A stretch of DNA of 64,000 bases. Origin: Chloroflexota bacterium. GTDB lineage: Bacteria; Chloroflexota; Limnocylindria; QHBO01. Numbering within the stretch: position 1 is the stretch's first letter; each line of letters opens with the position of its first letter. Of the stretch, positions 1 through 64,000 are shown piece by piece. A model generated the notes under the pieces. That model searched no databases. It worked only from the letters and a program-made list of their open reading frames with translations, and was not told where the DNA came from. The translations under genes were made by a program, and so were the position numbers. Where the stretch lies: assembly GCA_003243965.1 (NCBI GenBank), contig QHBO01000011.1, positions 1-64,000 on the forward strand, in the 5' to 3' direction.

Positions 1-1
1 C

Positions 2-163
2 CTGGAGATCGCCCGCCGTTCGCGCGCGGCAAAGGTGACCGATGCGGTGCTGCAGCCGCCCCGGTTCTACGACGTCGATCTGTCGGGACCGCGCGGCTAC
101 GTGCTGCTCCCCAAGCTGGATGAGATCCGCGCCTTTGCGCAACCGATGCTGACCGGTCCATGA
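2..163 (+). CDS. C-terminal fragment of an unidentified protein (5' truncated by the window)
   Basis: An open frame enters at base 2 and stops at TGA 161-163, giving 53 residues that begin LEIARRSRAAKV and end AQPMLTGP. The start lies outside the window and the fragment is too short for the ORF track. Codon use is GC-rich with strong third-position bias, as in neighbouring real genes, and no competing frame is better. I do not recognise the family. It is followed by about 65 bases before the convergent DUF6220-like gene. Confidence 0.5.
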   Translation: MEIARRSRAAKVTDAVLQPPRFYDVDLSGPRGYVLLPKLDEIRAFAQPMLTGP

Positions 164-228
164 TCGGGTTGTAGTCAACAAGCAGCGCGGCGAGTCCGGG
201 GAGACGAAGAAGAAGTGGCCGCCCAGCC

Positions 229-690
229 CTACTCGTCGGCCGGCGCGGTCAGGCGGGCCCGCCGTTCGCTGCGGCTCTCCCGGATCCCGGTGTGGCGTGC
301 CAGCCAGAGGGCGATCCAGAAGATCGCCAGCGCATTGACCGGATGCAGCGCGGCGACCATCGGGATGCTGGCGCGGAATGCGACGAACACCGACTGGAGC
401 GTGAACAGGACGAGCACCAGGACGGTCAGCCAGACACGGTTTCGGGTCAGACGTCCGACGAGCGCCAGCGCCAGCAGGACGAGCGTCAGCCATCCGAAGG
501 TGTAGCCGAACGAGCGGTGCACCTCGAAGGTCGAGCCGGCCATCACCGCGTAGCCGGCGAGGAAGACCTGGACCACCACGCAGGCCACGAACAGCCAGGC
601 AGCCACGCCGTACGCGAGGCGCGCGAAATAGGCGGTCGGTGTCAGCGACCCGCGGTCCGCAGTTGCGGCGGCCTGGGCGGGATGTGCCAC
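229..690 (-). CDS. DUF6220-like four-helix membrane protein
   Basis: About 153 residues with four hydrophobic segments: YGVAAWLFVACVVVQVFLAG, FGWLTLVLLALALVG, VWLTVLVLVLFTLQSVFVAF and HPVNALAIFWIALWLA. Conserved-looking histidines occur as VHRSFGY and ALHPVNA, the pattern of the small actinobacterial/chloroflexal DUF6220 family, whose function is unknown. I start at the GTG giving VAHPAQAAA, because the upstream ORF-track residues (MRRRWSAGST...) are arginine-rich shadow sequence. No clear Shine-Dalgarno is visible. The gene is followed about 70 bases upstream by the luciferase-like gene on the same strand, so the two may be co-transcribed. Heme binding by the histidines is possible but not shown. 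Confidence 0.6.
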   Translation of the reverse strand: MAHPAQAAATADRGSLTPTAYFARLAYGVAAWLFVACVVVQVFLAGYAVMAGSTFEVHRSFGYTFGWLTLVLLALALVGRLTRNRVWLTVLVLVLFTLQSVFVAFRASIPMVAALHPVNALAIFWIALWLARHTGIRESRSERRARLTAPADE

Positions 691-760
691 GAGATGCAAC
701 CTGGTTCGACTGTGACGCGGAGCATACGCGGCCGCGCAGGCACTCGCGCTCGCGAACGAC

Positions 761-1711
761 CTACGCGCCGTCAGCCATCGGTCGCACCTCGTTGATCCAG
801 CGCTCCAGCGTCTCCGCATCGAACGGGGCGGGCACCTCGCCTATGAACGTGTGGAAGCCGATCTCCTTGCAGGCGCGCATCTTCTCGGCGATCTGCTGCG
901 GCGTGCCGACCCAGAAGGTGTCGTCGTCGGCAACGTCGCTGAGCGGCGTGCGGTTGTGCTCCATGGTCGTTTCCCACAGGCGACGCGCGTCGGCTTCCGT
1001 GTCGCGGATGAAGGGCTTGCAGCCGATGGTCAGCTCGATGTCTGCCGGATCACGGCCCACGTCGTCGCAGTGCCGAAGCAGCACCTCGGTCTTATGCCGC
1101 AGCGTCTCGACGCTCCCCATCGCGTTCCACATGTCCGCGTGTCGGGCCACGGTGCGCAGGGTCTTGCGCTCGCCCGATCCGCCGATCAGGATCGGAACGT
1201 GGTCCTGCACCGGGCGCGGGAGAAGAACGAGCTCTTCGAATCGGTATCGGCCCTGTCCCGATGAGGTGACCGACCTCCCGTCGAGCAGGGCGCGTACCGC
1301 GGCGACCGAGTCCTCCAGCCAGTCGAGGCGCTGCCCGAAGCCGCTGCCGAACTCGATGCCGTGCGCAGTGTGCTCGAGCTCGAACCAGGCCCCGCCGAGG
1401 CCGGCAATCACCCGTCCCGCGCTCACATGGTCGAGGGTCGTCAGGGTCTTGGCCACGAGCCCCGGATTGCGGAAGGTGTTCGCCCCGACCAGGAGCCCGA
1501 GTCGCACCCGCGAGGTGACAGCGGCCCACGCGGCGAGAGTGGTGTAGCCCTCGAAGATCGGCTGGTACGGATCGCCGAAGATCGCGTACAGGTGGTCCCA
1601 GGTCCACAGGCTGTCGTAGCCGAGCGCGTCTACGCGCTTCGCGGCGGCTTCGAAGGCTTGCCAGTCGGTCGCCTGGCCCCAGAGGCCCACCCCGAGTCGG
1701 GATTCCGTCAC
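761..1711 (-). CDS. LLM-class (luciferase-like) flavin-dependent oxidoreductase
   Basis: A 316-residue bacterial-luciferase-family TIM-barrel protein that would use FMN or F420. Family marks are the N-terminal strand LGVGLWGQATDW, WTWDHLYAIFGDPYQP, the VRLGLLVGANTFRNPGLVAK segment and IPILIGGSGERKTLRTVARHADMWN (seen as VPILIGGSGERKT). The ORF track runs to 1909, but the GTG at 1711 gives MTESRLGVG and is preceded by GGGAGGTGATC, a strong ribosome site, so I use it. Length is normal for F420-dependent members. The substrate cannot be read from the sequence. A second member of this superfamily lies at the far right end of the window. Confidence 0.85.
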   Translation of the reverse strand: MTESRLGVGLWGQATDWQAFEAAAKRVDALGYDSLWTWDHLYAIFGDPYQPIFEGYTTLAAWAAVTSRVRLGLLVGANTFRNPGLVAKTLTTLDHVSAGRVIAGLGGAWFELEHTAHGIEFGSGFGQRLDWLEDSVAAVRALLDGRSVTSSGQGRYRFEELVLLPRPVQDHVPILIGGSGERKTLRTVARHADMWNAMGSVETLRHKTEVLLRHCDDVGRDPADIELTIGCKPFIRDTEADARRLWETTMEHNRTPLSDVADDDTFWVGTPQQIAEKMRACKEIGFHTFIGEVPAPFDAETLERWINEVRPMADGA

Positions 1712-1842
1712 ACGATCACCTCCCGCTGCCGCTTCATGACCTTGATTGCGCCTCGCGACGCCTCCCTCCGGGAGAGTACTCGCGCGGCGGCTGCGGCACC
1801 GGTCGGTCGACGACATCGGCGGCGGCATGGAAAGATGACGCC

Positions 1843-2598
1843 ATGTCGATCGTGCTGGTGACCGTCCTCTCCAGCTTCCTTGCCTCGGCAGTCGAGTTCG
1901 TGGAGGCATTGACCGTCGTCCTTGCCGCCGGCATCACGCGGCAATGGCGTTCGACGCTGATCGGTGCCGGGGCTGCAGTCCTCACTCTGGCCGTGCTGAT
2001 CGGCGTGTTCGGCACCGCCCTCGTGCGCTTCGTCCCGATCGAGCTGCTGCGCCTGCTGGTCGGCTGCGTGCTGCTCATCTTTGGGCTGCAATGGCTGACC
2101 AAGGCGATCCTGCGCGCGGCCGGTGCGCGCGCACGGCGTGACGAGGGCGCCCTGTACGCAGCCGATGTCGCCGAGCTTGCCGCCGATCCGCCGGTCCCCG
2201 GCTCCGGGATGGACTGGATCAGCTTCACGGTCGCCTTCAAGGGCGTGCTCCTCGAGGGGCTGGAGGTGGCGTTCATCGTCATCAGCTTCGGAAGCACCTC
2301 CCGGCAGCTTGGTCCGGCGGCGCTCGGGGCGGCTGCGGCGGCGGTATTGGTGATGACGGCCGGAGTGCTGCTCCGGCGACCCCTGGCACGGGTCCCGGAG
2401 AACGGGCTGAAGTTCGTGGTGGGCCTGATGCTGACCAGCTTCGGCGCCTACTGGGGCGGTGAGGGAGTGGGGATCGACTGGCCAACCGGCGACCTGACGA
2501 TCCTCGGCCTGCTGATCGGGTTCGCGGTCGCATCGCTCCTCGCCGTCCGCCTCGTGGCCTCGGGGCGTGGCGTGCGCCGGGCGGCGGGCGCGGCGTGA
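1843..2598 (+). CDS. Polytopic membrane protein, COG4280-like
   Basis: A 251-residue protein with about seven hydrophobic segments. Paired acidic motifs lie inside helices: AVEFVEALTVVLAAG near the N terminus and LLEGLEVAFIVISFG near residue 140, with GLKFVVGLMLTSFGAYWGGEGVG following. This duplicated E-rich helix pattern resembles the uncharacterised family COG4280 and is loosely reminiscent of FTR1 iron permeases and UPF0016 cation transporters, so metal-ion transport is a guess. It is divergent from the luciferase-like gene. Its stop overlaps the possible GTG start of the next small membrane gene, so the two probably form one unit. Confidence 0.65.
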   Translation: MSIVLVTVLSSFLASAVEFVEALTVVLAAGITRQWRSTLIGAGAAVLTLAVLIGVFGTALVRFVPIELLRLLVGCVLLIFGLQWLTKAILRAAGARARRDEGALYAADVAELAADPPVPGSGMDWISFTVAFKGVLLEGLEVAFIVISFGSTSRQLGPAALGAAAAAVLVMTAGVLLRRPLARVPENGLKFVVGLMLTSFGAYWGGEGVGIDWPTGDLTILGLLIGFAVASLLAVRLVASGRGVRRAAGAA

Positions 2599-2828
2599 AG
2601 CCGGGGAATCCGATGCGGTACCTGCGCGCGTTCGGCCGCTTCTGGTGGGACTTCCTGGTCGGGGATCGCCTCGAACTGTTTCTCGGCCCGATCGCGGTCC
2701 TTGCCGTTGCCGCCCTCCTCGTCCGGTGGGGCGCATCGGGGCTGGTCGCGGGAGCGGTTCTCTTCGGCTTGGTGATCGTCACCGGGGCGCTGAGCCTGGC
2801 GCTGGTCGTGGCCGCGGGGCGTCGCTGA
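2595..2828 (+). CDS. Small two-helix membrane protein coupled to the COG4280-like gene
   Basis: A 77-residue product with an amphipathic, aromatic N terminus (YLRAFGRFWWDFLVGDRLELF) and two hydrophobic segments (LGPIAVLAVAALLVRWGASG and LVAGAVLFGLVIVTGALSLAL). The GTG at 2595 overlaps the upstream stop. An in-frame ATG at 2613, six codons later and preceded by GGGGA at good spacing, is an equally likely start. Position and size suggest an accessory subunit of the upstream membrane protein. No function is assigned. Confidence 0.6.
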   Translation: MKPGNPMRYLRAFGRFWWDFLVGDRLELFLGPIAVLAVAALLVRWGASGLVAGAVLFGLVIVTGALSLALVVAAGRR

Positions 2829-2981
2829 CCGGGCGAACGCCGGTTGGCCCGCATCTCGGCATCCAACGGATCGGCGGTGAACGGTTGACGCCGTTCCTAC
2901 CATGGTGAGCCGGCGCCATCCGGGGAGGGCGGTCCGGAAGCACCGAAAGCGGGGGGCCGCCGCCGTGACGAAGGAGCGCGA

Positions 2982-4442
2982 ATGGCAGCCACGACCCTTC
3001 CCACCGATCCCGAGCTCGGCCTGGAGAGGAACGCCGTCGGACTGACGGAGGTCCTGTTCCAGTCGATCACCCACATGGCTCCGGCGGCCGCGGTCGCCTT
3101 CTCCATCATCTTCGCCACCACCTACTCCGGCGGCGCCACGCCCCTGGCGGTGGTGATCGCCCTGATCGGGTGCCTGCTTGTGGCGAACTCGATCGGTCAG
3201 CTGGCGCAACATCTCCCGTCGGCCGGCGGCCTGTACACCTACAACGCCCGGGGGCTCGGAGACGCCGTGGGCTTCCTGGTGGCCTGGGGCTTCATCCTCG
3301 CCGAACCGCTGGTGGCGCCGCTGCTGTACCTCATCTTCGCGTACGTGGTGGCCGGAACGCTGACCACGCATCTCCACACCCCGGCAGAGCTATGGATCCT
3401 GTTCGCCATCCTGGCTGGCCTCATCGTCTGGGCGCTCACCTACTTCGGGGTCCGGCTTTCGACGCGCACCGGCGTCCTGCTCGGTGCCTTCGAGATCGTC
3501 GTGTTCCTTGCGCTGGCGGTGACGCTGATCATCGCCGCGGGGGGCAGGAACACGCTCGCGGTCTTCTCCCCGACAACCGGTACGGCCAACGGGCTGGGCA
3601 GCGTCTTCCCGGGGATGATCTTCGCCATCCTGGCCTTCGTCGGCTTCGAGGCGGCTGCCCCGCTGGGTGAGGAGGCGCGCAACCCGCGGCGAACGGTGAA
3701 GCTCGCCGTTCTCCTATCGTGCTTCCTGATCGGGCTCTTCTATGTGCTCACCTACTACGCCGCGACGGTGTACTTCGGCCCGGCTCGAATGGCTGCCGAC
3801 TTCTACGGTTTCAACAATGCGGATCCGTGGACCGGCCTTGCCACCGAGGTGTGGGGCGCCGGGTGGATCGTCGTCTTCCTGGCCGTGGCAAACAGCGCCA
3901 TTGCGAACTCGAATGCGGCGTCGACCGCAGCCACCAGGGTGGCCTACGCAATGGGTCGCATCGGCCTGTTGCCGGCGGCCTTCGCCAGGGTCCACCCGGT
4001 GCACCGCACCCCGGTGACCGCGGTGCACGTCCAGGGAGCGGGCGGCATCATCGTCGCCGTCCTGCTGGGCCTGGTGCTCGGCGGTCCGCTGCCGGCGTTC
4101 AGCCTCATCGGATCGACGGTGACCCTGATCGTGATCGGGATCTACATCCTGACCAACATCTCGTGCACCGTCTTCTACGCGCGCGAGCGGCGGAACGAGT
4201 TCAACCCGCTCATGCACCTGGTCTTCCCGGTGCTCGGCGTGCTGGCCTTCATTCCGGCGGTGATCGCGTCGCTCGGGATCGGATTCCTGGGGATCCAGAT
4301 CCAGCCGCTCGCTTACCCGGTGAGCCTTGCGCCGATCCTCATCCTTGCCTGGATGGCGCTCGGCGTGGTGGTGCTCGCCTCCCTGCTGGCCCGCGGCCGG
4401 GATCGGTTGGCGCGCACCGGCGAGATCTTCCAGGAGGGCTGA
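2982..4442 (+). CDS. APC-superfamily amino acid/polyamine permease
   Basis: A 486-residue transporter with about twelve membrane segments. The N-terminal consensus is present as LTEVLFQSITHMAPAAAVAFS, followed by GLYTYNARGLGDAVGFLVAWG and FVGFEAAAPLGEEARNPRRTV, the TM6-7 signature of COG0531 permeases. The ATG follows GAAGGAGCGCGA, a good ribosome site. It is convergent with the acetamidase gene and separated from it by a 13-bp hairpin. If the two are functionally linked it could import an amine or amide, but substrate is not readable from sequence. Confidence 0.85.
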   Translation: MAATTLPTDPELGLERNAVGLTEVLFQSITHMAPAAAVAFSIIFATTYSGGATPLAVVIALIGCLLVANSIGQLAQHLPSAGGLYTYNARGLGDAVGFLVAWGFILAEPLVAPLLYLIFAYVVAGTLTTHLHTPAELWILFAILAGLIVWALTYFGVRLSTRTGVLLGAFEIVVFLALAVTLIIAAGGRNTLAVFSPTTGTANGLGSVFPGMIFAILAFVGFEAAAPLGEEARNPRRTVKLAVLLSCFLIGLFYVLTYYAATVYFGPARMAADFYGFNNADPWTGLATEVWGAGWIVVFLAVANSAIANSNAASTAATRVAYAMGRIGLLPAAFARVHPVHRTPVTAVHVQGAGGIIVAVLLGLVLGGPLPAFSLIGSTVTLIVIGIYILTNISCTVFYARERRNEFNPLMHLVFPVLGVLAFIPAVIASLGIGFLGIQIQPLAYPVSLAPILILAWMALGVVVLASLLARGRDRLARTGEIFQEG

Positions 4443-4448
4443 ACCGAT

Positions 4449-4481
4449 GGCGACGCCGGTCACCCGACGACCGGCGTCGCC
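4449..4481. terminator. Bidirectional hairpin between convergent genes
   Basis: A perfect 13-bp inverted repeat, GGCGACGCCGGTC and GACCGGCGTCGCC, encloses a 7-base loop and fills the whole gap between the permease stop and the acetamidase stop. There is no T-run on either side, so it is a U-tract-less terminator candidate or an RNA-stabilising hairpin. Confidence 0.65.
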
Positions 4482-5420
4482 CTAGCCGAAGATGCCCAGC
4501 GGGCAGTAGGCGGTCACGATCCAGTTCGGCGCGTCGACCACCTCGCTGATCTTCAGGTCGACCGTCACGCTGCACAGCAGGTACGCGTCGATCGCCGCGA
4601 TCCCGTGTTCACGCCCGAGATACTCGATCATGCGTCGCGTGGCGTCGCGGGCGGCGGTCAACAGGTCGGGCCCCACGCCGTCGGTGGCGTAGAACGGACC
4701 GCGATTGGTGGCGCTGGCCAGCGGCCCGGCGGTCTGGAACTCGGGGGCGGTGACGTGCAGATCCTTTCTGACCGTGAGCCGCACCACGATGCGCATCGGC
4801 GTCTCGATCGCGGTCCCGCACACCTCGCCGTCGCCCTGGGCCGCGTGGCCGTCGCCCATCGAGAACAGGGCGCCCGGCGCGTAGACCGGCAGAAAGAGCC
4901 GCGCTCCGGCGGTGAGGTGCTTGGTGTCCATGTTGCCGCCGAACGTGTCCGGCGGAATGGTGGAGTGGGGCCCCTCTTCCCGCGGCGCCACGCCGATCTC
5001 CCCGCAGAACGGCGCGAGCGGGATCCGAGCTCCCGGAAGCAGCTCGCCGATGCCATCGCGAAGCTGCGTGATTCGCAGTGCCGCCGCGGGAAACTCGTCG
5101 GCGAGCAGCCCAAAGCCCGGAATGCTGGCGGTCCAGCCCCAGCCCGCGGGCTGGAAGTCCAGCAGCTCGACCTGCAGCGTGTCCCCTGGCTCCGCGCCCT
5201 CCACCGCGACAGGGCCGTTGACCTGGTCGACGCGCCCGAAGTCGAGGGTCGTGACGTCCGCGACGGTCGAGTCCTCGGTCAGCTGCCCGCCCGAGGCGTC
5301 GAGCGCGTCGATCTCCACCACGCTGCCGCTCGAGACGGTTGCCACGGGCGGCAGGGATCGGTCCCAGGCGAGGTGGTACTGGTCGCTTCGGATGTGGACT
5401 GAGGCCGATGGCGTCGCCAT
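4482..5420 (-). CDS. Acetamidase/formamidase family amidohydrolase
   Basis: A 312-residue member of the acetamidase/formamidase (FmdA_AmdA) family, which hydrolyses short amides to the acid and ammonia. Family marks include the early HLAWDRSLPPVATV, VNGPVAVEGAEPGDTLQV, FGGNMDTKHLTAGARLFLPV, SMGDGHAAQGDGEVCGTAIE and the C-terminal LLCSVTVDLKISEVVDAPN. The ATG at 5420 follows TAGGAAGGAAAAG; the 32 upstream ORF residues belong to the end of iolB in another frame. It begins 18 bases after the iolB stop on the same strand and so looks like the last gene of the inositol operon, which is unusual. Confidence 0.85.
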   Translation of the reverse strand: MATPSASVHIRSDQYHLAWDRSLPPVATVSSGSVVEIDALDASGGQLTEDSTVADVTTLDFGRVDQVNGPVAVEGAEPGDTLQVELLDFQPAGWGWTASIPGFGLLADEFPAAALRITQLRDGIGELLPGARIPLAPFCGEIGVAPREEGPHSTIPPDTFGGNMDTKHLTAGARLFLPVYAPGALFSMGDGHAAQGDGEVCGTAIETPMRIVVRLTVRKDLHVTAPEFQTAGPLASATNRGPFYATDGVGPDLLTAARDATRRMIEYLGREHGIAAIDAYLLCSVTVDLKISEVVDAPNWIVTAYCPLGIFG

Positions 5421-5437
5421 GTGAGCACTTTTCCTTC

Positions 5438-6267
5438 CTAGCGGGGCGCACCCCTGCCGAGCGTCGGGTCCCAGTTCATCAGCCAGGCATGGTCCGGATC
5501 GGTCGTGAAGTTCCATCGCCGCGCCGGACCGGCCATCACGTTGAGGTAGTAGCAGTCGTAACCGGGGGCCGCGGCGACCGCATGGTACCCGCGGGGCACG
5601 AGAACGACGTCGCCATCGTTGGCGGCGATCGTCTCGTCGAGCAGCCTGTCGGCGGTGTAGATCCGCTGCAGCGCGAAGCCTCGCGGATCGGCGAAGCGGT
5701 AGAAATACGTCTCCTCGAGCAGCGCCTCGTTTGGAGGATCCTCCGTGTCGTGCTTGTGCGGCGGATAGGACGACCAGTTTCCGGCCGGCGTGAACACCTC
5801 GACCAGGATCAGTCGGCCGGCGACCGCGTCGGGCGGCAGCAGATGCTGAACGCGCCGCGCCGTCGGCCCGTCACCCCGCTCCTCGACGCGCATCTCGCCC
5901 TCGGCCACGATCCGCGTGTCGCGCACCGGCCCTCCCGGAGCAGACGCGAGGACGACGCACGCATCCGAGGTGGCCGTGACGGACAGGTCCTGTCCAGGAC
6001 CGATGACGGCTACGCCCGGAAGGCCGCCGGCGGACAGCGCCCGCCGGCCACCGAGGGTCCCGAGCTCGCGTTGCTGCACGCGCAGCGCGGCTCCGCCCTC
6101 GACCAGGACGACCGCCAGCTCCCGTTCGTCCCCTGGGCGCTGGATCCGATCGCCGGGTCCGAGGGAATGGACCTCCAGGCCGATGTAATCCCAGCCCGCC
6201 TCCGCCGGGTTGAACGCGATCGATCGCCCCGTGCGACCGTCTCGCGCGGAACGGACCAGCAGCGGGC

Positions 6268-6271
<4 letters not shown>
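5438..6271 (-). CDS. iolB: 5-deoxy-glucuronate isomerase
   Basis: A 277-residue bicupin that converts 5-deoxy-glucuronate to 2-deoxy-5-keto-gluconate in myo-inositol catabolism. Diagnostic sequence is YPPHKHDTEDPPNEALLEETYFYRF in the C-terminal cupin, with the metal-binding His/His/Glu set, plus VLVPRGYHAVAAAPGYDCYYLNVMAG. The N-terminal cupin carries GWDYIGLEVHSLGPGDRI. The 815-residue ORF-track entry runs backward through iolD in another frame and is wrong. The GTG at 6271 overlaps the iolD stop as GTGA (GTG 6274 is the alternative). Confidence 0.92.
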
Positions 6272-8142
<1,871 letters not shown>

Positions 8143-8151
8143 CGGTGCGCC

Positions 8152-9021
8152 TCAGACATCGAAGCCCAGCTCGCGCAGGTAGGCGAGGTTGCGCCGCGCG
8201 ATCGGCAGTGGCTTGTCGAACGGCGCCGGGTACATGTCCTGCTCGACGACCGCCCAGCCGGCGTAAGCCGTCTCGTCGAGGACCTGCTTGAGCGCCCGCA
8301 TGTCGACCGATCCCTCCTCGAGCAGGCAGAAGACCTCGTTGCGGACCGCCTCGCCGAAATCCCAGCCCTCGCTCCGCGCCCGCGCGAGCACGGCGGAGTC
8401 GACGTTCTTGAGGTGCAGGTACTCGATCCGCGCGCGGTGCTCCCGAACAAAGGCCACCGGCTCGCCGCCGGCATAGGCGTGGTGTCCGGTGTCGAGGCAC
8501 AGGTTGACCCGATGCCGATCGGTGAGCTCGAGGAAGCGCTCGATCTCCGCCTCCGACTCGACCGGGGTGTCGGCGTGCGGATGGAGCACCGTGCGCAGGC
8601 CGCGAACCGCCGCACGGTCGGCCAGGGTGTGCGCGCTCTCGGCCAGCAGGCGCCACCCCTCCCCGTCGATGGTCCGCTGGTCGGGCGGCTCTCCCCGCGG
8701 CAGCAGGATCAGGTAGCGCGCGTCCGCAGCGGTGGCGATCGCGAGCAGCTGGTCGAGGCTGTCGGCGAGGTCATCGACCGCCTGCGCGGCGTGAAACCGG
8801 CCCATCAGCATCACCCCGGTCAGCTCCAGCTCCCGGTGGCGCAGCTCGGGGAGCAGGTCCTCGGGCGTCGCCGCCAGGTAGCCCAGCGGACCGAGCTCGA
8901 TGGCGGAATAGCCTGCCGCGGACGCCTCGTCCAGGAAGCGCTCGGGAGGCGTCTGCAGCGGGTCGACCGGGTTCCACACGCCCCACGAGTCGGGGCAGGT
9001 GGCGGCGCGGATCGGGTTCAC
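8152..9021 (-). CDS. iolE: Inosose dehydratase-like sugar isomerase/epimerase
   Basis: A 289-residue TIM-barrel of the AP-endonuclease-2/xylose-isomerase-like family. CPDSWGVWNP at the start is typical of IolE (2-keto-myo-inositol dehydratase). Metal-site motifs follow: AIELGPLGYL, TVLHPHADTPVE, NLCLDTGHHAYAGG, IEYLHLKNVD and GWAVVEQDMYPA. The dehydratase would supply the dione substrate for IolD. The GTG at 9021 overlaps the upstream dehydrogenase stop by four bases (GTGA). Operon position supports IolE rather than an IolI/IolO-type epimerase. Confidence 0.88.
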   Translation of the reverse strand: MNPIRAATCPDSWGVWNPVDPLQTPPERFLDEASAAGYSAIELGPLGYLAATPEDLLPELRHRELELTGVMLMGRFHAAQAVDDLADSLDQLLAIATAADARYLILLPRGEPPDQRTIDGEGWRLLAESAHTLADRAAVRGLRTVLHPHADTPVESEAEIERFLELTDRHRVNLCLDTGHHAYAGGEPVAFVREHRARIEYLHLKNVDSAVLARARSEGWDFGEAVRNEVFCLLEEGSVDMRALKQVLDETAYAGWAVVEQDMYPAPFDKPLPIARRNLAYLRELGFDV

Positions 9022-10115
9022 GACGTCATCGCCGCACCGATGGCGGTCAGCAGGTCCAGATTGCGCCGGGCATCGGGCACCCCGGTCAGCGGCGGCCGCC
9101 CGGAAACGACACTCTCGTGAAAATGAGCGAGCTCGCGGAGGAAGGCCTCCTGGTACGAGGCTACGATCCGTGTGGTGCGCAGCTCATCTCCGCGCCCCTC
9201 CTCGATCTCGAGAGCGGTGGGCGCGTTGCGCAGGTATGGCGATGGAAAGTCGAGTCGCACGCGGCTGCTCTGACCGATGAAGTCGAACGTCTCACGATAG
9301 TGGCGCACGCCGGGCACCGAGGTCCACGCGTACGCGGCCCTGACGTCGCCGGGAAAGGCGATCACGGCCGCGAAACTGGTGCCGCTCGCCCAATGGTGCG
9401 CGGAGACAACACCGGTCGGCTCGCCAACGATGCCGCGCAGGATGTCGATGTCGTGGATGGCGCTCGACATCAGCAGCTGGCCCGCGACCAGGTCCTCGTC
9501 CGCCCGCGCGCCCAGCTGGGCCTCAATCAGGTTGCGCGGGGCGCCGGACAGCACCCTGCCGGCGACCTCCGCCGGTGTGAGGGGCAGCTCCGGCTCGCGA
9601 TGCGGGGGAATGCCGAGCAGGGCGTGGTGGGTGAAATAGGCCGGATCGTCGACGTTGACCACCACCGCGTCGACGAGCCGCAGATCGGGCATCTGAGCGA
9701 CCTGCTGCGCCGCGAGCCGGTAGGCCGGATCGAAGCGCTTGTGCATGCCGACCATCACCGTCCGGCCGGCGCGCTCCGCAGCCTCGCCGATGGCATCGGT
9801 CTGTCGCTGGGTGTACGCGAGCGGCTTCTCGACGAACACGTGCAGGCCTCGCTCGAGCGCCGCCAGAACGATCTGGCTGTGATCGCCGGATGACAGCACC
9901 GCGACGGCGTCCAGTGGCTCGTCCAGCAGCCGGCGCCACTCGGTGCTGCGGCTGGCGACCCGGTAGTGGTCGGCCACCAGCTGCAGGCGCGCCGCGTCGA
10001 GGTCGCAGAGCGCGGCGACAACGAATCGGTCCGAGAGGTCACGCAGGTGGGGGAGGTGCATGATCTGCGCGATGGCCCCGCAGCCAACCACACCGATGCG
10101 CAGGATCCTGGTCAC
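9018..10115 (-). CDS. Gfo/Idh/MocA-family NAD(P)-dependent oxidoreductase, probable inositol dehydrogenase
   Basis: A 365-residue protein with an N-terminal Rossmann fold (RIGVVGCGAIAQIMHLPHL), the family EKP motif in VFVEKPLAYTQRQ, GMHKRFDPAY and the active-site region SAIHDIDILRGI. As first gene of the inositol operon it most likely oxidises myo-inositol or scyllo-inositol to the inosose used by IolE, but the family is broad, so I give no symbol. The start is GTG at 10115. It reads away from the two-component operon, and the 200-base gap between them should hold the promoter. Confidence 0.85.
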   Translation of the reverse strand: MTRILRIGVVGCGAIAQIMHLPHLRDLSDRFVVAALCDLDAARLQLVADHYRVASRSTEWRRLLDEPLDAVAVLSSGDHSQIVLAALERGLHVFVEKPLAYTQRQTDAIGEAAERAGRTVMVGMHKRFDPAYRLAAQQVAQMPDLRLVDAVVVNVDDPAYFTHHALLGIPPHREPELPLTPAEVAGRVLSGAPRNLIEAQLGARADEDLVAGQLLMSSAIHDIDILRGIVGEPTGVVSAHHWASGTSFAAVIAFPGDVRAAYAWTSVPGVRHYRETFDFIGQSSRVRLDFPSPYLRNAPTALEIEEGRGDELRTTRIVASYQEAFLRELAHFHESVVSGRPPLTGVPDARRNLDLLTAIGAAMTS

Positions 10116-10314
10116 CGTTTCATCGCGCCGAGACTCCGGGAGGGCGGGCGAGGCACACTGCCCAATGGTGGCAGAGCCGATACCATCGGTGCCCGCCCCG
10201 CGCGCGTTCTGCCGCTCGCGCGGCAGGATCAGAGCGTTCTCATGAGATTCTTAGGTCCGTGGTGCACAGTCGGTGACGCGCTGACCAACGGCCCATCACG
10301 TTGCCTGGAGGCCC
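10116..10314. promoter_or_regulatory. Divergent control region between inositol operon and two-component operon
   Basis: This gap holds several dyads: CCGAT-ACC-ATCGG at 10177-10189, CTGCCGC-TCGC-GCGGCAG at 10209-10226 and the TTCTCA/TTCTTA direct repeat at 10237-10253 (listed separately). The first two are candidate operators for the leftward inositol operon. No IolR-type repressor gene is present in the window. No clear -35/-10 pair for the leftward operon can be fixed by eye. Confidence 0.4.
10237..10253 (+). promoter_or_regulatory. Candidate OmpR-family operator (11-bp-spaced direct repeat)
   Basis: TTCTCA at 10237 and TTCTTA at 10248 are direct repeats with an 11-bp period, the one-helical-turn spacing bound by OmpR/PhoB dimers. 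They lie about 60 bases before the response regulator start. Autoregulation is inferred. Confidence 0.5.
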
Positions 10315-10998
10315 ATGCGACTCCTCGTCGTTGAAGACGACCCAAAGCTCGGCCCGCTGCTCGTCCGCCTGTTGAAGGAGGACCGCCACCTGGTCGAGCT
10401 CGCACAGGACGGCGCCACGGCGCTGGAGCTGCTCGACGGAGATGCGTTCGAGCTCGTCATCCTGGACGTCGGCCTGCCCGACATGTCCGGGCTCGAGGTC
10501 GCCCGCCGCGTCCGTCGCGCTCGCTCACCGGTGGCGATCCTTGTCCTCACCGCGCGCGACACGATCGACGACCGGGTCACCGGCCTGGACGCCGGCGCCG
10601 ACGATTACCTTGTCAAGCCGTTCGCCTACCAGGAGCTTTCCGCGCGGCTGCGAGCTCTGTCGCGGCGCTCGGCGATCGCTCCGAACCGCCCCGGCGCGCG
10701 GCTGGAGAACGGCCCGATCCTGCTCGAGGAGGACGCGAGGCGGGTGTCCGTGGACGGGCGACACGTCAGCCTCAGCCCACGGGAGTTCTCGCTGCTCGAG
10801 TCGTTCCTGCGCCACGGCGGCCAGGTGCTCACCCGAGACCAGCTGCTGGACCAGGCGTGGCCGTACGGCGTGGCGGTGACACCCAACTCGGTCGACGCCT
10901 ACGTCCACTACCTGCGCACCAAGCTCGGAGGCGCCGGCGACCTGATCGAGACCGTCCGCAGCGTCGGCTATCGGATGCGACCGGCCTCATCGGCATGA
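10315..10998 (+). CDS. OmpR/PhoB-family response regulator
   Basis: A 227-residue regulator with an N-terminal receiver domain (acidic pair in VVEDDPKL, phospho-acceptor D51 in LVILDVGLPD, conserved T in VLTARD, K in DYLVKPF) and a C-terminal winged helix (LSPREFSLLESFLRHGGQVLTRDQLLDQAWPYGV, then VDAYVHYLRTKLG). The ATG follows CTGGAGGCCC. Its stop overlaps the kinase start as ATGA. The subfamily resembles PrrA/MprA/TcrX-type regulators; the signal is unknown. Confidence 0.93.
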   Translation: MRLLVVEDDPKLGPLLVRLLKEDRHLVELAQDGATALELLDGDAFELVILDVGLPDMSGLEVARRVRRARSPVAILVLTARDTIDDRVTGLDAGADDYLVKPFAYQELSARLRALSRRSAIAPNRPGARLENGPILLEEDARRVSVDGRHVSLSPREFSLLESFLRHGGQVLTRDQLLDQAWPYGVAVTPNSVDAYVHYLRTKLGGAGDLIETVRSVGYRMRPASSA

Positions 10999-12359
10999 GC
11001 CATACCGGCGTTCCGCCCCCCGACCGCGGGCCGCGTGGGGGCAGCCACGGCGTTTCCCCTGACGCCCGGCTGCTGCGGGGTGTCCGATGGAGGCTGGTGG
11101 CGTGGAGCGGCGGGAGCACATTCGCCGTCCTCCTGCTGCTCGGGATCGCGGCCTACCTGGTGGTCGCCGCGTCGCTCGCCGCGAGCAGCGAGCAGCAGCT
11201 CCGCACCCGGCTGGACGAGATCCAGCGCCGCGCGGCGGGGGCCCCGCCACCGGGCGACACGCCGACCGGCCAGCGCTTCGGCGGCTCGACGGCGGGAACG
11301 TTTGCCCTGATCGTCGGCCCCGACAACCGGGTCGCCGGACAGTTCCGCCCGACTGGCCTTCCCAACTGGGCCGGCGTCGCGGCGGCGCGGGCGGGGCGGC
11401 AGGACGTCCAGGTCACCGATGCCGGCGGCGTCCCGGTGCGCATCCTCAGCGCCCCGCTGCTGGTCAACGGGGCGACGTTCACCGTGCAGGTCGCCCAGGA
11501 CCGCACGACCGAGCTGCGGACGCTCGAGACCCTGATCCTGGTGCTGGTGATCGGCGGCGGGATGGCGGTGATCGGCGCGAGCGCGCTCGGCGCGCTGTAC
11601 GCACGCCGCGCGCTGATCCCGATCCGCGAATCGCTGCGGCGCCAGCGCGAATTTGCAGCCGATGCGAGCCACGAGCTTCGGACGCCGCTCGCCGTCATCC
11701 GGGCCAGTGTCGAGCACCTGGAGCGGCACGCCGACAAGCCGGTGCGGGCCGTTGGGGAGGCTGTCCGTGACATCCGCGACGAAGTGGACCACCTTACGGG
11801 GATGGTGGGCGACCTGCTCCTGCTGGCGCGCGCCGATTCCGGGGTTGTCGAGCTCGAGGAGCGCCCGCTCGACCTCGCCGATGTCGCCGCCGAGGCGATG
11901 TCGCCGATGGTCGCCCTGGCCGCCGGTCGCGAGGTGGAGCTCAATCTCGATCCGCGCCCGGCGCCGATGGTCGGTGACCCGCAGCGCCTCGCACAGCTGA
12001 TCACCATCCTGGTTGACAATGCGATCGCGCACAGCCCGATGGGCGCAGACGTGACGGTCGCGGTGCGTCATGTCGGCGGTCACGTCTCGGTCACCGTGGA
12101 CGATGCCGGCCCTGGCATCCGACCCGAGGACGTGGAGCACGTCTTCGACCGATTCTGGCGGGCGCCGGGGGCACCGCCTGGGGGAACCGGCCTGGGCCTC
12201 GCGATCGCCGCGTGGATCGCGCGCAGTCACGGCGGCTCGATCTCGGTGAGCAACCGCATCGGCGGCGGCGCGCGCTTCGAGGTCAGGCTCCCGGCGAGCG
12301 GGAGTCGGCCACCGGACCACACCGTTCCCGACGCGGCCGCCGTCAGCTCCGGGCGCTGA
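10995..12359 (+). CDS. Sensor histidine kinase, partner of the OmpR-type regulator
   Basis: A 454-residue kinase with one membrane segment near residue 40 (FAVLLLLGIAAYLVVAA), an extracytoplasmic sensor of about 130 residues, a second segment (LILVLVIGGGMAVIGASALGAL), HisKA (FAADASHELRTPLAVIRAS, phospho-His) and a HATPase domain with DNAIAHS, DDAGPGIRPED and GGTGLGLAIAAWIA. The ORF-track start at 10857 is inside the regulator; the ATG at 10995 overlaps its stop as ATGA. The short acidic HAMP-like stretch RRALIPIRESLRRQ precedes HisKA. Confidence 0.92.
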   Translation: MSHTGVPPPDRGPRGGSHGVSPDARLLRGVRWRLVAWSGGSTFAVLLLLGIAAYLVVAASLAASSEQQLRTRLDEIQRRAAGAPPPGDTPTGQRFGGSTAGTFALIVGPDNRVAGQFRPTGLPNWAGVAAARAGRQDVQVTDAGGVPVRILSAPLLVNGATFTVQVAQDRTTELRTLETLILVLVIGGGMAVIGASALGALYARRALIPIRESLRRQREFAADASHELRTPLAVIRASVEHLERHADKPVRAVGEAVRDIRDEVDHLTGMVGDLLLLARADSGVVELEERPLDLADVAAEAMSPMVALAAGREVELNLDPRPAPMVGDPQRLAQLITILVDNAIAHSPMGADVTVAVRHVGGHVSVTVDDAGPGIRPEDVEHVFDRFWRAPGAPPGGTGLGLAIAAWIARSHGGSISVSNRIGGGARFEVRLPASGSRPPDHTVPDAAAVSSGR

Positions 12360-12361
12360 CC

Positions 12362-12642
12362 TTACGCGCGCGCGAGACCCGTCCGGCGGTCACTCCGCCG
12401 GATCGCGCCTGCCAAGCCGCCGGCGCTGTAGGTCGCGTGCGGCCAGGTGAGCAGCCGCGCGCCGCGCTCCTCCTCGAGATGGATGGCCATTGCATTGATC
12501 GCGACGTCGAATGAGCCACTGGCCGCAAAGAAGACGCAGGCCAGCACCACGAACGGACCAGATCGGGGAGCAGCACCTGCCAGACACCGAACATGCCGCT
12601 GAACGCCGCGAAAGCCAGGATCGACCGCGGCACGGGTCTCAT
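12362..12642 (-). pseudogene. MFS transporter remnant, internally deleted and frameshifted
   Basis: Two frames on the minus strand hold recognisable pieces of one MFS family. From the ATG at 12642, one frame reads MRPVPRSILAFAAFSGMFG and WQVLLPDLVRS, a typical first helix. From about 12550 another frame reads VVLACVFFAASGSFDVAINA and AIHLEEERGARLL, then ATYSAGGLAGA, the TM4-5 region of DVAMNAQ-type transporters. Residues between helix 1 and helix 4 are missing, and everything after TM5 is absent. It is too short to work. Homology is judged by eye. Confidence 0.6.
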
Positions 12643-12887
12643 CGCCTGCGCATCGGTACTGATGTGGAAGGGATGTGGACGAGCCCCCCGCACGTCGCAA
12701 AAGTCGGGGAAAAGGGGCATTGCGTCGTCCGGTTCGGGAGGCCTATGCTGGGGTCGTCCCGAAGGGGCCAGCGATCCCGGATCCGAGCGATTGCATCAAC
12801 GGTTCCGGTGCCGATTCGGCGGTCTCGTACCGCCGTGTCGGGCCGCGGTTCCTTCGGGGCACTTCGCATGCGCGCCGGATGCCGATG

Positions 12888-13253
12888 TCATGGGGTCAGG
12901 TCGGCGGCAGCGGCCACCAGCTCGATGATCTCCGCCTTCGTGACGTCCTCCGGGCCGCTCAACCTCACGTGGCGAGCCGATTTGCCCGTTCCGAGGAGCA
13001 GATCGCGCGGATCCGGAAGCTGCGTTCCCTTGGCGAACATGAGGTTGACATACGATCGCTGGACCGCGAGTGCGCAGATCAAGCCCCGATAGCTGCGGTC
13101 GCGTCCGTACGCCACCAAGCGGTCGGCGCGGTCCAGCTGCTCGATCGCCTCGGGGATGATCGTCCGGATGGTCGCCCTGCCGGCGCGGACGATGTCAGCC
13201 ACGCCCGGCTCGAGCTCGGAGATGAAGCTCTCGATTTCCGCCCGCTCGTCCAT
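12888..13253 (-). CDS. DUF1801-like (YdhG-type) protein
   Basis: A 121-residue cytosolic protein: IESFISELEPGVADIVRAGRATIRTIIPEAIEQLD followed by RGLICALAVQRSYVNLMFAKGTQLPDP and a C-terminal VTKAEIIELVAAAADL. This order matches DUF1801/YdhG proteins, whose fold is related to the frataxin/YjbR group and whose role is unknown. The ATG at 13253 follows CTGAGGTGGCG; the longer ORF start is rejected. It sits 7 bases after the stop of the proline-rich protein gene and is probably co-transcribed. Confidence 0.7.
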   Translation of the reverse strand: MDERAEIESFISELEPGVADIVRAGRATIRTIIPEAIEQLDRADRLVAYGRDRSYRGLICALAVQRSYVNLMFAKGTQLPDPRDLLLGTGKSARHVRLSGPEDVTKAEIIELVAAAADLTP

Positions 13254-13260
13254 CGCCACC

Positions 13261-13992
13261 TCAGCTGAGTGGTTGCTCCACCTCGGCATCAGGCGGGTTC
13301 GGCCGCCGCAGTCCGATCGATCCCAGCGTACGCCGCACGACCGGCAGCCAGGCGCCGCCGAAGGCGAGTTGGGCCAGGACGATGGCGAGCAGCAAGGTTG
13401 CCGGGATGCCGACCGCCAGCCCCGGCAGGCCGATGATCCCGATCCCGCCCGATGGCGCCACGCCGGCGGTGGAGGTGGCTCGAGCGCTCGTCGCTCCGGA
13501 TCGTGCCGCGGACCCTGGACCGGTACCCGATGCCGGGGTGGTCCCAGATACCTCGGGAGTCGCCGTGGCCCGCGGGCTCCGCGAAGTCCCGGACGCCGTC
13601 GCGCCGCCTGACGCGGCAGGGTGGGGCGACCCGGAGGACGGACCAGGCCCGGGCGGGGACGCGAGCGGAGGAGGGACGCTGAACGTCGGCGCGAGGCTGA
13701 AAGTCGGTAGCGCCGAAAGGGAGACGCTCGGCAGCACGCTCGGCAGCGGCGGTGAGGTCGGAAGTGGTGGCGTGGTCGGCAGCGGCGGTACGGTCGGAAG
13801 TGGTGGCGTGGTCGGCAGTGGCGGTGCGGTCGGAAACGGCCCGACGCTCAGCAGCGGCCCGACACTCGCGGAAAGCCCGGCCGGCTTCGGGCCTACGTCA
13901 CCAGGCTGAAGGAGCGCGGTGCTCGCCGCGCTCAGCATCAGGATCGGGAGCGCGACACCGAGCCGCAGCCCGGAGTCAGGCGACCGCGGCAT
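13261..13992 (-). CDS. Exported proline-rich repeat protein with C-terminal membrane anchor
   Basis: A 243-residue protein. The N terminus (LGVALPILMLSAASTALL) is a signal peptide or anchor. Residues about 55-90 carry alternating PPLPT-type pentapeptides, then a Ser/Thr/Pro/Gly-rich spacer, a hydrophobic segment (IPATLLLAIVLAQLAFGG) and a short basic tail (VRRTLGSIGLRR). This is the layout of a cell-wall-spanning, anchored surface protein. The ATG at 13992 overlaps the end of the HD-GYP gene by 17 bases. No sorting motif or enzymatic domain is seen. Confidence 0.6.
   Translation of the reverse strand: MPRSPDSGLRLGVALPILMLSAASTALLQPGDVGPKPAGLSASVGPLLSVGPFPTAPPLPTTPPLPTVPPLPTTPPLPTSPPLPSVLPSVSLSALPTFSLAPTFSVPPPLASPPGPGPSSGSPHPAASGGATASGTSRSPRATATPEVSGTTPASGTGPGSAARSGATSARATSTAGVAPSGGIGIIGLPGLAVGIPATLLLAIVLAQLAFGGAWLPVVRRTLGSIGLRRPNPPDAEVEQPLS
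13741..13833 (-). repeat. 15-bp coding tandem repeat (PPLPT units)
   Basis: About six imperfect 15-bp units encode PPLPT/PPLPS pentapeptides inside the proline-rich surface protein. Alternate units are nearly identical (a 30-bp higher-order period on the DNA), so unit number is likely variable between strains. Confidence 0.75.
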
Positions 13993-15757
13993 GGGCCGCC
14001 CACAGGCGCGATGCGATCGGGTCACCTTCCCGCAGGACGCGCTCCGGTTGCGTCCGGAGCAGCTCCACGAAGACGTCGACCAGGGCCGGCTCCAACTGGC
14101 CCCCCGACGCTCGCTGCAGGCGCCTCAGCGCTTCGCCGGCCGGCAATCCGGCGCGATACGCGCGAGACGTGGTCATCGCCGAATAGGCGTCGGCAACCGC
14201 AAGCAGCCGTGCGATGCGCGGGATGCCGTCGCCGCGCAGCTGGTCCGGGTAGCCGCTCCCGTCCCAGTGTTCGTGGTGCGATCGGACCCCGGCGCGCACG
14301 AGCTCGAGGTGCGGGAGGCGGGCGACGATCAGGTCACCGATGAGCGTGTGCTGCTCCATCAACAGCCGCTCCGCGCCGGTCAGTGGACCCGGCTTGCGAA
14401 GGATGCCGTCGGGCACCCCGATCTTGCCCACGTCATGCAGCAGGCCCGCGAGCCGCAGCGCCTGACGAAACTCCGGTTCGAGCTCGAGCCGCTCTGCGAG
14501 CAGCAGCACGTAATGCGCCACCTCCTCGGCGTGACGCTTCGTGAAGTGATCCTTGGTATCGATCGCGGCCACCAGCCCGCGCAGCACGCCGAAGTTCCGA
14601 AGGTCCTCCGGGCGCTCGGGCACCACCGGCGCGTCGACCAGGATCGAGTCGCCGCCACTGATCTTTGCCTCCCGAAGGGTGACGGTTGCTGCGGCGAGCA
14701 GCTCGGTCACCGCGCCGGCATGCTCCGGATAGCTCGAAACCCCGGCGCTGAGGGTGAGCGGAGGGCCCTCCCGCTCCCCGAACTGAGGCTTGAAATCAGC
14801 GAGTCGATCTCGGACGCGTCCGATTGCCGGCCGCACCTCGTGGGCACAGGTGGGTGGCCCGCCCAGCAGGAACTCATCGGGTCCGAATCGACCGATGATC
14901 GCGTTAGGGGGTGCCTCCTCCCGGAGGATGCGCGCCACCTCGGCGAGCGCAGCGTCACCCGCGGCATGTCCGTGAGTGGTGTTGAACAGCTCGAAGTTGT
15001 CGATGTCCATGACCGCCACCGCCAGCCAGCCGCCCTCGCGTCGCGCGTATTCGAGCGCGCTGGTCAGCGCGGCGACCACAGCTCCGTGATTGGGCAGGCC
15101 GGTGACGGGGTCGCGGCGCGCGGTTTCGATCAGCTCGCGCGATTGCCAGCTGAGCTTGGCCTGGGCAGCTCGGAAGATGAGCAGCAGCAGGAAGGTGAGC
15201 ACCAGCGCAGCAACCGTGAAGACGACCACGACTTCCTGCCTCACGGTGTCCGCAACGGCGAGGATCGGCCTGGCGTCGCGCCTGATCACCGCCACTGCCC
15301 GCACGGTGCCACCCACAGTGAGCGGCACCGATTCGGTGAGCTGCGCTGCCGGCCCGGTGCCGAGCGAGACGCTCGGTGACGAGTCGGCGCCAATCGTGAG
15401 CCGAGGCGGTGGAATCCCCGGCCCGACGGACGCGACCAGGATCGTTCGGTCCGCGGTGTACAGGGTCACATCGGCGAACCCATTAGCTGCGACGCTCTCG
15501 GCGAGCGCATTCTCGAGCGCCCGTCGGCGCGCGTCGGACGGAGGCGCGGTCAGGTCCGCGGGGCTGAGCTCACGACGAACGAACTCCTTCGCCCATCCCT
15601 GGTCGTGCCCGACCGTGGACGAGACCGAGGCGTCGGTGAGTACCCGGCCCACGAGAAGGGCGATGGCGAAGCCGGTCGCGAGCATGAGCAGCAGGCTCGC
15701 CGTGCAGACGAGCGCAAGCAGCGACGGCGGGTGCAGCCTCCCCCCGAACCTCGCCAT
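13976..15757 (-). CDS. Membrane-bound GGDEF-like/HD-GYP cyclic-di-GMP protein
   Basis: About 593 residues: helix LLALVCTASLLLMLATGFAIALLVG, a periplasmic sensor with SLGTGPAAQLTESVPL, a second helix (VVVVFTVAALVLTFLLLLIF), a GGDEF-type domain (RDPVTGLPNHGAVV, MDIDNFELFNTTHGHAAGD) and an HD-GYP domain (HDVGKIGVPDGIL, HHEHWDGSGYPDQLRGDGIP). The cyclase signature reads GPDEF instead of GGDEF, so synthesis may be lost while the c-di-GMP hydrolase motifs are intact. Start choice is weak: ATG 15757 (MARFGGRLH) or ATG 15826. Confidence 0.85.
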   Translation of the reverse strand: MARFGGRLHPPSLLALVCTASLLLMLATGFAIALLVGRVLTDASVSSTVGHDQGWAKEFVRRELSPADLTAPPSDARRRALENALAESVAANGFADVTLYTADRTILVASVGPGIPPPRLTIGADSSPSVSLGTGPAAQLTESVPLTVGGTVRAVAVIRRDARPILAVADTVRQEVVVVFTVAALVLTFLLLLIFRAAQAKLSWQSRELIETARRDPVTGLPNHGAVVAALTSALEYARREGGWLAVAVMDIDNFELFNTTHGHAAGDAALAEVARILREEAPPNAIIGRFGPDEFLLGGPPTCAHEVRPAIGRVRDRLADFKPQFGEREGPPLTLSAGVSSYPEHAGAVTELLAAATVTLREAKISGGDSILVDAPVVPERPEDLRNFGVLRGLVAAIDTKDHFTKRHAEEVAHYVLLLAERLELEPEFRQALRLAGLLHDVGKIGVPDGILRKPGPLTGAERLLMEQHTLIGDLIVARLPHLELVRAGVRSHHEHWDGSGYPDQLRGDGIPRIARLLAVADAYSAMTTSRAYRAGLPAGEALRRLQRASGGQLEPALVDVFVELLRTQPERVLREGDPIASRLWAAHAAVA

Positions 15758-15886
15758 GCCTCCGGACCCTTTCGATCTTGGGGGCACGAGCGTACCGGAG
15801 GCCACGGCGGAGCGGCGATAGGTCATCCGTACCGGGACACGCCGGCGCGCGCCCGTGACCCGCGCATCAGCCGTCACGGTGAGCGG

Positions 15887-18800
15887 TCAGCGGAGGTCGT
15901 CGACTCGCTGCAGGGCGGCGCTGGCGCCCTGGTGGTTGACATCGAGCGCCAGGACCGACCGGAGGGCGGCTCGTGCCGCGCGCCGCCGTCCCAGCCCGAG
16001 GAGGGCAAGGCCAACGAGGTACGTGCTCTCGATCTCGTTCCTCCGATCGAGATCCTCGTCGAACAGGAGCAGCCGCGGAAGCGAGGTTGCGAAGTAGTCG
16101 ACCTGGGCGGGTGTCCGAGCCTGTCGCCGGGCATCGCGGAGCAGGTTGCGCAAGAGGTCCTGGGCGGCCGCTGCATCCCCAAGGCAACGATGAGCGAGGG
16201 CTCGAAAGAACCAGTTCTCGGTCGGCCCGCCATCGAGGCGTCGAGCGACTGCCGAACCCCAGGCAGCCTCGGCGCGCGCCCTGTCGCCCGCGGCGTCCAG
16301 CGCCACGCCGAGCTCGAACAGCATCTCGCTCTCGGGTGCCAGCATGTGGCGCCCTTCACCGATGTTCTCCGGATAGGTGCGGGCCGCCTCGAGCTGGCGG
16401 ACCGCCTCGTCCGCGCGGCCCGTCCTGAGATTGGCGCGGGCGAGCGCCAGCCGGGCTCGGATGTACTGCTCTGGGACGAGGCCCTCGCCGCCCTCCCACG
16501 GGTGGAACCGGCGATCCATGAGCCGCCGCAGGCCGTCCTCGGGACGGCCCAGCTGGTTGAGGAGCCTGACCTGTTCGAGCGCGAGGTCGTCGCGCTCCTC
16601 GACGAGCTGGCGATTGGCCTCGAGCCGGGCGAGCCGTCGAGCGGGCGGCTCATTCAGGCGCTTGAGCAGCTGGTCGAGCTCATACAGCAGCCGGGCATCG
16701 CCAGGGTCGGCGCGGAACGCAGCGAGATAGTGCGAGCGCGCGCGGTGCGGGCGCCGCCGTACGTTGAACTCGGCGATGCCGAGGTTGCGGCGAACCGTCG
16801 CGAACCCCGGATCGCGCCTGCGGGCACGCTCCCAGGCGGCGATCGCCGCGTCATAGCGGCGACGGTCGTAGAGCAGATTCCCGAGGTCGAAGGCCGCTCG
16901 TCCATCATTCGGCGCGGCACGCTCGGCGGCGTGCAGCACCCCGATCTCCTCCAGCCGCGATGGAAAGGTCGTGCCACCGGGCGCGCGGGTCGCGATCCGG
17001 AAGTGCCGATCGGCCGCGGCTGCGTCGCCCGCCCGCTCATGGAGCCAGCCCAGGGTCTGGTGGACGATTCGCTCGCCGGTTGCTCCGGAATCGGATTCGC
17101 CGAGCAGCTGACCGAGCACCCCGATCGCCTCCGGCCACAGCCCCGCGGCCGCCATGTCGTGGGCGACATCGAGGCGAATCTGGGCATCGTCCGGGCGCGG
17201 GAACGGCTGAGAGCGTTCGGTGATTGGGTGCCCGGGACTGTTCGCGTCTCGGGCGGCAGTCGGTGCGTCGCCGCGGTGACCGTCTGCGAGCCGCAGCTCC
17301 TCCGACGCCCAGGCGTCCAGTGGGTCGACGAGCAGCCTGGCACGGGCGACGGCGGCCGACTCTCCCGGCCTGCCGAGCCGGCGCAGCACTGACGCGCGCA
17401 GGTTCGAGGCGGCCGCGTGCGCCCCGTTCGCCTCGAGGGCGTGATCGATGCAGCTCAACGCGGCTGCCCACTCGCCGCGCCGTCCGGCGAGCTGCGCCCG
17501 CCGGTACCACGCCGCCGCTTGCCAGGCCTGGTTCCAGGTCGCCTTGGCGAAGGCGTCATCGGCCTCGTCGAGGCGCTCGTGGAACTGAAGCGCCAGCCCG
17601 AGCTGATAGAGGGCCGTGCCATCGAGGGGATTGGCGTTGCGTGCCACGAGGCGACTGATCGCCGTGCGGAAGCGCGCCTCTGCGGCCTGGAACTCGCCGC
17701 GCCTGAGGTGCCATTCGCCGAGCGCGGTGTTCGCGCGGGCGTCGAGGGGATCGCGCCGGAGCGCCTCCCGCCAATAGGGCTCCGCTGCCCGGGTGGCGTG
17801 GCGGTACTGTTCGAGGTGGAGACCCGTCAGGTAGAGCTCCTCGATGGTCGCCACCTCCTGCGGGGGCGGTGGTGCTGCGGCGGCGACGGGGATCGGCGCG
17901 TCTTTTCCGGGCGGCGCGGGTCGATAGGCGATCAGCACGCGGCCCTCCGATGAGCCGACCGACAGCTCCAGGTCGTGGCCAGCGACGCGGGCCGGGAGGA
18001 TCAGCTCCTCGATGAATGGACGCTCCGGAGCCAGATCCACGGTCCGCTCGAGGAGCTCGCCCGCCGGTCCGGCGAGGTGGATCGTGGCACCCTCGAGCCG
18101 CCGGCTGACGCAGACGCCCACGCGCGCCCGTCCATCGGCAACCCGCAGGCTGACCCCTGCCTCGACGGTCGCCCGCTCCAGCGGCCCGACTCGCCGGAAG
18201 GGCCAGAGACTGTGCTGAAAGACCCGTGTCTCATACGGCGCGAGGAACGAGAAGTCTGGCTGGTTGTCGGTGTAGACGCCGGCCATCAGCTCGATGTACG
18301 GACCGTCGTCATCGGTCAGGTTGCGGTTCCACGCGTGACCGAATTCGTGACCGCCCCAGGTCCACAGCTTCTTGCCCGGCGAGATCCGATGGTCCGCGAC
18401 GTGGACGAAGCCGGCCTCCGCGGCATGGTCGTAACCGCCGAAGAAGTTCTCGTCGCTGCCGATCGCCATGTACGAGGTCGGGACCGGGATGTTGCGGTAC
18501 CAGGTCAGGTCGGCATCGGCCTCCGGGCGCGAGCCGTAGTCGACGCCGTAGTAGATGCCGCGCGCGATCGGGAATCCCGATGTCGCACGTCGCGCATGGT
18601 CCGCCACGTACCGGACGTCCGGTGGGAAGAACGCCTGATATCGATCGTGGACGCGCGCCGCGATGTTTGCCCACCACAGGAACGTCTGGACGAACGGCGT
18701 CCGGTTGGCCAACCGCACCTCGAGCTCCACGAGCGCGCTCTCGGGCCGCAGCCGGATGCCGACCATGCCCTTCATGCGGTTCATCGGCTCGTGCTCGCTG

Positions 18801-19306
18801 AGCCACACCGTCCGGCTGCCGTCGTCACCGGCCTCGATTGCCCAATCGACCGGCATGAACGTCGACGGACGGTGGTGCTGCGGCCAGTTGAACTCGACGC
18901 CCCCAGAGATCCATGGCCCCAGCAGGCCGACCAGGGCGGGCTTGATGACGTGCTGACGGTAGACGAAGTCGTACCCGTTCGATCGGTCCTGCGCGACGTG
19001 GATTCGGCCCCCGATCTCCGGCAGGATCATGAGCTTCAGCTGGCGGTTCTCGATGTGGATCGCCTGCCATCGGCGATCCGTACGCTCGTCGGAGACCCGC
19101 TCGGTGAAGGCGTTGGGGTACACACGGCCGCTGCTGCCCTGGTACACGCGCTTCTCGAGGAACATCGGGTTGCGGTCGGGCGGGCCTGGAAGGTAGGTCG
19201 GAATGACGACCGGCTGCGACCAGGCGCGGACCGCCGTCTCCGGGGAGCTCGAGCCTGGCGGGGAGCTCGAGCCTGGCGGGCGGCGATGCTGTTTCTTCGG
19301 CGTCAT
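15887..19306 (-). CDS. DUF5107 domain protein with long TPR C-terminal half
   Basis: An 1139-residue protein. Residues about 40-430 form DUF5107, a beta-sandwich domain related to galactose mutarotase-like folds, with LPEIGGRIHVAQDRSNGYD, GGVEFNWPQHHRPST, GHEFGHAWNRNL and GVYTDNQPDFSFLAPYE. The rest is a TPR solenoid (for example ALYQLGLALQFHERLDEADD, FDLGNLLYDRRRYDAAIAAW). No signal peptide is seen, so it is probably cytosolic. The ATG at 19306 overlaps the epimerase-like stop as ATGA. As last gene of a sugar ABC operon it probably acts on the imported sugar or glycoside; DUF5107 has no assigned reaction known to me. Confidence 0.85.
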   Translation of the reverse strand: MTPKKQHRRPPGSSSPPGSSSPETAVRAWSQPVVIPTYLPGPPDRNPMFLEKRVYQGSSGRVYPNAFTERVSDERTDRRWQAIHIENRQLKLMILPEIGGRIHVAQDRSNGYDFVYRQHVIKPALVGLLGPWISGGVEFNWPQHHRPSTFMPVDWAIEAGDDGSRTVWLSEHEPMNRMKGMVGIRLRPESALVELEVRLANRTPFVQTFLWWANIAARVHDRYQAFFPPDVRYVADHARRATSGFPIARGIYYGVDYGSRPEADADLTWYRNIPVPTSYMAIGSDENFFGGYDHAAEAGFVHVADHRISPGKKLWTWGGHEFGHAWNRNLTDDDGPYIELMAGVYTDNQPDFSFLAPYETRVFQHSLWPFRRVGPLERATVEAGVSLRVADGRARVGVCVSRRLEGATIHLAGPAGELLERTVDLAPERPFIEELILPARVAGHDLELSVGSSEGRVLIAYRPAPPGKDAPIPVAAAAPPPPQEVATIEELYLTGLHLEQYRHATRAAEPYWREALRRDPLDARANTALGEWHLRRGEFQAAEARFRTAISRLVARNANPLDGTALYQLGLALQFHERLDEADDAFAKATWNQAWQAAAWYRRAQLAGRRGEWAAALSCIDHALEANGAHAAASNLRASVLRRLGRPGESAAVARARLLVDPLDAWASEELRLADGHRGDAPTAARDANSPGHPITERSQPFPRPDDAQIRLDVAHDMAAAGLWPEAIGVLGQLLGESDSGATGERIVHQTLGWLHERAGDAAAADRHFRIATRAPGGTTFPSRLEEIGVLHAAERAAPNDGRAAFDLGNLLYDRRRYDAAIAAWERARRRDPGFATVRRNLGIAEFNVRRRPHRARSHYLAAFRADPGDARLLYELDQLLKRLNEPPARRLARLEANRQLVEERDDLALEQVRLLNQLGRPEDGLRRLMDRRFHPWEGGEGLVPEQYIRARLALARANLRTGRADEAVRQLEAARTYPENIGEGRHMLAPESEMLFELGVALDAAGDRARAEAAWGSAVARRLDGGPTENWFFRALAHRCLGDAAAAQDLLRNLLRDARRQARTPAQVDYFATSLPRLLLFDEDLDRRNEIESTYLVGLALLGLGRRRAARAALRSVLALDVNHQGASAALQRVDDLR
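19243..19278 (-). repeat. 18-bp direct duplication in the DUF5107 N terminus
   Basis: The unit gggagctcgagcctggcg occurs twice in perfect tandem and encodes a repeated Pro-Gly-Ser-Ser-Ser-type linker ahead of the DUF5107 domain. It looks like a recent slippage duplication and does not break the frame. Confidence 0.8.
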
Positions 19307-20265
19307 CGGTCCATTCCGTGGCTCTGCAGCACGCTCAGCCGTACCCACCAGCTGACCTCGCCACCGGCCGGAACGTGCGGGGCCCGACCGGCGTCGAGCG
19401 CCGTTGCGAGGTCCTCATCCACCGATGTCGCCGGCTCGATCCCCAGCTGGCACAACCGATTACCGTCCGGCCAACCACCGTAGTCGAGCCACAGTCCGGC
19501 GGCCGGCGCCAGCGCCCGATCCCACTCGATGGCGATCGCCGCGCCGTCCGGCTGGCGAACCACGACGCGATTTGGCGCGGGCGCCAGCGCAAGCTTGAGC
19601 GCGATGCCGGCCGTTTCGTCCCGGACGAGCGACAGGTCGAACGCCGTGTCGTCGGCGGTCGTCGCAAGCGGCCACTGGAGCATGCCGTCGGCGCCGGCCG
19701 CGAGTGCGATGCCGGCAGCGTGGCTGAGTCGGACCCGCTGCGCGGCGGGAAGCTCGACACGGCCACCCGGATCGACGGCCAGCAGCGGATGCATCGACCA
19801 CAGGAAGGGCACGGCGGGACCGAGCGATCGGAGAGCGTAGGTGACGGCAACCTCCCGGCCGTCGAGCCGGATCAATCGGTGGAGCTCGAATCGCTCGGCG
19901 ACGCGCCACACGGTGGCCAAGCCACGTGGTCCGGACTCGACGCGCGCCGGTCGGCCCCAGAGGTCGCCGTGGTCGCGCAGGAGCGGGCCGGACCGATCGA
20001 GGGGGTCCTCGCAGCGTGCGATCGTCGGCAGACACTCGTCCCACCCGAACGCCTGCTCGGCGCCGAAGGTCGCATCCGGAGCGTCCCATGCCGGGGTCGA
20101 GCGGGCCGGTTGAGGCAGCGGCACGCGCTGGGCAAGCCACTCGCGACCCGATGCTCGGTCCACGAGCGACACGAGCCGCGCCCCCAGGGCTGGCTCGCAG
20201 ACGAGCCGCAGGTCGTCGTTCGCGAGGGTTGCAAGGTGGCGGGCGTTGGACCCGACCGCCGTCAC
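19303..20265 (-). CDS. Aldose 1-epimerase-like protein (galactose mutarotase fold)
   Basis: About 320 residues with the family N terminus LRLVCEPALGARLVSLVDRASGREWL, a FGWDECLPTI motif seen in mutarotase relatives, RDHGDLWGRPARVE and PFLWSMHPLLAV. It would interconvert sugar anomers before catabolism. The ORF track starts at TTG 20289, overlapping the permease end; I prefer GTG 20265, just after the permease stop, with TTG as alternative. Its stop overlaps the DUF5107 gene start, so the two are tightly coupled. Confidence 0.75.
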   Translation of the reverse strand: MTAVGSNARHLATLANDDLRLVCEPALGARLVSLVDRASGREWLAQRVPLPQPARSTPAWDAPDATFGAEQAFGWDECLPTIARCEDPLDRSGPLLRDHGDLWGRPARVESGPRGLATVWRVAERFELHRLIRLDGREVAVTYALRSLGPAVPFLWSMHPLLAVDPGGRVELPAAQRVRLSHAAGIALAAGADGMLQWPLATTADDTAFDLSLVRDETAGIALKLALAPAPNRVVVRQPDGAAIAIEWDRALAPAAGLWLDYGGWPDGNRLCQLGIEPATSVDEDLATALDAGRAPHVPAGGEVSWWVRLSVLQSHGMDR

Positions 20266-20278
20266 CTCGTCAGCGCGG

Positions 20279-21388
20279 TCAGGCGGCAACCCGCGTCCGC
20301 GCTCGCTCTGCGCGCGCCTGGCGCCACTGGCTGATCGCGACCGCCACGACCAGCAGCGCTCCCTTGGCCACGAGCTGATAGAAGGTTGCGATCCCGAGAA
20401 GGTTCATCCCGTTGCTCAGCGCACCGATCAGGACCACGGCGAGCATCGTGCCCGCGATCGTGCCGCGCCCACCCTGCAGCGAGGCGCCACCGAGAAAGAC
20501 GGCCGTGATCGCCTCCAGCTCGAGGCCCTGACTGCCGGATGCCGGCTGACCGGAGTTGGTGCGCGCCGTCAGGATGATGCCGGCCATGCCGGCCGCCGCA
20601 CCGCTGAGCGCATAGATCCACAGCTTGAGACGGGTCACGTGGATGCCCGCCAGGCGAGCGGCTGCGGGGTTGCCGCCGAGCGCATACACCGCCCGCCCAA
20701 AGTCCATGTAGCGCATCAGGACCCCGAACCCGACGGCCACCGCCAGCAGGATCAGCAGCGAGACGGGGATCGGCCAACCGGGGATCAGGTCCAGCCTGCC
20801 GGTGCCCAGGGCGATGAAGCCCTGGTTGAGGACCGTGACCGGCTTGCCACCCGGGGCGATCAGGAAGGCGAGCCCGCGGAAGGCGGACAGCGTGGCCAGT
20901 GTCGCGATCACCGCGTTGACCCGCAGGGCGGTGATGATGAAGCCGTTCACCAGACCGAGCACGAGCCCGATGAGGATCCCGCCGACCACCGCCGCCGGCG
21001 CATTGCCGGCGCTGACGGCGAGGCCCGATCCGCCCACCACATCCCCCGAACCGAGGAGCACCAGGGCCGCCACGACGGAGGCGACGCCGGCGATCGAGCC
21101 GACCGAGATGTCGAGCATCCCCGCGACGATCACGATCGTCTCGCCGATGGCCACCAATCCGACCACCGAGATGTTCTGGCCGATGTTCAGCAGGTTCTGC
21201 GACAGGAAGAACTTGTCGCTCTGGCTTGCGATCAGCACCACGAGGATCGCAAGCGCGATCAGGAGCGAGAGGTTCTCCGCTCCGACCGATGCGATGATCT
21301 GCCGCCCGATCGCCGCCGGCCCGCGGCGCTCGCGTCGCGAGCCGGCGGTTGGTTCCGCCGCGAGCCCGTCCGTCCGTTGCTCGGTCAT
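20279..21388 (-). CDS. Sugar ABC transporter permease (RbsC/AraH type)
   Basis: A 369-residue integral membrane permease of the BPD_transp_2 family. Typical stretches are ISVVGLVAIGETIVIVAGMLDISVGSIAG, NGFIITALRVNAVIATLATL, YALGGNPAAARLAGIHV and AVFLGGASLQGGRGTIAGT. Around ten hydrophobic helices are visible. The ATG overlaps the ATPase gene stop (ATGA). It completes a binding protein/ATPase/permease set with the two upstream genes; one permease gene is enough because this class forms homodimers. Confidence 0.95.
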   Translation of the reverse strand: MTEQRTDGLAAEPTAGSRRERRGPAAIGRQIIASVGAENLSLLIALAILVVLIASQSDKFFLSQNLLNIGQNISVVGLVAIGETIVIVAGMLDISVGSIAGVASVVAALVLLGSGDVVGGSGLAVSAGNAPAAVVGGILIGLVLGLVNGFIITALRVNAVIATLATLSAFRGLAFLIAPGGKPVTVLNQGFIALGTGRLDLIPGWPIPVSLLILLAVAVGFGVLMRYMDFGRAVYALGGNPAAARLAGIHVTRLKLWIYALSGAAAGMAGIILTARTNSGQPASGSQGLELEAITAVFLGGASLQGGRGTIAGTMLAVVLIGALSNGMNLLGIATFYQLVAKGALLVVAVAISQWRQARAERARTRVAA

Positions 21389-22941
21389 CGCTGCGCTTCC
21401 TCTTGAACGGACGCCGCCCGGACCAGCGTGCTCAGATTATCGGCCATCGCGAGGCCCAGGACCTGTTCCTCGGTGGCGCCGGCGCCCGGCAGCTCTCCGG
21501 TGATTCGACCGCTCTGCATCACGATGATCCGGTCGGACAGGCCCAGGATCTCTGGCAGCTCGGATGAGATCAGCATGATCGCGATCCCCTCGTTGGCGAG
21601 CTCGTCGATCAATCGATAGATCTCCGCCTTGGCGCCGACGTCGATGCCGCGGGTTGGCTCGTCGAGGATGAGCAGCTTCGGCTTGGCCGCGAGCCACCGG
21701 GCCAGGACCACCTTCTGCTGGTTGCCTCCCGACAGCTTGCCCACCTCCTGGTCGAGCGACGGTGTGCGGATGTTCAGCCGGCGAACGAACTCACCCACCA
21801 CCCGACGCTCGAGCTGACGGCGGACGAATCGGAAGCGGCTGAGCCGGCGCAGGATCGCGAGGGAGGCGTTCTCCACTACGCTGCGGACGAGAATCAGGCC
21901 CTCGCGCTTGCGGTCCTCTGGGGCCAGGCCCATGCCGGCGCGAATCGCGTCGCCCGGACGGCGCAGCGTCATCCGATGTCCCCCGATCGAGACGTCGCCG
22001 GTGTCGAACGGCAGCTCGCCGAAGATCACTTTGGCCAGCTCGGTCCGCCCGGCTCCGACGAGCCCGGCGAAGCCGACCACCTCGCCGGCGCGGATCTCGA
22101 AGCTGATGTCGCGGTGCCAGTTGCTGGACACGTGCTCGACCGAGAGGACAACCCGGTCTTCGGCAGCGGGGTGACGACGCAGCATCTCCTGCAGCTCGCG
22201 TCCGACCATCAGGCGCACGATCTCCCGCTCGGTCAGGTCGCGTGCCGGTCGAACGGCGACGAGCGCGCCGTCGCGGAGGACCGCCACCCGGTCGGCAAGC
22301 TGGAGGATCTCCCTGATCCGGTGCGAGACGTAGATGATCGCCACACCCCGGTCACGCAGCCGACGGATCAGGGCAAACAGGCGACCGACCTCCTCATCGG
22401 TCAGCGACGATGTCGGTTCGTCGAGGGCGAGGACCCGGACGTTCGACTTGAGGGCGCGCAGGATCTCGACCAGCTGGCGTTGGGCCGGAGACAGCTCATG
22501 GCCCATCGCCTTCATCGGCAGGACGGCCTGGAATCCGTACTCGGCCAGATCGTGGCGGACACGAGCCTCGAGCCGCCGGCGGTCGACGAATGGGCCGCGG
22601 CGAGGAAGCTCGCCGATCCAGATGTTCTCGGCGACGTCGACGCCGGGCACGATCTCGGGCTCCTGGTAGATGACGCGAATGCCGGTCAGTCGCGAGTCCC
22701 GCGGCCCGGCAAGGGTCAGCGGCGCGCCGTCGAGCGACAGGACCCCCGCGTCCGGTCGGTAGTCACCCGACAGGATCCGCAGCAGCGTCGACTTTCCTGC
22801 TCCGTTTTCCCCGATCAGCGCGAGGATCTGGCCCGCCCGCACGTCGAGATCGACGCCGCGCAACGCCCTGACGTTGGGAAACGCCTTCGCCAGCCCACGG
22901 ATCTCGAGGAGACTGGATGGCTCCGGCGTTTCAATCGACAC
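21385..22941 (-). CDS. Sugar ABC transporter ATP-binding protein, tandem NBD (RbsA/AraG type)
   Basis: A 518-residue protein with two nucleotide-binding domains. The first has GENGAGKST (Walker A), LSPAQRQLVEI (signature) and LALDEPTSSL (Walker B). The second has the normal degenerate Walker A of this class (GLVGAGRTELAK), LSGGNQQKVVLARWLA and LILDEPTRGIDVGAKAEI. The start is a GTG 18 bases after the binding-protein stop. It powers import of a monosaccharide with the adjacent permease and lipoprotein. Confidence 0.95.
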   Translation of the reverse strand: MSIETPEPSSLLEIRGLAKAFPNVRALRGVDLDVRAGQILALIGENGAGKSTLLRILSGDYRPDAGVLSLDGAPLTLAGPRDSRLTGIRVIYQEPEIVPGVDVAENIWIGELPRRGPFVDRRRLEARVRHDLAEYGFQAVLPMKAMGHELSPAQRQLVEILRALKSNVRVLALDEPTSSLTDEEVGRLFALIRRLRDRGVAIIYVSHRIREILQLADRVAVLRDGALVAVRPARDLTEREIVRLMVGRELQEMLRRHPAAEDRVVLSVEHVSSNWHRDISFEIRAGEVVGFAGLVGAGRTELAKVIFGELPFDTGDVSIGGHRMTLRRPGDAIRAGMGLAPEDRKREGLILVRSVVENASLAILRRLSRFRFVRRQLERRVVGEFVRRLNIRTPSLDQEVGKLSGGNQQKVVLARWLAAKPKLLILDEPTRGIDVGAKAEIYRLIDELANEGIAIMLISSELPEILGLSDRIIVMQSGRITGELPGAGATEEQVLGLAMADNLSTLVRAASVQEEAQR

Positions 22942-22959
22942 GTTTGGACCGCCGACGGT

Positions 22960-24018
22960 CTACTTGCAGAGGCCGGTCGCTTGCTGCTTCGTCCAGTTGG
23001 TGGGGTCGACCATGTAGGTCGGCGCGATCGCCTTGGCCGGAAGTGGCGTGCCCTTGGTGATGTTGTCGAACAGCTCCTGGACCGCGGTGTGGCCAACGTC
23101 GTACCCGGAGATGTAGAGCGCGGCCTTGAAGCCGCTCGGCGTGCCCGCCTTCCACTCCTTGCAGGCCTCGTAGGCACCAAGGCCGACGCCGATGATGCTC
23201 TCCGGCTTGACCCCGGCCGAGGCGAGCGCCTGGAGGGCGCCCTTGACGCTCTCGTCGTTGCCGCCCACGACGACCCAGTTCGTCACGTCAGGATGGGCAG
23301 TGATGACCGGCCCGGTGTCCTTGAGGGCCCCATCGATGGTCGAGTCTGACGCCACGTCGATGATGTTCTTGACGCCGCAGCCACTGAGCTTCGCCTTTTC
23401 CGCGTCAGTTCGCTGGGTGATGACCGTCAGATCCTGCTTTTCGATGATCAACGCACCGACCTTCTTGCTCGCATCGGTCAGCCAGCCGCCGGTCGACAGC
23501 AGCTGACAGGCCTTGTCGCCCACGCTGCTGCCCATCGCCGTGCCGGAGAAGCCGACGAACGGAACGTCGGCGCCGGCGGCGTTCTTGATCGCGTCGTCGG
23601 TTGCGACCAGCGGAATCTTGGCGTTGGCTGCCGAGGTGGCGACCGCGGGCCCGATCTGCTGATCTGGGACGGTGATTCCGATCCCCTTGGCGCCGGCAGC
23701 GACCGCATCGTTGACGGCGGTGACCGCCGCGTTCGCGTCGCTCTCGACGTTCACGACCTTGATGGTGGCGCCCAGCTGCTTGGCCTTCTCGGTCGCGCCG
23801 GCCGCCTGGTCGATGAAGTACTGCTGCGTACCGAGCTTGTAGATCACGTAGATCAGCGGTTTGCTGCCGCCCGCGCTGGCGGCGCCCGATCCCGAGCTCG
23901 TGGAGCTGGCGCTGCCACCGGGCGAGCTACCCGGGCTGCTGCAGGCGACCACCAGCGCCGCGACCGAGAAGATGGACAGCAGCCGAAGTGACCGACGGCC
24001 CCGGTTCCGAGCGTTCAT
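22960..24018 (-). CDS. Sugar ABC transporter substrate-binding lipoprotein (arabinose-binding-like)
   Basis: A 352-residue binding protein. The N terminus RRSLRLLSIFSVAALVVAC ends in a lipobox with Cys26, so it is a membrane-anchored lipoprotein. A Ser/Gly linker follows, then a type I periplasmic fold with KLGTQQYFIDQAAGATEKAK, GIGITVPDQQIGPAV and PLVATDDAIKNAAGAD, which looks closest to L-arabinose/AraF-type binding proteins. Substrate is therefore a pentose or similar sugar, not proven. ATG 24018 (GGAGG ten bases upstream) is chosen over the 98-residue longer ORF. Confidence 0.9.
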   Translation of the reverse strand: MNARNRGRRSLRLLSIFSVAALVVACSSPGSSPGGSASSTSSGSGAASAGGSKPLIYVIYKLGTQQYFIDQAAGATEKAKQLGATIKVVNVESDANAAVTAVNDAVAAGAKGIGITVPDQQIGPAVATSAANAKIPLVATDDAIKNAAGADVPFVGFSGTAMGSSVGDKACQLLSTGGWLTDASKKVGALIIEKQDLTVITQRTDAEKAKLSGCGVKNIIDVASDSTIDGALKDTGPVITAHPDVTNWVVVGGNDESVKGALQALASAGVKPESIIGVGLGAYEACKEWKAGTPSGFKAALYISGYDVGHTAVQELFDNITKGTPLPAKAIAPTYMVDPTNWTKQQATGLCK

Positions 24019-24132
24019 CGAAGACAACGCCTCCATTGCGCATGTCGGTCGCGCCAGACGACGGCGACGGCGACGGGGTAACACGCTTCCGGTGTGAGGC
24101 TTGGGCGGTCGAGGGGACGTCCACGCCGTCGA

Positions 24133-24148
24133 GTCACCCCAAGGTGAC
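24133..24148. promoter_or_regulatory. Candidate operator palindrome 1
   Basis: GTCACC-CCAA-GGTGAC has two perfect 6-bp arms. It lies about 115 bases upstream of the binding-protein start codon. Confidence 0.4.
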
Positions 24149-24180
24149 ACAAGCCAGCGGAGTTTCCCGCCGGCGGTGCG

Positions 24181-24194
24181 CGATGTCAACATCG
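24181..24194. promoter_or_regulatory. Candidate operator palindrome 2
   Basis: CGATGT-CA-ACATCG has two perfect 6-bp arms around two bases, a length and symmetry compatible with a LacI-family operator. No LacI-type gene is in the window. Confidence 0.4.
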
Positions 24195-24425
24195 AGGCCG
24201 GGTTGTCCGGCCCAGCAGCAGGCGCTCGAGCGTCTCGCAATACCAGCGCTCGAACCTGGGGCCACTCCAGCCACGATCGACGACCAGCAGCCGATAGGTC
24301 TCCGGACTGCATCGACCTCGGCGCTCGGCTCAGCTGCGAGTGGCGACCGGGCGACGTCTGGTAGGGCTCGCACGCTTGTCATGGGCAGGCATTCGGGGGA
24401 CCCGGTGGCTCACTCCATTGCGAGA

Positions 24426-25109
24426 TCAGGCGCGCTCCATCGGCTCGACAGCCTGCCCGACAGTGACCCCCAGCCCGATCGTGCACGCCACCCCGGTTGA
24501 ATGGTCGGGGCAGTAGCCGTTCGGGTTCTTGGCCAGGTACTGCTGGTGATAGCCCTCGGCGAAGTAGTACGCGCCGGCGGGCGCGATTTCGGTCGTGATC
24601 TCGCCGTACCCCGCTCTCCGGAGCTCAGCCTGGTACATGTCGCGCGATGCGCCGGCGTCACGCGCCTGCGCATCGGTATGCGTGTAGATGGCGGACCGGT
24701 ACTGGGTGCCGACGTCGTTGCCCTGCCGCATCGACTGCGTCGGATCGTGGTTCTCCCAGAACGCGCGCAGAAGCGCTTCGTACGTGATGCGCGAAGGATC
24801 GAAGACGACCTGCACCGCCTCTGCGTGGCCGGTGCGGCCGCTGCACACCTCTTCGTAGGTCGGGTTGGGCGTGAAGCCGCCCGTGTAGCCGGCCGAGGTC
24901 GACACGACGCCGGGCAGCTGCCAGAAGAGCTGCTCCGCTCCCCAGAAGCAGCCCAGCGCAAACGTGGCCATCTCGACACCCGGCGGATACGGGGGCCGCA
25001 ACGGCGAGCCGTTGACGAAATGGCGGTCCGGGATCGGCACGGGAGTGGCCCGACCAGGCAGCGCCTCTTCGGGGCGCGGCATGGCGGTCGAGCGTCGAAG
25101 GAAGAACAT
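24426..25109 (-). CDS. msrA: Peptide-methionine (S)-S-oxide reductase
   Basis: A 227-residue enzyme that reduces methionine-S-sulfoxide in oxidised proteins using thioredoxin. The catalytic motif is [16 protein letters not shown], followed by [58 protein letters not shown] and a C-terminal [17 protein letters not shown]. About 45 residues precede the core, with [16 protein letters not shown], common in longer MsrA forms. ATG 25109 is preceded by TACACT and six bases, suggesting a leaderless transcript. It is divergent from the MFS gene. Confidence 0.95.
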
Positions 25110-25115
25110 GCGCTC

Positions 25116-25121
25116 AGTGTA
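25116..25121 (-). promoter_or_regulatory. -10 element of msrA, leaderless
   Basis: TACACT lies 6 bases before the msrA ATG, so transcription should begin at or next to the start codon. No -35 box is evident. Confidence 0.5.
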
Positions 25122-25154
25122 GGCGGACGCTCCGTGTCGGGTCGAGCGGCCCCG

Positions 25155-25160
25155 TAGCAT
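25155..25160 (+). promoter_or_regulatory. -10 element of the MFS gene, leaderless
   Basis: TAGCAT lies 6 bases before the GTG start at 25167. With the msrA element on the other strand it forms a compact divergent promoter. Confidence 0.5.
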
Positions 25161-25166
25161 TGCCTG

Positions 25167-26654
25167 GTGACGGCCCTCACCAACGACACCGCATCTCCGT
25201 GGGCTCCGAGCCGACGGATCCTGACCGCGGGCTTGGTCTTCATGGTCACCGCCGCGGCCTTCGAAGGCCTCGCCGTACCGACGGTGCTGCCGGCCACGCT
25301 GGCCGACCTCGGCGGGCTGTCGCTGTATGGCTGGGCGTTCAGCGCCTTCTGGCTCACCAGCCTACTGGGCGTGACGCTGGCCGGGCAGCAGGCGGATCGA
25401 GGAGACGCCTTCCGGCCGTTCATCGTCGGCGTGGCCCTGTTCGCCGTCGGGCTGGCGGTGGCCGGGCTTGCCCCGAGCATGCTGGTCGTCGTCGTCGGGC
25501 GCGCGATCCAGGGTCTGGGCTCTGGGGCCATCGGGTCGGTGATCTGGGTCGCCACCGCTCGCGGCTACGCACCGGACGCGAAGCCGCGGATGATTGCCAT
25601 CGTCTCGAGCGCGTGGGTCGTTCCCGGGCTGGTGGGACCTGCGATCGCGGGTGCAGTCGCTGAGCATCTCAGCTGGCGATGGGTCTTCCTGGCGCTCGTT
25701 CCGCTTCTGCCGCTCGCGGCGCTTCTGGTTGCACGGCCGATACGCAGCCTGCCCGTCGGCCCCCCTCGCGACCCCGACTCTGCACCCGACGCCGGCGGGG
25801 GCGCAGCGATGCTGCCCGATGTCCAGGATGCTGCCCATGTGCCCCATCCCCCCCGAGGCATCCGGACGCGCGACGCGCTGATGCTGGCGGTCGGCGCCGG
25901 GGCTGTGCTGACCGCCGTCTCGATCCGACAGCCGCTTGCGGCCATCGTGATCGGTGTGGCGGGCCTCGTCGCCGCGCGTGCAGCGCTCGCTCGACTGCTT
26001 CCGCCGGGCACGCTGCTGGGGCGGAGGGGGCCGCCGGCCGCGGTGGCGAGCACGGGCCTGCTCAGCCTCGCGTTCTTCGGCGCGGAGGCATTCGTGCCAC
26101 TCGCGGTGGCCACCGTTCGCGGTGCCGGGCCGGTGGCGGGAGGCCTGGCGCTCACCGCATCTTCGGTCACCTGGGCGGCCGGATCGTGGATCCAGGCGCG
26201 GCTGGCACCCACCCGGTCGCGGCGGTTGATCGTGGCCACCGGCGTGGCGCTGGTGGTGCTGGGGATCGTCATCGAGACGGCGGTCCTGCTGCCCGGCGTG
26301 CCGGTCGCGGTCGCCGCGCTGGCGTGGGCGGTCGGTGGGCTTGGGATGGGTCTCGCCTACTCGACCACGACCCTGGTGATCCTCGAGACGGCGCCGGCCG
26401 GCGGTGAGGGAGCCGCCTCTGCGGCGGTCCAGCTCGCGAACGTGGTGGGCATTGCGCTCGGCACCGGTCTCGGCGGCGCTCTCGTAGCGACGGTCGCGCC
26501 GCTGGCCGGGATCGAGTGGGGGATTGTGCTCGCCAACGCCCTCCTGGTCGCGCTCGGAGGACTCGGTATCTGGCTCGCGACCCGTATGCCGGACCGGCCT
26601 GGCAGTCCACCGCACGTCGTGCTCAGCGCGAGCCGGATGGAAGCCGAGCGCTGA
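25167..26654 (+). CDS. MFS transporter (drug/multisubstrate efflux type)
   Basis: A 495-residue transporter with 12-14 membrane segments. The first helix region has [19 protein letters not shown], helix 2-3 [24 protein letters not shown], and motif C-like [18 protein letters not shown] precedes helix 5, as in DHA2-type exporters. The long central loop is proline/aspartate rich. It starts at GTG 25167 and is divergent from msrA with 57 bases between start codons. Substrate is not predictable. Confidence 0.88.
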
Positions 26655-26661
26655 TCGGTCG

Positions 26662-26730
26662 GCGCCGACGGGACCGCGCCGACGGGACCGCGCCGACGGG
26701 ACCTCGCTGACGAGACCCGCGCCGACGGCC
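26662..26730 (+). repeat. 14-bp tandem repeat after the MFS gene
   Basis: Three perfect copies of gcgccgacgggacc (26662-26703), a degenerate fourth (26704-26717) and a partial fifth. It is noncoding, immediately 3' of the MFS stop and before the decayed gene. Units are contiguous with no spacers, so it is not a CRISPR. Confidence 0.85.
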
Positions 26731-26747
26731 CACCGACCGCCGAGCAT

Positions 26748-27237
26748 GTGGCACCGAAACTGCCTAGGTACCCGGTTGCACCGCGGGGCACAGCCGCGAA
26801 GCCAACACATATATGCGGCACCGCGGGCCACGTGGCCGGGACGGTGGGTGACACGGCCGGCCAGATCGCCGGGACCCTGCAGCAGACCGCGCAGGGTGCG
26901 CTCGAGCAGACGCGCCAGATGAGCTCACAGGCGCGCTGGCAGATCGAGCAAATCCTCGACGAGAATCGGCTCGCGGTGGGGGCTGTCGCCGTCGCGGCGG
27001 GCGCGGCGATCGGCATGCTGCTGCCTGCGACGCGGCCTGAAGAGCAGCTGCTCGGAGAGCCGAGCCGCCAGGTGACCCAAGCCGCTCAGCAGGCCGCCTC
27101 AGACGATGGACAAGGTCAAGCAGGTGACCGCCAGCGCGCAGGAAGCGGCGACCGAGGAGGCACGCCAGCAGGGGCTCACCGGCCGACCGCAGCACGCCGC
27201 GGAGGCAGAGCCGGTCGTGCCTTCCCGCGACCGCTGA
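26748..27237 (+). pseudogene. Decayed gene resembling the C-terminal part of DUF3618-associated proteins
   Basis: Frame 3 carries VAGTVGDTAGQIAGTLQQTA, then ARWQIEQILDENRLAVGAVAVAAGAAIGMLLPATRPEEQLLGE (a single hydrophobic helix with an ExxLLG tail) and VTQAAQQAAS. The natural continuation, DKVKQVTASAQEAATEEARQQ to VVPSRDR with TGA 27235-27237, is in frame 1 from 27109. One extra base (or two lost) near 27095-27107 breaks the gene. The expected N-terminal DUF3618 part is also missing, so the first residues before HVAG may be random. Intact relatives are single-helix membrane proteins often near phage-holin-like and YtxH genes. Confidence 0.65.
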
Positions 27238-27326
27238 TGGCTACCATGGGGTGAACCTTCGCGGTCGTCGTCGCGTATCCAGCATGGCGCTCCTTCGGCA
27301 CGGGCCGGTGCCGAACCGATCGCGGC

Positions 27327-27360
27327 ACGATGCCCCACCCGGACCCCGGTGGGGCATCGT
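27327..27360. terminator. Strong intergenic hairpin
   Basis: A perfect 13-bp stem (ACGATGCCCCACC and GGTGGGGCATCGT) with an 8-base loop lies between the decayed gene and the next small gene. It has no T-run. It is the most stable intergenic hairpin of this stretch and is probably a terminator. Confidence 0.65.
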
Positions 27361-27450
27361 CACGTCCGAGTTCCCAGAGTTGACCGATGCGTCCGCCGAG
27401 CGCACGCTCGGCACATCGGTTGACAGGCAACGGTGCGAGGCGGAGTGGGG

Positions 27451-27762
27451 ATGAAGGGCGATCGAGTCGAGGCCGTGGTCGACACGGGCCAGGGAGGCGT
27501 GCAGACCTTCGAGATCGTGGCGACACGCGCAGGCCGCCGGATCGAGGTGACCAGCGCACGCGGGATCGTTGAGGTCAGCGAGGTGACCCGCGGCGGAAAC
27601 CCGGTGCGCACCGGCCGCTTCATGGCCAGCCGCGTCATCGCGCTGGTCGAGCACCCCGCAATGGAGGGGCGCGAGTCGAGGGTCGACGTGGAGACGCGGC
27701 GGCGGATGGTGTCACCGGGACCTGCAACCCGCAGCGCCTCGAGCGCCGACCACCACAGCTGA
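27451..27762 (+). CDS. Hypothetical protein, about 103 residues
   Basis: The product starts MKGDRVEAVVDTGQGGVQTFEIVATRAGRRIEV and continues VEVSEVTRGGNPVRTGRFMASRVIALVEHP, a compact all-beta-looking sequence with a polar C-terminal tail. Alternating hydrophobic/charged strands and GC-rich third positions argue it is real, and the 647-residue antisense ORF is low-complexity shadow. ATG 27451 follows GGAGTGGGG. I do not recognise the family. It precedes the phosphofructokinase gene by about 100 bases. Confidence 0.55.
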   Translation: MKGDRVEAVVDTGQGGVQTFEIVATRAGRRIEVTSARGIVEVSEVTRGGNPVRTGRFMASRVIALVEHPAMEGRESRVDVETRRRMVSPGPATRSASSADHHS

Positions 27763-27851
27763 GCGGCGCGACGCGGCGTCGGCAGCGTGCTCCAGCCGGA
27801 CCTCCGGGTCGAGCCGCCTCGACCCTGGAACAGGCCGCAGCCCGGATCGCC

Positions 27852-27857
27852 TAGGAT
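27852..27857 (+). promoter_or_regulatory. -10 element of the phosphofructokinase gene
   Basis: TAGGAT lies 9 bases before the ATG at 27867, implying a leaderless or nearly leaderless mRNA. Confidence 0.45.
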
Positions 27858-27866
27858 GCGTCTGGC

Positions 27867-29048
27867 ATGCGACGGATCGGCGTCCTGACCGGCGGCGGCG
27901 ACGTGCCGGGACTCAACTCGGTGATCAAGAGCGTCGTCTACCGGTCCAGCGAGCTCGGGCTGGAGGTGCTCGGCATTCGCCGTGGCTGGCAGGGGCTGAC
28001 GCACTCGCGGACCTCGGCTGCCGGCGGGATGGATGGCGAGTACGTGGTGGCGCTGGATCGACGCTCCACGCGGGCGATCGATCGCACCGGAGGGACGATC
28101 CTGCACACGTCGCGCACCAACCCGGGCAGGATGAAGGAGGACCGTCTCCCGGATTGGCTCTCCGCCGCGGAGCGCGGTCGGTTCCAGACCGATGCCGACC
28201 GCTACGACCTGACGCCGGTGGTGATGGACAACCTGGCGCGGCTCGAGATCGACGCGCTGGTCGCGATCGGCGGCGACGACACCCTCGGCTATGCCCAGCG
28301 TCTCGGCGAGGAGGGCGTGCCGCTGGTCGCTATTCCCAAGACGATGGACAACGACGTCCAGGGGACCGAGTATTGCATCGGCTTCTCGACGTCCGTGACC
28401 CGGGCCAAGGAGCTGATCAACCGACAGCGGACGACGTTGGGCAGCCACGAGCGCATCGGCGTCTTCCGCATCTTTGGGCGTAACTCGGGGTACACGGCGT
28501 GGTACGCCGCGTACGTCACGAGCGCGCGCTGCGTGATTCCGGAGGCGCCGTTCGAACTGGGTGACCTGGCCGTCGTGCTCGCCGAGGACCGGCGACTGAA
28601 CCCGTCGGGGTACGCGTTCGTGATCGCCTCCGAGGGTGCCATCTGGCAGGGTGGCCACCTGGAGGAGATCGGTGAAGCGGACGCGTATGGGCACCGCCAC
28701 AAGGCCGATGTCGGCTATGCGCTCGCCAGCGAGCTCCGCCACCGGACCGGAATCGAGACCGTCAACAGCGACCTCACCTACGACCTGCGCAGCGGAGACC
28801 CCGACGCCCTGGACCAGATGGTGGCGATCACCTACGCCAACGTCGCGATGGACCTGCTGAGCGGCGGCGTATACGGCCGGATGGTGGCGGTCCGGGACGG
28901 AAAGTATGCGCACTCGCCGCTGCCCGACGCGGCGCTGGGGCCTCGTCGTATTGATGTCGCGGCGCTCTACAACGTGGCGCGCTTCCGGCCTCGCTACGAG
29001 GCGAAGCTCGGGTCTCCGCTGCTGCTCGGCACCCCGCTCATCGCCTGA
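27867..29048 (+). CDS. 6-phosphofructokinase, probably pyrophosphate-dependent
   Basis: A 393-residue PFK. The phosphoryl-donor loop is GVLTGGGDVPGLN, the metal site ALVAIGGDDTLG and the catalytic segment PKTMDNDVQGTEYCIGF. The Asp after GGD (GGDD rather than ATP-type GGDG) and Lys in PKTMDND (rather than PGTIDND) are the known signature of PPi-dependent enzymes. Further motifs are ERIGVFRIFGRNSGYTAWYAAY and VIASEGA. It phosphorylates fructose-6-phosphate, reversibly if PPi-dependent. Its last 11 bases overlap the convergent amidotransferase gene. Confidence 0.9.
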   Translation: MRRIGVLTGGGDVPGLNSVIKSVVYRSSELGLEVLGIRRGWQGLTHSRTSAAGGMDGEYVVALDRRSTRAIDRTGGTILHTSRTNPGRMKEDRLPDWLSAAERGRFQTDADRYDLTPVVMDNLARLEIDALVAIGGDDTLGYAQRLGEEGVPLVAIPKTMDNDVQGTEYCIGFSTSVTRAKELINRQRTTLGSHERIGVFRIFGRNSGYTAWYAAYVTSARCVIPEAPFELGDLAVVLAEDRRLNPSGYAFVIASEGAIWQGGHLEEIGEADAYGHRHKADVGYALASELRHRTGIETVNSDLTYDLRSGDPDALDQMVAITYANVAMDLLSGGVYGRMVAVRDGKYAHSPLPDAALGPRRIDVAALYNVARFRPRYEAKLGSPLLLGTPLIA

Positions 29049-29826
29049 CCGCGGCGCGACTGGCGGCCGGTGCGCCGCTGCCTGCCTGAGAGTGCGCCGC
29101 CCCTTCCGAACGCGCCGCCGCCGCCGCCACGAAGGCCCGCCACAGCTCCTCGAAGACCGGTGGCGTCGAGTCGACGCGCTCCGGATGACACTGGATGCCG
29201 ACCAGCCAGCGTTGCGGGTCGTCCGCCTCGAAGCCTTCGACCAGATCGCCGACCTCGGCGTGCCGTGCCAGTGCGCTGATCCGCAGCCCCGGCGCCAGGC
29301 CATCGGGCTCCACCGCCTGGTGATGGAAGGAGTTGACCTCGAGGGACGTTGCGTCTGGGAGGAGCGATGCCAGGCGAGTGCCGGGCAGGATGGCGAGTGG
29401 GTGGCGCGTCACCGACGAACCGGTGGTCTCGTGGCCTTCGAGGTGCTGGATCAGCCGGCCGCCGGAAAAGACGTTGATCGCCTGCAGTCCGCGGCAGATG
29501 CCGAGCACCGGGACACCTCGACGGACCGCCGCCGCGAATGCCGCAGCGTCGAGCGCGTCGCGGCCCGGATCGGCCGCATGTGCTCCGGCGGACGGCTCCC
29601 CGTAGAGGCTCGTTTCGAGGTCCGCTCCGCCGGTGATGAGCAGGGCGTCCATGATCGTCAGCGCGGCGTCGCGCGTCGCGGGCGTCGTCTCGTCGAGCAG
29701 CGGAAGTGGAACCGCCCCGGCGTGCTCGAGGGCCTCGAGGTACCACCGGTTCTTCTGCTCGGCGGCGGCCGGGTCGGCGGCGCGTCCCGGCCTCGAGAGC
29801 GTGACAGCGATGCGCGGTGCCTGCAT
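29038..29826 (-). CDS. Class I glutamine amidotransferase-like hydrolase (peptidase C26, PuuD type)
   Basis: A 262-residue enzyme similar to gamma-glutamyl-GABA hydrolases. The nucleophile elbow is VPVLGICRGLQAINVFSGG, the His/Glu pair lies in GIQCHPERVDS, and DALLITGGADLETSLYGE plus VNSFHHQAVEPDG are family marks. ATG 29826 gives MQAPRIAVTLSRPG; the 156 extra residues in the track are arginine-rich shadow. It is divergent from the DadA-like oxidase, and together they could degrade gamma-glutamylated amines, which is inference. The Ala-rich tail overlaps the end of the PFK gene. Confidence 0.85.
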   Translation of the reverse strand: MQAPRIAVTLSRPGRAADPAAAEQKNRWYLEALEHAGAVPLPLLDETTPATRDAALTIMDALLITGGADLETSLYGEPSAGAHAADPGRDALDAAAFAAAVRRGVPVLGICRGLQAINVFSGGRLIQHLEGHETTGSSVTRHPLAILPGTRLASLLPDATSLEVNSFHHQAVEPDGLAPGLRISALARHAEVGDLVEGFEADDPQRWLVGIQCHPERVDSTPPVFEELWRAFVAAAAARSEGAAHSQAGSGAPAASRAAVRR

Positions 29827-29850
29827 CGAGCCATGGTACGCGTCTCCGGC

Positions 29851-29932
29851 GGCGTGCCACCCGGCGCCGTGCCCCAAGCCTGCGGCGTGCCACCCGGCGC
29901 CGTGGCACAAGCCTGCGGCGTACCACGCTGCG
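29851..29932 (+). repeat. 33-bp tandem repeat between divergent genes
   Basis: Unit ggcgtgccacccggcgccgt plus gccccaagcctgc occurs at 29851-29883 and, with two mismatches, at 29884-29916, with a partial third copy at 29917-29932. It fills most of the gap between the amidotransferase and the FAD oxidase. Confidence 0.8.
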
Positions 29933-29960
29933 CGTGCCCCCGGGCGGCGTGTTACCGCGG

Positions 29961-29966
29961 TACGCT
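29961..29966 (+). promoter_or_regulatory. -10 element of the FAD oxidase gene, leaderless
   Basis: TACGCT lies 7 bases before the GTG at 29974. Confidence 0.45.
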
Positions 29967-29973
29967 GCGGAAC

Positions 29974-31251
29974 GTGCCCGATCGCCTGGTGGCCTTGACC
30001 GACTCCGCACCGCGCTTCGTGGACGCGCTCCCGCGAACGGCCGACGTGGTGGTGGTCGGAGGCGGGGTGGCCGGTTGCGCGACCGCCTTTTTCGCGGCGC
30101 TCAGCGGCCTGGATGTGCTCGTTCTCGAGCGGCGGCCAGCCCTGGCGACCCTCACCACGGCGGCATCCACCGGTGCCTTTCGCCTCCAGTTCGACAACCC
30201 CGACGAGATCGCCCTGGTGCGGGAGGGAATCGAGCTGTTCGACGACTTCGGGTCGCGCAGGGGCCTCGAGGGCTGGGATCTCCGGCTCCGCCACGGTGGC
30301 TACCTCTTCTGCTCGCTGACTCCGGAGACCGTCGACCGCGCCGGGCGACTCGTGGAGCGGCAGCGCGCCTGGGGCCTGACCGATGTCGAGCTGCTGTCCG
30401 GTGACGAGGCCCGGCGTCGCTGGCCATACCTGTCCGATGCGGTCGTCGGGGCGCGCTACCGGGCCGCCGATGGCTGGCTGGACGTCAAGCGGCTCGCGAT
30501 CGGCTACGCGGCTGCGGCGGCCGCCCCGCCACGCGCACCGGGCGCCATCGGCAGCGGCTCAGCGAGCTTCTGCGCCGCAACCGAAGTGCATGGGTTCGCG
30601 ATGAGTGCGGACGGCTCCGCGATCCGCGGCGTGCGCACCTCCCGCGGGGACGTGGCCAGCGAGGCGGTGGTCGTCGCGGCGGGGCCATTCGCTGCCCAGG
30701 TCGCAGCGCTCGCCGGAACACAAATCGCTCTGGAGCCGACCCGTCGCCAGAAGCTGGTGATCCCCGACCTGCCGGAGGCGCCGCCCGGCGCGCCGATGAC
30801 CATCGAGGAGGAGTCGGCCGCCCACTGGCGCCCCGCCCACGCCGGCTGCCTGGCGCTCTTCACCGACGCCCGCGCCCGGCCGACTGCGCCGGCCGACCCT
30901 GTGCCGATCGATGCAGCATGGGCGTTCGGCCTGCTCGATCCGACCTCCGATCACGGGCTGGGCCGCGTGGCGCCGTTCTGGAACGAGCTGTGGGCGCGTG
31001 GCTCGGTGGCCCACTGGTATGTCCAGGCCGGCCAGTACGAGTACACCCCCGACAGGCGTCCGTACCTGGGAGCGGTCGGCTCCATCGGTCCGTCGGGGCT
31101 GTACCTGAACGCGGGCTACAGCGGGCACGGGATCATGGCCTCTGCCGGCGGCAGCCGGCTGGTGGTGGACCAGCTCACCGGGCGGGGCGCAGTGCCCACC
31201 GTCTTTGCCGTGGATCGAGCGCTCCTCGCCGGCGAGCACGACATCCTCTGA
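29974..31251 (+). CDS. FAD-dependent amino acid/amine oxidase (DadA/SoxB-like)
   Basis: A 425-residue DAO-family flavoenzyme. The FAD dinucleotide fold is VVVVGGGVAGCATAFFAALSGLDVLVLE, a second FAD contact is VVVAAGPFAAQVAAL, and the C-terminal YTPDRRPYLGAVG with GLYLNAGYSGHGIMASAGGS is typical of sarcosine/D-amino-acid oxidases. TTAASTGAFRLQF marks the flavin-binding region. The 781-residue track entry includes antisense sequence of the neighbouring gene. The start is GTG 29974. Substrate is uncertain. Confidence 0.88.
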   Translation: MPDRLVALTDSAPRFVDALPRTADVVVVGGGVAGCATAFFAALSGLDVLVLERRPALATLTTAASTGAFRLQFDNPDEIALVREGIELFDDFGSRRGLEGWDLRLRHGGYLFCSLTPETVDRAGRLVERQRAWGLTDVELLSGDEARRRWPYLSDAVVGARYRAADGWLDVKRLAIGYAAAAAAPPRAPGAIGSGSASFCAATEVHGFAMSADGSAIRGVRTSRGDVASEAVVVAAGPFAAQVAALAGTQIALEPTRRQKLVIPDLPEAPPGAPMTIEEESAAHWRPAHAGCLALFTDARARPTAPADPVPIDAAWAFGLLDPTSDHGLGRVAPFWNELWARGSVAHWYVQAGQYEYTPDRRPYLGAVGSIGPSGLYLNAGYSGHGIMASAGGSRLVVDQLTGRGAVPTVFAVDRALLAGEHDIL

Positions 31252-31311
31252 TCCGCCGCGGCGGGCCGCAGCCGGCGGGCCGCAGCCGGCGCGCCTGCGG
31301 GGCCGGCGCCC

Positions 31312-31317
31312 TACACT
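31312..31317 (+). promoter_or_regulatory. -10 element of the REC/TrxR fusion gene, leaderless
   Basis: TACACT lies 7 bases before the ATG at 31325. The stretch before it contains gcgggccgcagccgg twice in near tandem. Confidence 0.45.
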
Positions 31318-31324
31318 GCGCCGC

Positions 31325-33031
31325 ATGGCCGCCAAGCCGGCGATCCTGGCTGTCGATGACGATCCGCCCGTCCTGCGCGCCGTGGAGCGCGACCTCCGTG
31401 CCCGCTACGGCAGGGAGTACCGCATCCTGGCGGCGGGCTCGGGCGAGGAGGCGCTGGAGGTCACGCGTCAGCTGAGTCTGCGCGGCACGGCGGTGGCGCT
31501 CTTCGTCGTCGACCAGCGCATGCCGCGGGTGACCGGCATCGAGTTCCTCTCGCGAGCCGTGGAGCTTCAGCCCGAGGCGCGCCGCGTCCTGCTGACCGCC
31601 TACGCCGATACGGACGTGGCGATTCAGGCCATCAACCAGATCCGGCTCGACCAGTACCTGCTCAAGCCCTGGGACCCACCCGAGGAGCGGCTCTACCCGG
31701 TCCTCGATGACCTGCTCTCCGACTGGTCGGCAGCGTTTCGGCCGCCCTTCGACGGGCTTCGGCTGATCGCACGTCGCTGGGCGCCGCGCGGCCACGCGAT
31801 TCGGGACTTCCTGACCCGCAACCAGGTTCCGTACCAGTGGCTCGACCCTGATACCGATGAGGAAGGCCGGCGGCTGGCGGCCTCTGCGCAGGGAGCGCCC
31901 GCAGGTGCCGGACAGGGTGAGGAACGGGGCGACGGGCAAGGCGACCTGGGCGCGGCAGCGCCGCTCGTCGTCTTTCCGGACGGCGCGGTGCTGCGCGATC
32001 CCTCGAACCGGGAGATCGGCGAGCGGATCGGGCTGCAGACGCGCGCAGCGCTGCCCTTCTACGACCTCGTCATCGTCGGCGGTGGGCCAGCGGGACTGGC
32101 CGCCGCGGTGTACGGCGCAAGCGAGGGACTGAAGACCGTGCTCGTCGAGCGCGAGGCGCCCGGCGGCCAGGCGGGGACCACCAGCCGGATCGAAAACTAC
32201 CTCGGCTTTCCGGCGGGGTTGACCGGCGGCGACCTGGCCCGGCGCGCGCTCGCCCAAGCGCGCCGGCTGGGCGCCGAGATCCTCACCCCCCAGGAGGTGC
32301 GTTCGATCCGACGCGAGGACCCATACCGGATCGTGAAGCTGGAAGACGGCGGCGAGCTGTCGTGCCAGACGGTGGTGGTCGCCACCGGGGTGAGCTACCG
32401 GACGCTCCGCCTGCCGGGCGCCGAGGAGCTCGCGGGTGCGGGCATCTACTATGGGGCGGCCACCACCGAGGCGGCCCTGTACCGCGACCAGGAGGTCGGG
32501 GTGGTGGGTGGCGGGAACTCGGCGGGGCAGGCGGCGGTGTACCTGGCGCGCGTCGCGAAACGCGTCGTGCTCGCGGTTCGCGGCGACACGCTCTCGGGAA
32601 TGAGCCAGTACCTCGTCGACCAGATTGGCGCTGAGCCGCGGATCGAGGTACGTTACCGCGTCGCCGTCACGGCGCTCCGCGGCGAGGGCCACCTCGATGG
32701 GGTGACCCTCGCCTGCGACGGGACGACGCAGGATCTGCCGCTCTCCGCGCTGTTCGTGTTCATCGGGCAGCAGCCGCGCACCGACTGGCTGGATGGGACC
32801 GCCCTCCGCGACCCCGGTGGATTCATCCGGACCGGCAGCGCCCTGCTCGACGGCGAGAAGCCGCCACCCGGCTGGGCGCTTGAACGCGACCCCTTCCTGC
32901 TCGAGTCGAGCGTTCCCGGCATCTTCGCGGCCGGTGACGTTCGCCATCGATCCATCAAGCGAATCGCCAGCGCGGTCGGGGAGGGCTCGATGGCCGTCCA
33001 GTTCGTCCACCAGTACCTGGCCGGCCTGTAG
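31325..33031 (+). CDS. Response-regulator/glutaredoxin-like/thioredoxin-reductase-like fusion protein
   Basis: A 568-residue three-domain protein. Residues 1-125 are a receiver domain with DDD at 11-13, phospho-Asp63 in FVVDQRMPRVTG and Lys114 in LLKPWD. Residues about 145-240 resemble a cysteine-free glutaredoxin-like domain (IRDFLTRNQVPYQWLD, VVFPDGAVLRDPSNREI). Residues 245-568 are a TrxR-like FAD/NAD(P) module (DLVIVGGGPAGLAAAVYG, GVVGGGNSAGQAAVYLA, GIFAAGDVRHRSIKR). The CxxC redox pair of real thioredoxin reductases is replaced by YYGAATTEA. The next gene is a kinase 4 bases away, the likely phosphodonor. Confidence 0.9.
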   Translation: MAAKPAILAVDDDPPVLRAVERDLRARYGREYRILAAGSGEEALEVTRQLSLRGTAVALFVVDQRMPRVTGIEFLSRAVELQPEARRVLLTAYADTDVAIQAINQIRLDQYLLKPWDPPEERLYPVLDDLLSDWSAAFRPPFDGLRLIARRWAPRGHAIRDFLTRNQVPYQWLDPDTDEEGRRLAASAQGAPAGAGQGEERGDGQGDLGAAAPLVVFPDGAVLRDPSNREIGERIGLQTRAALPFYDLVIVGGGPAGLAAAVYGASEGLKTVLVEREAPGGQAGTTSRIENYLGFPAGLTGGDLARRALAQARRLGAEILTPQEVRSIRREDPYRIVKLEDGGELSCQTVVVATGVSYRTLRLPGAEELAGAGIYYGAATTEAALYRDQEVGVVGGGNSAGQAAVYLARVAKRVVLAVRGDTLSGMSQYLVDQIGAEPRIEVRYRVAVTALRGEGHLDGVTLACDGTTQDLPLSALFVFIGQQPRTDWLDGTALRDPGGFIRTGSALLDGEKPPPGWALERDPFLLESSVPGIFAAGDVRHRSIKRIASAVGEGSMAVQFVHQYLAGL

Positions 33032-33035
33032 ACCG

Positions 33036-34448
33036 ATGTCCTACGTCGAACAGCTGCGCGCCACGCCCCTTTTCGCCGGGCTGCCAGATGAGGCTCTCGA
33101 GCTGCTGTGCGCCAACGCGGCGCCGGTGTCGCTCCGCGCCGGAGAGGTGCTGCTCAGCGAGGGCACTCCGGGGGACGCGCTGTTCATCGTGCTCGACGGC
33201 GAGCTGGAGGTCACCAAGCTGAGTGGATCCGCCCAGCTTCCTCTGGCGCGCGTGGGAGCCGGCGCGATCCAGGGCGAGATGGCCGCGCTCGAGGGTGGCG
33301 CGCGGACCGCGTCGGTGACGGCGGTCAGCGATGCGCAGGTGCTCCGCATCCCGCGCTCCGCCTTGCTCGACACCATGGCCTCCGGCCCGGAGGCGGCGCT
33401 CGCGATCGTGCGCACCGTGGTCGGGCGACTGCGCTCCACCGAGGCCCTGCTCCGCCAGCGCGAGAAGCTGGCGGGCCTCGGAACCCTGGCCGCGGGACTC
33501 GCGCACGAGCTCAACAACCCCGCAGCCGCCATTCGCCGTTCCGTTTCCGCCCTCGAGGAGGCGGTCGCCGCCCGTGACGCCGCAACGATCGAGCTCGGGC
33601 CGGACGTGGCGCTCCTCGCCTCATTGCGAGCCGGGCTGCCACCGCCCGGCGATCCGCTGGAGCGGGCGGACCGGGTCGATGCGCTGACCGCGATGCTCTC
33701 GGAGCCGGACGCGGGCGAGGCGGCATCGGCGCTGGTGGCCGCCGGCTGGACGGCCGCGGAGGTGGCGGACGCAGCGGACCGCATCGCTCTGGAGCGCCGA
33801 TCTGCGGCCGTCCGCTGGCTGGCCGCGGGTGCGGGGGTCGCCACCCTGCTCGGCGAGGTGGCGATGGCCAGCGACCGGATCAGCGAGATCGTGGGCGCCG
33901 TCAAGGGATATGCGTACCTCGACCGCGCTCCGGTGCAGCGCGTCGACGTCCGGGCGGGGCTGGAGGACACCCTCGTCATCCTGCGCCACAAGCTGAAGTC
34001 TGGGATCGAGGTGCATCGGGCGTACGCGGATCAGCTCCCCGAGATCGAGGCCTATGGCAGCGAGCTGAACCAGGTGTGGACCAACCTGATCGACAACGCG
34101 GTGTACGCCATGAATGGCGTCGGTGACATCTGGCTGCGGGTGGAGCGCGTCGACCGAGACACAACCGGGCAGGCAGAGCCGTCGGAAGCGGCGGCGGCCG
34201 GCGTGCGGGTCAGCATCTGCGACAGCGGCCCCGGCATCCCATCCGAGGTGATGGCGCGTCTGTTCGAGCCGTTCTTCACCACCAAGCCGCCTGGCGTCGG
34301 CAGCGGTCTCGGGCTGCACATCAGCCACAACGTTGTCATTCGTCACGGCGGCAGGATCGAGGTCGAGTCGGAGCCGGGACGGACGTGCTTCCACATCACG
34401 CTGCCGCCGGTCGTCGCCAGGCGGCCGTCCGCACCGACGGGCTCGTGA
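33036..34448 (+). CDS. Cyclic-nucleotide-binding-domain sensor histidine kinase
   Basis: A 470-residue soluble kinase. Residues about 8-125 are a CRP/cNMP-like domain (LFAGLPDEALELL, LFIVLDGELEVTK, GEMAALEGGARTASV). The kinase core has LAAGLAHELNNPAAAIRRS (phospho-His), NLIDNAVYAM, ICDSGPGIPSEV and FFTTKPPGVGSGLGLHISHNVV. It has no membrane segment. It starts at ATG 33036, four bases after the REC/TrxR fusion, so the two are one operon and probably one phosphorelay sensing a redox or nucleotide signal. Confidence 0.9.
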   Translation: MSYVEQLRATPLFAGLPDEALELLCANAAPVSLRAGEVLLSEGTPGDALFIVLDGELEVTKLSGSAQLPLARVGAGAIQGEMAALEGGARTASVTAVSDAQVLRIPRSALLDTMASGPEAALAIVRTVVGRLRSTEALLRQREKLAGLGTLAAGLAHELNNPAAAIRRSVSALEEAVAARDAATIELGPDVALLASLRAGLPPPGDPLERADRVDALTAMLSEPDAGEAASALVAAGWTAAEVADAADRIALERRSAAVRWLAAGAGVATLLGEVAMASDRISEIVGAVKGYAYLDRAPVQRVDVRAGLEDTLVILRHKLKSGIEVHRAYADQLPEIEAYGSELNQVWTNLIDNAVYAMNGVGDIWLRVERVDRDTTGQAEPSEAAAAGVRVSICDSGPGIPSEVMARLFEPFFTTKPPGVGSGLGLHISHNVVIRHGGRIEVESEPGRTCFHITLPPVVARRPSAPTGS

Positions 34449-34470
34449 CCGGACTGCCGGCGCGGCACGG

Positions 34471-34500
34471 TTGACAGGACGGAGGGGTGCCGTCTAGCCT
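34471..34500 (+). promoter_or_regulatory. Sigma-70-type promoter of trpB2
   Basis: TTGACA (34471-34476), an 18-base spacer and TAGCCT (34495-34500) form the best promoter in the window. Transcription should start near 34507, just before the T-box leader. Confidence 0.7.
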
Positions 34501-34506
34501 GCGCCG

Positions 34507-34815
34507 CACAGTTGAAGACGGCGACGATCGGGACGAGTACCCGCTCAGGCGTGTCGACAGGGAGCCGGAAGAGTGAGACCCGGCGGCGGCGCGAGCGAGG
34601 GAATGGACCCGTGAGCTCCGACGGCGAACGCCAGGCATCGGGCCTGCGCCACTAGCGGTCGGCGGAGAGGCACCGATACCAAAGCCGAGGCCATCGCAGG
34701 GCGCCGTCACCGGCGCAGATGCCGTGGCCGAACGAGCCCGGGAGAGAACACCGGGGAACAAAGGTGGCACCACGAGTCGACCCCCTCGTCCTTTGAGGCG
34801 AAGGGGTCGTGTTGT
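34507..34815 (+). ncRNA. T-box riboswitch, tryptophan-specific
   Basis: The roughly 310-base leader ends in the conserved T-box core AAGGTGGCACCACG (34761-34774), preceded by GGGGAACA. In the first helical domain AGTA (34536-34539) matches the loop-E/S-turn element and opposite it GGGAATGGACCCG places TGG (34604-34606), the Trp codon, followed by the usual purine. Uncharged tRNA-Trp would bind and stabilise the antiterminator, allowing trpB2 expression when tryptophan is scarce. Exact 5' end and stem II/III borders are estimates. Confidence 0.88.
34778..34815 (+). terminator. T-box-controlled intrinsic terminator
   Basis: CGACCCC (34778-34784) pairs with GGGGTCG (34803-34809) with further partial pairing inside, followed by TGTTGTTCT. 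Its 5' arm is adjacent to the T-box sequence, as expected for the competing terminator. Confidence 0.75.
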
Positions 34816-34838
34816 TCTCGGGCCAAAGGAGGCCACCG

Positions 34839-36197
34839 ATGTCCACTCCCCGGCAGCGCCGGTTCATCCTCGCCGAGGATGAGCTCCCGACGCACTACTA
34901 CAACATCGCCGCGGACCTTCCGGTCCCGGCACCCCCACCGCTCCACCCCGCGACTCGCGAGCCGATCGGCCCCGAGGCCCTGGCTCCTCTCTTCCCAATG
35001 GCGCTCATCGGCCAGGAGGTGAGCCAGGAACGGCTGATCGAGATCCCCGAGCCGGTTCGCGATGTCTACCGCATCTATCGACCCTCGCCCCTGTACCGGG
35101 CGCTCGGTCTCGAGCGGGCGCTCGACACTCCGGCGCACATCTACTACAAGTACGAGGGCGTATCTCCGGCCGGCTCCCACAAGCCGAACACCGCCATCCC
35201 GCAGGCGTTCTACAACCGCGAGGAGGGGGTGCGGCGCCTCGCCACCGAGACGGGGGCCGGCCAGTGGGGATCCGCGCTCAGCTTTGCGGCCGCCCAGTTC
35301 GGGCTGGAGTGCAAGATCTTCATGGTGAAGGTCTCGTTCCTCCAGAAGCCGTACCGACGCAGCATGATCCAGACGTTCGGTGCATCGGTCGTCGCCTCGC
35401 CATCGAGCGAGACGAACGCGGGCCGGTCGATTCTCGCCGAGGACCCCGACTCGCCCGGCAGCCTCGGGATCGCGATCAGCGAGGCGCTCGAGGAGGCCGC
35501 CTCCCGCGAGGACACGAAGTACGCGCTGGGGAGCGTCCTGAACCACGTGCTGCTGCACCAGACGGTGATCGGCCAGGAGGCGGTCCGCCAGATGGAGCTG
35601 GCCGGTGAGCCCCCGGACGTGGTGATCGGCTGCGCGGGCGGTGGCTCCAACTTTGCGGGAATCGCCTTCCCCTTCCTGGCAGCGAAGCTGGCCGGGGGCA
35701 GCCGGATGCGGTTCGTGGCCGTGGAGCCCGCGAGCTGTCCGTCCCTGACCCAGGGTGAGTATCGGTATGACTTCGGCGACACCGTCGGGACGACGCCGCT
35801 GCTCAAGATGCACACCCTGGGCAACGACTTTCGGCCGGCACCGATCCATGCCGGCGGGCTGCGGTACCACGGCATGGCGCCGATGATCAGCCACCTCTAC
35901 GACCTCGGCCTGATCGAGGCGGTGGCGTACGGTCAGAACACCTGTTTCGAGGCCGCCGTCCAGTTCGCCAGGACGGAAGGGATCATCCCGGCACCGGAGT
36001 CGTCCCACGCCATCCGGGCGGCCGTGGACGAGGCGATCGCGGCTCGCGAGGCGGGGGAGGAGAAGGTGATCCTCTTCAACCTCTCGGGTCACGGCTACTT
36101 CGACATGGCGGCCTACGACGCCTACCTGGCAGGCGACCTGACCGATGTCGACTACCAGGCGCCCCAGGAGCGGGAGCTCGTCGGCGCGACCCGCTAA
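34839..36197 (+). CDS. trpB: Tryptophan synthase beta chain-like protein, TrpB2 type
   Basis: A 452-residue PLP enzyme that joins indole and serine to make tryptophan. The PLP lysine lies in [15 protein letters not shown] and the phosphate loop is [42 protein letters not shown] and the longer N terminus ([19 protein letters not shown]) assign it to TrpB2, not the TrpA-paired TrpB1. ATG 34839 follows AAAGGAGG. No trpA is near, consistent with indole salvage or stand-alone use. Expression is controlled by the T-box leader. Confidence 0.93.
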
Positions 36198-36202
36198 CCA
36201 CC

Positions 36203-36238
36203 CGCCGGCCGGCGCGCAACGCGGCGCGCCGGCCGGCG
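36203..36238. terminator. Bidirectional hairpin between trpB and the NarL-type regulator
   Basis: A perfect 15-bp stem (CGCCGGCCGGCGCGC and GCGCGCCGGCCGGCG) with loop AACGCG fills the gap between two convergent genes. There is no T-run. Confidence 0.7.
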
Positions 36239-36240
36239 CA

Positions 36241-36921
36241 CTACGGCGTCGAGCCGCCCAGCCTGGAGGAGGCGGCTGAGCGGCGCAGCCCGGCGCGCGC
36301 AAAGCCGTGGTCCTGTGCATACGACACCAGCGCATGCCTGCCCTGCACGCCGAGCTTCTGTGCGCTGTTGGCAAGGTGCCTGCGCACGGTGTGCACGCTG
36401 ATGCCGAGCGCGCCGCCGATGCGGCTCGCGGTCTGCCCGTCGGCGAACAGGCTCACCACCTCGCGCTCTCGGGGCGTCAGGGTGGCCCCTTCCCGCAGCC
36501 AGCGGAGCCCGTCCTCGATCACCACGCCGGCGATGCTGCTGTGCAGGAAGCGGCCGCCGTGCGCCACCGCGCCGATGGCGGTCAGCAGCTCCTCCGAGCT
36601 GGCGCCCTTGACGAGGTAGCCTGCCGCGCCGGCCAGCAGTGACTGGCGGACCGTCTCCGCATCGTCATACATCGACAGCACCAGCACCCGGGCGTCCGGA
36701 GCGCACGCCCGCAGCGCCTCGATCAGCGGCACCCCGTCCTCGCTGCCGAGGGCGACATCGAGCACGATCACGTCGGGCCGCAGCGAGCGCGCCGCCTCGA
36801 GGGCGGCTTCCCGGGTTGCCGACTCGCCCGCCACGCTGAGGCGTGGATCCCGCTGGATCACCAGTCGCAGTCCCTCGCGGACGACCGGATGGTCGTCGAC
36901 CAGGAGCACGCGGATCGTCAT
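36241..36921 (-). CDS. NarL/FixJ-family response regulator
   Basis: A 226-residue regulator. The receiver has LLVDDHPVVREGL, phospho-Asp in VIVLDVALGSEDG, LVLSMYDD and GYLVKGASSEEL. The C-terminal LuxR helix-turn-helix is LTPREREVVSLFADGQTASRIGGALGISVHTVRRHLANSAQKLGV. The ATG overlaps the kinase stop as ATGA. Near the start, spacing and strand make it the output partner of the HisKA_3 kinase. Target genes are unknown; the divergent cupredoxin gene upstream of the kinase is a candidate. Confidence 0.93.
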   Translation of the reverse strand: MTIRVLLVDDHPVVREGLRLVIQRDPRLSVAGESATREAALEAARSLRPDVIVLDVALGSEDGVPLIEALRACAPDARVLVLSMYDDAETVRQSLLAGAAGYLVKGASSEELLTAIGAVAHGGRFLHSSIAGVVIEDGLRWLREGATLTPREREVVSLFADGQTASRIGGALGISVHTVRRHLANSAQKLGVQGRHALVSYAQDHGFARAGLRRSAASSRLGGSTP

Positions 36922-38027
36922 GCGCGCGACGCGCCGATCAGCGACGCCTCATCGGCAGCGCGTGGCGCGGGGGATTGCGTGCTGGGCGGAACGAAGAGCC
37001 GCACCCGAGTCCCGCGTCCTGGCTCGCTCTCGACCGATAGCGCAGCGCCGATGGCGGCCGCCCGCTCGTGCATCCCCGCCAGGCCGATACGCCGCGGGTC
37101 TGCGGACCGGGGGTCGAATCCGATCCCGTCGTCCTCCACCACCACGGTGACGCCGTCGGACCGGCGGGTAAGCGAGAGTCGGATGCGCGTGGCTGCGGCA
37201 TGGCGGGTGGCGTTGCTGAGGGACTCCTGCGCGATGCGGTACACCTCCAGGACCACCGAAGGCGCCAGATGCGCGGCGCCGACACTGTCGAGGGATGCCT
37301 CCACGTTGTCACCGGAGGCCGCCGCCAGCTCACGCAGGGCGCTCGCCAGGCCGCGCTGGGCGAGCCGCGGCGGCCGGACACGCTCGGCGGCGGAGCGCGC
37401 CTCGGCCAGGGCGGTGGAGGCCAGGGACTTTGCCCGGGAGAGCTGCTGGCGCCCATCCGCGGCCTCGGTCGCGGTCGCGACGCCGTCGAGTGCCAGCGAC
37501 AGGGCGGTGAGCGTCTGGCCGATGCCATCGTGCAGGTCGCGCGCCAGGCGGCGGCGCTCTTCCTCCTGGGCGTCGACCAGGCGATCCCGCGCCCTTCGGT
37601 ACAGGCCGGCGTAGCGGCGAGCAGCCAATAGCTCGCGGTCGGCCATGCCCGCGACGAGGATCGCGATCGCGAACATCAGCGGCCACTCGGTGAGATCGAT
37701 GGTCGCCACCCGGTGACCGGCGGCAAGCAACGCGTACGCAACCAAGGCCACGGAGCTGGCTGCGATCCGCTCCAGGCAGACGCGCCGCCCAAACACGAAG
37801 GCCTCCACGGTGAGGATCAGGAAGACCCCGTGGAACAGCGCTTCTGGCGGCCCGAGCTGGGCGAACGCGGCAGCCACCAGCACGATCGCCGAGAGGTCGA
37901 GGCCCAGGAGCGCGCGTCGCCCATTCAGCTTTCGCAACCGACCGCGAAGTGCGCCCCGGGCAAACGCCTCAGGATCGATCCGACGCATCCGCCGTCGGAT
38001 GGTCGCTGCGTAGTGGAGATTGCTCAC
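36918..38027 (-). CDS. NarX/LiaS-type sensor histidine kinase
   Basis: A 369-residue kinase. The N-terminal half holds four or five hydrophobic helices (LLGLDLSAIVLVAAAFAQL, LFHGVFLILTVEAFVFG, SSVALVAYALLAAG, WPLMFAIAILVAGMAD) with no large periplasmic domain, so it senses in or at the membrane. HisKA_3 is EEERRRLARDLHDGIGQTLTAL and the ATPase has ESLSNATRHAAATR and EDDGIGFDP with GLAGMHERAAAIG. GTG 38027 follows GGAGGG and is preferred over the 141-residue longer track start. Confidence 0.9.
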   Translation of the reverse strand: MSNLHYAATIRRRMRRIDPEAFARGALRGRLRKLNGRRALLGLDLSAIVLVAAAFAQLGPPEALFHGVFLILTVEAFVFGRRVCLERIAASSVALVAYALLAAGHRVATIDLTEWPLMFAIAILVAGMADRELLAARRYAGLYRRARDRLVDAQEEERRRLARDLHDGIGQTLTALSLALDGVATATEAADGRQQLSRAKSLASTALAEARSAAERVRPPRLAQRGLASALRELAAASGDNVEASLDSVGAAHLAPSVVLEVYRIAQESLSNATRHAAATRIRLSLTRRSDGVTVVVEDDGIGFDPRSADPRRIGLAGMHERAAAIGAALSVESEPGRGTRVRLFVPPSTQSPAPRAADEASLIGASRA

Positions 38028-38139
38028 CCGCGGACCCTCCGAATGATCACCGGTGACTATAGGACCCCTCCCACGCCGGGGCCACCCTGAACGCGTGGCC
38101 CTCCATCCGGAGGTACCGCATCTGCACGGGAGTTGATCG

Positions 38140-38625
38140 ATGCGCAGCGCGATGGCGCTCGTCCCCAGTGGCCGGTCCGGCGGGGCGGCCGCATCTCCTC
38201 TCCTCATGCTGGTCCTGCTCGCCTCCGCGTGCGGCAGCGCCGGCGCCCAGCCGACCGCCACGCCCGGCATCAGCGGGAGCTCCACCGCTGTGAACGTCGC
38301 GCTCCGCGAGTTCAAGGTGGAGTTGAGCAGCACCACCTTTCCCGCCGGATCGATCACCTTCAATGTGAAGAACGCGGGGACCGTCCAGCATGAGTTCGTC
38401 GTCATGCGCACCACGCTCCAGGCGACGGCCCTGCCGACCACCAGCGCCAAGACCGAGGTGGACGAGAACTCCAGCTGGCTGGAGCGGATGGGGGAGGCGG
38501 ATCACATCGATCCGGGTGCGACCAAGTCCTTCACGGTGACGCTGCCGGCAGGCGCATACGTCGGGTTGTGCAACGTCCCGGGGCACTATGGGTCGGGGAT
38601 GCGCGTCGCGATCACGGTTCAATAG
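38140..38625 (+). CDS. Cupredoxin-like copper lipoprotein
   Basis: A 161-residue exported protein. LLMLVLLASAC ends in a lipobox with Cys31. The mature domain is plastocyanin-like: FPAGSITFNVKNAGTVQHEFVVMR supplies the first copper His, and AYVGLCNVPGHYGSGMRVAITVQ supplies Cys, His and Met. These four residues are the type I copper ligand set. It probably carries electrons at the outer membrane face. ATG 38140 follows GGGAGTTGATCG. It is divergent from the NarX-type kinase. Confidence 0.85.
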   Translation: MRSAMALVPSGRSGGAAASPLLMLVLLASACGSAGAQPTATPGISGSSTAVNVALREFKVELSSTTFPAGSITFNVKNAGTVQHEFVVMRTTLQATALPTTSAKTEVDENSSWLERMGEADHIDPGATKSFTVTLPAGAYVGLCNVPGHYGSGMRVAITVQ

Positions 38626-38770
38626 GGCCCCCGGAGATCGGAAGCCCTGGGCTCGGTCGGCAGCGGGCGTCCCTACCCGAGCGCAGCCTTGGCGTCCAAC
38701 TTGCTAACCGGTAAGGTCTGGCATGCGGACGCCCATACATGCGTCCCACTCGACAACCCAAGGAGGACTC

Positions 38771-38854
38771 ATGAGCCTGCTCTGGATCATCATCATCGTG
38801 ATCATCGTGCTGGCCCTGCTCGGCTACTTCGGCCGAGGTCGGTTCCGGAGCTAG
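38771..38854 (+). CDS. 27-residue hydrophobic membrane peptide
   Basis: MSLLWIIIIVIIVLALLGYF followed by GRGRFRS and TAG 38852-38854. It is too short for the ORF track, but AAGGAGGACTC directly before the ATG is the best ribosome site in this part of the window. One membrane helix with a basic tail resembles the tiny DUF3309-like stress-related peptides; the role is unknown. Confidence 0.75.
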   Translation: MSLLWIIIIVIIVLALLGYFGRGRFRS

Positions 38855-38984
38855 TCCGCACGCTCCCGCGGTCGCTGAGCGCATCGGCGGCCGCACCGGC
38901 TGCCCGGCTGCGGCGAGCCTCGCCCTGGCCACGGCGGCTTCATGCCGCGCTGGTCCGCCCCGGGCGTGAGCCTCTCGGCCCAGG

Positions 38985-39101
38985 TCAGCCGAACAGCTGA
39001 ACGCCGGCGCGGTGCAGGCCGGTCACGCCCCGGATGTCCGAGTCGTAGAGCGGCAGCACGGCGCGCACCTGCTCCACGAACGCGTCGCGGGCGGGTCCGG
39101 C
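38985..39101 (-). other. Open 38-codon tail in frame after the proS stop
   Basis: Reading on past the proS TGA in the same frame gives AGPARDAFVEQVRAVLPLYD and SDIRGVTGLHRAGVQLFG before the next TGA. It has protein-like composition. An internal GTG could start it as a mini-gene (GTG GAG CAG), or it is the remnant of another gene's C terminus. No ribosome site is evident. The rest of 38855-38984 shows nothing I can support. Confidence 0.35.
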
Positions 39102-40799
39102 TCAACGCGCCAGCAGCTCGGCCTCAACCTCCGCGACGGGACGCACCGAGCGCTCGCCGGTGGCACGCACCGTCACCTCCGCCCCGCCGGCCGCCAGCGA
39201 GCGTGGGCTGAAGGTCACGATGCGCGGCATGCCGAGCAGCTCCGCATCGGTGAGCTTCACCCCGGGCGATTCGTCGCGGTCGTCGTAGAGCACCTCCACC
39301 CCGGAATCGGCGAGGCGGTCATGGAGCCCATCCGCCGCGGCACCGACCGCCGGGTCGCGCGCCGCCCCGATGGAGACGATGTGCGCCGGGTAAGGCGCCA
39401 CCTCCTCGGGCCAGACGATCCCCTTCTCGTCATGGTGCTCCTCGACCACGCAGGCGAGCGCTCGACCGAGCCCGATGCCGTAGCTGCCCATCACGATCGG
39501 TCGCTGCGTGCCGTCATCGGCGAGATAGGTGGCACCCATCGGTTCGGTGAAGTCGGTCTCCAGCTTGAAGATGTTGCCCACCTCGATGCCGTTGGCGAGC
39601 CGCACCGGAGCGCCGCAGCGGGGACACGCGTCCCCCTCGCGGGCGCTGACGATGTCGGCGACCAGGTCCGGGCTGAAGTCGCGCCCGACGTTCACGTTGC
39701 GCAGGTGATAGCCGGGGCGGTTGGCGCCCGCCACGAGGTTCGGGGACCGCGTGACGAGGTCGTCGACCACGACCAGCGTCTTGCCGGCCGCCACCGGGGA
39801 GCCGTAGCCAGGCTCCATGCCGGCCGCTCGGATCTCCTCCGCATGCGCCGGTCGCAGGCCGCCCACCGCCTTGACCGCGTTCACCAGCTTGGTCTCCTCG
39901 ACCTCGAAGTCGCCGCGCACGATGGCCGTCACCAGCCGTCCGTCGCCGGTGACGAAAAAGGTCGCCTTGGCGGTCCGCTCGGCACCAACGCCGAGCTGCG
40001 CGCTGAGCGCCGCGATGGTCGTCGCCTCCGGCGTCGCGACCTCCTCGACGGGAGCGGGCGCCTCGGCGGGTGGGGCCGGCTTGCCGACGGTGCCGACCTG
40101 CTGGTTGGCGGCGTACCCGCAGGCGTCGCACAGCACCAGGGTGTCCTCCCCGAACCGGTTGAGGACCATGAACTCGTGCGCCTGGCTGCCGCCCATCATC
40201 CCCACGTCGCTGGCGACCGGGACGGCGTCGAGCCCCAGGCGCTGGAAGATCCGGGTGTACGCGTCGTAGTGCAGGCGGTAGCTATGCTCGAGTCCCGCCG
40301 CATCGAGATCGCAGGAGTAGGAGTCCTTCATCACGAACTCGCGAACGCGGATCAGTCCCCCGCGCGCTCGAGGCTCGTCCCGGAACTTGGTCTGGAAGTG
40401 GTAGACGATCATCGGCAGCTGGCGGTAGCTGTGGACCATGCTGCGCAGCAGGTCGGTGACCACCTCCTCGTGGGTCATCGCCAGCACCATGTCCCTGCCC
40501 GTGCGGTCCTTGAAGCGCACCATCTCCGGGCCGATGCGCGCGTAGCGGCCGCTCTCCCGCCACAGGTCCGCGGGGTGGACCACCGGCATCTCCATCTCCT
40601 GGCCGCCGATGGCCTCGATCTCGTCGCGGATCACCTGCTCCACACGCCGGCTGGCGCGGAAGCCGAGCGGCAGCAGCGAGTAGATGCCCGCTCCCAGCTG
40701 ACGCACGTACCCGGCCCGCAGCAGAAGGCGGGCAGACGGCATCTCGATCTCGGCCGGCACATCGCGCAGGGTGGCAAAGAAGAGCCGTGAGAGCCGCAT
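39102..40799 (-). CDS. proS: Prolyl-tRNA synthetase, bacterial type with editing insertion
   Basis: A 565-residue class II synthetase. Motif 1 region is LPLGFRASRRVEQVIRDE, motif 2 FRDEPRARGGLIRVREFVMKDSYS and motif 3 GSYGIGLGRALACVVEEH. The central insertion domain (about residues 225-385) carries the YbaK-like editing module (ALSAQLGVGAERTAKATFF, GDFEVEETKLVNAV). A C-terminal anticodon domain follows. Length fits ProS type 1. The gene lies 20 bases after the MFS gene stop on the same strand. Confidence 0.96.
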   Translation of the reverse strand: MRLSRLFFATLRDVPAEIEMPSARLLLRAGYVRQLGAGIYSLLPLGFRASRRVEQVIRDEIEAIGGQEMEMPVVHPADLWRESGRYARIGPEMVRFKDRTGRDMVLAMTHEEVVTDLLRSMVHSYRQLPMIVYHFQTKFRDEPRARGGLIRVREFVMKDSYSCDLDAAGLEHSYRLHYDAYTRIFQRLGLDAVPVASDVGMMGGSQAHEFMVLNRFGEDTLVLCDACGYAANQQVGTVGKPAPPAEAPAPVEEVATPEATTIAALSAQLGVGAERTAKATFFVTGDGRLVTAIVRGDFEVEETKLVNAVKAVGGLRPAHAEEIRAAGMEPGYGSPVAAGKTLVVVDDLVTRSPNLVAGANRPGYHLRNVNVGRDFSPDLVADIVSAREGDACPRCGAPVRLANGIEVGNIFKLETDFTEPMGATYLADDGTQRPIVMGSYGIGLGRALACVVEEHHDEKGIVWPEEVAPYPAHIVSIGAARDPAVGAAADGLHDRLADSGVEVLYDDRDESPGVKLTDAELLGMPRIVTFSPRSLAAGGAEVTVRATGERSVRPVAEVEAELLAR

Positions 40800-40819
40800 C
40801 GGTCAGCGAAGGATAGCGG

Positions 40820-42187
40820 TCAGGCGTCGTCGGGGGGCGGCGCGACGGCCGCCCGCCGGGATCGGTCCCGGCCCGCCTCAGCGTGCGCATCGACGATGTG
40901 CTCGCTGGTGCGCAGCCGCCCGAGCGGCACGAGCGCGACCACCAGCAGCGCCAGGCTGACGACCAGGAGCCCGTCGAAGGCGGCGAAGTCGGCACCGATG
41001 CCGCCCGCCAGGCTGCCGACGATCTGGCCGATGCCCAGGAACACCGAATAGAGCCCCATCATCGCGCCACGGTCGCGGGGGTGCGCCTCCGTCATGTCGG
41101 CGAGGAGACCGAGCGCCGCCGGCGTGGCGCCGGCGAGCACGAAGAGGCCCGCGACCAGGGCGGCCAGCAGCAGCGCCAGCAGCGGCAGCGGCACGCCCTG
41201 CGAGTGATTCAGCCCCGCCGCGGCGCCGACCATCAGCACCCCGCCGGCGACGCCGATGCCGATGATCGTGGTCCGCCGGTAGCGCTTGAACCGGTTCCCC
41301 CAGAAGACGAGGCCCGCAAAGAAGATCACCAGGCCCACCGCCGCGCCCGCCGAGATTGCTCCGGGCGCGATGCCGCCGCTCAGCAGTTGGTTGGGGAAGC
41401 GGCCCGTCGGCTCCCGCACGAGCTGGAACACGGACTGGCTGGTCCAGGACCCGATCACCGCGTTGAGCGCGATCCAGGTCGGCGCCAGCAGCCAGACCGC
41501 GCTGCTGCGCATCAGCGCCCAGTAGGCGGCCGGATCGAAGCGCCGGCGCGTCTCCTCGGTGGCCGCGCCGGCGGCGGCGGGCTCTCGCACCTCGTCGACC
41601 CCGTATCGGTAGATCGCGAACGAGGCAGCGTAGATCAGGGCGTTGAGCAGGAAGGCAACGGGGCCGATCAGGGCGAACAGCGCCGGAGCGGCCACGATCC
41701 CGACCCCGAGGCCGGCGAGGGTGGCCGCCTCGAAGCGTGCCACCGCGCGGCCGCGGAGCGCCTCGTCGGTGGCGGTCGCGGCGGCGATGTAGCCGAGGAT
41801 CGAGGGGATGCTCGCGCCGGCCGCCGCGCCCTCAAGGAAGCGGGTCACGCCCAGCCAGACGAGGACGCCCAGCGTGCCGAGCAGGGCCAGCATCACCGAG
41901 TGGGTGGTGACCGCCGTCATGACCACCGCGACCGCGCCGAAAACGGGGCCCCATTGCATGACCCGATGCGTACCCAGCCGATCCGAGAGGACGCCGAAGA
42001 TCGGGGAGAGGGCCAGCTCGGACAGGAAGTAGAGAGCGCTCAGCGCCCCCACCTCGAAGCCGGTGACGCGCGGGCCGCCGTGCTCGTGGAGCTTCGCGAG
42101 ATACGTGGACAGCAGGGTCCCGGTCAAGCCCGTGCTGAAGCGCAGGCTGAAGGTCCCGATCAGGACCGCCCAGATGGATCGGTTCAC
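40820..42187 (-). CDS. MFS transporter
   Basis: A 455-residue transporter with about twelve helices. FSLRFSTGLTGTLLSTYLAKL is helix 1, then ELALSPIFGVLSDRLGTHRVMQ carries the loop 2-3 motif A (GxxSDRxGxR-like), and GATPAALGLLADMTEAHPRDRGAMMGLYS marks helix 10-11. The start is GTG 42187, with a -10-like TACCCT nine bases upstream. It is divergent from the VOC gene. Substrate unknown. Confidence 0.88.
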   Translation of the reverse strand: MNRSIWAVLIGTFSLRFSTGLTGTLLSTYLAKLHEHGGPRVTGFEVGALSALYFLSELALSPIFGVLSDRLGTHRVMQWGPVFGAVAVVMTAVTTHSVMLALLGTLGVLVWLGVTRFLEGAAAGASIPSILGYIAAATATDEALRGRAVARFEAATLAGLGVGIVAAPALFALIGPVAFLLNALIYAASFAIYRYGVDEVREPAAAGAATEETRRRFDPAAYWALMRSSAVWLLAPTWIALNAVIGSWTSQSVFQLVREPTGRFPNQLLSGGIAPGAISAGAAVGLVIFFAGLVFWGNRFKRYRRTTIIGIGVAGGVLMVGAAAGLNHSQGVPLPLLALLLAALVAGLFVLAGATPAALGLLADMTEAHPRDRGAMMGLYSVFLGIGQIVGSLAGGIGADFAAFDGLLVVSLALLVVALVPLGRLRTSEHIVDAHAEAGRDRSRRAAVAPPPDDA

Positions 42188-42196
42188 GGTACCGTC

Positions 42197-42202
42197 AGGG
42201 TA
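42197..42202 (-). promoter_or_regulatory. -10 element of the MFS gene (near-leaderless)
   Basis: TACCCT lies 9 bases before the GTG at 42187. Confidence 0.4.
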
Positions 42203-42278
42203 GCGGAAGCACGTCGCGGCCTGCCGTCGCGGTGGCGGCTTGCCGCACGACCGCCATCGAGTCTCGGAGGACACGCCA

Positions 42279-42644
42279 ATGCCACGACCCATCCATTTCG
42301 AGCTTCCCGCAGACGACCCGGAGCGCTGCGTCCGCTTCTATACCGACGTCTTTGGCTGGACGATCGAGAAGTGGGACGGACCCACCGAGTACTGGCTGGT
42401 CGGCACCGGCACGGATGAACCGGGAATCGACGGTGGCATCGGTCGCCGAACCAGCCGCACCGATGGCGTGATCAACACCATCGGGGTCGATTCGGTCGAC
42501 GACTGCCTGAGCAGGGTGCTGCGGTCAGGCGGAGCGGTGGTCCGTGAGAAGCGGGCGGTACCCGGCGTCGGCTGGCTGGCGTACTGCACCGATTCGGAGG
42601 GGACCCCGTTCGGGGTGATGCAGACCGATGAGAACGCCCGCTGA
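42279..42644 (+). CDS. VOC/glyoxalase-family protein
   Basis: A 121-residue single-domain vicinal-oxygen-chelate protein. The N terminus PIHFELPADDPERCVRFYTDVFGWTIEKWDGP has the family beta-alpha-beta start with metal His6, and DSEGTPFGVMQTDE closes the C-terminal module with a conserved Glu/Asp region. Such proteins act on small molecules as lyases, dioxygenases or resistance factors; specificity is unknown. ATG 42279 follows TCGGAGGACAC. Its stop is inside a terminator hairpin. Confidence 0.88.
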   Translation: MPRPIHFELPADDPERCVRFYTDVFGWTIEKWDGPTEYWLVGTGTDEPGIDGGIGRRTSRTDGVINTIGVDSVDDCLSRVLRSGGAVVREKRAVPGVGWLAYCTDSEGTPFGVMQTDENAR

Positions 42645-42656
42645 GCGGGCGTTCTC
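42630..42656. terminator. Terminator hairpin overlapping the VOC stop codon
   Basis: GAGAACGCCCGC and GCGGGCGTTCTC form a perfect 12-bp stem with loop TGA, which is the VOC stop codon itself. It separates the VOC gene from convergent trxA. There is no T-run on the plus strand. Confidence 0.75.
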
Positions 42657-42680
42657 TGCAGAGTTCGGTCAGGCGATCGG

Positions 42681-43019
42681 TCAGGCGGCGCTGTCGGCCG
42701 CGGAGAGCCCGAACGTTGCCTCGAGCTGCTCCATCGGTCGGAAACCGACCGCGGCGCGCGGAGGCTGTCCGGGGCGGAAGAGGGCCACGGTGGGGATGCT
42801 CATGATCCCGTAGTGCGCTGCCGTGTGCGGGTTGGCGTCCACGTCCAGCTTCAGCACCGCCACGTTGTCGCCGTATTTCTCGGCCAGCTTCTCGACCTCG
42901 GGGGCCACCATGCGGCACGGACCGCACCATGCTGCCCAGAAATCGACGACCACCGGCTTCTCGCTCTGCAGGACGAGCTGCTCGAAGGTGGCATCGGTCA
43001 CTTCACGTACGTTCGACAT
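42681..43019 (-). CDS. trxA: Thioredoxin
   Basis: A 112-residue thioredoxin with VVVDFWAAWCGPCRMVAPEVEKLA (redox WCGPC), LDVDANPHTAAHYGIMSIPTVALFRPG (cis-Pro loop) and a short C terminus. It reduces disulfides, including MsrA encoded elsewhere in the window. ATG 43019 gives MSNVREV, with AAAGGA upstream; the 110 extra track residues are shadow of the ArsR gene. It follows the ArsR gene by 26 bases and is likely co-transcribed with it. Confidence 0.94.
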   Translation of the reverse strand: MSNVREVTDATFEQLVLQSEKPVVVDFWAAWCGPCRMVAPEVEKLAEKYGDNVAVLKLDVDANPHTAAHYGIMSIPTVALFRPGQPPRAAVGFRPMEQLEATFGLSAADSAA

Positions 43020-43045
43020 CGGTCTGAATCGGTCCTTTCGTTGCG

Positions 43046-43342
43046 TCAGCGCGAGACGCGCTGAATGAGGCGGTAGATCTCGAGAACGCTCGGGTCCGCG
43101 AGACGGTAGTAGACGGTGCGCCCATCGCGACGGCTGGCCACGATTCCCGCGCTGCGCAGCACGGCGAGGTGCTGGCTCATGTTCGGAACCTGACAGCCGA
43201 CGTCGTGGGACAGCTCCCCGACGGATCGCTCGCCCTCCGCGAGCTGTTCCAGCACGCAGAGCCGCTTTGGGTCGGCGAGCGCCCGTGCCACGGCGGCGCT
43301 TCGTTCCCGCGCGGTCTCGGCAGCTGGGTGAGCGGTGTTCAT
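43046..43342 (-). CDS. ArsR-family transcriptional regulator
   Basis: A 98-residue winged-helix repressor: ALADPKRLCVLEQLAEGERSVGELSHDVGCQVPNMSQHLAVLRSAGIVASRRDGRTVYYRLADPS. The recognition helix is VPNMSQHLAVLRSAG. It lacks the ELCVCD arsenic motif but has two cysteines, one in LCVLEQ and one in VGCQVP, which could be a thiol switch. Upstream of trxA, a redox or sulfur-responsive role is inferred. ATG 43342 (MNTAHPAAE) is chosen over 43381. Confidence 0.88.
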   Translation of the reverse strand: MNTAHPAAETARERSAAVARALADPKRLCVLEQLAEGERSVGELSHDVGCQVPNMSQHLAVLRSAGIVASRRDGRTVYYRLADPSVLEIYRLIQRVSR

Positions 43343-43483
43343 CGTGCATGCCAGTATCTCACTGGTTGCGCAAGCGCGCAAGTGCTGAGGGCGGTCCGCG
43401 GGGTGCGCGAGAAGGCGGTTGGATCCCGACCCGCCTCAATCGCGACACGCGAGGTGTCGCATGGCCACCGCAGCATCCGCGGC

Positions 43484-43639
43484 ATGGAACTGCTGTTGAC
43501 CTGCCCATGGTGCGAGGACGAGGCTCGCTTCTCCGTCGACGAGGGTGCCGATGAGGTGGTGTGCACCCGGTGCGACACCCGGCTCGCGTTCGCGCCAGAC
43601 CCGGTGGCGACCTTCGAGCTTCTCTACACGGCGGCCTGA
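43484..43639 (+). CDS. Small C4 zinc-ribbon protein
   Basis: A 51-residue protein, MELLLTCPWCEDEARFSVDE then EVVCTRCDTRLAFAPDP. Two CxxC pairs 20 residues apart make a zinc ribbon. No ribosome site is obvious before the ATG. The 156-residue track ORF is antisense to the ArsR gene in its first part. It ends 16 bases inside the convergent ATP-grasp gene. Role unknown. Confidence 0.6.
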   Translation: MELLLTCPWCEDEARFSVDEGADEVVCTRCDTRLAFAPDPVATFELLYTAA

Positions 43640-44856
43640 TCGGGCTCGATCTCGATGCGCAGCTGGGCGTGCGCGGCTCGCAGAGACCGCTCCACGACAC
43701 CGGCCGTGGCGCCGCGCGCGAACAGGAAGCCCAGATACCGATCGCCTTCGGGGAGCGGCACGATGCGTTGGCCGGCCGGGACGCTGATCTCCAAGCCGGC
43801 GATCCCCGGGACGGCGCGGGCAGCCGCGCGTCCGTGCACCCCCCGCAGGGTGCCCGCGGACGGAATGGGAAGCATCAGGACCCCGGACGCCGCGTCCTCG
43901 CGCTGGTGCGGCGGTATGGGCAGCTGCGCCGCATGGCGGATGATGAGCTCTTCGAGGGTGATCCCTGCACCGAACCGCAGCGCGCGTGCGCAGAGGCCTC
44001 CGATCGAGCGCGCGGCCACCTCGCCGACCCACGGTCCGAGTTCGTTGAGCCGCACCTCGGCGTGGATCGGCCCTTCGCGCAGGCCGAGCGCCCACACCGC
44101 CCGCTGGACCGCGTCGCAAACCGCGCCCTGATCCGCGGCCGACCGCCGGGAGGGCGTGACGTAGTAGGTCTCCTCGAAGTAAGGGCCATCGAGGGGATCC
44201 GGCTTGTCGAAGATGGCCAGTGGCTCGAGCACGCCGCCATGGAGCAGTGCCTCGACCGCCACCTCTTCGCCGGGCACGAAATCCTCGACCAGGACCCGCG
44301 GATCGGCACACGCGGCGCGCACGATGGCGGTCACACGCTCCCAGGCCGCGACGAAGGTGATCGGATCGTCGGCGCGGATCACGCCTCGCGAGGCGGATAG
44401 GTCGAGTGGCTTGATGACGCACGGGTAGCGAATGGACTCGGCGAGCGTCGCCGGCGCACGATCGGCGGAGTGCACCGCGAAGCATGGAGTGGGGAGTCCG
44501 GCGGCGTGCAGCGCGGCCCGGCTGGCGGCCTTGTCGTGGCTGGTGGCCACCGCGGCGGGCGGGTTGTGGGGCAGCTTCAGGCGCTCGGCGGCCGCGGCGG
44601 CGATGCGCGTTCCCGCGTCATCGACGGCCACGATCCCGTCATACCGACGCCGCGTCGCATCGGCGACGATGCGATCGACGGCATCCGCAGGCCGGGTGAA
44701 GTCGAGGCGCAGGGGCGGCTCCGGCATCAGCCCGCTGAGGGCGGGCGTCCGATCGGTGCCGATCACCACCCCGACACCGACCTGCCGTGCGGCCGCGAGG
44801 AAGTCCGCGGTCCGATACGACCGTGACAGGACCAGCAGGAGGATTCGGGGCGCCGT
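43624..44856 (-). CDS. ATP-grasp enzyme, apparent ACG start
   Basis: A carboxylate-amine ligase-like protein. ATP-grasp marks are YPCVIKPLDLSASRGVIRA, VLVEDFVPGEEVAVEALLHGG, GPIHAEVRLNELGPWVGEVAARSIGG. The track starts at GTG 44769, but the open frame continues upstream as PRILLLVLSRSYRTADFLAAARQVGV, the expected first strand and helix of the pre-ATP-grasp domain. No ATG, GTG or TTG lies in that stretch. ACG at 44856, eight bases after GAGGAAGG, gives MAPRILLL and a 410-residue protein. The gene starts 4 bases after the cyclophilin stop. Confidence 0.75.
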   Translation of the reverse strand, partial: TAPRILLLVLSRSYRTADFLAAARQVGVGVVIGTDRTPALSGLMPEPPLRLDFTRPADAVDRIVADATRRRYDGIVAVDDAGTRIAAAAAERLKLPHNPPAAVATSHDKAASRAALHAAGLPTPCFAVHSADRAPATLAESIRYPCVIKPLDLSASRGVIRADDPITFVAAWERVTAIVRAACADPRVLVEDFVPGEEVAVEALLHGGVLEPLAIFDKPDPLDGPYFEETYYVTPSRRSAADQGAVCDAVQRAVWALGLREGPIHAEVRLNELGPWVGEVAARSIGGLCARALRFGAGITLEELIIRHAAQLPIPPHQREDAASGVLMLPIPSAGTLRGVHGRAAARAVPGIAGLEISVPAGQRIVPLPEGDRYLGFLFARGATAGVVERSLRAAHAQLRIEIEPDQAAV

Positions 44857-44860
44857 GCGA

Positions 44861-45370
44861 CTAGCCTTCCTCGATGGAGATGGTCTCGATTCGGTCGCCC
44901 GGGGCGCGGTCGCGAGAGGGATCGCGTTCCTGGATCGAGCGGACCACGTCCATCCCGTCGATCACGCGCCCAAACACGGTGTGGCGGTCATCGAGATGAG
45001 GCGTCGGGCCAAAGGTGATGAAGAACTGGCTGCCGTTCGTCCCGGGTCCGGCATTCGCCATCGAGAGGATCCCAGCAGCATCGTGGCGGCGGCGCGGGCT
45101 GAACTCGTCGGCGAACTGGTACCCCGGTCCGCCGCGCCCGGTGCCGGTCGGATCGCCGCCCTGGGCCATGAAGCCGGGGATCACGCGATGGAAGGTGGTG
45201 CCATCGTAGAAGCTGGCGCGCGCGAGGTTGACGAAGTTCTCGACCGCCAGCGGCGCATCGGCGCCAAAGAGCTCAACCTTGAAGGACCCTTTCGAGGTCT
45301 GGAATCGGGCGGTGTACTGCCGGGAGGTGTCGAGCTGACCGCTCGGCGGCGTGGGGCTGGTCCGGGACAT
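44861..45370 (-). CDS. Cyclophilin-type peptidyl-prolyl cis-trans isomerase
   Basis: A 169-residue cytosolic cyclophilin: [91 protein letters not shown]. Catalytic Arg (FHRVI) and the Gln/Phe site (QGGDP, SQFFI) are present. ATG 45370 with GGAG six bases upstream is preferred to the GTG two codons earlier. A -10-like TACCAT lies at 45398-45403. It is upstream of and probably co-transcribed with the ATP-grasp gene. Confidence 0.94.
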
Positions 45371-45397
45371 CGGCACTCCGTTCGTTTGGGAGGACCG

Positions 45398-45403
45398 ATG
45401 GTA
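45398..45403 (-). promoter_or_regulatory. -10 element of the cyclophilin gene
   Basis: TACCAT on the minus strand is 27 bases before the ATG, leaving a short leader that includes GGAG. Confidence 0.35.
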
Positions 45404-45526
45404 GCGTCACTCGCCATCCGGATTCCCGCCGTGAGCCGTCGAGCGGTTCGCTCGGCATCGGTCAGTGGTCGGTGTCGTCGGCGGACCGATCAGCATGCCG
45501 ACACCGCTCATGAGCCCTAAACCGGT

Positions 45527-45532
45527 TACAAT
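45527..45532 (+). promoter_or_regulatory. -10 element of the EamA gene, leaderless
   Basis: TACAAT lies 6 bases before the ATG at 45539. No -35 box is evident. Confidence 0.55.
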
Positions 45533-45538
45533 CTGGCG

Positions 45539-46528
45539 ATGATTCGCCGGACTGCACCTCCGACGGCGGCCGTCATCTTTGCGCTCGGGACGGTCTACGT
45601 GGTGTGGGGCTCGACCTACCTCGGGATCGCGGTCATGATCCGCTCCCTCCCTCCGCTCCTGGCCGCGGGCGTCCGGTACGTGGTGGCCGGTGGCCTGCTG
45701 CTCGGGTTCCTGTGGCTGCGGGGCCGAGTGCGCGCCAGGCGGCAGGGTGCGACCGCGCGGCTCGAGCCGATTACCCGCCGGCATTGGCGCTCCGCGCTGA
45801 TCATCGGCACCTTGCTGCTGATGGGCGGGAACGGCTTCGTGGTCCTCTCCGAGCAGCGCATCCCCTCCGGCATCGCCGCGATCATGGTGGCCACCATGCC
45901 GATCTGGATCGCCGTCATGGACGGCGTGGTCACCGGTCGCCGGCCGAGCCTGCTCGCGCTGGGCGGCCTGGTGGCCGGCATCGTGGGCGTGGCGATCCTG
46001 ATCGCGCCCGTCAAGGGCATCGCGGGCCTCGATCCGCTGGGCATCGGCCTCGCCGCATTCGCGCCGATGTGCTGGGCGGCCGGCTCCATCTACGCCCGAG
46101 GAGCGGTGATGCCGCGCAGCCACTTCGTCGGCTCCGCGATCGAGATGGTGTGCGGCGGGGCAGTCCTGTTCGGGGCGGGCATGCTGACCGGTGAGCTCGC
46201 CAACGCCAACCCGGCGACCTTTGGCGCCGATTCGCTGGCGGCCCTCGCCTACCTCATCGTGTTCGGCTCGATCCTTGCCTTCAGCGCGTTCGCCTGGCTG
46301 CTCGCCAACGTTCCCACCTCGACGGTCGCCACCTACGCGTATGTCAACCCGATCGTCGCGGTTGCGCTCGGGGCGCTGGTGCTCCGCGAGCCGATCACGC
46401 TGCGCACCCTGATCGCGTCGGCGGTGATCATCGCCGCAGTCGTCGCCATGGTCAGCGGGCGGCCGCGCGGTGCGCAAGACGACGCCCGGCCAGCGGAGTC
46501 GAGGGTGGCGGACGATCGCGCCGCATAG
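45539..46528 (+). CDS. EamA/DMT-family transporter (YedA-like)
   Basis: A 329-residue protein with ten helices in two EamA repeats. VYVVWGSTYLGIAVMIRSLPPLLAAGVRYVVAG opens repeat one and GMLTGELA with AYLIVFGSILAFSAFAWLLANVPTSTVATYAYVNPIVAVALGALVL is the hallmark end of repeat two. These are metabolite or drug exporters at the inner membrane. Its -10 element suggests leaderless expression. The transported compound is unknown. Confidence 0.9.
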   Translation: MIRRTAPPTAAVIFALGTVYVVWGSTYLGIAVMIRSLPPLLAAGVRYVVAGGLLLGFLWLRGRVRARRQGATARLEPITRRHWRSALIIGTLLLMGGNGFVVLSEQRIPSGIAAIMVATMPIWIAVMDGVVTGRRPSLLALGGLVAGIVGVAILIAPVKGIAGLDPLGIGLAAFAPMCWAAGSIYARGAVMPRSHFVGSAIEMVCGGAVLFGAGMLTGELANANPATFGADSLAALAYLIVFGSILAFSAFAWLLANVPTSTVATYAYVNPIVAVALGALVLREPITLRTLIASAVIIAAVVAMVSGRPRGAQDDARPAESRVADDRAA

Positions 46529-46547
46529 GCGCAGCGGGTCCAACTCG

Positions 46548-46576
46548 TTGACGCCGCGGCGGCCGGCTCCTACGCT
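46548..46576 (+). promoter_or_regulatory. Promoter of the RES/Xre toxin-antitoxin operon
   Basis: TTGACG (46548-46553), a 17-base spacer and TACGCT (46571-46576) give a near-consensus promoter. Transcription would start near 46583. Confidence 0.6.
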
Positions 46577-46584
46577 TGGCGCAC

Positions 46585-46609
46585 CAATATCGGTTGCGAA
46601 TATGTTGGC
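46585..46609. promoter_or_regulatory. Candidate autoregulatory operator of the toxin-antitoxin operon
   Basis: The imperfect dyad CCAATAT...AATATGTTGG spans the expected transcription start and is AT-rich against the 70% GC background. Binding by the Xre antitoxin is inferred. Confidence 0.4.
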
Positions 46610-46630
46610 GAACGCAGGAGTGACCCACGG

Positions 46631-46963
46631 ATGCCGGTAACCGTCAGCGCGCGGTTGCGCGCGCTCACCGACGACGTCGGCAGCCAGGCCGCGATCGCGG
46701 AGCTCCTGCACGTCCACCGCTCCAGAGTCTCGCGCTGGCTGAGCGGGGGACAGCCGGACCCACGCAATCGGGCGCGGATCGCCGGCCTCGATTTCGTTCT
46801 CTCGCGGCTGCTCGACGTCTACGAACGTGACGGGGCGATGGAGTGGCTGCGGGGCTTCAACGCCCACCTCGACAATCGGCGCCCGATCGACTTGCTGCGC
46901 GAGGGCCGCGCGCTCGAGGTGGCCGCGGCCATCGAGCAGGCCGCGGCCGGCAGCTATTCCTGA
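46631..46963 (+). CDS. Xre/MbcA/ParS-type antitoxin
   Basis: A 110-residue DNA-binding antitoxin. The helix-turn-helix is GSQAAIAELLHVHRSRVSRWLSG, and the C-terminal toxin-binding region WLRGFNAHLDNRRPIDLLREGRALEVAAAIEQ has the RPIDLL motif of the MbcA/ParS/Xre antitoxin family. It is the first gene of the pair, 16 bases before the RES toxin, and carries GGAG upstream of its ATG. It should neutralise the toxin and repress its own promoter. Confidence 0.85.
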   Translation: MPVTVSARLRALTDDVGSQAAIAELLHVHRSRVSRWLSGGQPDPRNRARIAGLDFVLSRLLDVYERDGAMEWLRGFNAHLDNRRPIDLLREGRALEVAAAIEQAAAGSYS

Positions 46964-46979
46964 GGGCGCGCCATCGGGG

Positions 46980-47564
46980 GTGGAGATCTTCCACACGTTC
47001 CCGCGGCGTCGAGGCGCGGGTGTCCACGATCCCGGCGGCGTCCTCCACGTTCCTCGGGACCGGCAGGGGTTCGGGCGGTTCGACGCTCGCGATCGGTACG
47101 GCGCCTTCTATTTCTCGCTGCTCGCGGTCTCGGCGGTGGCCGAACAGATCCAGGCGTTTCGTGGCCGCGAGCTGACCGACGCGGCCCTCCGCCGCGCGGA
47201 TGGCTCCCGTCTCGCGCTCGCCCGGCTCGAGCTGGCCGACGGGACCCGGCTCGTCAACCTCGACGATCCTGCCCAGCTGCTGGCCCGCGCGATGCGTCCC
47301 AGCCATGTTGCCACCTCGGATCGGACGCGGACCAGGAGGATCGGCGAGCGACTCTTCGACGAGGGGAGTGACGGGCTCCTGTGGTGGTCGGCGCTCGAGG
47401 CGTCCTGGCCGAACGGCGTGGTCTACGCCGAGCGCGCCCTCGATCGCTGCCGGCCAATCGGTGACCCGGAGGTCCTGACCCTCGACCACCTGACCGTGAT
47501 CGAGGCGGCCGCGGCCCTCGGTATCGGTATCGGTGGTGGCATGGACGCGACCATCGGTCGGTAG
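46980..47564 (+). CDS. RES-domain toxin (NAD+ phosphorylase family)
   Basis: A 194-residue protein starting at GTG (MEIFHTFPRRRG). RES features are the Arg-Tyr stretch FGRFDARDRYGAFYFSLLAVSAVAEQI with the conserved Glu, and LLWWSALEASWPNGVVYAERAL with the Ser region. Family members such as MbcT and Xre-RES toxins destroy NAD+. The short gap from the antitoxin gene and the typical gene order support a type II toxin-antitoxin module. The C terminus ends in an Ala/Gly-rich region without known function. Confidence 0.82.
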   Translation: MEIFHTFPRRRGAGVHDPGGVLHVPRDRQGFGRFDARDRYGAFYFSLLAVSAVAEQIQAFRGRELTDAALRRADGSRLALARLELADGTRLVNLDDPAQLLARAMRPSHVATSDRTRTRRIGERLFDEGSDGLLWWSALEASWPNGVVYAERALDRCRPIGDPEVLTLDHLTVIEAAAALGIGIGGGMDATIGR

Positions 47565-47592
47565 CGGCGCGGCAGACTATCATCAGCGGCCC

Positions 47593-47922
47593 ATGGCTTC
47601 TGAGCGCCCCGCCTCGCCTCTCGGCTTCGGGTCCGGCACGTCCGTCGACCACCACGATGGTGTCCGATGGGTCGACTACACGAACATCAGCTGGAACCCG
47701 GTCTTCTGCAAGCGCTGCGACATCTGCGTCGAGATCTGCCCCAAGAACACCCTCGTCCTGCGCAACGACGCGATCATCGAGGAGCAGGACTGCATCCTGT
47801 GTGGCCTGTGCGAGCGGTACTGCCCCGACCTGGCGATCGAGATGCTCCCCGCCGCGGTTGCCGCGCACGAAGTCCGCACCGCCGCCGGAAAGGACACGGC
47901 GGCGGCCGACGAGCCGCGCTAG
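47593..47922 (+). CDS. korD: 2-oxoacid:acceptor oxidoreductase delta subunit (2[4Fe-4S] ferredoxin)
   Basis: A 109-residue ferredoxin subunit. Two clusters are set by CKRCDICVEICP and CILCGLCERYCP. The N-terminal extension WVDYTNISWNPVFC resembles KorD proteins. The ATG (MASERPASP) is preceded by TATCAT at nine bases, so the mRNA may be leaderless. It heads a four-gene operon, korDABC, and would pass electrons from the KorB thiamine site to soluble ferredoxin. Confidence 0.88.
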   Translation: MASERPASPLGFGSGTSVDHHDGVRWVDYTNISWNPVFCKRCDICVEICPKNTLVLRNDAIIEEQDCILCGLCERYCPDLAIEMLPAAVAAHEVRTAAGKDTAAADEPR

Positions 47923-47929
47923 CTCACCG

Positions 47930-49066
47930 ATGCGCAAGCTGACGCAGGGCAACGAGGCGGTCTTTCGCGGGGCGGTGGCTGCCGGCGCACGCTACTACGC
48001 GGGATACCCGATCAGCCCGTCGACCGAGATCCTCAACGTTGCGTCCGGCTACGCGGCCGAGCATCCCGAATTCGGCTTCCTTCAGGCCGAGGACGAGATC
48101 GCGAGCGCCAACGCGATCATCGGCGCCAGCCTGGCGGGAGCGAAGTCCTTCACGGCCACTTCCGGTCCGGGGTTCACCCTCATGCAGGAAGCGATCGGCT
48201 ATGCCCAGAAGGTCGGCGTGCCGTGCGTGATCGTGAACGTCCAGCGGGTCGGCCCGGCGACGGGGATGCCGACCATGCCCGGGCAGGGCGACGTCATGCA
48301 GGTCAGGTTCGGCTCGACCGGCGACTACACCCCGCTCGCGTTCTACCCGAACGGCGTCGCAGAGGCCTTCCGGGTGACGGTCGACGCCTTCAATGCCGCG
48401 GAGGAATCCCTGTCGCCGGTGGTGATCCTGTCCGACACCTTCGTCGCGCACCTCAACGAGGTGGTGGACCTCGACGACATCGGGGCCGGAATCGATGTCG
48501 TCCCGCGCAGCATGCCGGCCCTGGCCCAGCACGCGGCGGGCAGCCCGCGCTTCTTCGCCGGGGTGTTGATGTATGAGCAGGGGCCGAACGCGGGTGAGCC
48601 CGCGACGGCCGATGCCGATGAGTATCTGCGGCAGTTCTACGCCGCCAAGCGGCGCCACCTGGATGTCGCGTCCCGTTACGCGCGGTTCGAGCACGGCTGG
48701 AACGTCGACGCCGAGACGCTGGTGATCTGCTACGGCATCGTCTCGCGCGTCGCGGCGCCCCTGGCTCCCGACTTCGCGCTGTTCAGACCAATCCGCATCC
48801 ACCCAATCCTCGCCGACGAGCTGCGCGAGATCGCTCCGCGCTACCGCGAGGTGGTGTGCATCGAGGCCAACGACGGGCAGTACGCGGATCTGGCGGAGCT
48901 GGCCATCCATCGCGAGGTCAAGCGCGTCCCGCTGCTCGGCGGCCGCATCTCGCTGGAAGCGGTGCGCGACGGCCTCACCCGAGTGTTGGGCGGCGGACCC
49001 TCGGAGCCGCCGGTCCCGCCTCCCCCGACCGAGCGCGTGGCGCCGTCACCGCTGGGAATCGGCTGA
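47930..49066 (+). CDS. korA: 2-oxoacid:acceptor oxidoreductase alpha subunit
   Basis: A 378-residue subunit: LTQGNEAVFRGAVAAGARYYAGYPISPSTEIL at the start, FLQAEDEIASANAIIGASLAGAKSFTATSGPGFTLMQE (thiamine-pyrimidine-domain hallmark) and MPTMPGQGDVMQVRFGS. It lacks a fused gamma domain, which is a separate gene here. ATG 47930 lies 7 bases after korD. With KorB it oxidises 2-oxoglutarate or a related 2-oxoacid with CoA and ferredoxin; the exact acid is inferred. Confidence 0.92.
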   Translation: MRKLTQGNEAVFRGAVAAGARYYAGYPISPSTEILNVASGYAAEHPEFGFLQAEDEIASANAIIGASLAGAKSFTATSGPGFTLMQEAIGYAQKVGVPCVIVNVQRVGPATGMPTMPGQGDVMQVRFGSTGDYTPLAFYPNGVAEAFRVTVDAFNAAEESLSPVVILSDTFVAHLNEVVDLDDIGAGIDVVPRSMPALAQHAAGSPRFFAGVLMYEQGPNAGEPATADADEYLRQFYAAKRRHLDVASRYARFEHGWNVDAETLVICYGIVSRVAAPLAPDFALFRPIRIHPILADELREIAPRYREVVCIEANDGQYADLAELAIHREVKRVPLLGGRISLEAVRDGLTRVLGGGPSEPPVPPPPTERVAPSPLGIG

Positions 49067-50460
49067 TGCCCGAAGCACCGATTGCGGAGCTCAGCTTCAA
49101 GCAGCACCTCAAGCTCGAGCTGTTCCCGACCATCTGGTGCCCGGGGTGCGGGATCGGCACGATCATGATGCAGCTCGCCATGGTCCTCGAGGAGATGGGC
49201 CTCGACGAGCGGAACACGGTGATCGTGACCGGCATCGGCTGCACCGGCCGGATGGGGAGCTATCTGAGGCACGAGAGCGTGTACACCCTGCATGGCCGCA
49301 CACTGCCGGTCGCCGAGGCGATCAAGACCGTCCGCCCCGAGCTGAAGGTGATCATCGTGGCCGGCGACGGCGACACCGCGAGCATCGGCGGCAACCACCT
49401 GCTGCATGCCATCCGGCGCAACGCACCGGTCACGGTGCTGTGCAACAACAACGAGATCTACGGGCTGACCGGGGGCCAGACCGGTCCCACTACCCCGACC
49501 GGCACCAAGACCCTGTCGAGCCCGGGTGGCAACCCGAACACGCCCATCAACCTTCAGGCCATCGTGCGCAGCTCTGCCCACGCGGTGTACGCCAAGACCA
49601 CGGTCTACCACCAGCTCCACATGCGCAACGTGATCCGGGAGGCGATCCAGCACGAAGGCTTCAGCCTGGTCGACATCACCAGTCAGTGCATCGAGAACAA
49701 CGGTCGGCGCATCGGGTTCGCCAGCGCGAACGAGATGCTCGGCTTCTACCGCAAGACCTACAAGCGTGCGCCCAGAGATGCGGACCACCTGAACCCGTTC
49801 GAGATCGGGATCCTCTACCCGCAGACCGATGACACCGCCTCCAACGGGAACGGGGCAACATCCGTACCGGCGGCGCTCCCGGCGCAGCCGAAGGCACACA
49901 TCGCTTCAGCCTCCGATTCGCCCGGCGCGGGCGGCGCGACGGCCAGGGTGCCGGTGGCCGACGACGAGAAGGCGCGACGTCGTGCGGAGTCACAGCGGCG
50001 GCTGGCGCTCATGAGCCAGCTGAGCTCCGAGATGAAGATGCGTGTGGCGCGCGGTGAGCTGCAGCTGGCCGACGCGTTGCGCGGCGCCGGGTTGGAGGTG
50101 CCGCCCGAGGTTGCCGCCACCGCCCGAACGGGGGCCAGCGCGCCCGAGGGTGCCCCGCAGCCGGCGAGCCGCCTCGAGGTGAGTGCCACCGGAGAAGACC
50201 CGCGCACCGAGACCCGCCGCACCGAACTGGACGCGCAACGCGGGGAGCAGGCGGCGGAATCTGCCGGCCCGCCGGCGGATGCGCGGCCTGCCGCGATGCC
50301 CGCTGACCCCAAGCAGGGGCGCCGCGAGGAGGCACTTCGGCGAGCGGCGCTGATGGCGCGGCTGCCGCCCGACGTCAAGCTCCGCGTCGCGCGGGGCGAG
50401 CTGGATCTCTCCGATGCGCTGCGCGAGGCGGGGATCGACCCCGGCCAGATCGGCCAGTGA
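49066..50460 (+). CDS. korB: 2-oxoacid:acceptor oxidoreductase beta subunit with duplicated C-terminal module
   Basis: A 464-residue protein; the usual beta subunit is about 270-300. The core has WCPGCGIGTIMMQL and the ThDP site GDGDTASIGGNHLLHA to CNNNEIYGLTGGQ. After FEIGILYPQTDD (about residue 260) there is an Ala/Pro/Asp-rich linker and two copies of a 35-residue unit: LALMSQLSSEMKMRVARGEL (about 304-349) and AALMARLPPDVKLRVARGEL (about 420-464), each ending in DALR-AG. The extension is in frame with unchanged codon bias. The start overlaps the korA stop (TGATG). Confidence 0.9.
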   Translation: MPEAPIAELSFKQHLKLELFPTIWCPGCGIGTIMMQLAMVLEEMGLDERNTVIVTGIGCTGRMGSYLRHESVYTLHGRTLPVAEAIKTVRPELKVIIVAGDGDTASIGGNHLLHAIRRNAPVTVLCNNNEIYGLTGGQTGPTTPTGTKTLSSPGGNPNTPINLQAIVRSSAHAVYAKTTVYHQLHMRNVIREAIQHEGFSLVDITSQCIENNGRRIGFASANEMLGFYRKTYKRAPRDADHLNPFEIGILYPQTDDTASNGNGATSVPAALPAQPKAHIASASDSPGAGGATARVPVADDEKARRRAESQRRLALMSQLSSEMKMRVARGELQLADALRGAGLEVPPEVAATARTGASAPEGAPQPASRLEVSATGEDPRTETRRTELDAQRGEQAAESAGPPADARPAAMPADPKQGRREEALRRAALMARLPPDVKLRVARGELDLSDALREAGIDPGQIGQ

Positions 50461-51020
50461 CGACGCGCATCGCTCTCGACGGAGTCGGGGGTCAGGGGGT
50501 GCGGGTGATCGCCGGGGTGCTCGGCGCGCTCCTGGCGCGGATGGGCAAGGAGGTGACGGTGCTGTTCGACTACGACAGCAGCGTCCGCGGCTCCATGTCG
50601 GATGCGTTCGTCATCTTCGACGACCGGCCGATCGCCAACCCGGTGGTCGAAGAGGCGGACATCATGCTGAAGCTCGCCGACAAGGGGCACCTGCGGATCA
50701 CCGGCCGGAAGGTGATCACCGACCTGGGCCTCGGTCGGCCGGGCGACGAGCAGATTCCGTTCGCCTCGCTCGGCAGTGAGCACTTTGGGAAGGAGCTGTT
50801 CGGCAACATGATCGCGCTCGGCCGGCTCCTGCGCCTGGCGAGCATCGACTTCAATGAGGCCGCGATCCGCGCCTCTCTGCCGCAACGCTTCGCCGATGAG
50901 AACGTCGCCGCCATTCGATTCGGGTACGAGCTGACGTCCGAGGAGATCGGCCGCTTGGCGCGGGCGGCGCCGCCATCGCGCTTCCAGATGAATGCGGCGG
51001 CGACTTCCCCATCGCGGTGA
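50457..51020 (+). CDS. korC: 2-oxoacid:acceptor oxidoreductase gamma subunit
   Basis: A 187-residue gamma subunit: RIALDGVGGQGVRVIAGVLGALLARMGKEVTVLFDYDSSVRGS is the family signature, followed by ADIMLKLADKGHLRITGRKVITD. The GTG overlaps the korB stop (GTGA). It completes the korDABC operon. A long C-terminal tail (RLARAAPPSRFQMNAAATSPSR) is hydrophilic. Its stop overlaps the flippase-like start, extending the operon. Confidence 0.9.
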   Translation: MTTRIALDGVGGQGVRVIAGVLGALLARMGKEVTVLFDYDSSVRGSMSDAFVIFDDRPIANPVVEEADIMLKLADKGHLRITGRKVITDLGLGRPGDEQIPFASLGSEHFGKELFGNMIALGRLLRLASIDFNEAAIRASLPQRFADENVAAIRFGYELTSEEIGRLARAAPPSRFQMNAAATSPSR

Positions 51021-52021
51021 GGTCAAGGGGTCTCCTCGTCGTCGCGGGTCTGCTGATCAGTGGCCTGGCTGCGGCCTTCGTGCTCGCGCGGTTCGACATC
51101 CGGGGCGCGCGAGACACCCTCGCCGGTGCGCAGCTGCCCCCGATTGGACTGGCGCTCATGCTGCTTGCCGGCGGGCTGGCGCTGCGGTCGGTGCGATGGA
51201 GCATCCTGCTCGGCAGCCAACCGGGCGAGCGGCCTACCGCTGGCCGCGTGGCGCCGGTGATGCTGGTCGGGTATCTGGGCAACACGCTCCTCCCCGCACG
51301 GCTCGGGGAGCTCCTCCGGGCGTGGCTCATCACCCGGCGCTGCCCGGTGTCCCTGGCGCAGGCCGTGAGCTCGGTCGTCGTCGAGCGCGTGGTCGACACC
51401 ACGGTCCTGGCCCTGCTCGCGTCCATCGCGGCGATCGGCCTGCGGGCGCCGGCCTGGATAGTCCAGCTCAGTGTCGTGGTGGCGATGGTGGCCGGCGCCG
51501 TCCTGGGGCTGCTGGGAGCTGGGGCGGTGGGTGCCGCGGTCCGTGCCCTGCGGCGCGCCGCGGGGCCTGCCCCGCGTCTCAGCGCGGCCCTGCTCCGCCT
51601 CTCGATCGCAGTCGAGCCGATCGACGGCTATGGTCCCCTTCGGATGGCGGCCGCCGCGGGGCTCAGCGCGCTGGCCTGGTGCATGGACAGCGCGGTCGTG
51701 TGGCTGACCGCGGTGGCCCTCAGCATCGGGATCTCACCGGGCGTGGCGCTCCTGATCACCGCGGTGACGGTGCTCGGCACGGCCGTGCCGGCGGCGCCCG
51801 GTTACCTCGGCACCTTCGAGCTCGCGCTGGCGGCGACCGCCGGCGCATTCGGCGTTCCGCCGGCCCAGGGCCTGGCCCTTGGTCTCCTGGCTCATGCCGT
51901 CAGCCTGATTCCGATCACGCTCGCGGGTGTCGTCTCGGCAGTCGTGCTCGGCGTGCGACCGCGAGATGTGGGGGAGGCTCAGGGGCTGCGGGCCGGAGAT
52001 CACGAGGTCCGCGAGGCGTGA
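51017..52021 (+). CDS. Lysylphosphatidylglycerol synthase TM-region/UPF0104-like membrane protein
   Basis: A 334-residue polytopic protein of the LPG-synthase transmembrane (flippase-like) family, with about eight helices. Family marks: GYLGNTLLPARLGELLRAWLI, VVERVVDTTVLALLASI and VPAAPGYLGTFELALAATAGAFGVPPAQ. It lacks the aminoacyltransferase domain. GTG 51017 overlaps the korC stop as GTGA, so it is transcribed with korDABC but belongs by function to the glycan genes that follow. It may move lipid-linked intermediates across the membrane. Confidence 0.82.
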   Translation: MRSRGLLVVAGLLISGLAAAFVLARFDIRGARDTLAGAQLPPIGLALMLLAGGLALRSVRWSILLGSQPGERPTAGRVAPVMLVGYLGNTLLPARLGELLRAWLITRRCPVSLAQAVSSVVVERVVDTTVLALLASIAAIGLRAPAWIVQLSVVVAMVAGAVLGLLGAGAVGAAVRALRRAAGPAPRLSAALLRLSIAVEPIDGYGPLRMAAAAGLSALAWCMDSAVVWLTAVALSIGISPGVALLITAVTVLGTAVPAAPGYLGTFELALAATAGAFGVPPAQGLALGLLAHAVSLIPITLAGVVSAVVLGVRPRDVGEAQGLRAGDHEVREA

Positions 52022-52062
52022 GCCTGTCCGAGCGCCGCGTGCGCGGGACACGCAGCCTGCGC

Positions 52063-52068
52063 TAGGCT
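52063..52068 (+). promoter_or_regulatory. -10 element of the GT2 gene, leaderless
   Basis: TAGGCT lies 6 bases before the GTG at 52075. Confidence 0.45.
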
Positions 52069-52074
52069 TGACCG

Positions 52075-52956
52075 GTGGTTGACCAGCGCGTGAAGGACAC
52101 CCCGCTCTCGATCCAGGACCGCGACGCCGCGACCCCAGGGGCGCCGGTCGATGGGCCGGACGCGCCGGGCACGGCCGGGGCCATCGGCGCGCCGCGGATC
52201 GGGATCTTCATCGTGGCGTACAACGCGGAGTCGACGCTGGTCGAGGTCATCGAGCGGATTCCGGACGACGTCGTGGCACGCGTGGAGGAGATCTACGTCT
52301 TCGACGACTTCAGCACGGACCGAACCTACGAGATCGGGCTGCGGCATCGGCAGGGGGCGGCCGCCGCGAAGCTGGTGATGCATCGCAACGAGCGAAACCT
52401 GATGTACGGCGGCAACCAGAAGGCCGGCTATCGGTACGCGCTCGAGCGTGGGTTCGACTTCGTGATCCTGCTGCACGGTGACGGCCAGTACGCGCCCGAG
52501 GTGATGGATCGCCTGCTCGCTCCGCTGGAGCGCGGAGAGGCGGACATGGTCATGGGATCGCGGATGATGGAGCCCGGCGCGCTCCAGGGCCACATGCCGC
52601 TCTACAAGTACGTCGGGAACAAGATCCTGACCTTCACCCAGAACCTGCTGCTGCGCCAGCGGCTCTCCGAGTACCACTCGGGCTATCGTGCCTATTCGTG
52701 TCGGGCGCTGCGCGAGATCGACCTCGAGCGGCTCACCGACAACTGGCATTTCGACACGCAGATCATCCTGGAGTTCATCGCCCGGGGATTCCGCATCCGG
52801 GAGGTCCCGATCCCCACCTACTACGGGGATGAGATCTGCCGGGTGAACGGCATCGCCTATGCCTTCAACTGCCTGATGGCAACCGCGAGGTTCGCGGCGG
52901 TTCGTCGCGTCGGATCACGACATGAACTACCCGCTGCACCGCGATCGTCGGAGTAG
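52075..52956 (+). CDS. Family 2 glycosyltransferase (polyprenyl-phosphate sugar transferase-like)
   Basis: A 293-residue GT-A enzyme. IGIFIVAYNAESTLVEVIERIP opens the Rossmann fold, VFDDFSTDRTYEI is the nucleotide-sugar site, and LLHGDGQYAPEVMDRLLAP with MVMGSRMMEPG is the DxD-type catalytic region. LTDNWHFDTQIILEFIARGFRIREVPIPTYYGDE is typical of DPM-like enzymes. No C-terminal membrane anchor is present. It begins at GTG 52075 and its last 35 bases overlap the methyltransferase gene. Confidence 0.9.
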   Translation: MVDQRVKDTPLSIQDRDAATPGAPVDGPDAPGTAGAIGAPRIGIFIVAYNAESTLVEVIERIPDDVVARVEEIYVFDDFSTDRTYEIGLRHRQGAAAAKLVMHRNERNLMYGGNQKAGYRYALERGFDFVILLHGDGQYAPEVMDRLLAPLERGEADMVMGSRMMEPGALQGHMPLYKYVGNKILTFTQNLLLRQRLSEYHSGYRAYSCRALREIDLERLTDNWHFDTQIILEFIARGFRIREVPIPTYYGDEICRVNGIAYAFNCLMATARFAAVRRVGSRHELPAAPRSSE

Positions 52957-53608
52957 CCATCGAACGATCGCCCGGCTGGTGGCGGCGCTGGGGGTCTCGC
53001 CGATCCTCGACGTGGGGGCAGCCGAAGGCTCGCTGGCACGCCTGCTGCGCGGCCGATCGTTGACCCTCGACGCCGTTGAACCCGATGCCGATTGGGCGGC
53101 GGCAGCCGCCCCCCTGTATCGGCGCGTCTATGCCGAGGCCGTCGAGACGGCGGCGCTCCCGGCCCGGACGTATCGTGCGGTGGTCTGCGCGGACGTGCTC
53201 GAGCATACCGCCGACCCGGTGGGCGTCCTCCGGCAGCTGCGCGAGGCCGCCACCGAGGATGCCCGGTTCGTCATCTCAGTGCCGAACGTCGCGCATGCGG
53301 CGGCGCGCGCGCTGCTGCTCATCGGTCAGTTTCCGCAGGCCGAGCGGGGGATCTTCGACCGCACCCACCTGCACTTCTACACCCGCGGCACGGCGCTGGA
53401 CATGATCCGTGCCGCCGGTCTCGAGCCGGTGGCGATCGAGACTACTCCCGTCCCGCTCGAGCACCTCTGGCCGAGCGCGCTCGGCGGCACGCTGCTCGAG
53501 GCGGCGATGCGACTTCAGCAGCTGGCCATCCGGCTGGCGCCGCGGCTCTTCAGCTTCCAGTGGATTGTCGTCGCGGAGGCGCGCGAACCGGGACGTCCTC
53601 GAGCTTGA
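52922..53608 (+). CDS. Class I SAM-dependent methyltransferase
   Basis: A 228-residue Methyltransf_23/11-type enzyme. SAM motif I is ILDVGAAEGSLARLL, motif II-like YRAVVCADVLEHTADPVGVLRQL and motif III AEDARFVISVPNVAHAAARAL (seen as ARFVISVPNVAHAA). FDRTHLHFYTRGTALDMI is common in glycan-associated methyltransferases. The ATG sits inside the GT2 gene end; the stop overlaps the TTG start of the next gene. It probably methylates a sugar of a cell-surface glycan. Confidence 0.88.
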   Translation: MNYPLHRDRRSSHRTIARLVAALGVSPILDVGAAEGSLARLLRGRSLTLDAVEPDADWAAAAAPLYRRVYAEAVETAALPARTYRAVVCADVLEHTADPVGVLRQLREAATEDARFVISVPNVAHAAARALLLIGQFPQAERGIFDRTHLHFYTRGTALDMIRAAGLEPVAIETTPVPLEHLWPSALGGTLLEAAMRLQQLAIRLAPRLFSFQWIVVAEAREPGRPRA

Positions 53609-55044
53609 ACCCAGACACGCCGGTCCGCAGGCAGGCCGACTCGCCGCCCTCGCACCTGCGGGCCATGATCCTGACGCTGGCCGTGGTGGCGGTCGGCCTC
53701 ACGCTGCCGCTCATCAGTCAGACCCTCGAGGTGTCGCTGATCGGCGTCGGCCTGCTGCTCACCGCGCTGGTGGTCGTGGTGCCGAGGTGGCCACGCGGCG
53801 ACATCGGACACCGGCTGATGATCTGGGTCATGCGGATCGCGACCGCCGCCGAGCTGGCGGTGCTCACCTTCTCGCCGCAGGTTCGTCACATGAGCATCGG
53901 CCACGGGCCGTCCACCTACGTCTTCTGGGTCGGGATCGTGGTGATCGCGATGCTCGCGCTGGTGCTGATCGATGTGCCGGGCCCGATCGGCCGTGCAGCG
54001 TTCCTGGCGCTGGTCGCGAGCTACACGGTCCTCGGCGCGTGGATGATCAGCCAGAACCCGCACCCGATGATCGACGTCTTCGACTTCCAGCAGAAGGGCG
54101 CGGCAGCCCTGCTGCACGGCGTGGACCCGTTCAGCCTCCACTACAAGAGCCTGTATCCGCCCGGATCGCCGCTCTACTCACCCGAGGTGCAGGCCAACGG
54201 ATTCCTGAAGTTCGGCTTCCCGTACCCGCCGCTCAGCCTGCTCGGCATCCTGCCGTCGTATGTGCTCTTCGGCGACCACCGATACGCGCAGCTGGCCGCC
54301 GTGGCGCTTTCCGCCCTGCTGATCGGCCACCTGACACCGCGGCTCATCTCGCGTCGGGCCGCAGCGCTGCTGCTGCTCACCCCGGCGAGCTTCTACGTGC
54401 TCATCTCGGCCTGGACGGAGCCGCTCGTCGCGCTGGCGCTGAGCGCCATGCTCTTCTGCGCCGTCAGGGCCCCCCGCTACCTGCCGGTCGCGCTCGGCCT
54501 ACTGCTCGGCATGAAGCAGTACCTCGCGCCGCTCGCCCTGCTGGCGATTCCGCTTCTTCGACGGCAACGACCGCACGGGTGGATGCGAGCGCTGGTGGTC
54601 AGCCTGGCGGTCGCGGCACTGGTCGCCGTGCCGTTCGTGCTCTGGGATCCGGGCGGCTTCTGGCAGAGCGTCGTCCGCCTCCAGTTCCTGCAACCCTATC
54701 GCGTTGATTCGCGTAGCTTCCTGGCGCTGCTGGTCGGGAAGCACCAGCCCGGTGCCCTGCAGTGGGTCGCGTTCGGGCTGGCCGGGGGCGCCATGCTGCT
54801 GGTCCTCATCCGGGGCGTTGCCACGCCGGCCCGCCTCGCGGTGGGTGTGGCGTTCGTATACCTGGCGTTCTTTGCCTTCAGCAAGCAGTCGTTCATGAAC
54901 TACTACTACTTCTGCATCGCGGCCCTGTGTGCGGCGTTGGCGATCGACGATGCGTCCGAGCCGGCGGACGCCGAACAGCTCAGCCGACCGGTGCCGCGAG
55001 GTCCTGGAGCGCAGCATCCAGCTGCCGCTCCTCCTCGGCGCTGA
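53605..55044 (+). CDS. Polytopic membrane glycosyltransferase (GT87/DUF2029-like)
   Basis: About 479 residues with eleven or more helices. The hallmark of GT-C/DUF2029 proteins is the loop after helix 4: YYKSLYPPGSPLYSPEVQANG (seen as HYKSLYPPGSPL) with FGFPYPPLSLLGILPSY. MIDVFDFQQKGAAALLHGVDPF precedes it. It would add a sugar from a polyprenyl-phosphate donor outside the membrane. TTG 53605 overlaps the methyltransferase stop; ATG 53665 is an alternative. The C-terminal 22 residues are antisense to the DapA-like gene. Confidence 0.75.
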   Translation: MNPDTPVRRQADSPPSHLRAMILTLAVVAVGLTLPLISQTLEVSLIGVGLLLTALVVVVPRWPRGDIGHRLMIWVMRIATAAELAVLTFSPQVRHMSIGHGPSTYVFWVGIVVIAMLALVLIDVPGPIGRAAFLALVASYTVLGAWMISQNPHPMIDVFDFQQKGAAALLHGVDPFSLHYKSLYPPGSPLYSPEVQANGFLKFGFPYPPLSLLGILPSYVLFGDHRYAQLAAVALSALLIGHLTPRLISRRAAALLLLTPASFYVLISAWTEPLVALALSAMLFCAVRAPRYLPVALGLLLGMKQYLAPLALLAIPLLRRQRPHGWMRALVVSLAVAALVAVPFVLWDPGGFWQSVVRLQFLQPYRVDSRSFLALLVGKHQPGALQWVAFGLAGGAMLLVLIRGVATPARLAVGVAFVYLAFFAFSKQSFMNYYYFCIAALCAALAIDDASEPADAEQLSRPVPRGPGAQHPAAAPPRR

Positions 55045-55834
55045 GCGCGCGGAGCGGCCGCCGGACACCGGGCCCCACTGGGACCCCGCGCCGGCCGAGC
55101 GCGTACTTGACCGAGGCGATGAACGGTGCGCGTTCGAGCGCCTGCCGCAGGCGGGAGAGGAGCTCCTCGCCGTCCGCATCGGGATGGTCGACCACCCGAC
55201 GGACGATGTCGGGGAAGGCCGCCGCCATGCCGGAAACGGCACCCACCGCACCCGCCGCCAGGCCCCGCGGGACGAGCGGCTCGGAGCCGATGTAGACCGG
55301 CAGCCCCAGCTCCAGGTAGGGCGCCACACGCTCCCATGGCGACTCGGAGACCTTGAGCCCGGCCACGTTCGGCGCCCGCTCGCGGACGCGCTCCACGACC
55401 TCCACCGGGAGCGGGTAGCCGCTGCGTGGCGCGAAGGCGTACAGGTAGAACGGCAGCGGGTCGCACGCGCCCGCCGCGGCGACGAAATGCTCCTCGAGCG
55501 CGGTGGCGTCCAAGGGAAAGTACGGCGGGGCGATGACCGCCACCGCGTCCGCCCCGATCTCGGCCGCGTGGGCCGCGAGCCGAACGGTGCCGTCGGTCGA
55601 TTGCGCGCCGCAGTGCACGATCAGGCGGCGACGGCAGGCGGCCCGAAAGACGACCGCCGCGCGCTGGCGCTCCTCCTCGGTGAGCAGCATCCCCTCGCCG
55701 GTGGTGCCGAGCGCGAACATGCCGTCCGCTCCGTGCGCGGCGAGGAAGGTGGCCATCGGCCAGATGGCGGTCTCGTCGAGCCGTCGGCCGTCATCGGTGA
55801 GGGGAGTCGCCGCGGCGACGATCAGCTCGGCCAT
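54980..55834 (-). CDS. Dihydrodipicolinate synthase/N-acetylneuraminate lyase-family aldolase
   Basis: A 284-residue TIM-barrel class I aldolase. GALGTTGEGMLLTEEERQRAAVVF-type segment (FALGTTGEGMLLTEE), VAVIAPPYFPLDATALEEHF, FYLYAFAPRSGYPLPVEVVERV and the Schiff-base lysine in NVAGLKVSES are visible. Residue patterns fit the broader family, not DapA specifically, so the substrate (2-keto sugar acid or similar) is open. ATG 55834 gives MAELIVAAATPLT. Its C-terminal 65 bases overlap the end of the convergent membrane glycosyltransferase gene. Confidence 0.85.
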   Translation of the reverse strand: MAELIVAAATPLTDDGRRLDETAIWPMATFLAAHGADGMFALGTTGEGMLLTEEERQRAAVVFRAACRRRLIVHCGAQSTDGTVRLAAHAAEIGADAVAVIAPPYFPLDATALEEHFVAAAGACDPLPFYLYAFAPRSGYPLPVEVVERVRERAPNVAGLKVSESPWERVAPYLELGLPVYIGSEPLVPRGLAAGAVGAVSGMAAAFPDIVRRVVDHPDADGEELLSRLRQALERAPFIASVKYALGRRGVPVGPGVRRPLRALSAEEERQLDAALQDLAAPVG

Positions 55835-55855
55835 GCCACCGGGAAGCCTAGCGAC

Positions 55856-55882
55856 TTGGGACCGGGAGCATCGGTGTAGACT
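55856..55882 (+). promoter_or_regulatory. Candidate promoter of the ferredoxin gene
   Basis: TTGGGA (55856-55861) and TAGACT (55877-55882) are spaced 15 bases and lie 42 bases before the ATG. Confidence 0.35.
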
Positions 55883-55924
55883 CAACGCCGCCACGGCGGT
55901 CAGCCACGAGGACCTGGAAGCGCA

Positions 55925-56170
55925 ATGACCTACGTCATCACCGAGCCCTGCATCGGCGTCAAGGACGCCTCGTGCGTTGACGTCTGCCCGGTCGATTGCA
56001 TTCACGCCACCGACTCCGACCCGCAGTTCTACATCGATCCGGACGAGTGCATCGACTGCGGCGCGTGCGAGCCGGAGTGCCCGGTGACCGCCATCTTCGC
56101 GGAGGATGCCGTCCCCGACCAGTGGGCGAGCTACATCCAGATCAACGCCGACTACTTCGCGAACAAGTAG
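55925..56170 (+). CDS. Seven-iron-type ferredoxin (3Fe-4S/4Fe-4S)
   Basis: An 81-residue ferredoxin: CIGVKDASCVDVCPVDCIHA for the first cluster and CIDCGACEPECPVTAI for the second, the arrangement of bacterial FdxA/seven-iron ferredoxins. ATG 55925 follows GGAAG. Soluble, it could take electrons from KorDABC or serve the acyl-CoA genes downstream. It ends 13 bases before the EthD-like gene. Confidence 0.93.
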   Translation: MTYVITEPCIGVKDASCVDVCPVDCIHATDSDPQFYIDPDECIDCGACEPECPVTAIFAEDAVPDQWASYIQINADYFANK

Positions 56171-56183
56171 CGAACGCTCGAGC

Positions 56184-56504
56184 GTGGCCGCCCGCCTGAT
56201 TGCCCTCTTTCGCCCGCCCGATGACCCCGCGGCGTTCGACGCGCACTACCGCGACGTGCACGCCCCGATCGTGCGCCGCTACCCCGGGCTCCGGGATCTG
56301 CGGGTGACCCGGACCGATGGGGTCGCGGGGCGCCCCGCCGACATCTACCTGCTGGCCGAGATGACGTTCGACTCGCGAGCCGATCTGGATGCCGCCTTGG
56401 CGTCGGAGCCGGGCCGAGAGTCCGGCCGCGACCTGCGAACCTTCGCGCAGGCCGGCGTCACGCTGCTGGTGGCAGACGACGAAGCGCCCTTCCTCGAGCG
56501 ATGA
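56184..56504 (+). CDS. EthD-domain-like protein
   Basis: A 106-residue protein: ARLIALFRPPDDPAAFDAHYRDVHAPIVRRYPGLRDLRVTRT, then ADIYLLAEMTFDSRADLDAALASEPG. The DAHYRDVHAPI and GLRDLRV motifs are the EthD/dimeric-alpha-beta-barrel family pattern. Members are small ring-cleavage or degradation accessory proteins. GTG 56184 is chosen; the earlier track residues overlap the ferredoxin. Its stop overlaps the crotonase start (ATGA). Confidence 0.78.
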   Translation: MAARLIALFRPPDDPAAFDAHYRDVHAPIVRRYPGLRDLRVTRTDGVAGRPADIYLLAEMTFDSRADLDAALASEPGRESGRDLRTFAQAGVTLLVADDEAPFLER

Positions 56505-57460
56505 GCGAGCCGGTCGAGCCCCGCGCGGCGGATCCGCCGACGCTCCGCTTCGAGAAGGTGCGCTACGCCAAGTCGGCGACCAGCGGCGTGGCGACGGTGA
56601 CCATCAACCGCCCCGAGGTGCTGAACTGCTTCGACTTTCAGACGCTCCGCGAGCTCGGCCGCGCCTTCGAGGACGCCGCTTGGGACGATCAGATCGCCGT
56701 GGTGGTGGTCACCGGAGCGGGGGAGCGGGCGTTCTGCACGGGCGCGGACCTCGACGAGCAGGCCCGGATGGGTGCCACCAGCGGGCAGTACTGGCGCTGG
56801 ATGGGCGCCTTCATCGAGATGCACGATCGGCTGCGGCACATCGGCAAGCCGACCATTGCCCGGATCAACGGCATCTGCGTCGGGGGTGGTCAGGAGCTGC
56901 AGCTGGCCTGCGACCTGTCGGTGATGGTCGATGACGGTTACATCCGGCACGTCGGCCCGGAGCACGGGTCGGTGCCGGCCGGCGGCGCGACCCAGTGGCT
57001 GCCGATCGTGGTCGGCGACCGCCGCGCGCGGGAGATCCTGATGCTCTGCGAGAAGGTGTCGCCCAGCCAGGCGCTGGAGTGGGGCCTGGTCACGCGCGTG
57101 GTACCACGCGTGCGGCTGGACGCGACGGTCGGCGAGCTGGTCGAGTCGCTGCGGCGCAAGCTGCCCGAGACGATGCGCTACACCAAGACGCAGCTCAACT
57201 GGTGGCGCGACCTGGTCTGGTCGCAGACCGTACCGCATGCGCGCGACTGGCTGGCGGTGCACTCCACCGCCGACGAGACGAAGGAGGCGGTCGCCGCGTT
57301 CCACGAGAAGCGGCCGCCGCGCTATGAGGCCCTTCGCCGGGTCGAGGCCGGATCAGGGCGGACGTGCGAGCGCTGCGGCGCCGTCGGGCTGCCCGCGGCG
57401 CACCTGTTCTGCGGTGCCTGCGGCGCACCACTGCCCCCCGCCCTGCAGGAGCGGGCGTGA
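56501..57460 (+). CDS. Crotonase-family enzyme with C-terminal zinc ribbon (BadI/MenB-like)
   Basis: A 319-residue enzyme. Crotonase marks are VATVTINRPEVLNCFDF, GERAFCTGADLDEQ (oxyanion hole) and INGICVGGGQELQLACDLSV. MRYTKTQLNWWRDLVWSQTV and ARDWLAVHSTADETKEAV resemble BadI/MenB-type ring-forming or ring-opening members. The last about 30 residues add CERCG and CGACG, two CxxC pairs forming a zinc ribbon, unusual for crotonases. The ATG overlaps the EthD-like stop. Confidence 0.85.
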   Translation: MSEPVEPRAADPPTLRFEKVRYAKSATSGVATVTINRPEVLNCFDFQTLRELGRAFEDAAWDDQIAVVVVTGAGERAFCTGADLDEQARMGATSGQYWRWMGAFIEMHDRLRHIGKPTIARINGICVGGGQELQLACDLSVMVDDGYIRHVGPEHGSVPAGGATQWLPIVVGDRRAREILMLCEKVSPSQALEWGLVTRVVPRVRLDATVGELVESLRRKLPETMRYTKTQLNWWRDLVWSQTVPHARDWLAVHSTADETKEAVAAFHEKRPPRYEALRRVEAGSGRTCERCGAVGLPAAHLFCGACGAPLPPALQERA

Positions 57461-58245
57461 CCGAGCAGCGCGACCGCCTGGTCATCGTCGAGCGCCAGGC
57501 CGAGCAGCGCACCGCGCTGGTGCGTCTCAACCGTCCGCGCCAGCTGAACGCGCTCAACGGCGAGGTGATGGATGCCCTGTGCGATGCGCTGGAGGAGCTG
57601 GACCGCGACGACGCGATCCGCTGCCTGGTGGTCACCGGCAACCAGCGCGCATTCGCCGCGGGCGCCGACATCGGCGAGATGGCCGGTGCGACGGCGGTCG
57701 AGATGTTGGCGAGCAACCGGATCGGTCAGTGGGATCGCGTGCGACGGATCGGCAAGCCGGTGATCGCCGCGGTCAACGGCTGGTGCCTGGGAGGCGGGTG
57801 CGAGCTGGCGATGACGCTCGACCTGATCGTGGCCGGGGAGTCGGCCCGCTTTGGGCAGCCCGAGATCAATATCGGCGTCATCCCGGGCGCCGGGGGCACG
57901 CAGCGGCTGACCCGAGCGATCGGCAAGAGCCGGGCAATGGAGATGATCCTCACCGGCGAGCCGATCAGCGCGGCGGACGCGCTGCGCGCGGGGCTGGCGG
58001 CGCAGGTGGTGCCCGACGAGGTGGTCGTGGAGGATGCGCTGACCCTTGCCGCCAGGATCGCCACCAAGTCACCGATCGCGCTCCGCCTCGCCAAGGAATC
58101 GGTCAACAACGCGTACGAGATGAGCCTGACCGATGCGCTCGCCCACGAGCGCCGGCTGTTCTACCTGCTCTTCGCCACGGAGGACCAGAAGGAGGGGATG
58201 GCCGCCTTCCTGGAGAAGCGCGCCCCCGACTTCACCGGCCGCTGA
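57457..58245 (+). CDS. Enoyl-CoA hydratase
   Basis: A 262-residue crotonase. ALVRLNRPRQLNALNGEV, QRAFAAGADIGEMAG, VNGWCLGGGCELAMTLDLIVAGESARFGQPEINIGVIPGAGGTQRL and FLEKRAPDFTGR are standard. Both catalytic Glu residues of true hydratases are present (in GGGCELAMT-following INIGVIPGAGG region: PEINIG, and the earlier oxyanion loop). The GTG overlaps the upstream stop as GTGA. It hydrates 2-enoyl-CoA to 3-hydroxyacyl-CoA, feeding the dehydrogenase downstream. Confidence 0.92.
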   Translation: MTEQRDRLVIVERQAEQRTALVRLNRPRQLNALNGEVMDALCDALEELDRDDAIRCLVVTGNQRAFAAGADIGEMAGATAVEMLASNRIGQWDRVRRIGKPVIAAVNGWCLGGGCELAMTLDLIVAGESARFGQPEINIGVIPGAGGTQRLTRAIGKSRAMEMILTGEPISAADALRAGLAAQVVPDEVVVEDALTLAARIATKSPIALRLAKESVNNAYEMSLTDALAHERRLFYLLFATEDQKEGMAAFLEKRAPDFTGR

Positions 58246-58248
58246 CCG

Positions 58249-59205
58249 ATGCCGCTCGGCAACCCGGACCGCCCGGTCGGCGGGCTCTCCGTGCGATCCC
58301 CCGCCGGCGTGGAGATGCGCCCGCTGGGCCGCGACGATTTCTCAGTCGCGCTGGCCCTGATGCGCGAGCTGTACGCGCTTCCCGACACCGATCCCGATCC
58401 GCATCGCGCCGCATACGAGGCGCTGGTCGGCTCGGCGGATGCCGCGCCCTTCCTGGCCATCGCCGATGGAGAGGCGGCCGGCCTGGTGATCTTCCGCTTT
58501 CGCCGGCGTCTCAATCACGCGACCTTCGAGGGATGGGTCAGCGACCTGGTCGTGTTGCGGCGATTCCGGGGCCGCGGAATCGGCCGCGCTCTGACGCAGG
58601 CCTGCATCGCCGAGTGGCGGCTGCGGGAGGGACACCGGCTGGTGCTGGAGACCGGACATGACAACGCCGCGGCGCGGGGTCTGTATGCCGCGCTGGGCTT
58701 TGCCGAGGCAGGCGTCCACTTCCAGCTGCGCCCGCTGACCGTCGGGCTGCAGTCCCGCGCCGCGAACGTTGAACTGCGGCCGCCCTCGGCCGACGACTTC
58801 GAGGCGGTGACCCTCCTGCTGGCGGAGAGCGGACGGCCGGCGCCTACGGCAGAGCGGCTCGACGCCGTCCGGCGCACCTACCTCGAGTTTCTGCGTTACC
58901 CCGACGCCGCCGGCAGCCGACTTGCGACTCAGGGAGACGTGCCGGTCGGCTTCGCGGCAGTTGTGCTGCGCCGCCCGTTCTTCAGCCTCAAGCCGCTTGC
59001 CTGGATCGCGGATCTGGCAGTCAGCGAACGGGAGGACCACGAGTTCGTCGGCGCTGACCTGCTCGCGGCCGTGCTCGGCGAGGCCGAGCGGGCCGGCGCC
59101 CAGGCGATCGTGGCCGAGTCGGGCGCGCAGCGAGTCGAGGCGCATCGGCGGTACGCGGCTGCCGGCCTCCGCAACGTGGGGAGCTACTTCGTCCTCGACC
59201 GCTGA
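58249..59205 (+). CDS. Tandem GNAT N-acetyltransferase-like protein
   Basis: A 318-residue protein with two GNAT domains. The first has the acetyl-CoA loop VVLRRFRGRGIGRALTQACI and NAAARGLYAALGFAEAGVHF. The second (from about residue 170) has LAWIADLAVSEREDHEFVGADLLAAVLGEA and HRRYAAAGLRN but lacks the Q/RxxGxG loop, so it is likely non-catalytic. It starts 3 bases after the enoyl-CoA hydratase gene. Substrate unknown. Confidence 0.85.
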   Translation: MPLGNPDRPVGGLSVRSPAGVEMRPLGRDDFSVALALMRELYALPDTDPDPHRAAYEALVGSADAAPFLAIADGEAAGLVIFRFRRRLNHATFEGWVSDLVVLRRFRGRGIGRALTQACIAEWRLREGHRLVLETGHDNAAARGLYAALGFAEAGVHFQLRPLTVGLQSRAANVELRPPSADDFEAVTLLLAESGRPAPTAERLDAVRRTYLEFLRYPDAAGSRLATQGDVPVGFAAVVLRRPFFSLKPLAWIADLAVSEREDHEFVGADLLAAVLGEAERAGAQAIVAESGAQRVEAHRRYAAAGLRNVGSYFVLDR

Positions 59206-59306
59206 TTGGGCGCTGCTCCCACTTGACCAGGCCGCGCGTGATGTGGAGCGCCGCACGGTGAGGGTGAACCGGGCACCGGGCACCGTACCGCCAGCCGTCC
59301 GACCCG

Positions 59307-59312
59307 TAGAAT
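59307..59312 (+). promoter_or_regulatory. -10 element of the paaG-like gene, leaderless
   Basis: TAGAAT lies 8 bases before the ATG at 59321. Confidence 0.5.
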
Positions 59313-59320
59313 CGCCAGCG

Positions 59321-60103
59321 ATGCCGGACACTGACCAGACGATCATCCGCTCTACGGCCGATGGTGTGGCGACCGTCACCCTCAACCGACCGGAGACGCT
59401 CAACGCGCTGAACGCCACATTGCGGCGGGAGCTGCTGGCCGCGTTCAAAGCCCTGGCCCGCGACGATGCGGTGCGCGTGGTCGTCCTGACCGGCGCGGGG
59501 CGGGGGTTCTGCAGTGGCGCGGACCTCCGCGGCGGGGAAGGCGAGCGAGACTTCCGGCGCGTCCTGACCGATGAGTACAACCCGCTGGTGGCCGCCATCC
59601 GCTCGCTCCCGAAGCCGGTGATCGCCGCCGTCAACGGGGTCGCCGCCGGTGCCGGGGTCAGCCTCGCCCTGGCGGCAGACCTGGTCCTGGCGGCGGACGA
59701 CGCGCGATTCATCCAGGCGTTCGTCAAGATCGGGCTGGTTCCGGACTCCGGCTCGACCCGGACCCTGGTGCGCGCCCTGGGCCGACATCGCGCCGCCCGC
59801 CTGATCTTCACCGGCGAGCCGCTCACCGCCCGAGAGGCGGCCGAGGCCGGACTGGTGGCGGCGGTCGCTCCGGCCGCCGAGCTGGCGGAGCTGGCGACCC
59901 GCTACGCCGCAGACCTCGCAGCGGCGCCCACGCGGGCCATCGCATACGCCAAACGCGCGATCAACGCCGCGGAGGACGAGGACCTTCCCGCCAGCATGGC
60001 CCGCGAGGCAGTCCTCCAGGCACTCGCCGGGCGGACGCAGGACCACGTGGAGGGGATCGCCGCCTTCACCGAGAAGCGGCCAGCCCGCTTCATCGGCCGC
60101 TGA
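59321..60103 (+). CDS. Enoyl-CoA hydratase/isomerase, PaaG-like
   Basis: A 260-residue crotonase: VATVTLNRPETLNALNATLR, GRGFCSGADLRGGEGERDF, AVNGVAAGAGVSLALAADLVLAADDARFIQAFVKIGLVPDSGSTRTL. The AGVSLALAADLV and FVKIGLVPDSGST patterns are typical of PaaG (ring-1,2-epoxyphenylacetyl-CoA isomerase) and related isomerases, which lack one catalytic Glu of hydratases. ATG 59321 gives MPDTDQTII; a TAGAAT -10 is close. It precedes the hydroxyacyl-CoA dehydrogenase gene by 8 bases. Confidence 0.88.
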   Translation: MPDTDQTIIRSTADGVATVTLNRPETLNALNATLRRELLAAFKALARDDAVRVVVLTGAGRGFCSGADLRGGEGERDFRRVLTDEYNPLVAAIRSLPKPVIAAVNGVAAGAGVSLALAADLVLAADDARFIQAFVKIGLVPDSGSTRTLVRALGRHRAARLIFTGEPLTAREAAEAGLVAAVAPAAELAELATRYAADLAAAPTRAIAYAKRAINAAEDEDLPASMAREAVLQALAGRTQDHVEGIAAFTEKRPARFIGR

Positions 60104-60111
60104 GCAGCCGC

Positions 60112-61314
60112 GTGCGCGAGATCTCGCGGATCGGCGTCCTGGGCGCGGGAACGATGGGCGGCGGAATCGCGCAGGCCGCCGCCGAGGCGGAGTTCTCGGT
60201 CCTGCTGCACGACCCCTTTCCCGGGGCGGTAGAAGGTGCCGTGGGGCGGATCGAGGGTTTCCTGGCGCGCAGCGTCGAGAAGGGCCGCCGCTCGGAAGCC
60301 GATGCTTCGGCGGCGCTCGGGCGGATCCGGCCGACCGAGCGCCTCGAGGGACTCGCGGAGGCTGACCTGGTGATCGAGGCGATCCCCGAGGAGCTGGACC
60401 TCAAGCGCGACGCCTTCGCTCGCCTCGATGCCGCCGCCGCGGACGACGCGATCCTGGCCTCCAACACCAGCTCCCTGCCGATCGCGCGCATCGCGTCCGC
60501 AACGACCCGACCGGAACGGGTGATCGGCATGCACTTCTTCAACCCGGTGCCGCTGATGGCCCTGGTCGAGGTCGTCGCCGCACCGCGCACCGATCCCGAG
60601 GTGCGTGACGCCGCGGTGGAGATCGCGCGCCGGCTGGGCAAGACCCCGGTCATCGCGGCCGACACCCCCGGCTTCATCGTCAACCGCGTGGCGCGTCCCT
60701 TCTACCTCGAGGCGCTGCGCATGCTCGGCGAGGGATCGGCATCGGTCGAGGAGGTGGACGCCGCCGCCCGGGAGGTGGGCTTTCGGATGGGCCCGTTCGA
60801 GCTGATCGATGCCATCGGTCTGGACGTCAACCTGGCGGTCAGCGAAAGCGTCTACCAGGCCTTCTTTCACGATCCTCGCTACCGACCCCACCCGCTGCAG
60901 CGCGCCCTGGTCGATGCGGGCCGTTTGGGGCGCAAGTCCGGAGGCGGCTTCTACGACTACGGACCGGACGGCACGCGCGGCGGCGTCTGGCAGCCGCTCT
61001 CCCGCCCGTACGCGGGTCCCTCGGCCGACCTCCTCCAGCCACCGCTGATCGGGGCGCGGATCATCGCGGCGCTGATCAACGAAGCGGCCAGCGCGGTCGC
61101 CGAGCGGGTCGCGGAACCGGAGGCCATCGACACCGCCATGCGGCTTGGCACCAGCTACCCGGAGGGGCCGCTGGCCTGGGGAGAGCGGATCGGGCTCGGC
61201 TCGGTGGTTGCCACCCTCGACGGCCTGCACACCGCCGTCCCGGACGGTCGTTACCGCGTCGTTCCGCTGCTTCGGCGCCTCGCGGAGGACGGCCGCTCCT
61301 TCTTCGGCCCGTGA
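60112..61314 (+). CDS. 3-hydroxyacyl-CoA dehydrogenase (PaaH/3-hydroxybutyryl-CoA type)
   Basis: A 400-residue enzyme. NAD site IGVLGAGTMGGGIAQAAAEAEFSVLLHD, substrate/catalytic HFFNPVPLMALVEVV (catalytic His) and Glu region, then DTPGFIVNRVARPFYLEALRML. The C-terminal domain LLDAGRLGRKSGGGFYDY-type segment (VDAGRLGRKSGGGFYDYG) and a second 3HCDH_C copy (IIAALINEAASAVAERVAEPEAID) lengthen it beyond the 280-residue minimum, as in PaaH. It starts at GTG 60112. The next gene overlaps by four bases. Confidence 0.93.
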   Translation: MREISRIGVLGAGTMGGGIAQAAAEAEFSVLLHDPFPGAVEGAVGRIEGFLARSVEKGRRSEADASAALGRIRPTERLEGLAEADLVIEAIPEELDLKRDAFARLDAAAADDAILASNTSSLPIARIASATTRPERVIGMHFFNPVPLMALVEVVAAPRTDPEVRDAAVEIARRLGKTPVIAADTPGFIVNRVARPFYLEALRMLGEGSASVEEVDAAAREVGFRMGPFELIDAIGLDVNLAVSESVYQAFFHDPRYRPHPLQRALVDAGRLGRKSGGGFYDYGPDGTRGGVWQPLSRPYAGPSADLLQPPLIGARIIAALINEAASAVAERVAEPEAIDTAMRLGTSYPEGPLAWGERIGLGSVVATLDGLHTAVPDGRYRVVPLLRRLAEDGRSFFGP

Positions 61315-61961
61315 CGGCGCTCCTGGCGCCGAACCGGTATCGGGCGGTGATCTTCGACATGGACGGCCTGCTGCTCGACACCGAGTTGCTCTGGATGCGT
61401 TCCGAGGAGGCGGTCTTCCGCAACCACGGCGACACGTTCACCTACGAGGACAAGCTGGCCGTGGTCGGCACCCCGATCCCGGTCGGCAGCCGCTACATGG
61501 CGGAGCGTCTCGGCCTCCCTGAGCAGGAGGCCCAGATCGAGGCGGAACTGCTCGACCTGATGCGCGCCGAGCTGCGTCGCCAGGTCGATGCGCGCCCCGG
61601 CGCGCTTGAGCTCGTGGAGCGGCTGCGCGGCCACCTGCCACTGGCGGTGGCCTCGAATTCGTATGCCGACATCGTGCGGCTGGCGCTCGCCGCCGCGGGA
61701 ATCGCCGATGCCTTTCAGGCGGTGGTCACTGCCGACGACGTGCGGCATCCCAAGCCCGCGCCCGACCTCTACCTGCTCGCCTGCGAGCGCCTCGGCGTCG
61801 CTCCGCGCGATGCGCTGGCGCTGGAGGACTCCCCGTCCGGCGTGGCGGCGGCCAAGGCGGCCGGGCTGGCCTGCATCGCGGTCCCCCAGTTCGCGGAGAC
61901 CGATGTCTCGGCCGCGGATCGGGTGATCGATTCCCTGGAGCAGCTGCTCGCGGAGTTCTGA
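61311..61961 (+). CDS. HAD-superfamily hydrolase (beta-phosphoglucomutase-like)
   Basis: A 216-residue HAD subfamily IA phosphatase/mutase. Motif I is [17 protein letters not shown] (nucleophile Asp and general-acid Asp), motif [16 protein letters not shown], motif III Lys in [12 protein letters not shown], motif [20 protein letters not shown] four-helix cap follows motif I. The GTG overlaps the dehydrogenase stop (GTGA). It dephosphorylates a sugar phosphate or similar small metabolite; exact substrate is unknown. Confidence 0.9.
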
Positions 61962-61973
61962 GCGCCGACGAAG

Positions 61974-61979
61974 TACGCT
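61974..61979 (+). promoter_or_regulatory. -10 element of the DUF2277 gene, leaderless
   Basis: TACGCT lies 6 bases before the ATG at 61986. Confidence 0.5.
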
Positions 61980-61985
61980 TACCGC

Positions 61986-62213
61986 ATGTGCCGAAGCATC
62001 AAGACCCTACGCCGGGGCGACGTCACCGCCGACGACGCGGAAGTTCGGGCCGCCGCGCTGCAGTACGTCCGCAAGGTGAGCGGCTACCGGCGGCCCTCGG
62101 AGCGCAACGAGGCGGCCTTCAGCGCGGCCGTCGAGGAGGTCGCCAGCGCGTCTCGCCGGCTGCTCGAGGCGGTTGCCGCCACGCACCCCGCGCGCCAGGT
62201 GCGCGGCGGATGA
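61986..62213 (+). CDS. DUF2277 family protein
   Basis: A 75-residue protein: [63 protein letters not shown]. The MCRxIxTL start and [17 protein letters not shown] core are diagnostic of DUF2277, a small helical family of unknown function often near central-metabolism genes. ATG with a TACGCT -10 six bases upstream suggests leaderless expression. Its stop overlaps the thiolase ATG (ATGA). Confidence 0.9.
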
Positions 62214-63451
62214 CGAGGGGACGGGCTGCGGCGGACGCCGACCCGGCCCGCAGGCCGGTGATCGTCGACGGGCTGCGGACCCCGTTCGGGCGCTATGGCG
62301 GCGCGCTGCGCAACGTGCGTCCGGACGACCTGGCAGCGCACGTCATCCGGGGCATCGTGGCACGCGCCGGCGTCGATCCGGGCTCGATCGAGGACGTGAT
62401 GCTGGGTGCCGCCAACCAGGCCGGTGAGGACAACCGGAACGTCGGCCGCATGGCCGTCCTGCTCGCCGGCCTGCCGATCGAGGTCGCGGGGCAGACCGTC
62501 AACCGCCTGTGCGGTAGCGGGTTGCAGGCCATCGTCGCGGCCGCGCACGCGGTCGTTGCCGGCGATGGCGACCTCTTCGTGGCCGGGGGCGTGGAGTCGA
62601 TGACCCGCGCCCCGCTGGTGGTCGCCAAGCCATCCGCGGCCTTTCCGCGCGGCGAGCAGACGATGTACGACACCACGCTCGGTTGGCGCTTCACCAACCC
62701 ACGGCTCGCGGACGCCTACTACCCCTACTCCATGGGCGAAACGGCGGAGAACGTGGCCGAGCGCTGCGGCGTCACGCGCGAGGAGCAGGACGCCTTCGCC
62801 CTCGAGTCGCAGCGGCGGTGGGCCGCCGCGGATGTCGCGGGTCGCTTCAGCGACGAGCTGCTTGCGGTCGATACCCCGGGCGCGCGAGGCGAGACGCATC
62901 GCCTCGAGCGCGACGAGCATCCGCGGCCCGAGACCACCGCCGAGCAGCTCGCCGCATTGAGGCCCGCCTTCGCGCGGGACAGCGGCTCGGTCACCGCCGG
63001 GAACAGCAGCGGCATCAACGACGGCGCGGCGGCCGTGATCGTCACTTCACAGGCCCGCGCCGCCGAGCTGGGCCTGCGGCCGCTCGCCCGGCTGGTGGCA
63101 TCGGCGGTCGCCGGCGTCGACCCGGCGACCATGGGCCTCGGCCCCATTCCCGCGTCCCGCAGGGCGCTCGACCGAGCAGGACTCGGAGTCCAGGACCTCG
63201 ACCTCGTCGAGCTCAACGAGGCCTTCGCCTCACAGGCGCTGGCCTGCATCCGGGAGCTCAAGCTCGACCCCGAGCGGGTCAACGTCAATGGCGGCGCGAT
63301 CGCGATCGGTCATCCGCTGGGAGCCTCCGGTGCGCGCTTGACGGTCACGCTCCTGCACGAGATGCGGCGCAGGGGCGCCCGATACGGCCTGGCCACGATG
63401 TGCATCGGTGTCGGACAGGGGATTGCCGCCGTTTTCGAGGCCGCCGAATAG
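62210..63451 (+). CDS. Acetyl-CoA C-acyltransferase (thiolase)
   Basis: A 413-residue thiolase. [27 protein letters not shown] opens it; the nucleophilic Cys is in [19 protein letters not shown]; the His lies in [20 protein letters not shown] and the second Cys in [27 protein letters not shown] is also typical. It matches PcaF/PaaJ-type beta-ketoadipyl-CoA thiolases and general acetyl-CoA acetyltransferases. ATG 62210 overlaps the DUF2277 stop. It would cleave the 3-ketoacyl-CoA made by the dehydrogenase upstream. Confidence 0.95.
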
Positions 63452-63504
63452 CGGCCGTCAGTGCGAGCAGGACTCCCGCGACCGGAGCCGTCATCGGCGG
63501 GGGA

Positions 63505-64000
63505 TCACGTGGCGATGGCGGCGCCGCGCTGAGCGGGTGAGGGATTGAGCTCGAGCTGCGGGAGGACCCGGCTGCGGTACGCCTCGATGAACTCGACCTG
63601 ATTGCGTCCCACGTTGTGGATGTGGACCTCGTCAAAGCCCATCCCGATGTACTGCTGGAGATGGGCGGCGTGCTCGTCGAGATCGGCGCTGATCAGGACC
63701 CGATTGCGAAAGTGCTCGACGCGGACCATCTTCGCCATGTTCGCGAAGTCCTCGGGATTCTTGATGTCCTGCTTGGGGAACGGCATTCCGCCGTTCGGCC
63801 ACTCCCGCAGGGCGTTCTGCTCCGCCTGCTCTTGCGAGGGGGCCCACGAGACGTGGATCTGGAGCAGCCGCGCCGCCTGAGCCGGATCCTTTCCGGCCTC
63901 GCGGCAGCCCTCGGCGAACTTGTCGAACAGTATCCCGATCTTTTCATCGGGTGCTCCGACGGTGATCATCCCGTCGGCGTGCTGCCCGGTGCGCTTGGCG
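63505..64000 (-). CDS. F420-dependent LLM-class oxidoreductase, C-terminal part
   Basis: The frame is open to the window edge; the ATG at 63969 is internal (upstream codons read AKRTGQHADGMITVGAPDEK). Seen pieces are RLLQIHVSWAPSQEQAEQNAL, FANMAKMVRVEHFRNRVLIS and QQYIGMGFDEVHIHNVGRNQVEFIEAY. This is the C-terminal half of an F420-dependent glucose-6-phosphate-dehydrogenase-like or related TIGR03557-type luciferase-family enzyme. It is convergent with the thiolase gene across 53 bases that show no clear hairpin. Confidence 0.8.
   Translation of the reverse strand, partial: AKRTGQHADGMITVGAPDEKIGILFDKFAEGCREAGKDPAQAARLLQIHVSWAPSQEQAEQNALREWPNGGMPFPKQDIKNPEDFANMAKMVRVEHFRNRVLISADLDEHAAHLQQYIGMGFDEVHIHNVGRNQVEFIEAYRSRVLPQLELNPSPAQRGAAIAT

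Follow-up and report, generated by a model that had tools for sequence, protein, structure and literature searches.

A receiver, glutaredoxin-fold and thioredoxin-reductase-fold fusion without CxxC, paired with a cNMP-domain histidine kinase, in Chloroflexota and other phyla

Response regulators joining a receiver to a thioredoxin reductase are mentioned in a census of archaeal two-component systems, as a "Mycobacterium-like" combination (PMC5847659). They share with the protein analysed here a receiver fused N-terminally to a thioredoxin-reductase-like enzyme; the census passages on them deal with the domain combination only, and a Cys-free glutaredoxin-fold domain, the loss of CxxC and a kinase partner are features of our family beyond those passages (PMC5847659). 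In public annotation the receiver form is called "FAD-dependent oxidoreductase", and the literature searched, which included few subscription papers, yielded no functional study of the family, of its signal or of its electron acceptor. Our protein is encoded in a stretch of 64,000 nucleotides of a Chloroflexota bacterium (contig QHBO01000011.1 of assembly GCA_003243965.1, positions 1 to 64,000, hereafter the window), next to a kinase gene (Table 1). The receiver–reductase fusion and its pairing with the kinase are real and not unique to this genome: they belong to a widespread, already recorded, uncharacterised family.

Table 1. Features of the gene pair, in window coordinates.
Feature	Position	Strand	Remarks and basis
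Receiver / glutaredoxin-fold / thioredoxin-reductase-fold protein, 568 aa	31325..33031	+	ATG 31325, stop 33029-33031
Receiver domain, ~residues 1-137; D63 phospho-acceptor, acidic D11/D12, T91, K114	31325..31735	+	Pfam Response_reg 5e-15
Glutaredoxin-fold middle domain, residues 141-243, Cys-free	31745..32053	+	Predicted fold, residue inspection
Thioredoxin-reductase-fold flavoprotein, residues 244-568; FAD motif GGGPAG, NAD(P) motif GGGNSA, YYGAATTEA replacing CxxC	32054..33028	+	Pfam Pyr_redox_2, Foldseek TrxR matches, alignment with the genome's canonical TrxR
YYGAATTEA, residues 375-383, CxxC position	32447..32473	+	Alignments
cNMP-domain histidine kinase, 470 aa, H157 in AHELNNP	33036..34448	+	ATG 33036, stop ends 34448

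The original prediction had read the first gene as a receiver, a glutaredoxin-like and a thioredoxin-reductase-like domain, with D63 as the receiver Asp, no Cys in the middle domain and YYGAATTEA in the place of CxxC, the whole being paired over 4 bases with a cNMP-domain kinase. Profiles, predicted fold, alignments and gene coordinates bear out each of these points, and the domains, D63, the loss of CxxC, the Cys-free middle domain and the kinase pairing are conserved across phyla. Pfam places Response_reg at residues 7-119 (5e-15) and Pyr_redox_2 at 246-554 (8.6e-35). The protein contains two cysteines only, C347 and C464, so that the middle domain (~141-243) is devoid of them; this domain also carries, in the alignment, a loop insertion of its own at about residues 189-210. 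YYGAATTEA aligns with the CATC of the canonical thioredoxin reductase encoded in this genome and is preceded by one extra residue; from the established chemistry of the E. coli enzyme, we take A378 and T381 to occupy the positions of the catalytic Cys pair, and E382 that of the catalytic Asp. Compared with the canonical enzyme, a C-terminal insertion holds W517 and R521. The two-domain FAD and NAD(P) fold is present (Pfam, predicted structure, Foldseek); the identity of a canonical thioredoxin reductase is ruled out by the missing CxxC and by an NCBIfam TRX_reduct score of 236.6 bits, below the cut-off of 343.45. A gene for a DAO-type FAD oxidoreductase (30019-31251, + strand) precedes the reductase gene, with 73 bp between them, and the window also encodes, at 36241-38450 on the - strand, an ordinary pair of a NarL-type response regulator and a HisKA_3 histidine kinase.

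The ATG of the kinase lies 4 bases beyond the reductase stop. Its Pfam matches are cNMP_binding at residues 31-115 (1.3e-19) and HATPase_c at 343-458 (2.5e-22), together with a weak HisKA at 149-175 (17.3 bits for a cut-off of 26.9). H157 is a His in all 74 kinase relatives aligned, and the protein has both the H-box His and the HATPase domain of a histidine kinase. The cNMP pocket motif, GE[LM]..LE...R.A[ST]V, looks complete in the kinases of the window's clade, with GEM..R in the window kinase and its close relatives; adenylate/guanylate cyclase domains are encoded in the same genome. From these sequences cAMP is a possible signal, for the window's clade only.

No Pfam profile matches the middle domain of the reductase. 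Modelled alone (pLDDT 81, a moderate model confidence), it matches by fold the mycobacterial Mrx1 (E 1.9e-4), cGrx1 and NrdH-redoxins; as modelled, the middle domain is a glutaredoxin fold without active-site Cys. The structure of the full protein, predicted from 44 relatives, reaches a pLDDT of 90 overall, and its reductase domain matches thioredoxin reductases in Foldseek, AhpF being also among the top structural matches. By TM-score, the FR-state 5mh4 (TMt 0.89) and some NADP-bound structures (5usx_B, 0.91) stand above most others (about 0.65), so that the NADPH-facing (FR) conformation of thioredoxin reductase is among the best superpositions. As a weak indication, such a predicted pose would suit an enzyme with no need to swing toward a disulfide.

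A genome scan confirmed at least 582 relatives of the reductase. The best 80 of them are full length and about 48-73% identical (tblastn); from their record titles, they come from Chloroflexota, Cyanobacteriota, Acidobacteriota, Bacteroidota, Actinomycetota, Pseudomonadota, Deinococcota, Gemmatimonadota, Verrucomicrobiota-type bacteria and one Nitrososphaeraceae archaeon MAG. Full-length relatives thus span about ten phyla. These homologues, with the same three domains, rule out chance or a mis-called frame. The fusion is present in complete genomes as well as close family members, which rules out an artefact of MAG assembly. A comparison of co-occurrence across genomes, proposed along with the original prediction, came out in its favour: in 73/101 full-length loci a kinase gene of the same orientation lies no more than 300 bp away, downstream or upstream, the gene order being reversed in Bacteroidota. 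In the window's phylum, 19 of 251 genomes have the kinase (E 1e-40 or better), and every one of them also encodes a reductase of this kind, three of these reductases being cut by contig ends; reciprocally, 16 of the 19 genomes with a full-length reductase have the kinase at the same threshold. Besides the kinase, no neighbour was kept when the neighbourhoods of the loci were compared. A wider operon was rejected on this ground: the PFK, amidotransferase and PLP-enzyme neighbours are common to locus L001 only, and the DAO oxidoreductase, encoded upstream of the pair, to L095 only. The pair is plasmid-borne in three loci (L090, L086, L087). On the Tsukamurella plasmid an S-(hydroxymethyl)mycothiol dehydrogenase gene adjoins it, and a "low temperature requirement protein A" is encoded near it on both the Nostoc and the Deinococcus plasmids. 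Genes for UBP-type zinc-finger proteins recur, in several phyla, as neighbours of the pair, of the kinase or of a relative lacking the receiver.

The residues expected for function are near-invariant. In an alignment of 81 sequences, D63 is an Asp in 80, and D11, D12, T91 and K114 are found in 81/81; so are Y376 and E382, within the former active site. The FAD and NAD(P) glycine motifs, W517 and R521 are likewise invariant family-wide. No receiver-form relative in the alignment has CxxC at the lost catalytic columns, and a replacement Cys elsewhere in the protein was also rejected, none being invariant among the 81 sequences. The invariance of the cofactor motifs, Y376, E382, W517 and R521 indicates that the protein is not a decaying pseudoenzyme.

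What this analysis adds to the already recorded fusion is the history of the family. In the window's phylum, 16 stand-alone glutaredoxin–reductase fusions retain intact WCxxC and CATC-type motifs; in the receiver-fused, the cNMP-fused and a few bare forms both redox motifs are gone. In a maximum-likelihood tree built on the reductase module, the CxxC-less proteins make up one clade (support 100/100) on a long branch, with an invariant Glu at the catalytic Asp position, and the intact fusions fall in another group (support 93/88). CxxC being absent throughout the clade, its target is not a classical thioredoxin, and here again the original prediction stands. The nearest outgroup of the clade is L135 (support 95/83), which has a WCPDC glutaredoxin and, at the reductase site, CAAS instead of CATC, i.e. 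a half-lost CxxC. Within the clade the receiver forms are mostly in one group, while the cNMP forms appear in two places. One further protein (L112, 1459-2706) carries a WCTDC glutaredoxin domain on a CxxC-less reductase; it is ruled out as an evolutionary intermediate because it is nested deep among the receiver forms, and it rather looks like a later domain swap.

On these domains, residues, gene pairing and phylogeny we base a reading in which the phosphotransfer, the direction and gating of the control, the nucleotide and the acceptor are what we infer. The pair would be a two-component system with a redox enzyme as its response regulator, that is a phosphorylation-controlled NAD(P)H:FAD reductase giving its electrons to a non-disulfide acceptor; we put its probability at roughly one half. 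The kinase would sense a signal via its cNMP-fold domain and autophosphorylate at H157; the phosphate would then pass to D63 of the receiver, as suggested by the conserved residues and the pairing. Through the catalytically dead glutaredoxin-fold domain, a putative structural or docking module, the phosphorylated receiver may activate or inactivate the C-terminal flavoprotein. That phosphorylation controls the redox reaction, as the original prediction proposed, is thus an interpretation of the sequences. From its motifs the flavoprotein is expected to reduce FAD with a hydride taken from NAD(P)H, and the electrons could go on to ferredoxin/flavodoxin, a quinone, O2 or a partner protein, as in the thioredoxin-reductase-like ferredoxin-NADP reductases; it is the loss of both disulfide motifs that leads us to propose a non-disulfide acceptor. 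In addition, receiver and cNMP domain interchange at the same site, which makes the N-terminal domain a probable input, replaceable by another, and the flavoprotein the probable output. Some observations count against this reading: 28/101 loci have no kinase of the window type within 300 bp (some lie at contig ends, some show other arrangements), and the canonical NADP motif HRRxxxR has kept a single arginine out of three (RGDTLS). Likewise, the Arg of the cNMP pocket, retained in close relatives of the window kinase, is absent from most other phyla, so that a cNMP is unlikely to be a signal conserved across the family.

The flavoprotein might on the other hand be a sensor rather than an output, its FAD/NAD(P)H state altering the phosphorylation of the receiver or the activity of the kinase and thereby reporting the redox state to the kinase and to other regulators. 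Flavoproteins can serve as redox sensors, and it fits this view that no acceptor gene consistently adjoins the reductase, only the kinase does so. However, the cNMP-fused sister forms have neither a receiver nor a kinase at their sites, which means that the module has been retained where no phosphorelay would receive its report; we regard the sensor role as unlikely.

Quite unlikely, in our opinion, is that the pair targets or works with a small zinc-finger protein of the UBP type, which would be reduced or bound by the flavoprotein. The UBP gene adjoins the pair in Tsukamurella (L090, 7137-7487) and lies near it in L033, L058, L064 and L105 and in genomes G016 (C110) and G026 (C104); it adjoins the kinase in G144 (C108) and a receiver-less relative in G231 (C108). 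But the single UBP gene of the window's genome is unlinked, on another contig (L085), and genomes G008 and G099 have the pair and show no UBP gene. Nothing specific on this link appeared in the literature searched.

A single Cys close to the flavin could also sustain thiol chemistry, the situation of the YpdA-type bacillithiol disulfide reductases: column 386, eight residues past the first lost catalytic position, is a Cys in 57/81 sequences, and column 347 in 52/81. The window protein nevertheless has a Tyr at 386, like about 20 of the 81, and as no Cys is conserved in all of them we find this improbable. Least probable is that the reductase fold, having lost both disulfide motifs, is a non-catalytic scaffold binding FAD and NAD(P) structurally only, since its cofactor motifs and the former active-site Y376 and E382 are invariant across phyla.

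Returning to the phosphorylation-controlled reductase, a wider generalisation can be advanced tentatively. There may be a widely distributed class of response regulators in which phosphorylation switches a disulfide-free NAD(P)H flavin reductase as the output module, with a single origin from a dithiol glutaredoxin–reductase that lost both redox motifs; the same module would be placed also under direct control of a cNMP domain, and sometimes be tied to a UBP zinc-finger protein. The pair of kinase and flavoenzyme is present in hundreds of genomes, its catalytic residues being near-invariant. If the two-component reading is true, they hold a direct switch from phosphorelay to redox enzyme, without transcription, and a sense is given to a family whose sister form, in which the disulfide motif is absent, bears the name of a thioredoxin-disulfide reductase.

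Among known systems, AhpF resembles our protein by its thioredoxin-fold domains N-terminal to a thioredoxin-reductase-like domain; it differs in retaining CxxC motifs, its electrons passing by disulfides (PMC8945050). The ferredoxin/flavodoxin NAD(P) reductases of the thioredoxin-reductase type, which also have this fold without CxxC and lead electrons from NAD(P)H through FAD to a non-disulfide acceptor, are our working analogy, although their sequence similarity to the window protein is much lower than that of canonical thioredoxin reductase and they have no fused domains. Closer are the stand-alone glutaredoxin–thioredoxin reductase fusions, which share both C-terminal domains, and their order, with the window protein and are about 40% identical to it; unlike it, they keep the WCxxC glutaredoxin and the CATC reductase, and lack the receiver. 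Finally, the form named by NCBI "cyclic nucleotide-binding domain-containing thioredoxin-disulfide reductase" has, like the window protein, the CxxC-less module of glutaredoxin fold and reductase (about 45-51% identical), but its cNMP domain is fused directly, with no receiver and, in the records examined, no adjacent kinase.
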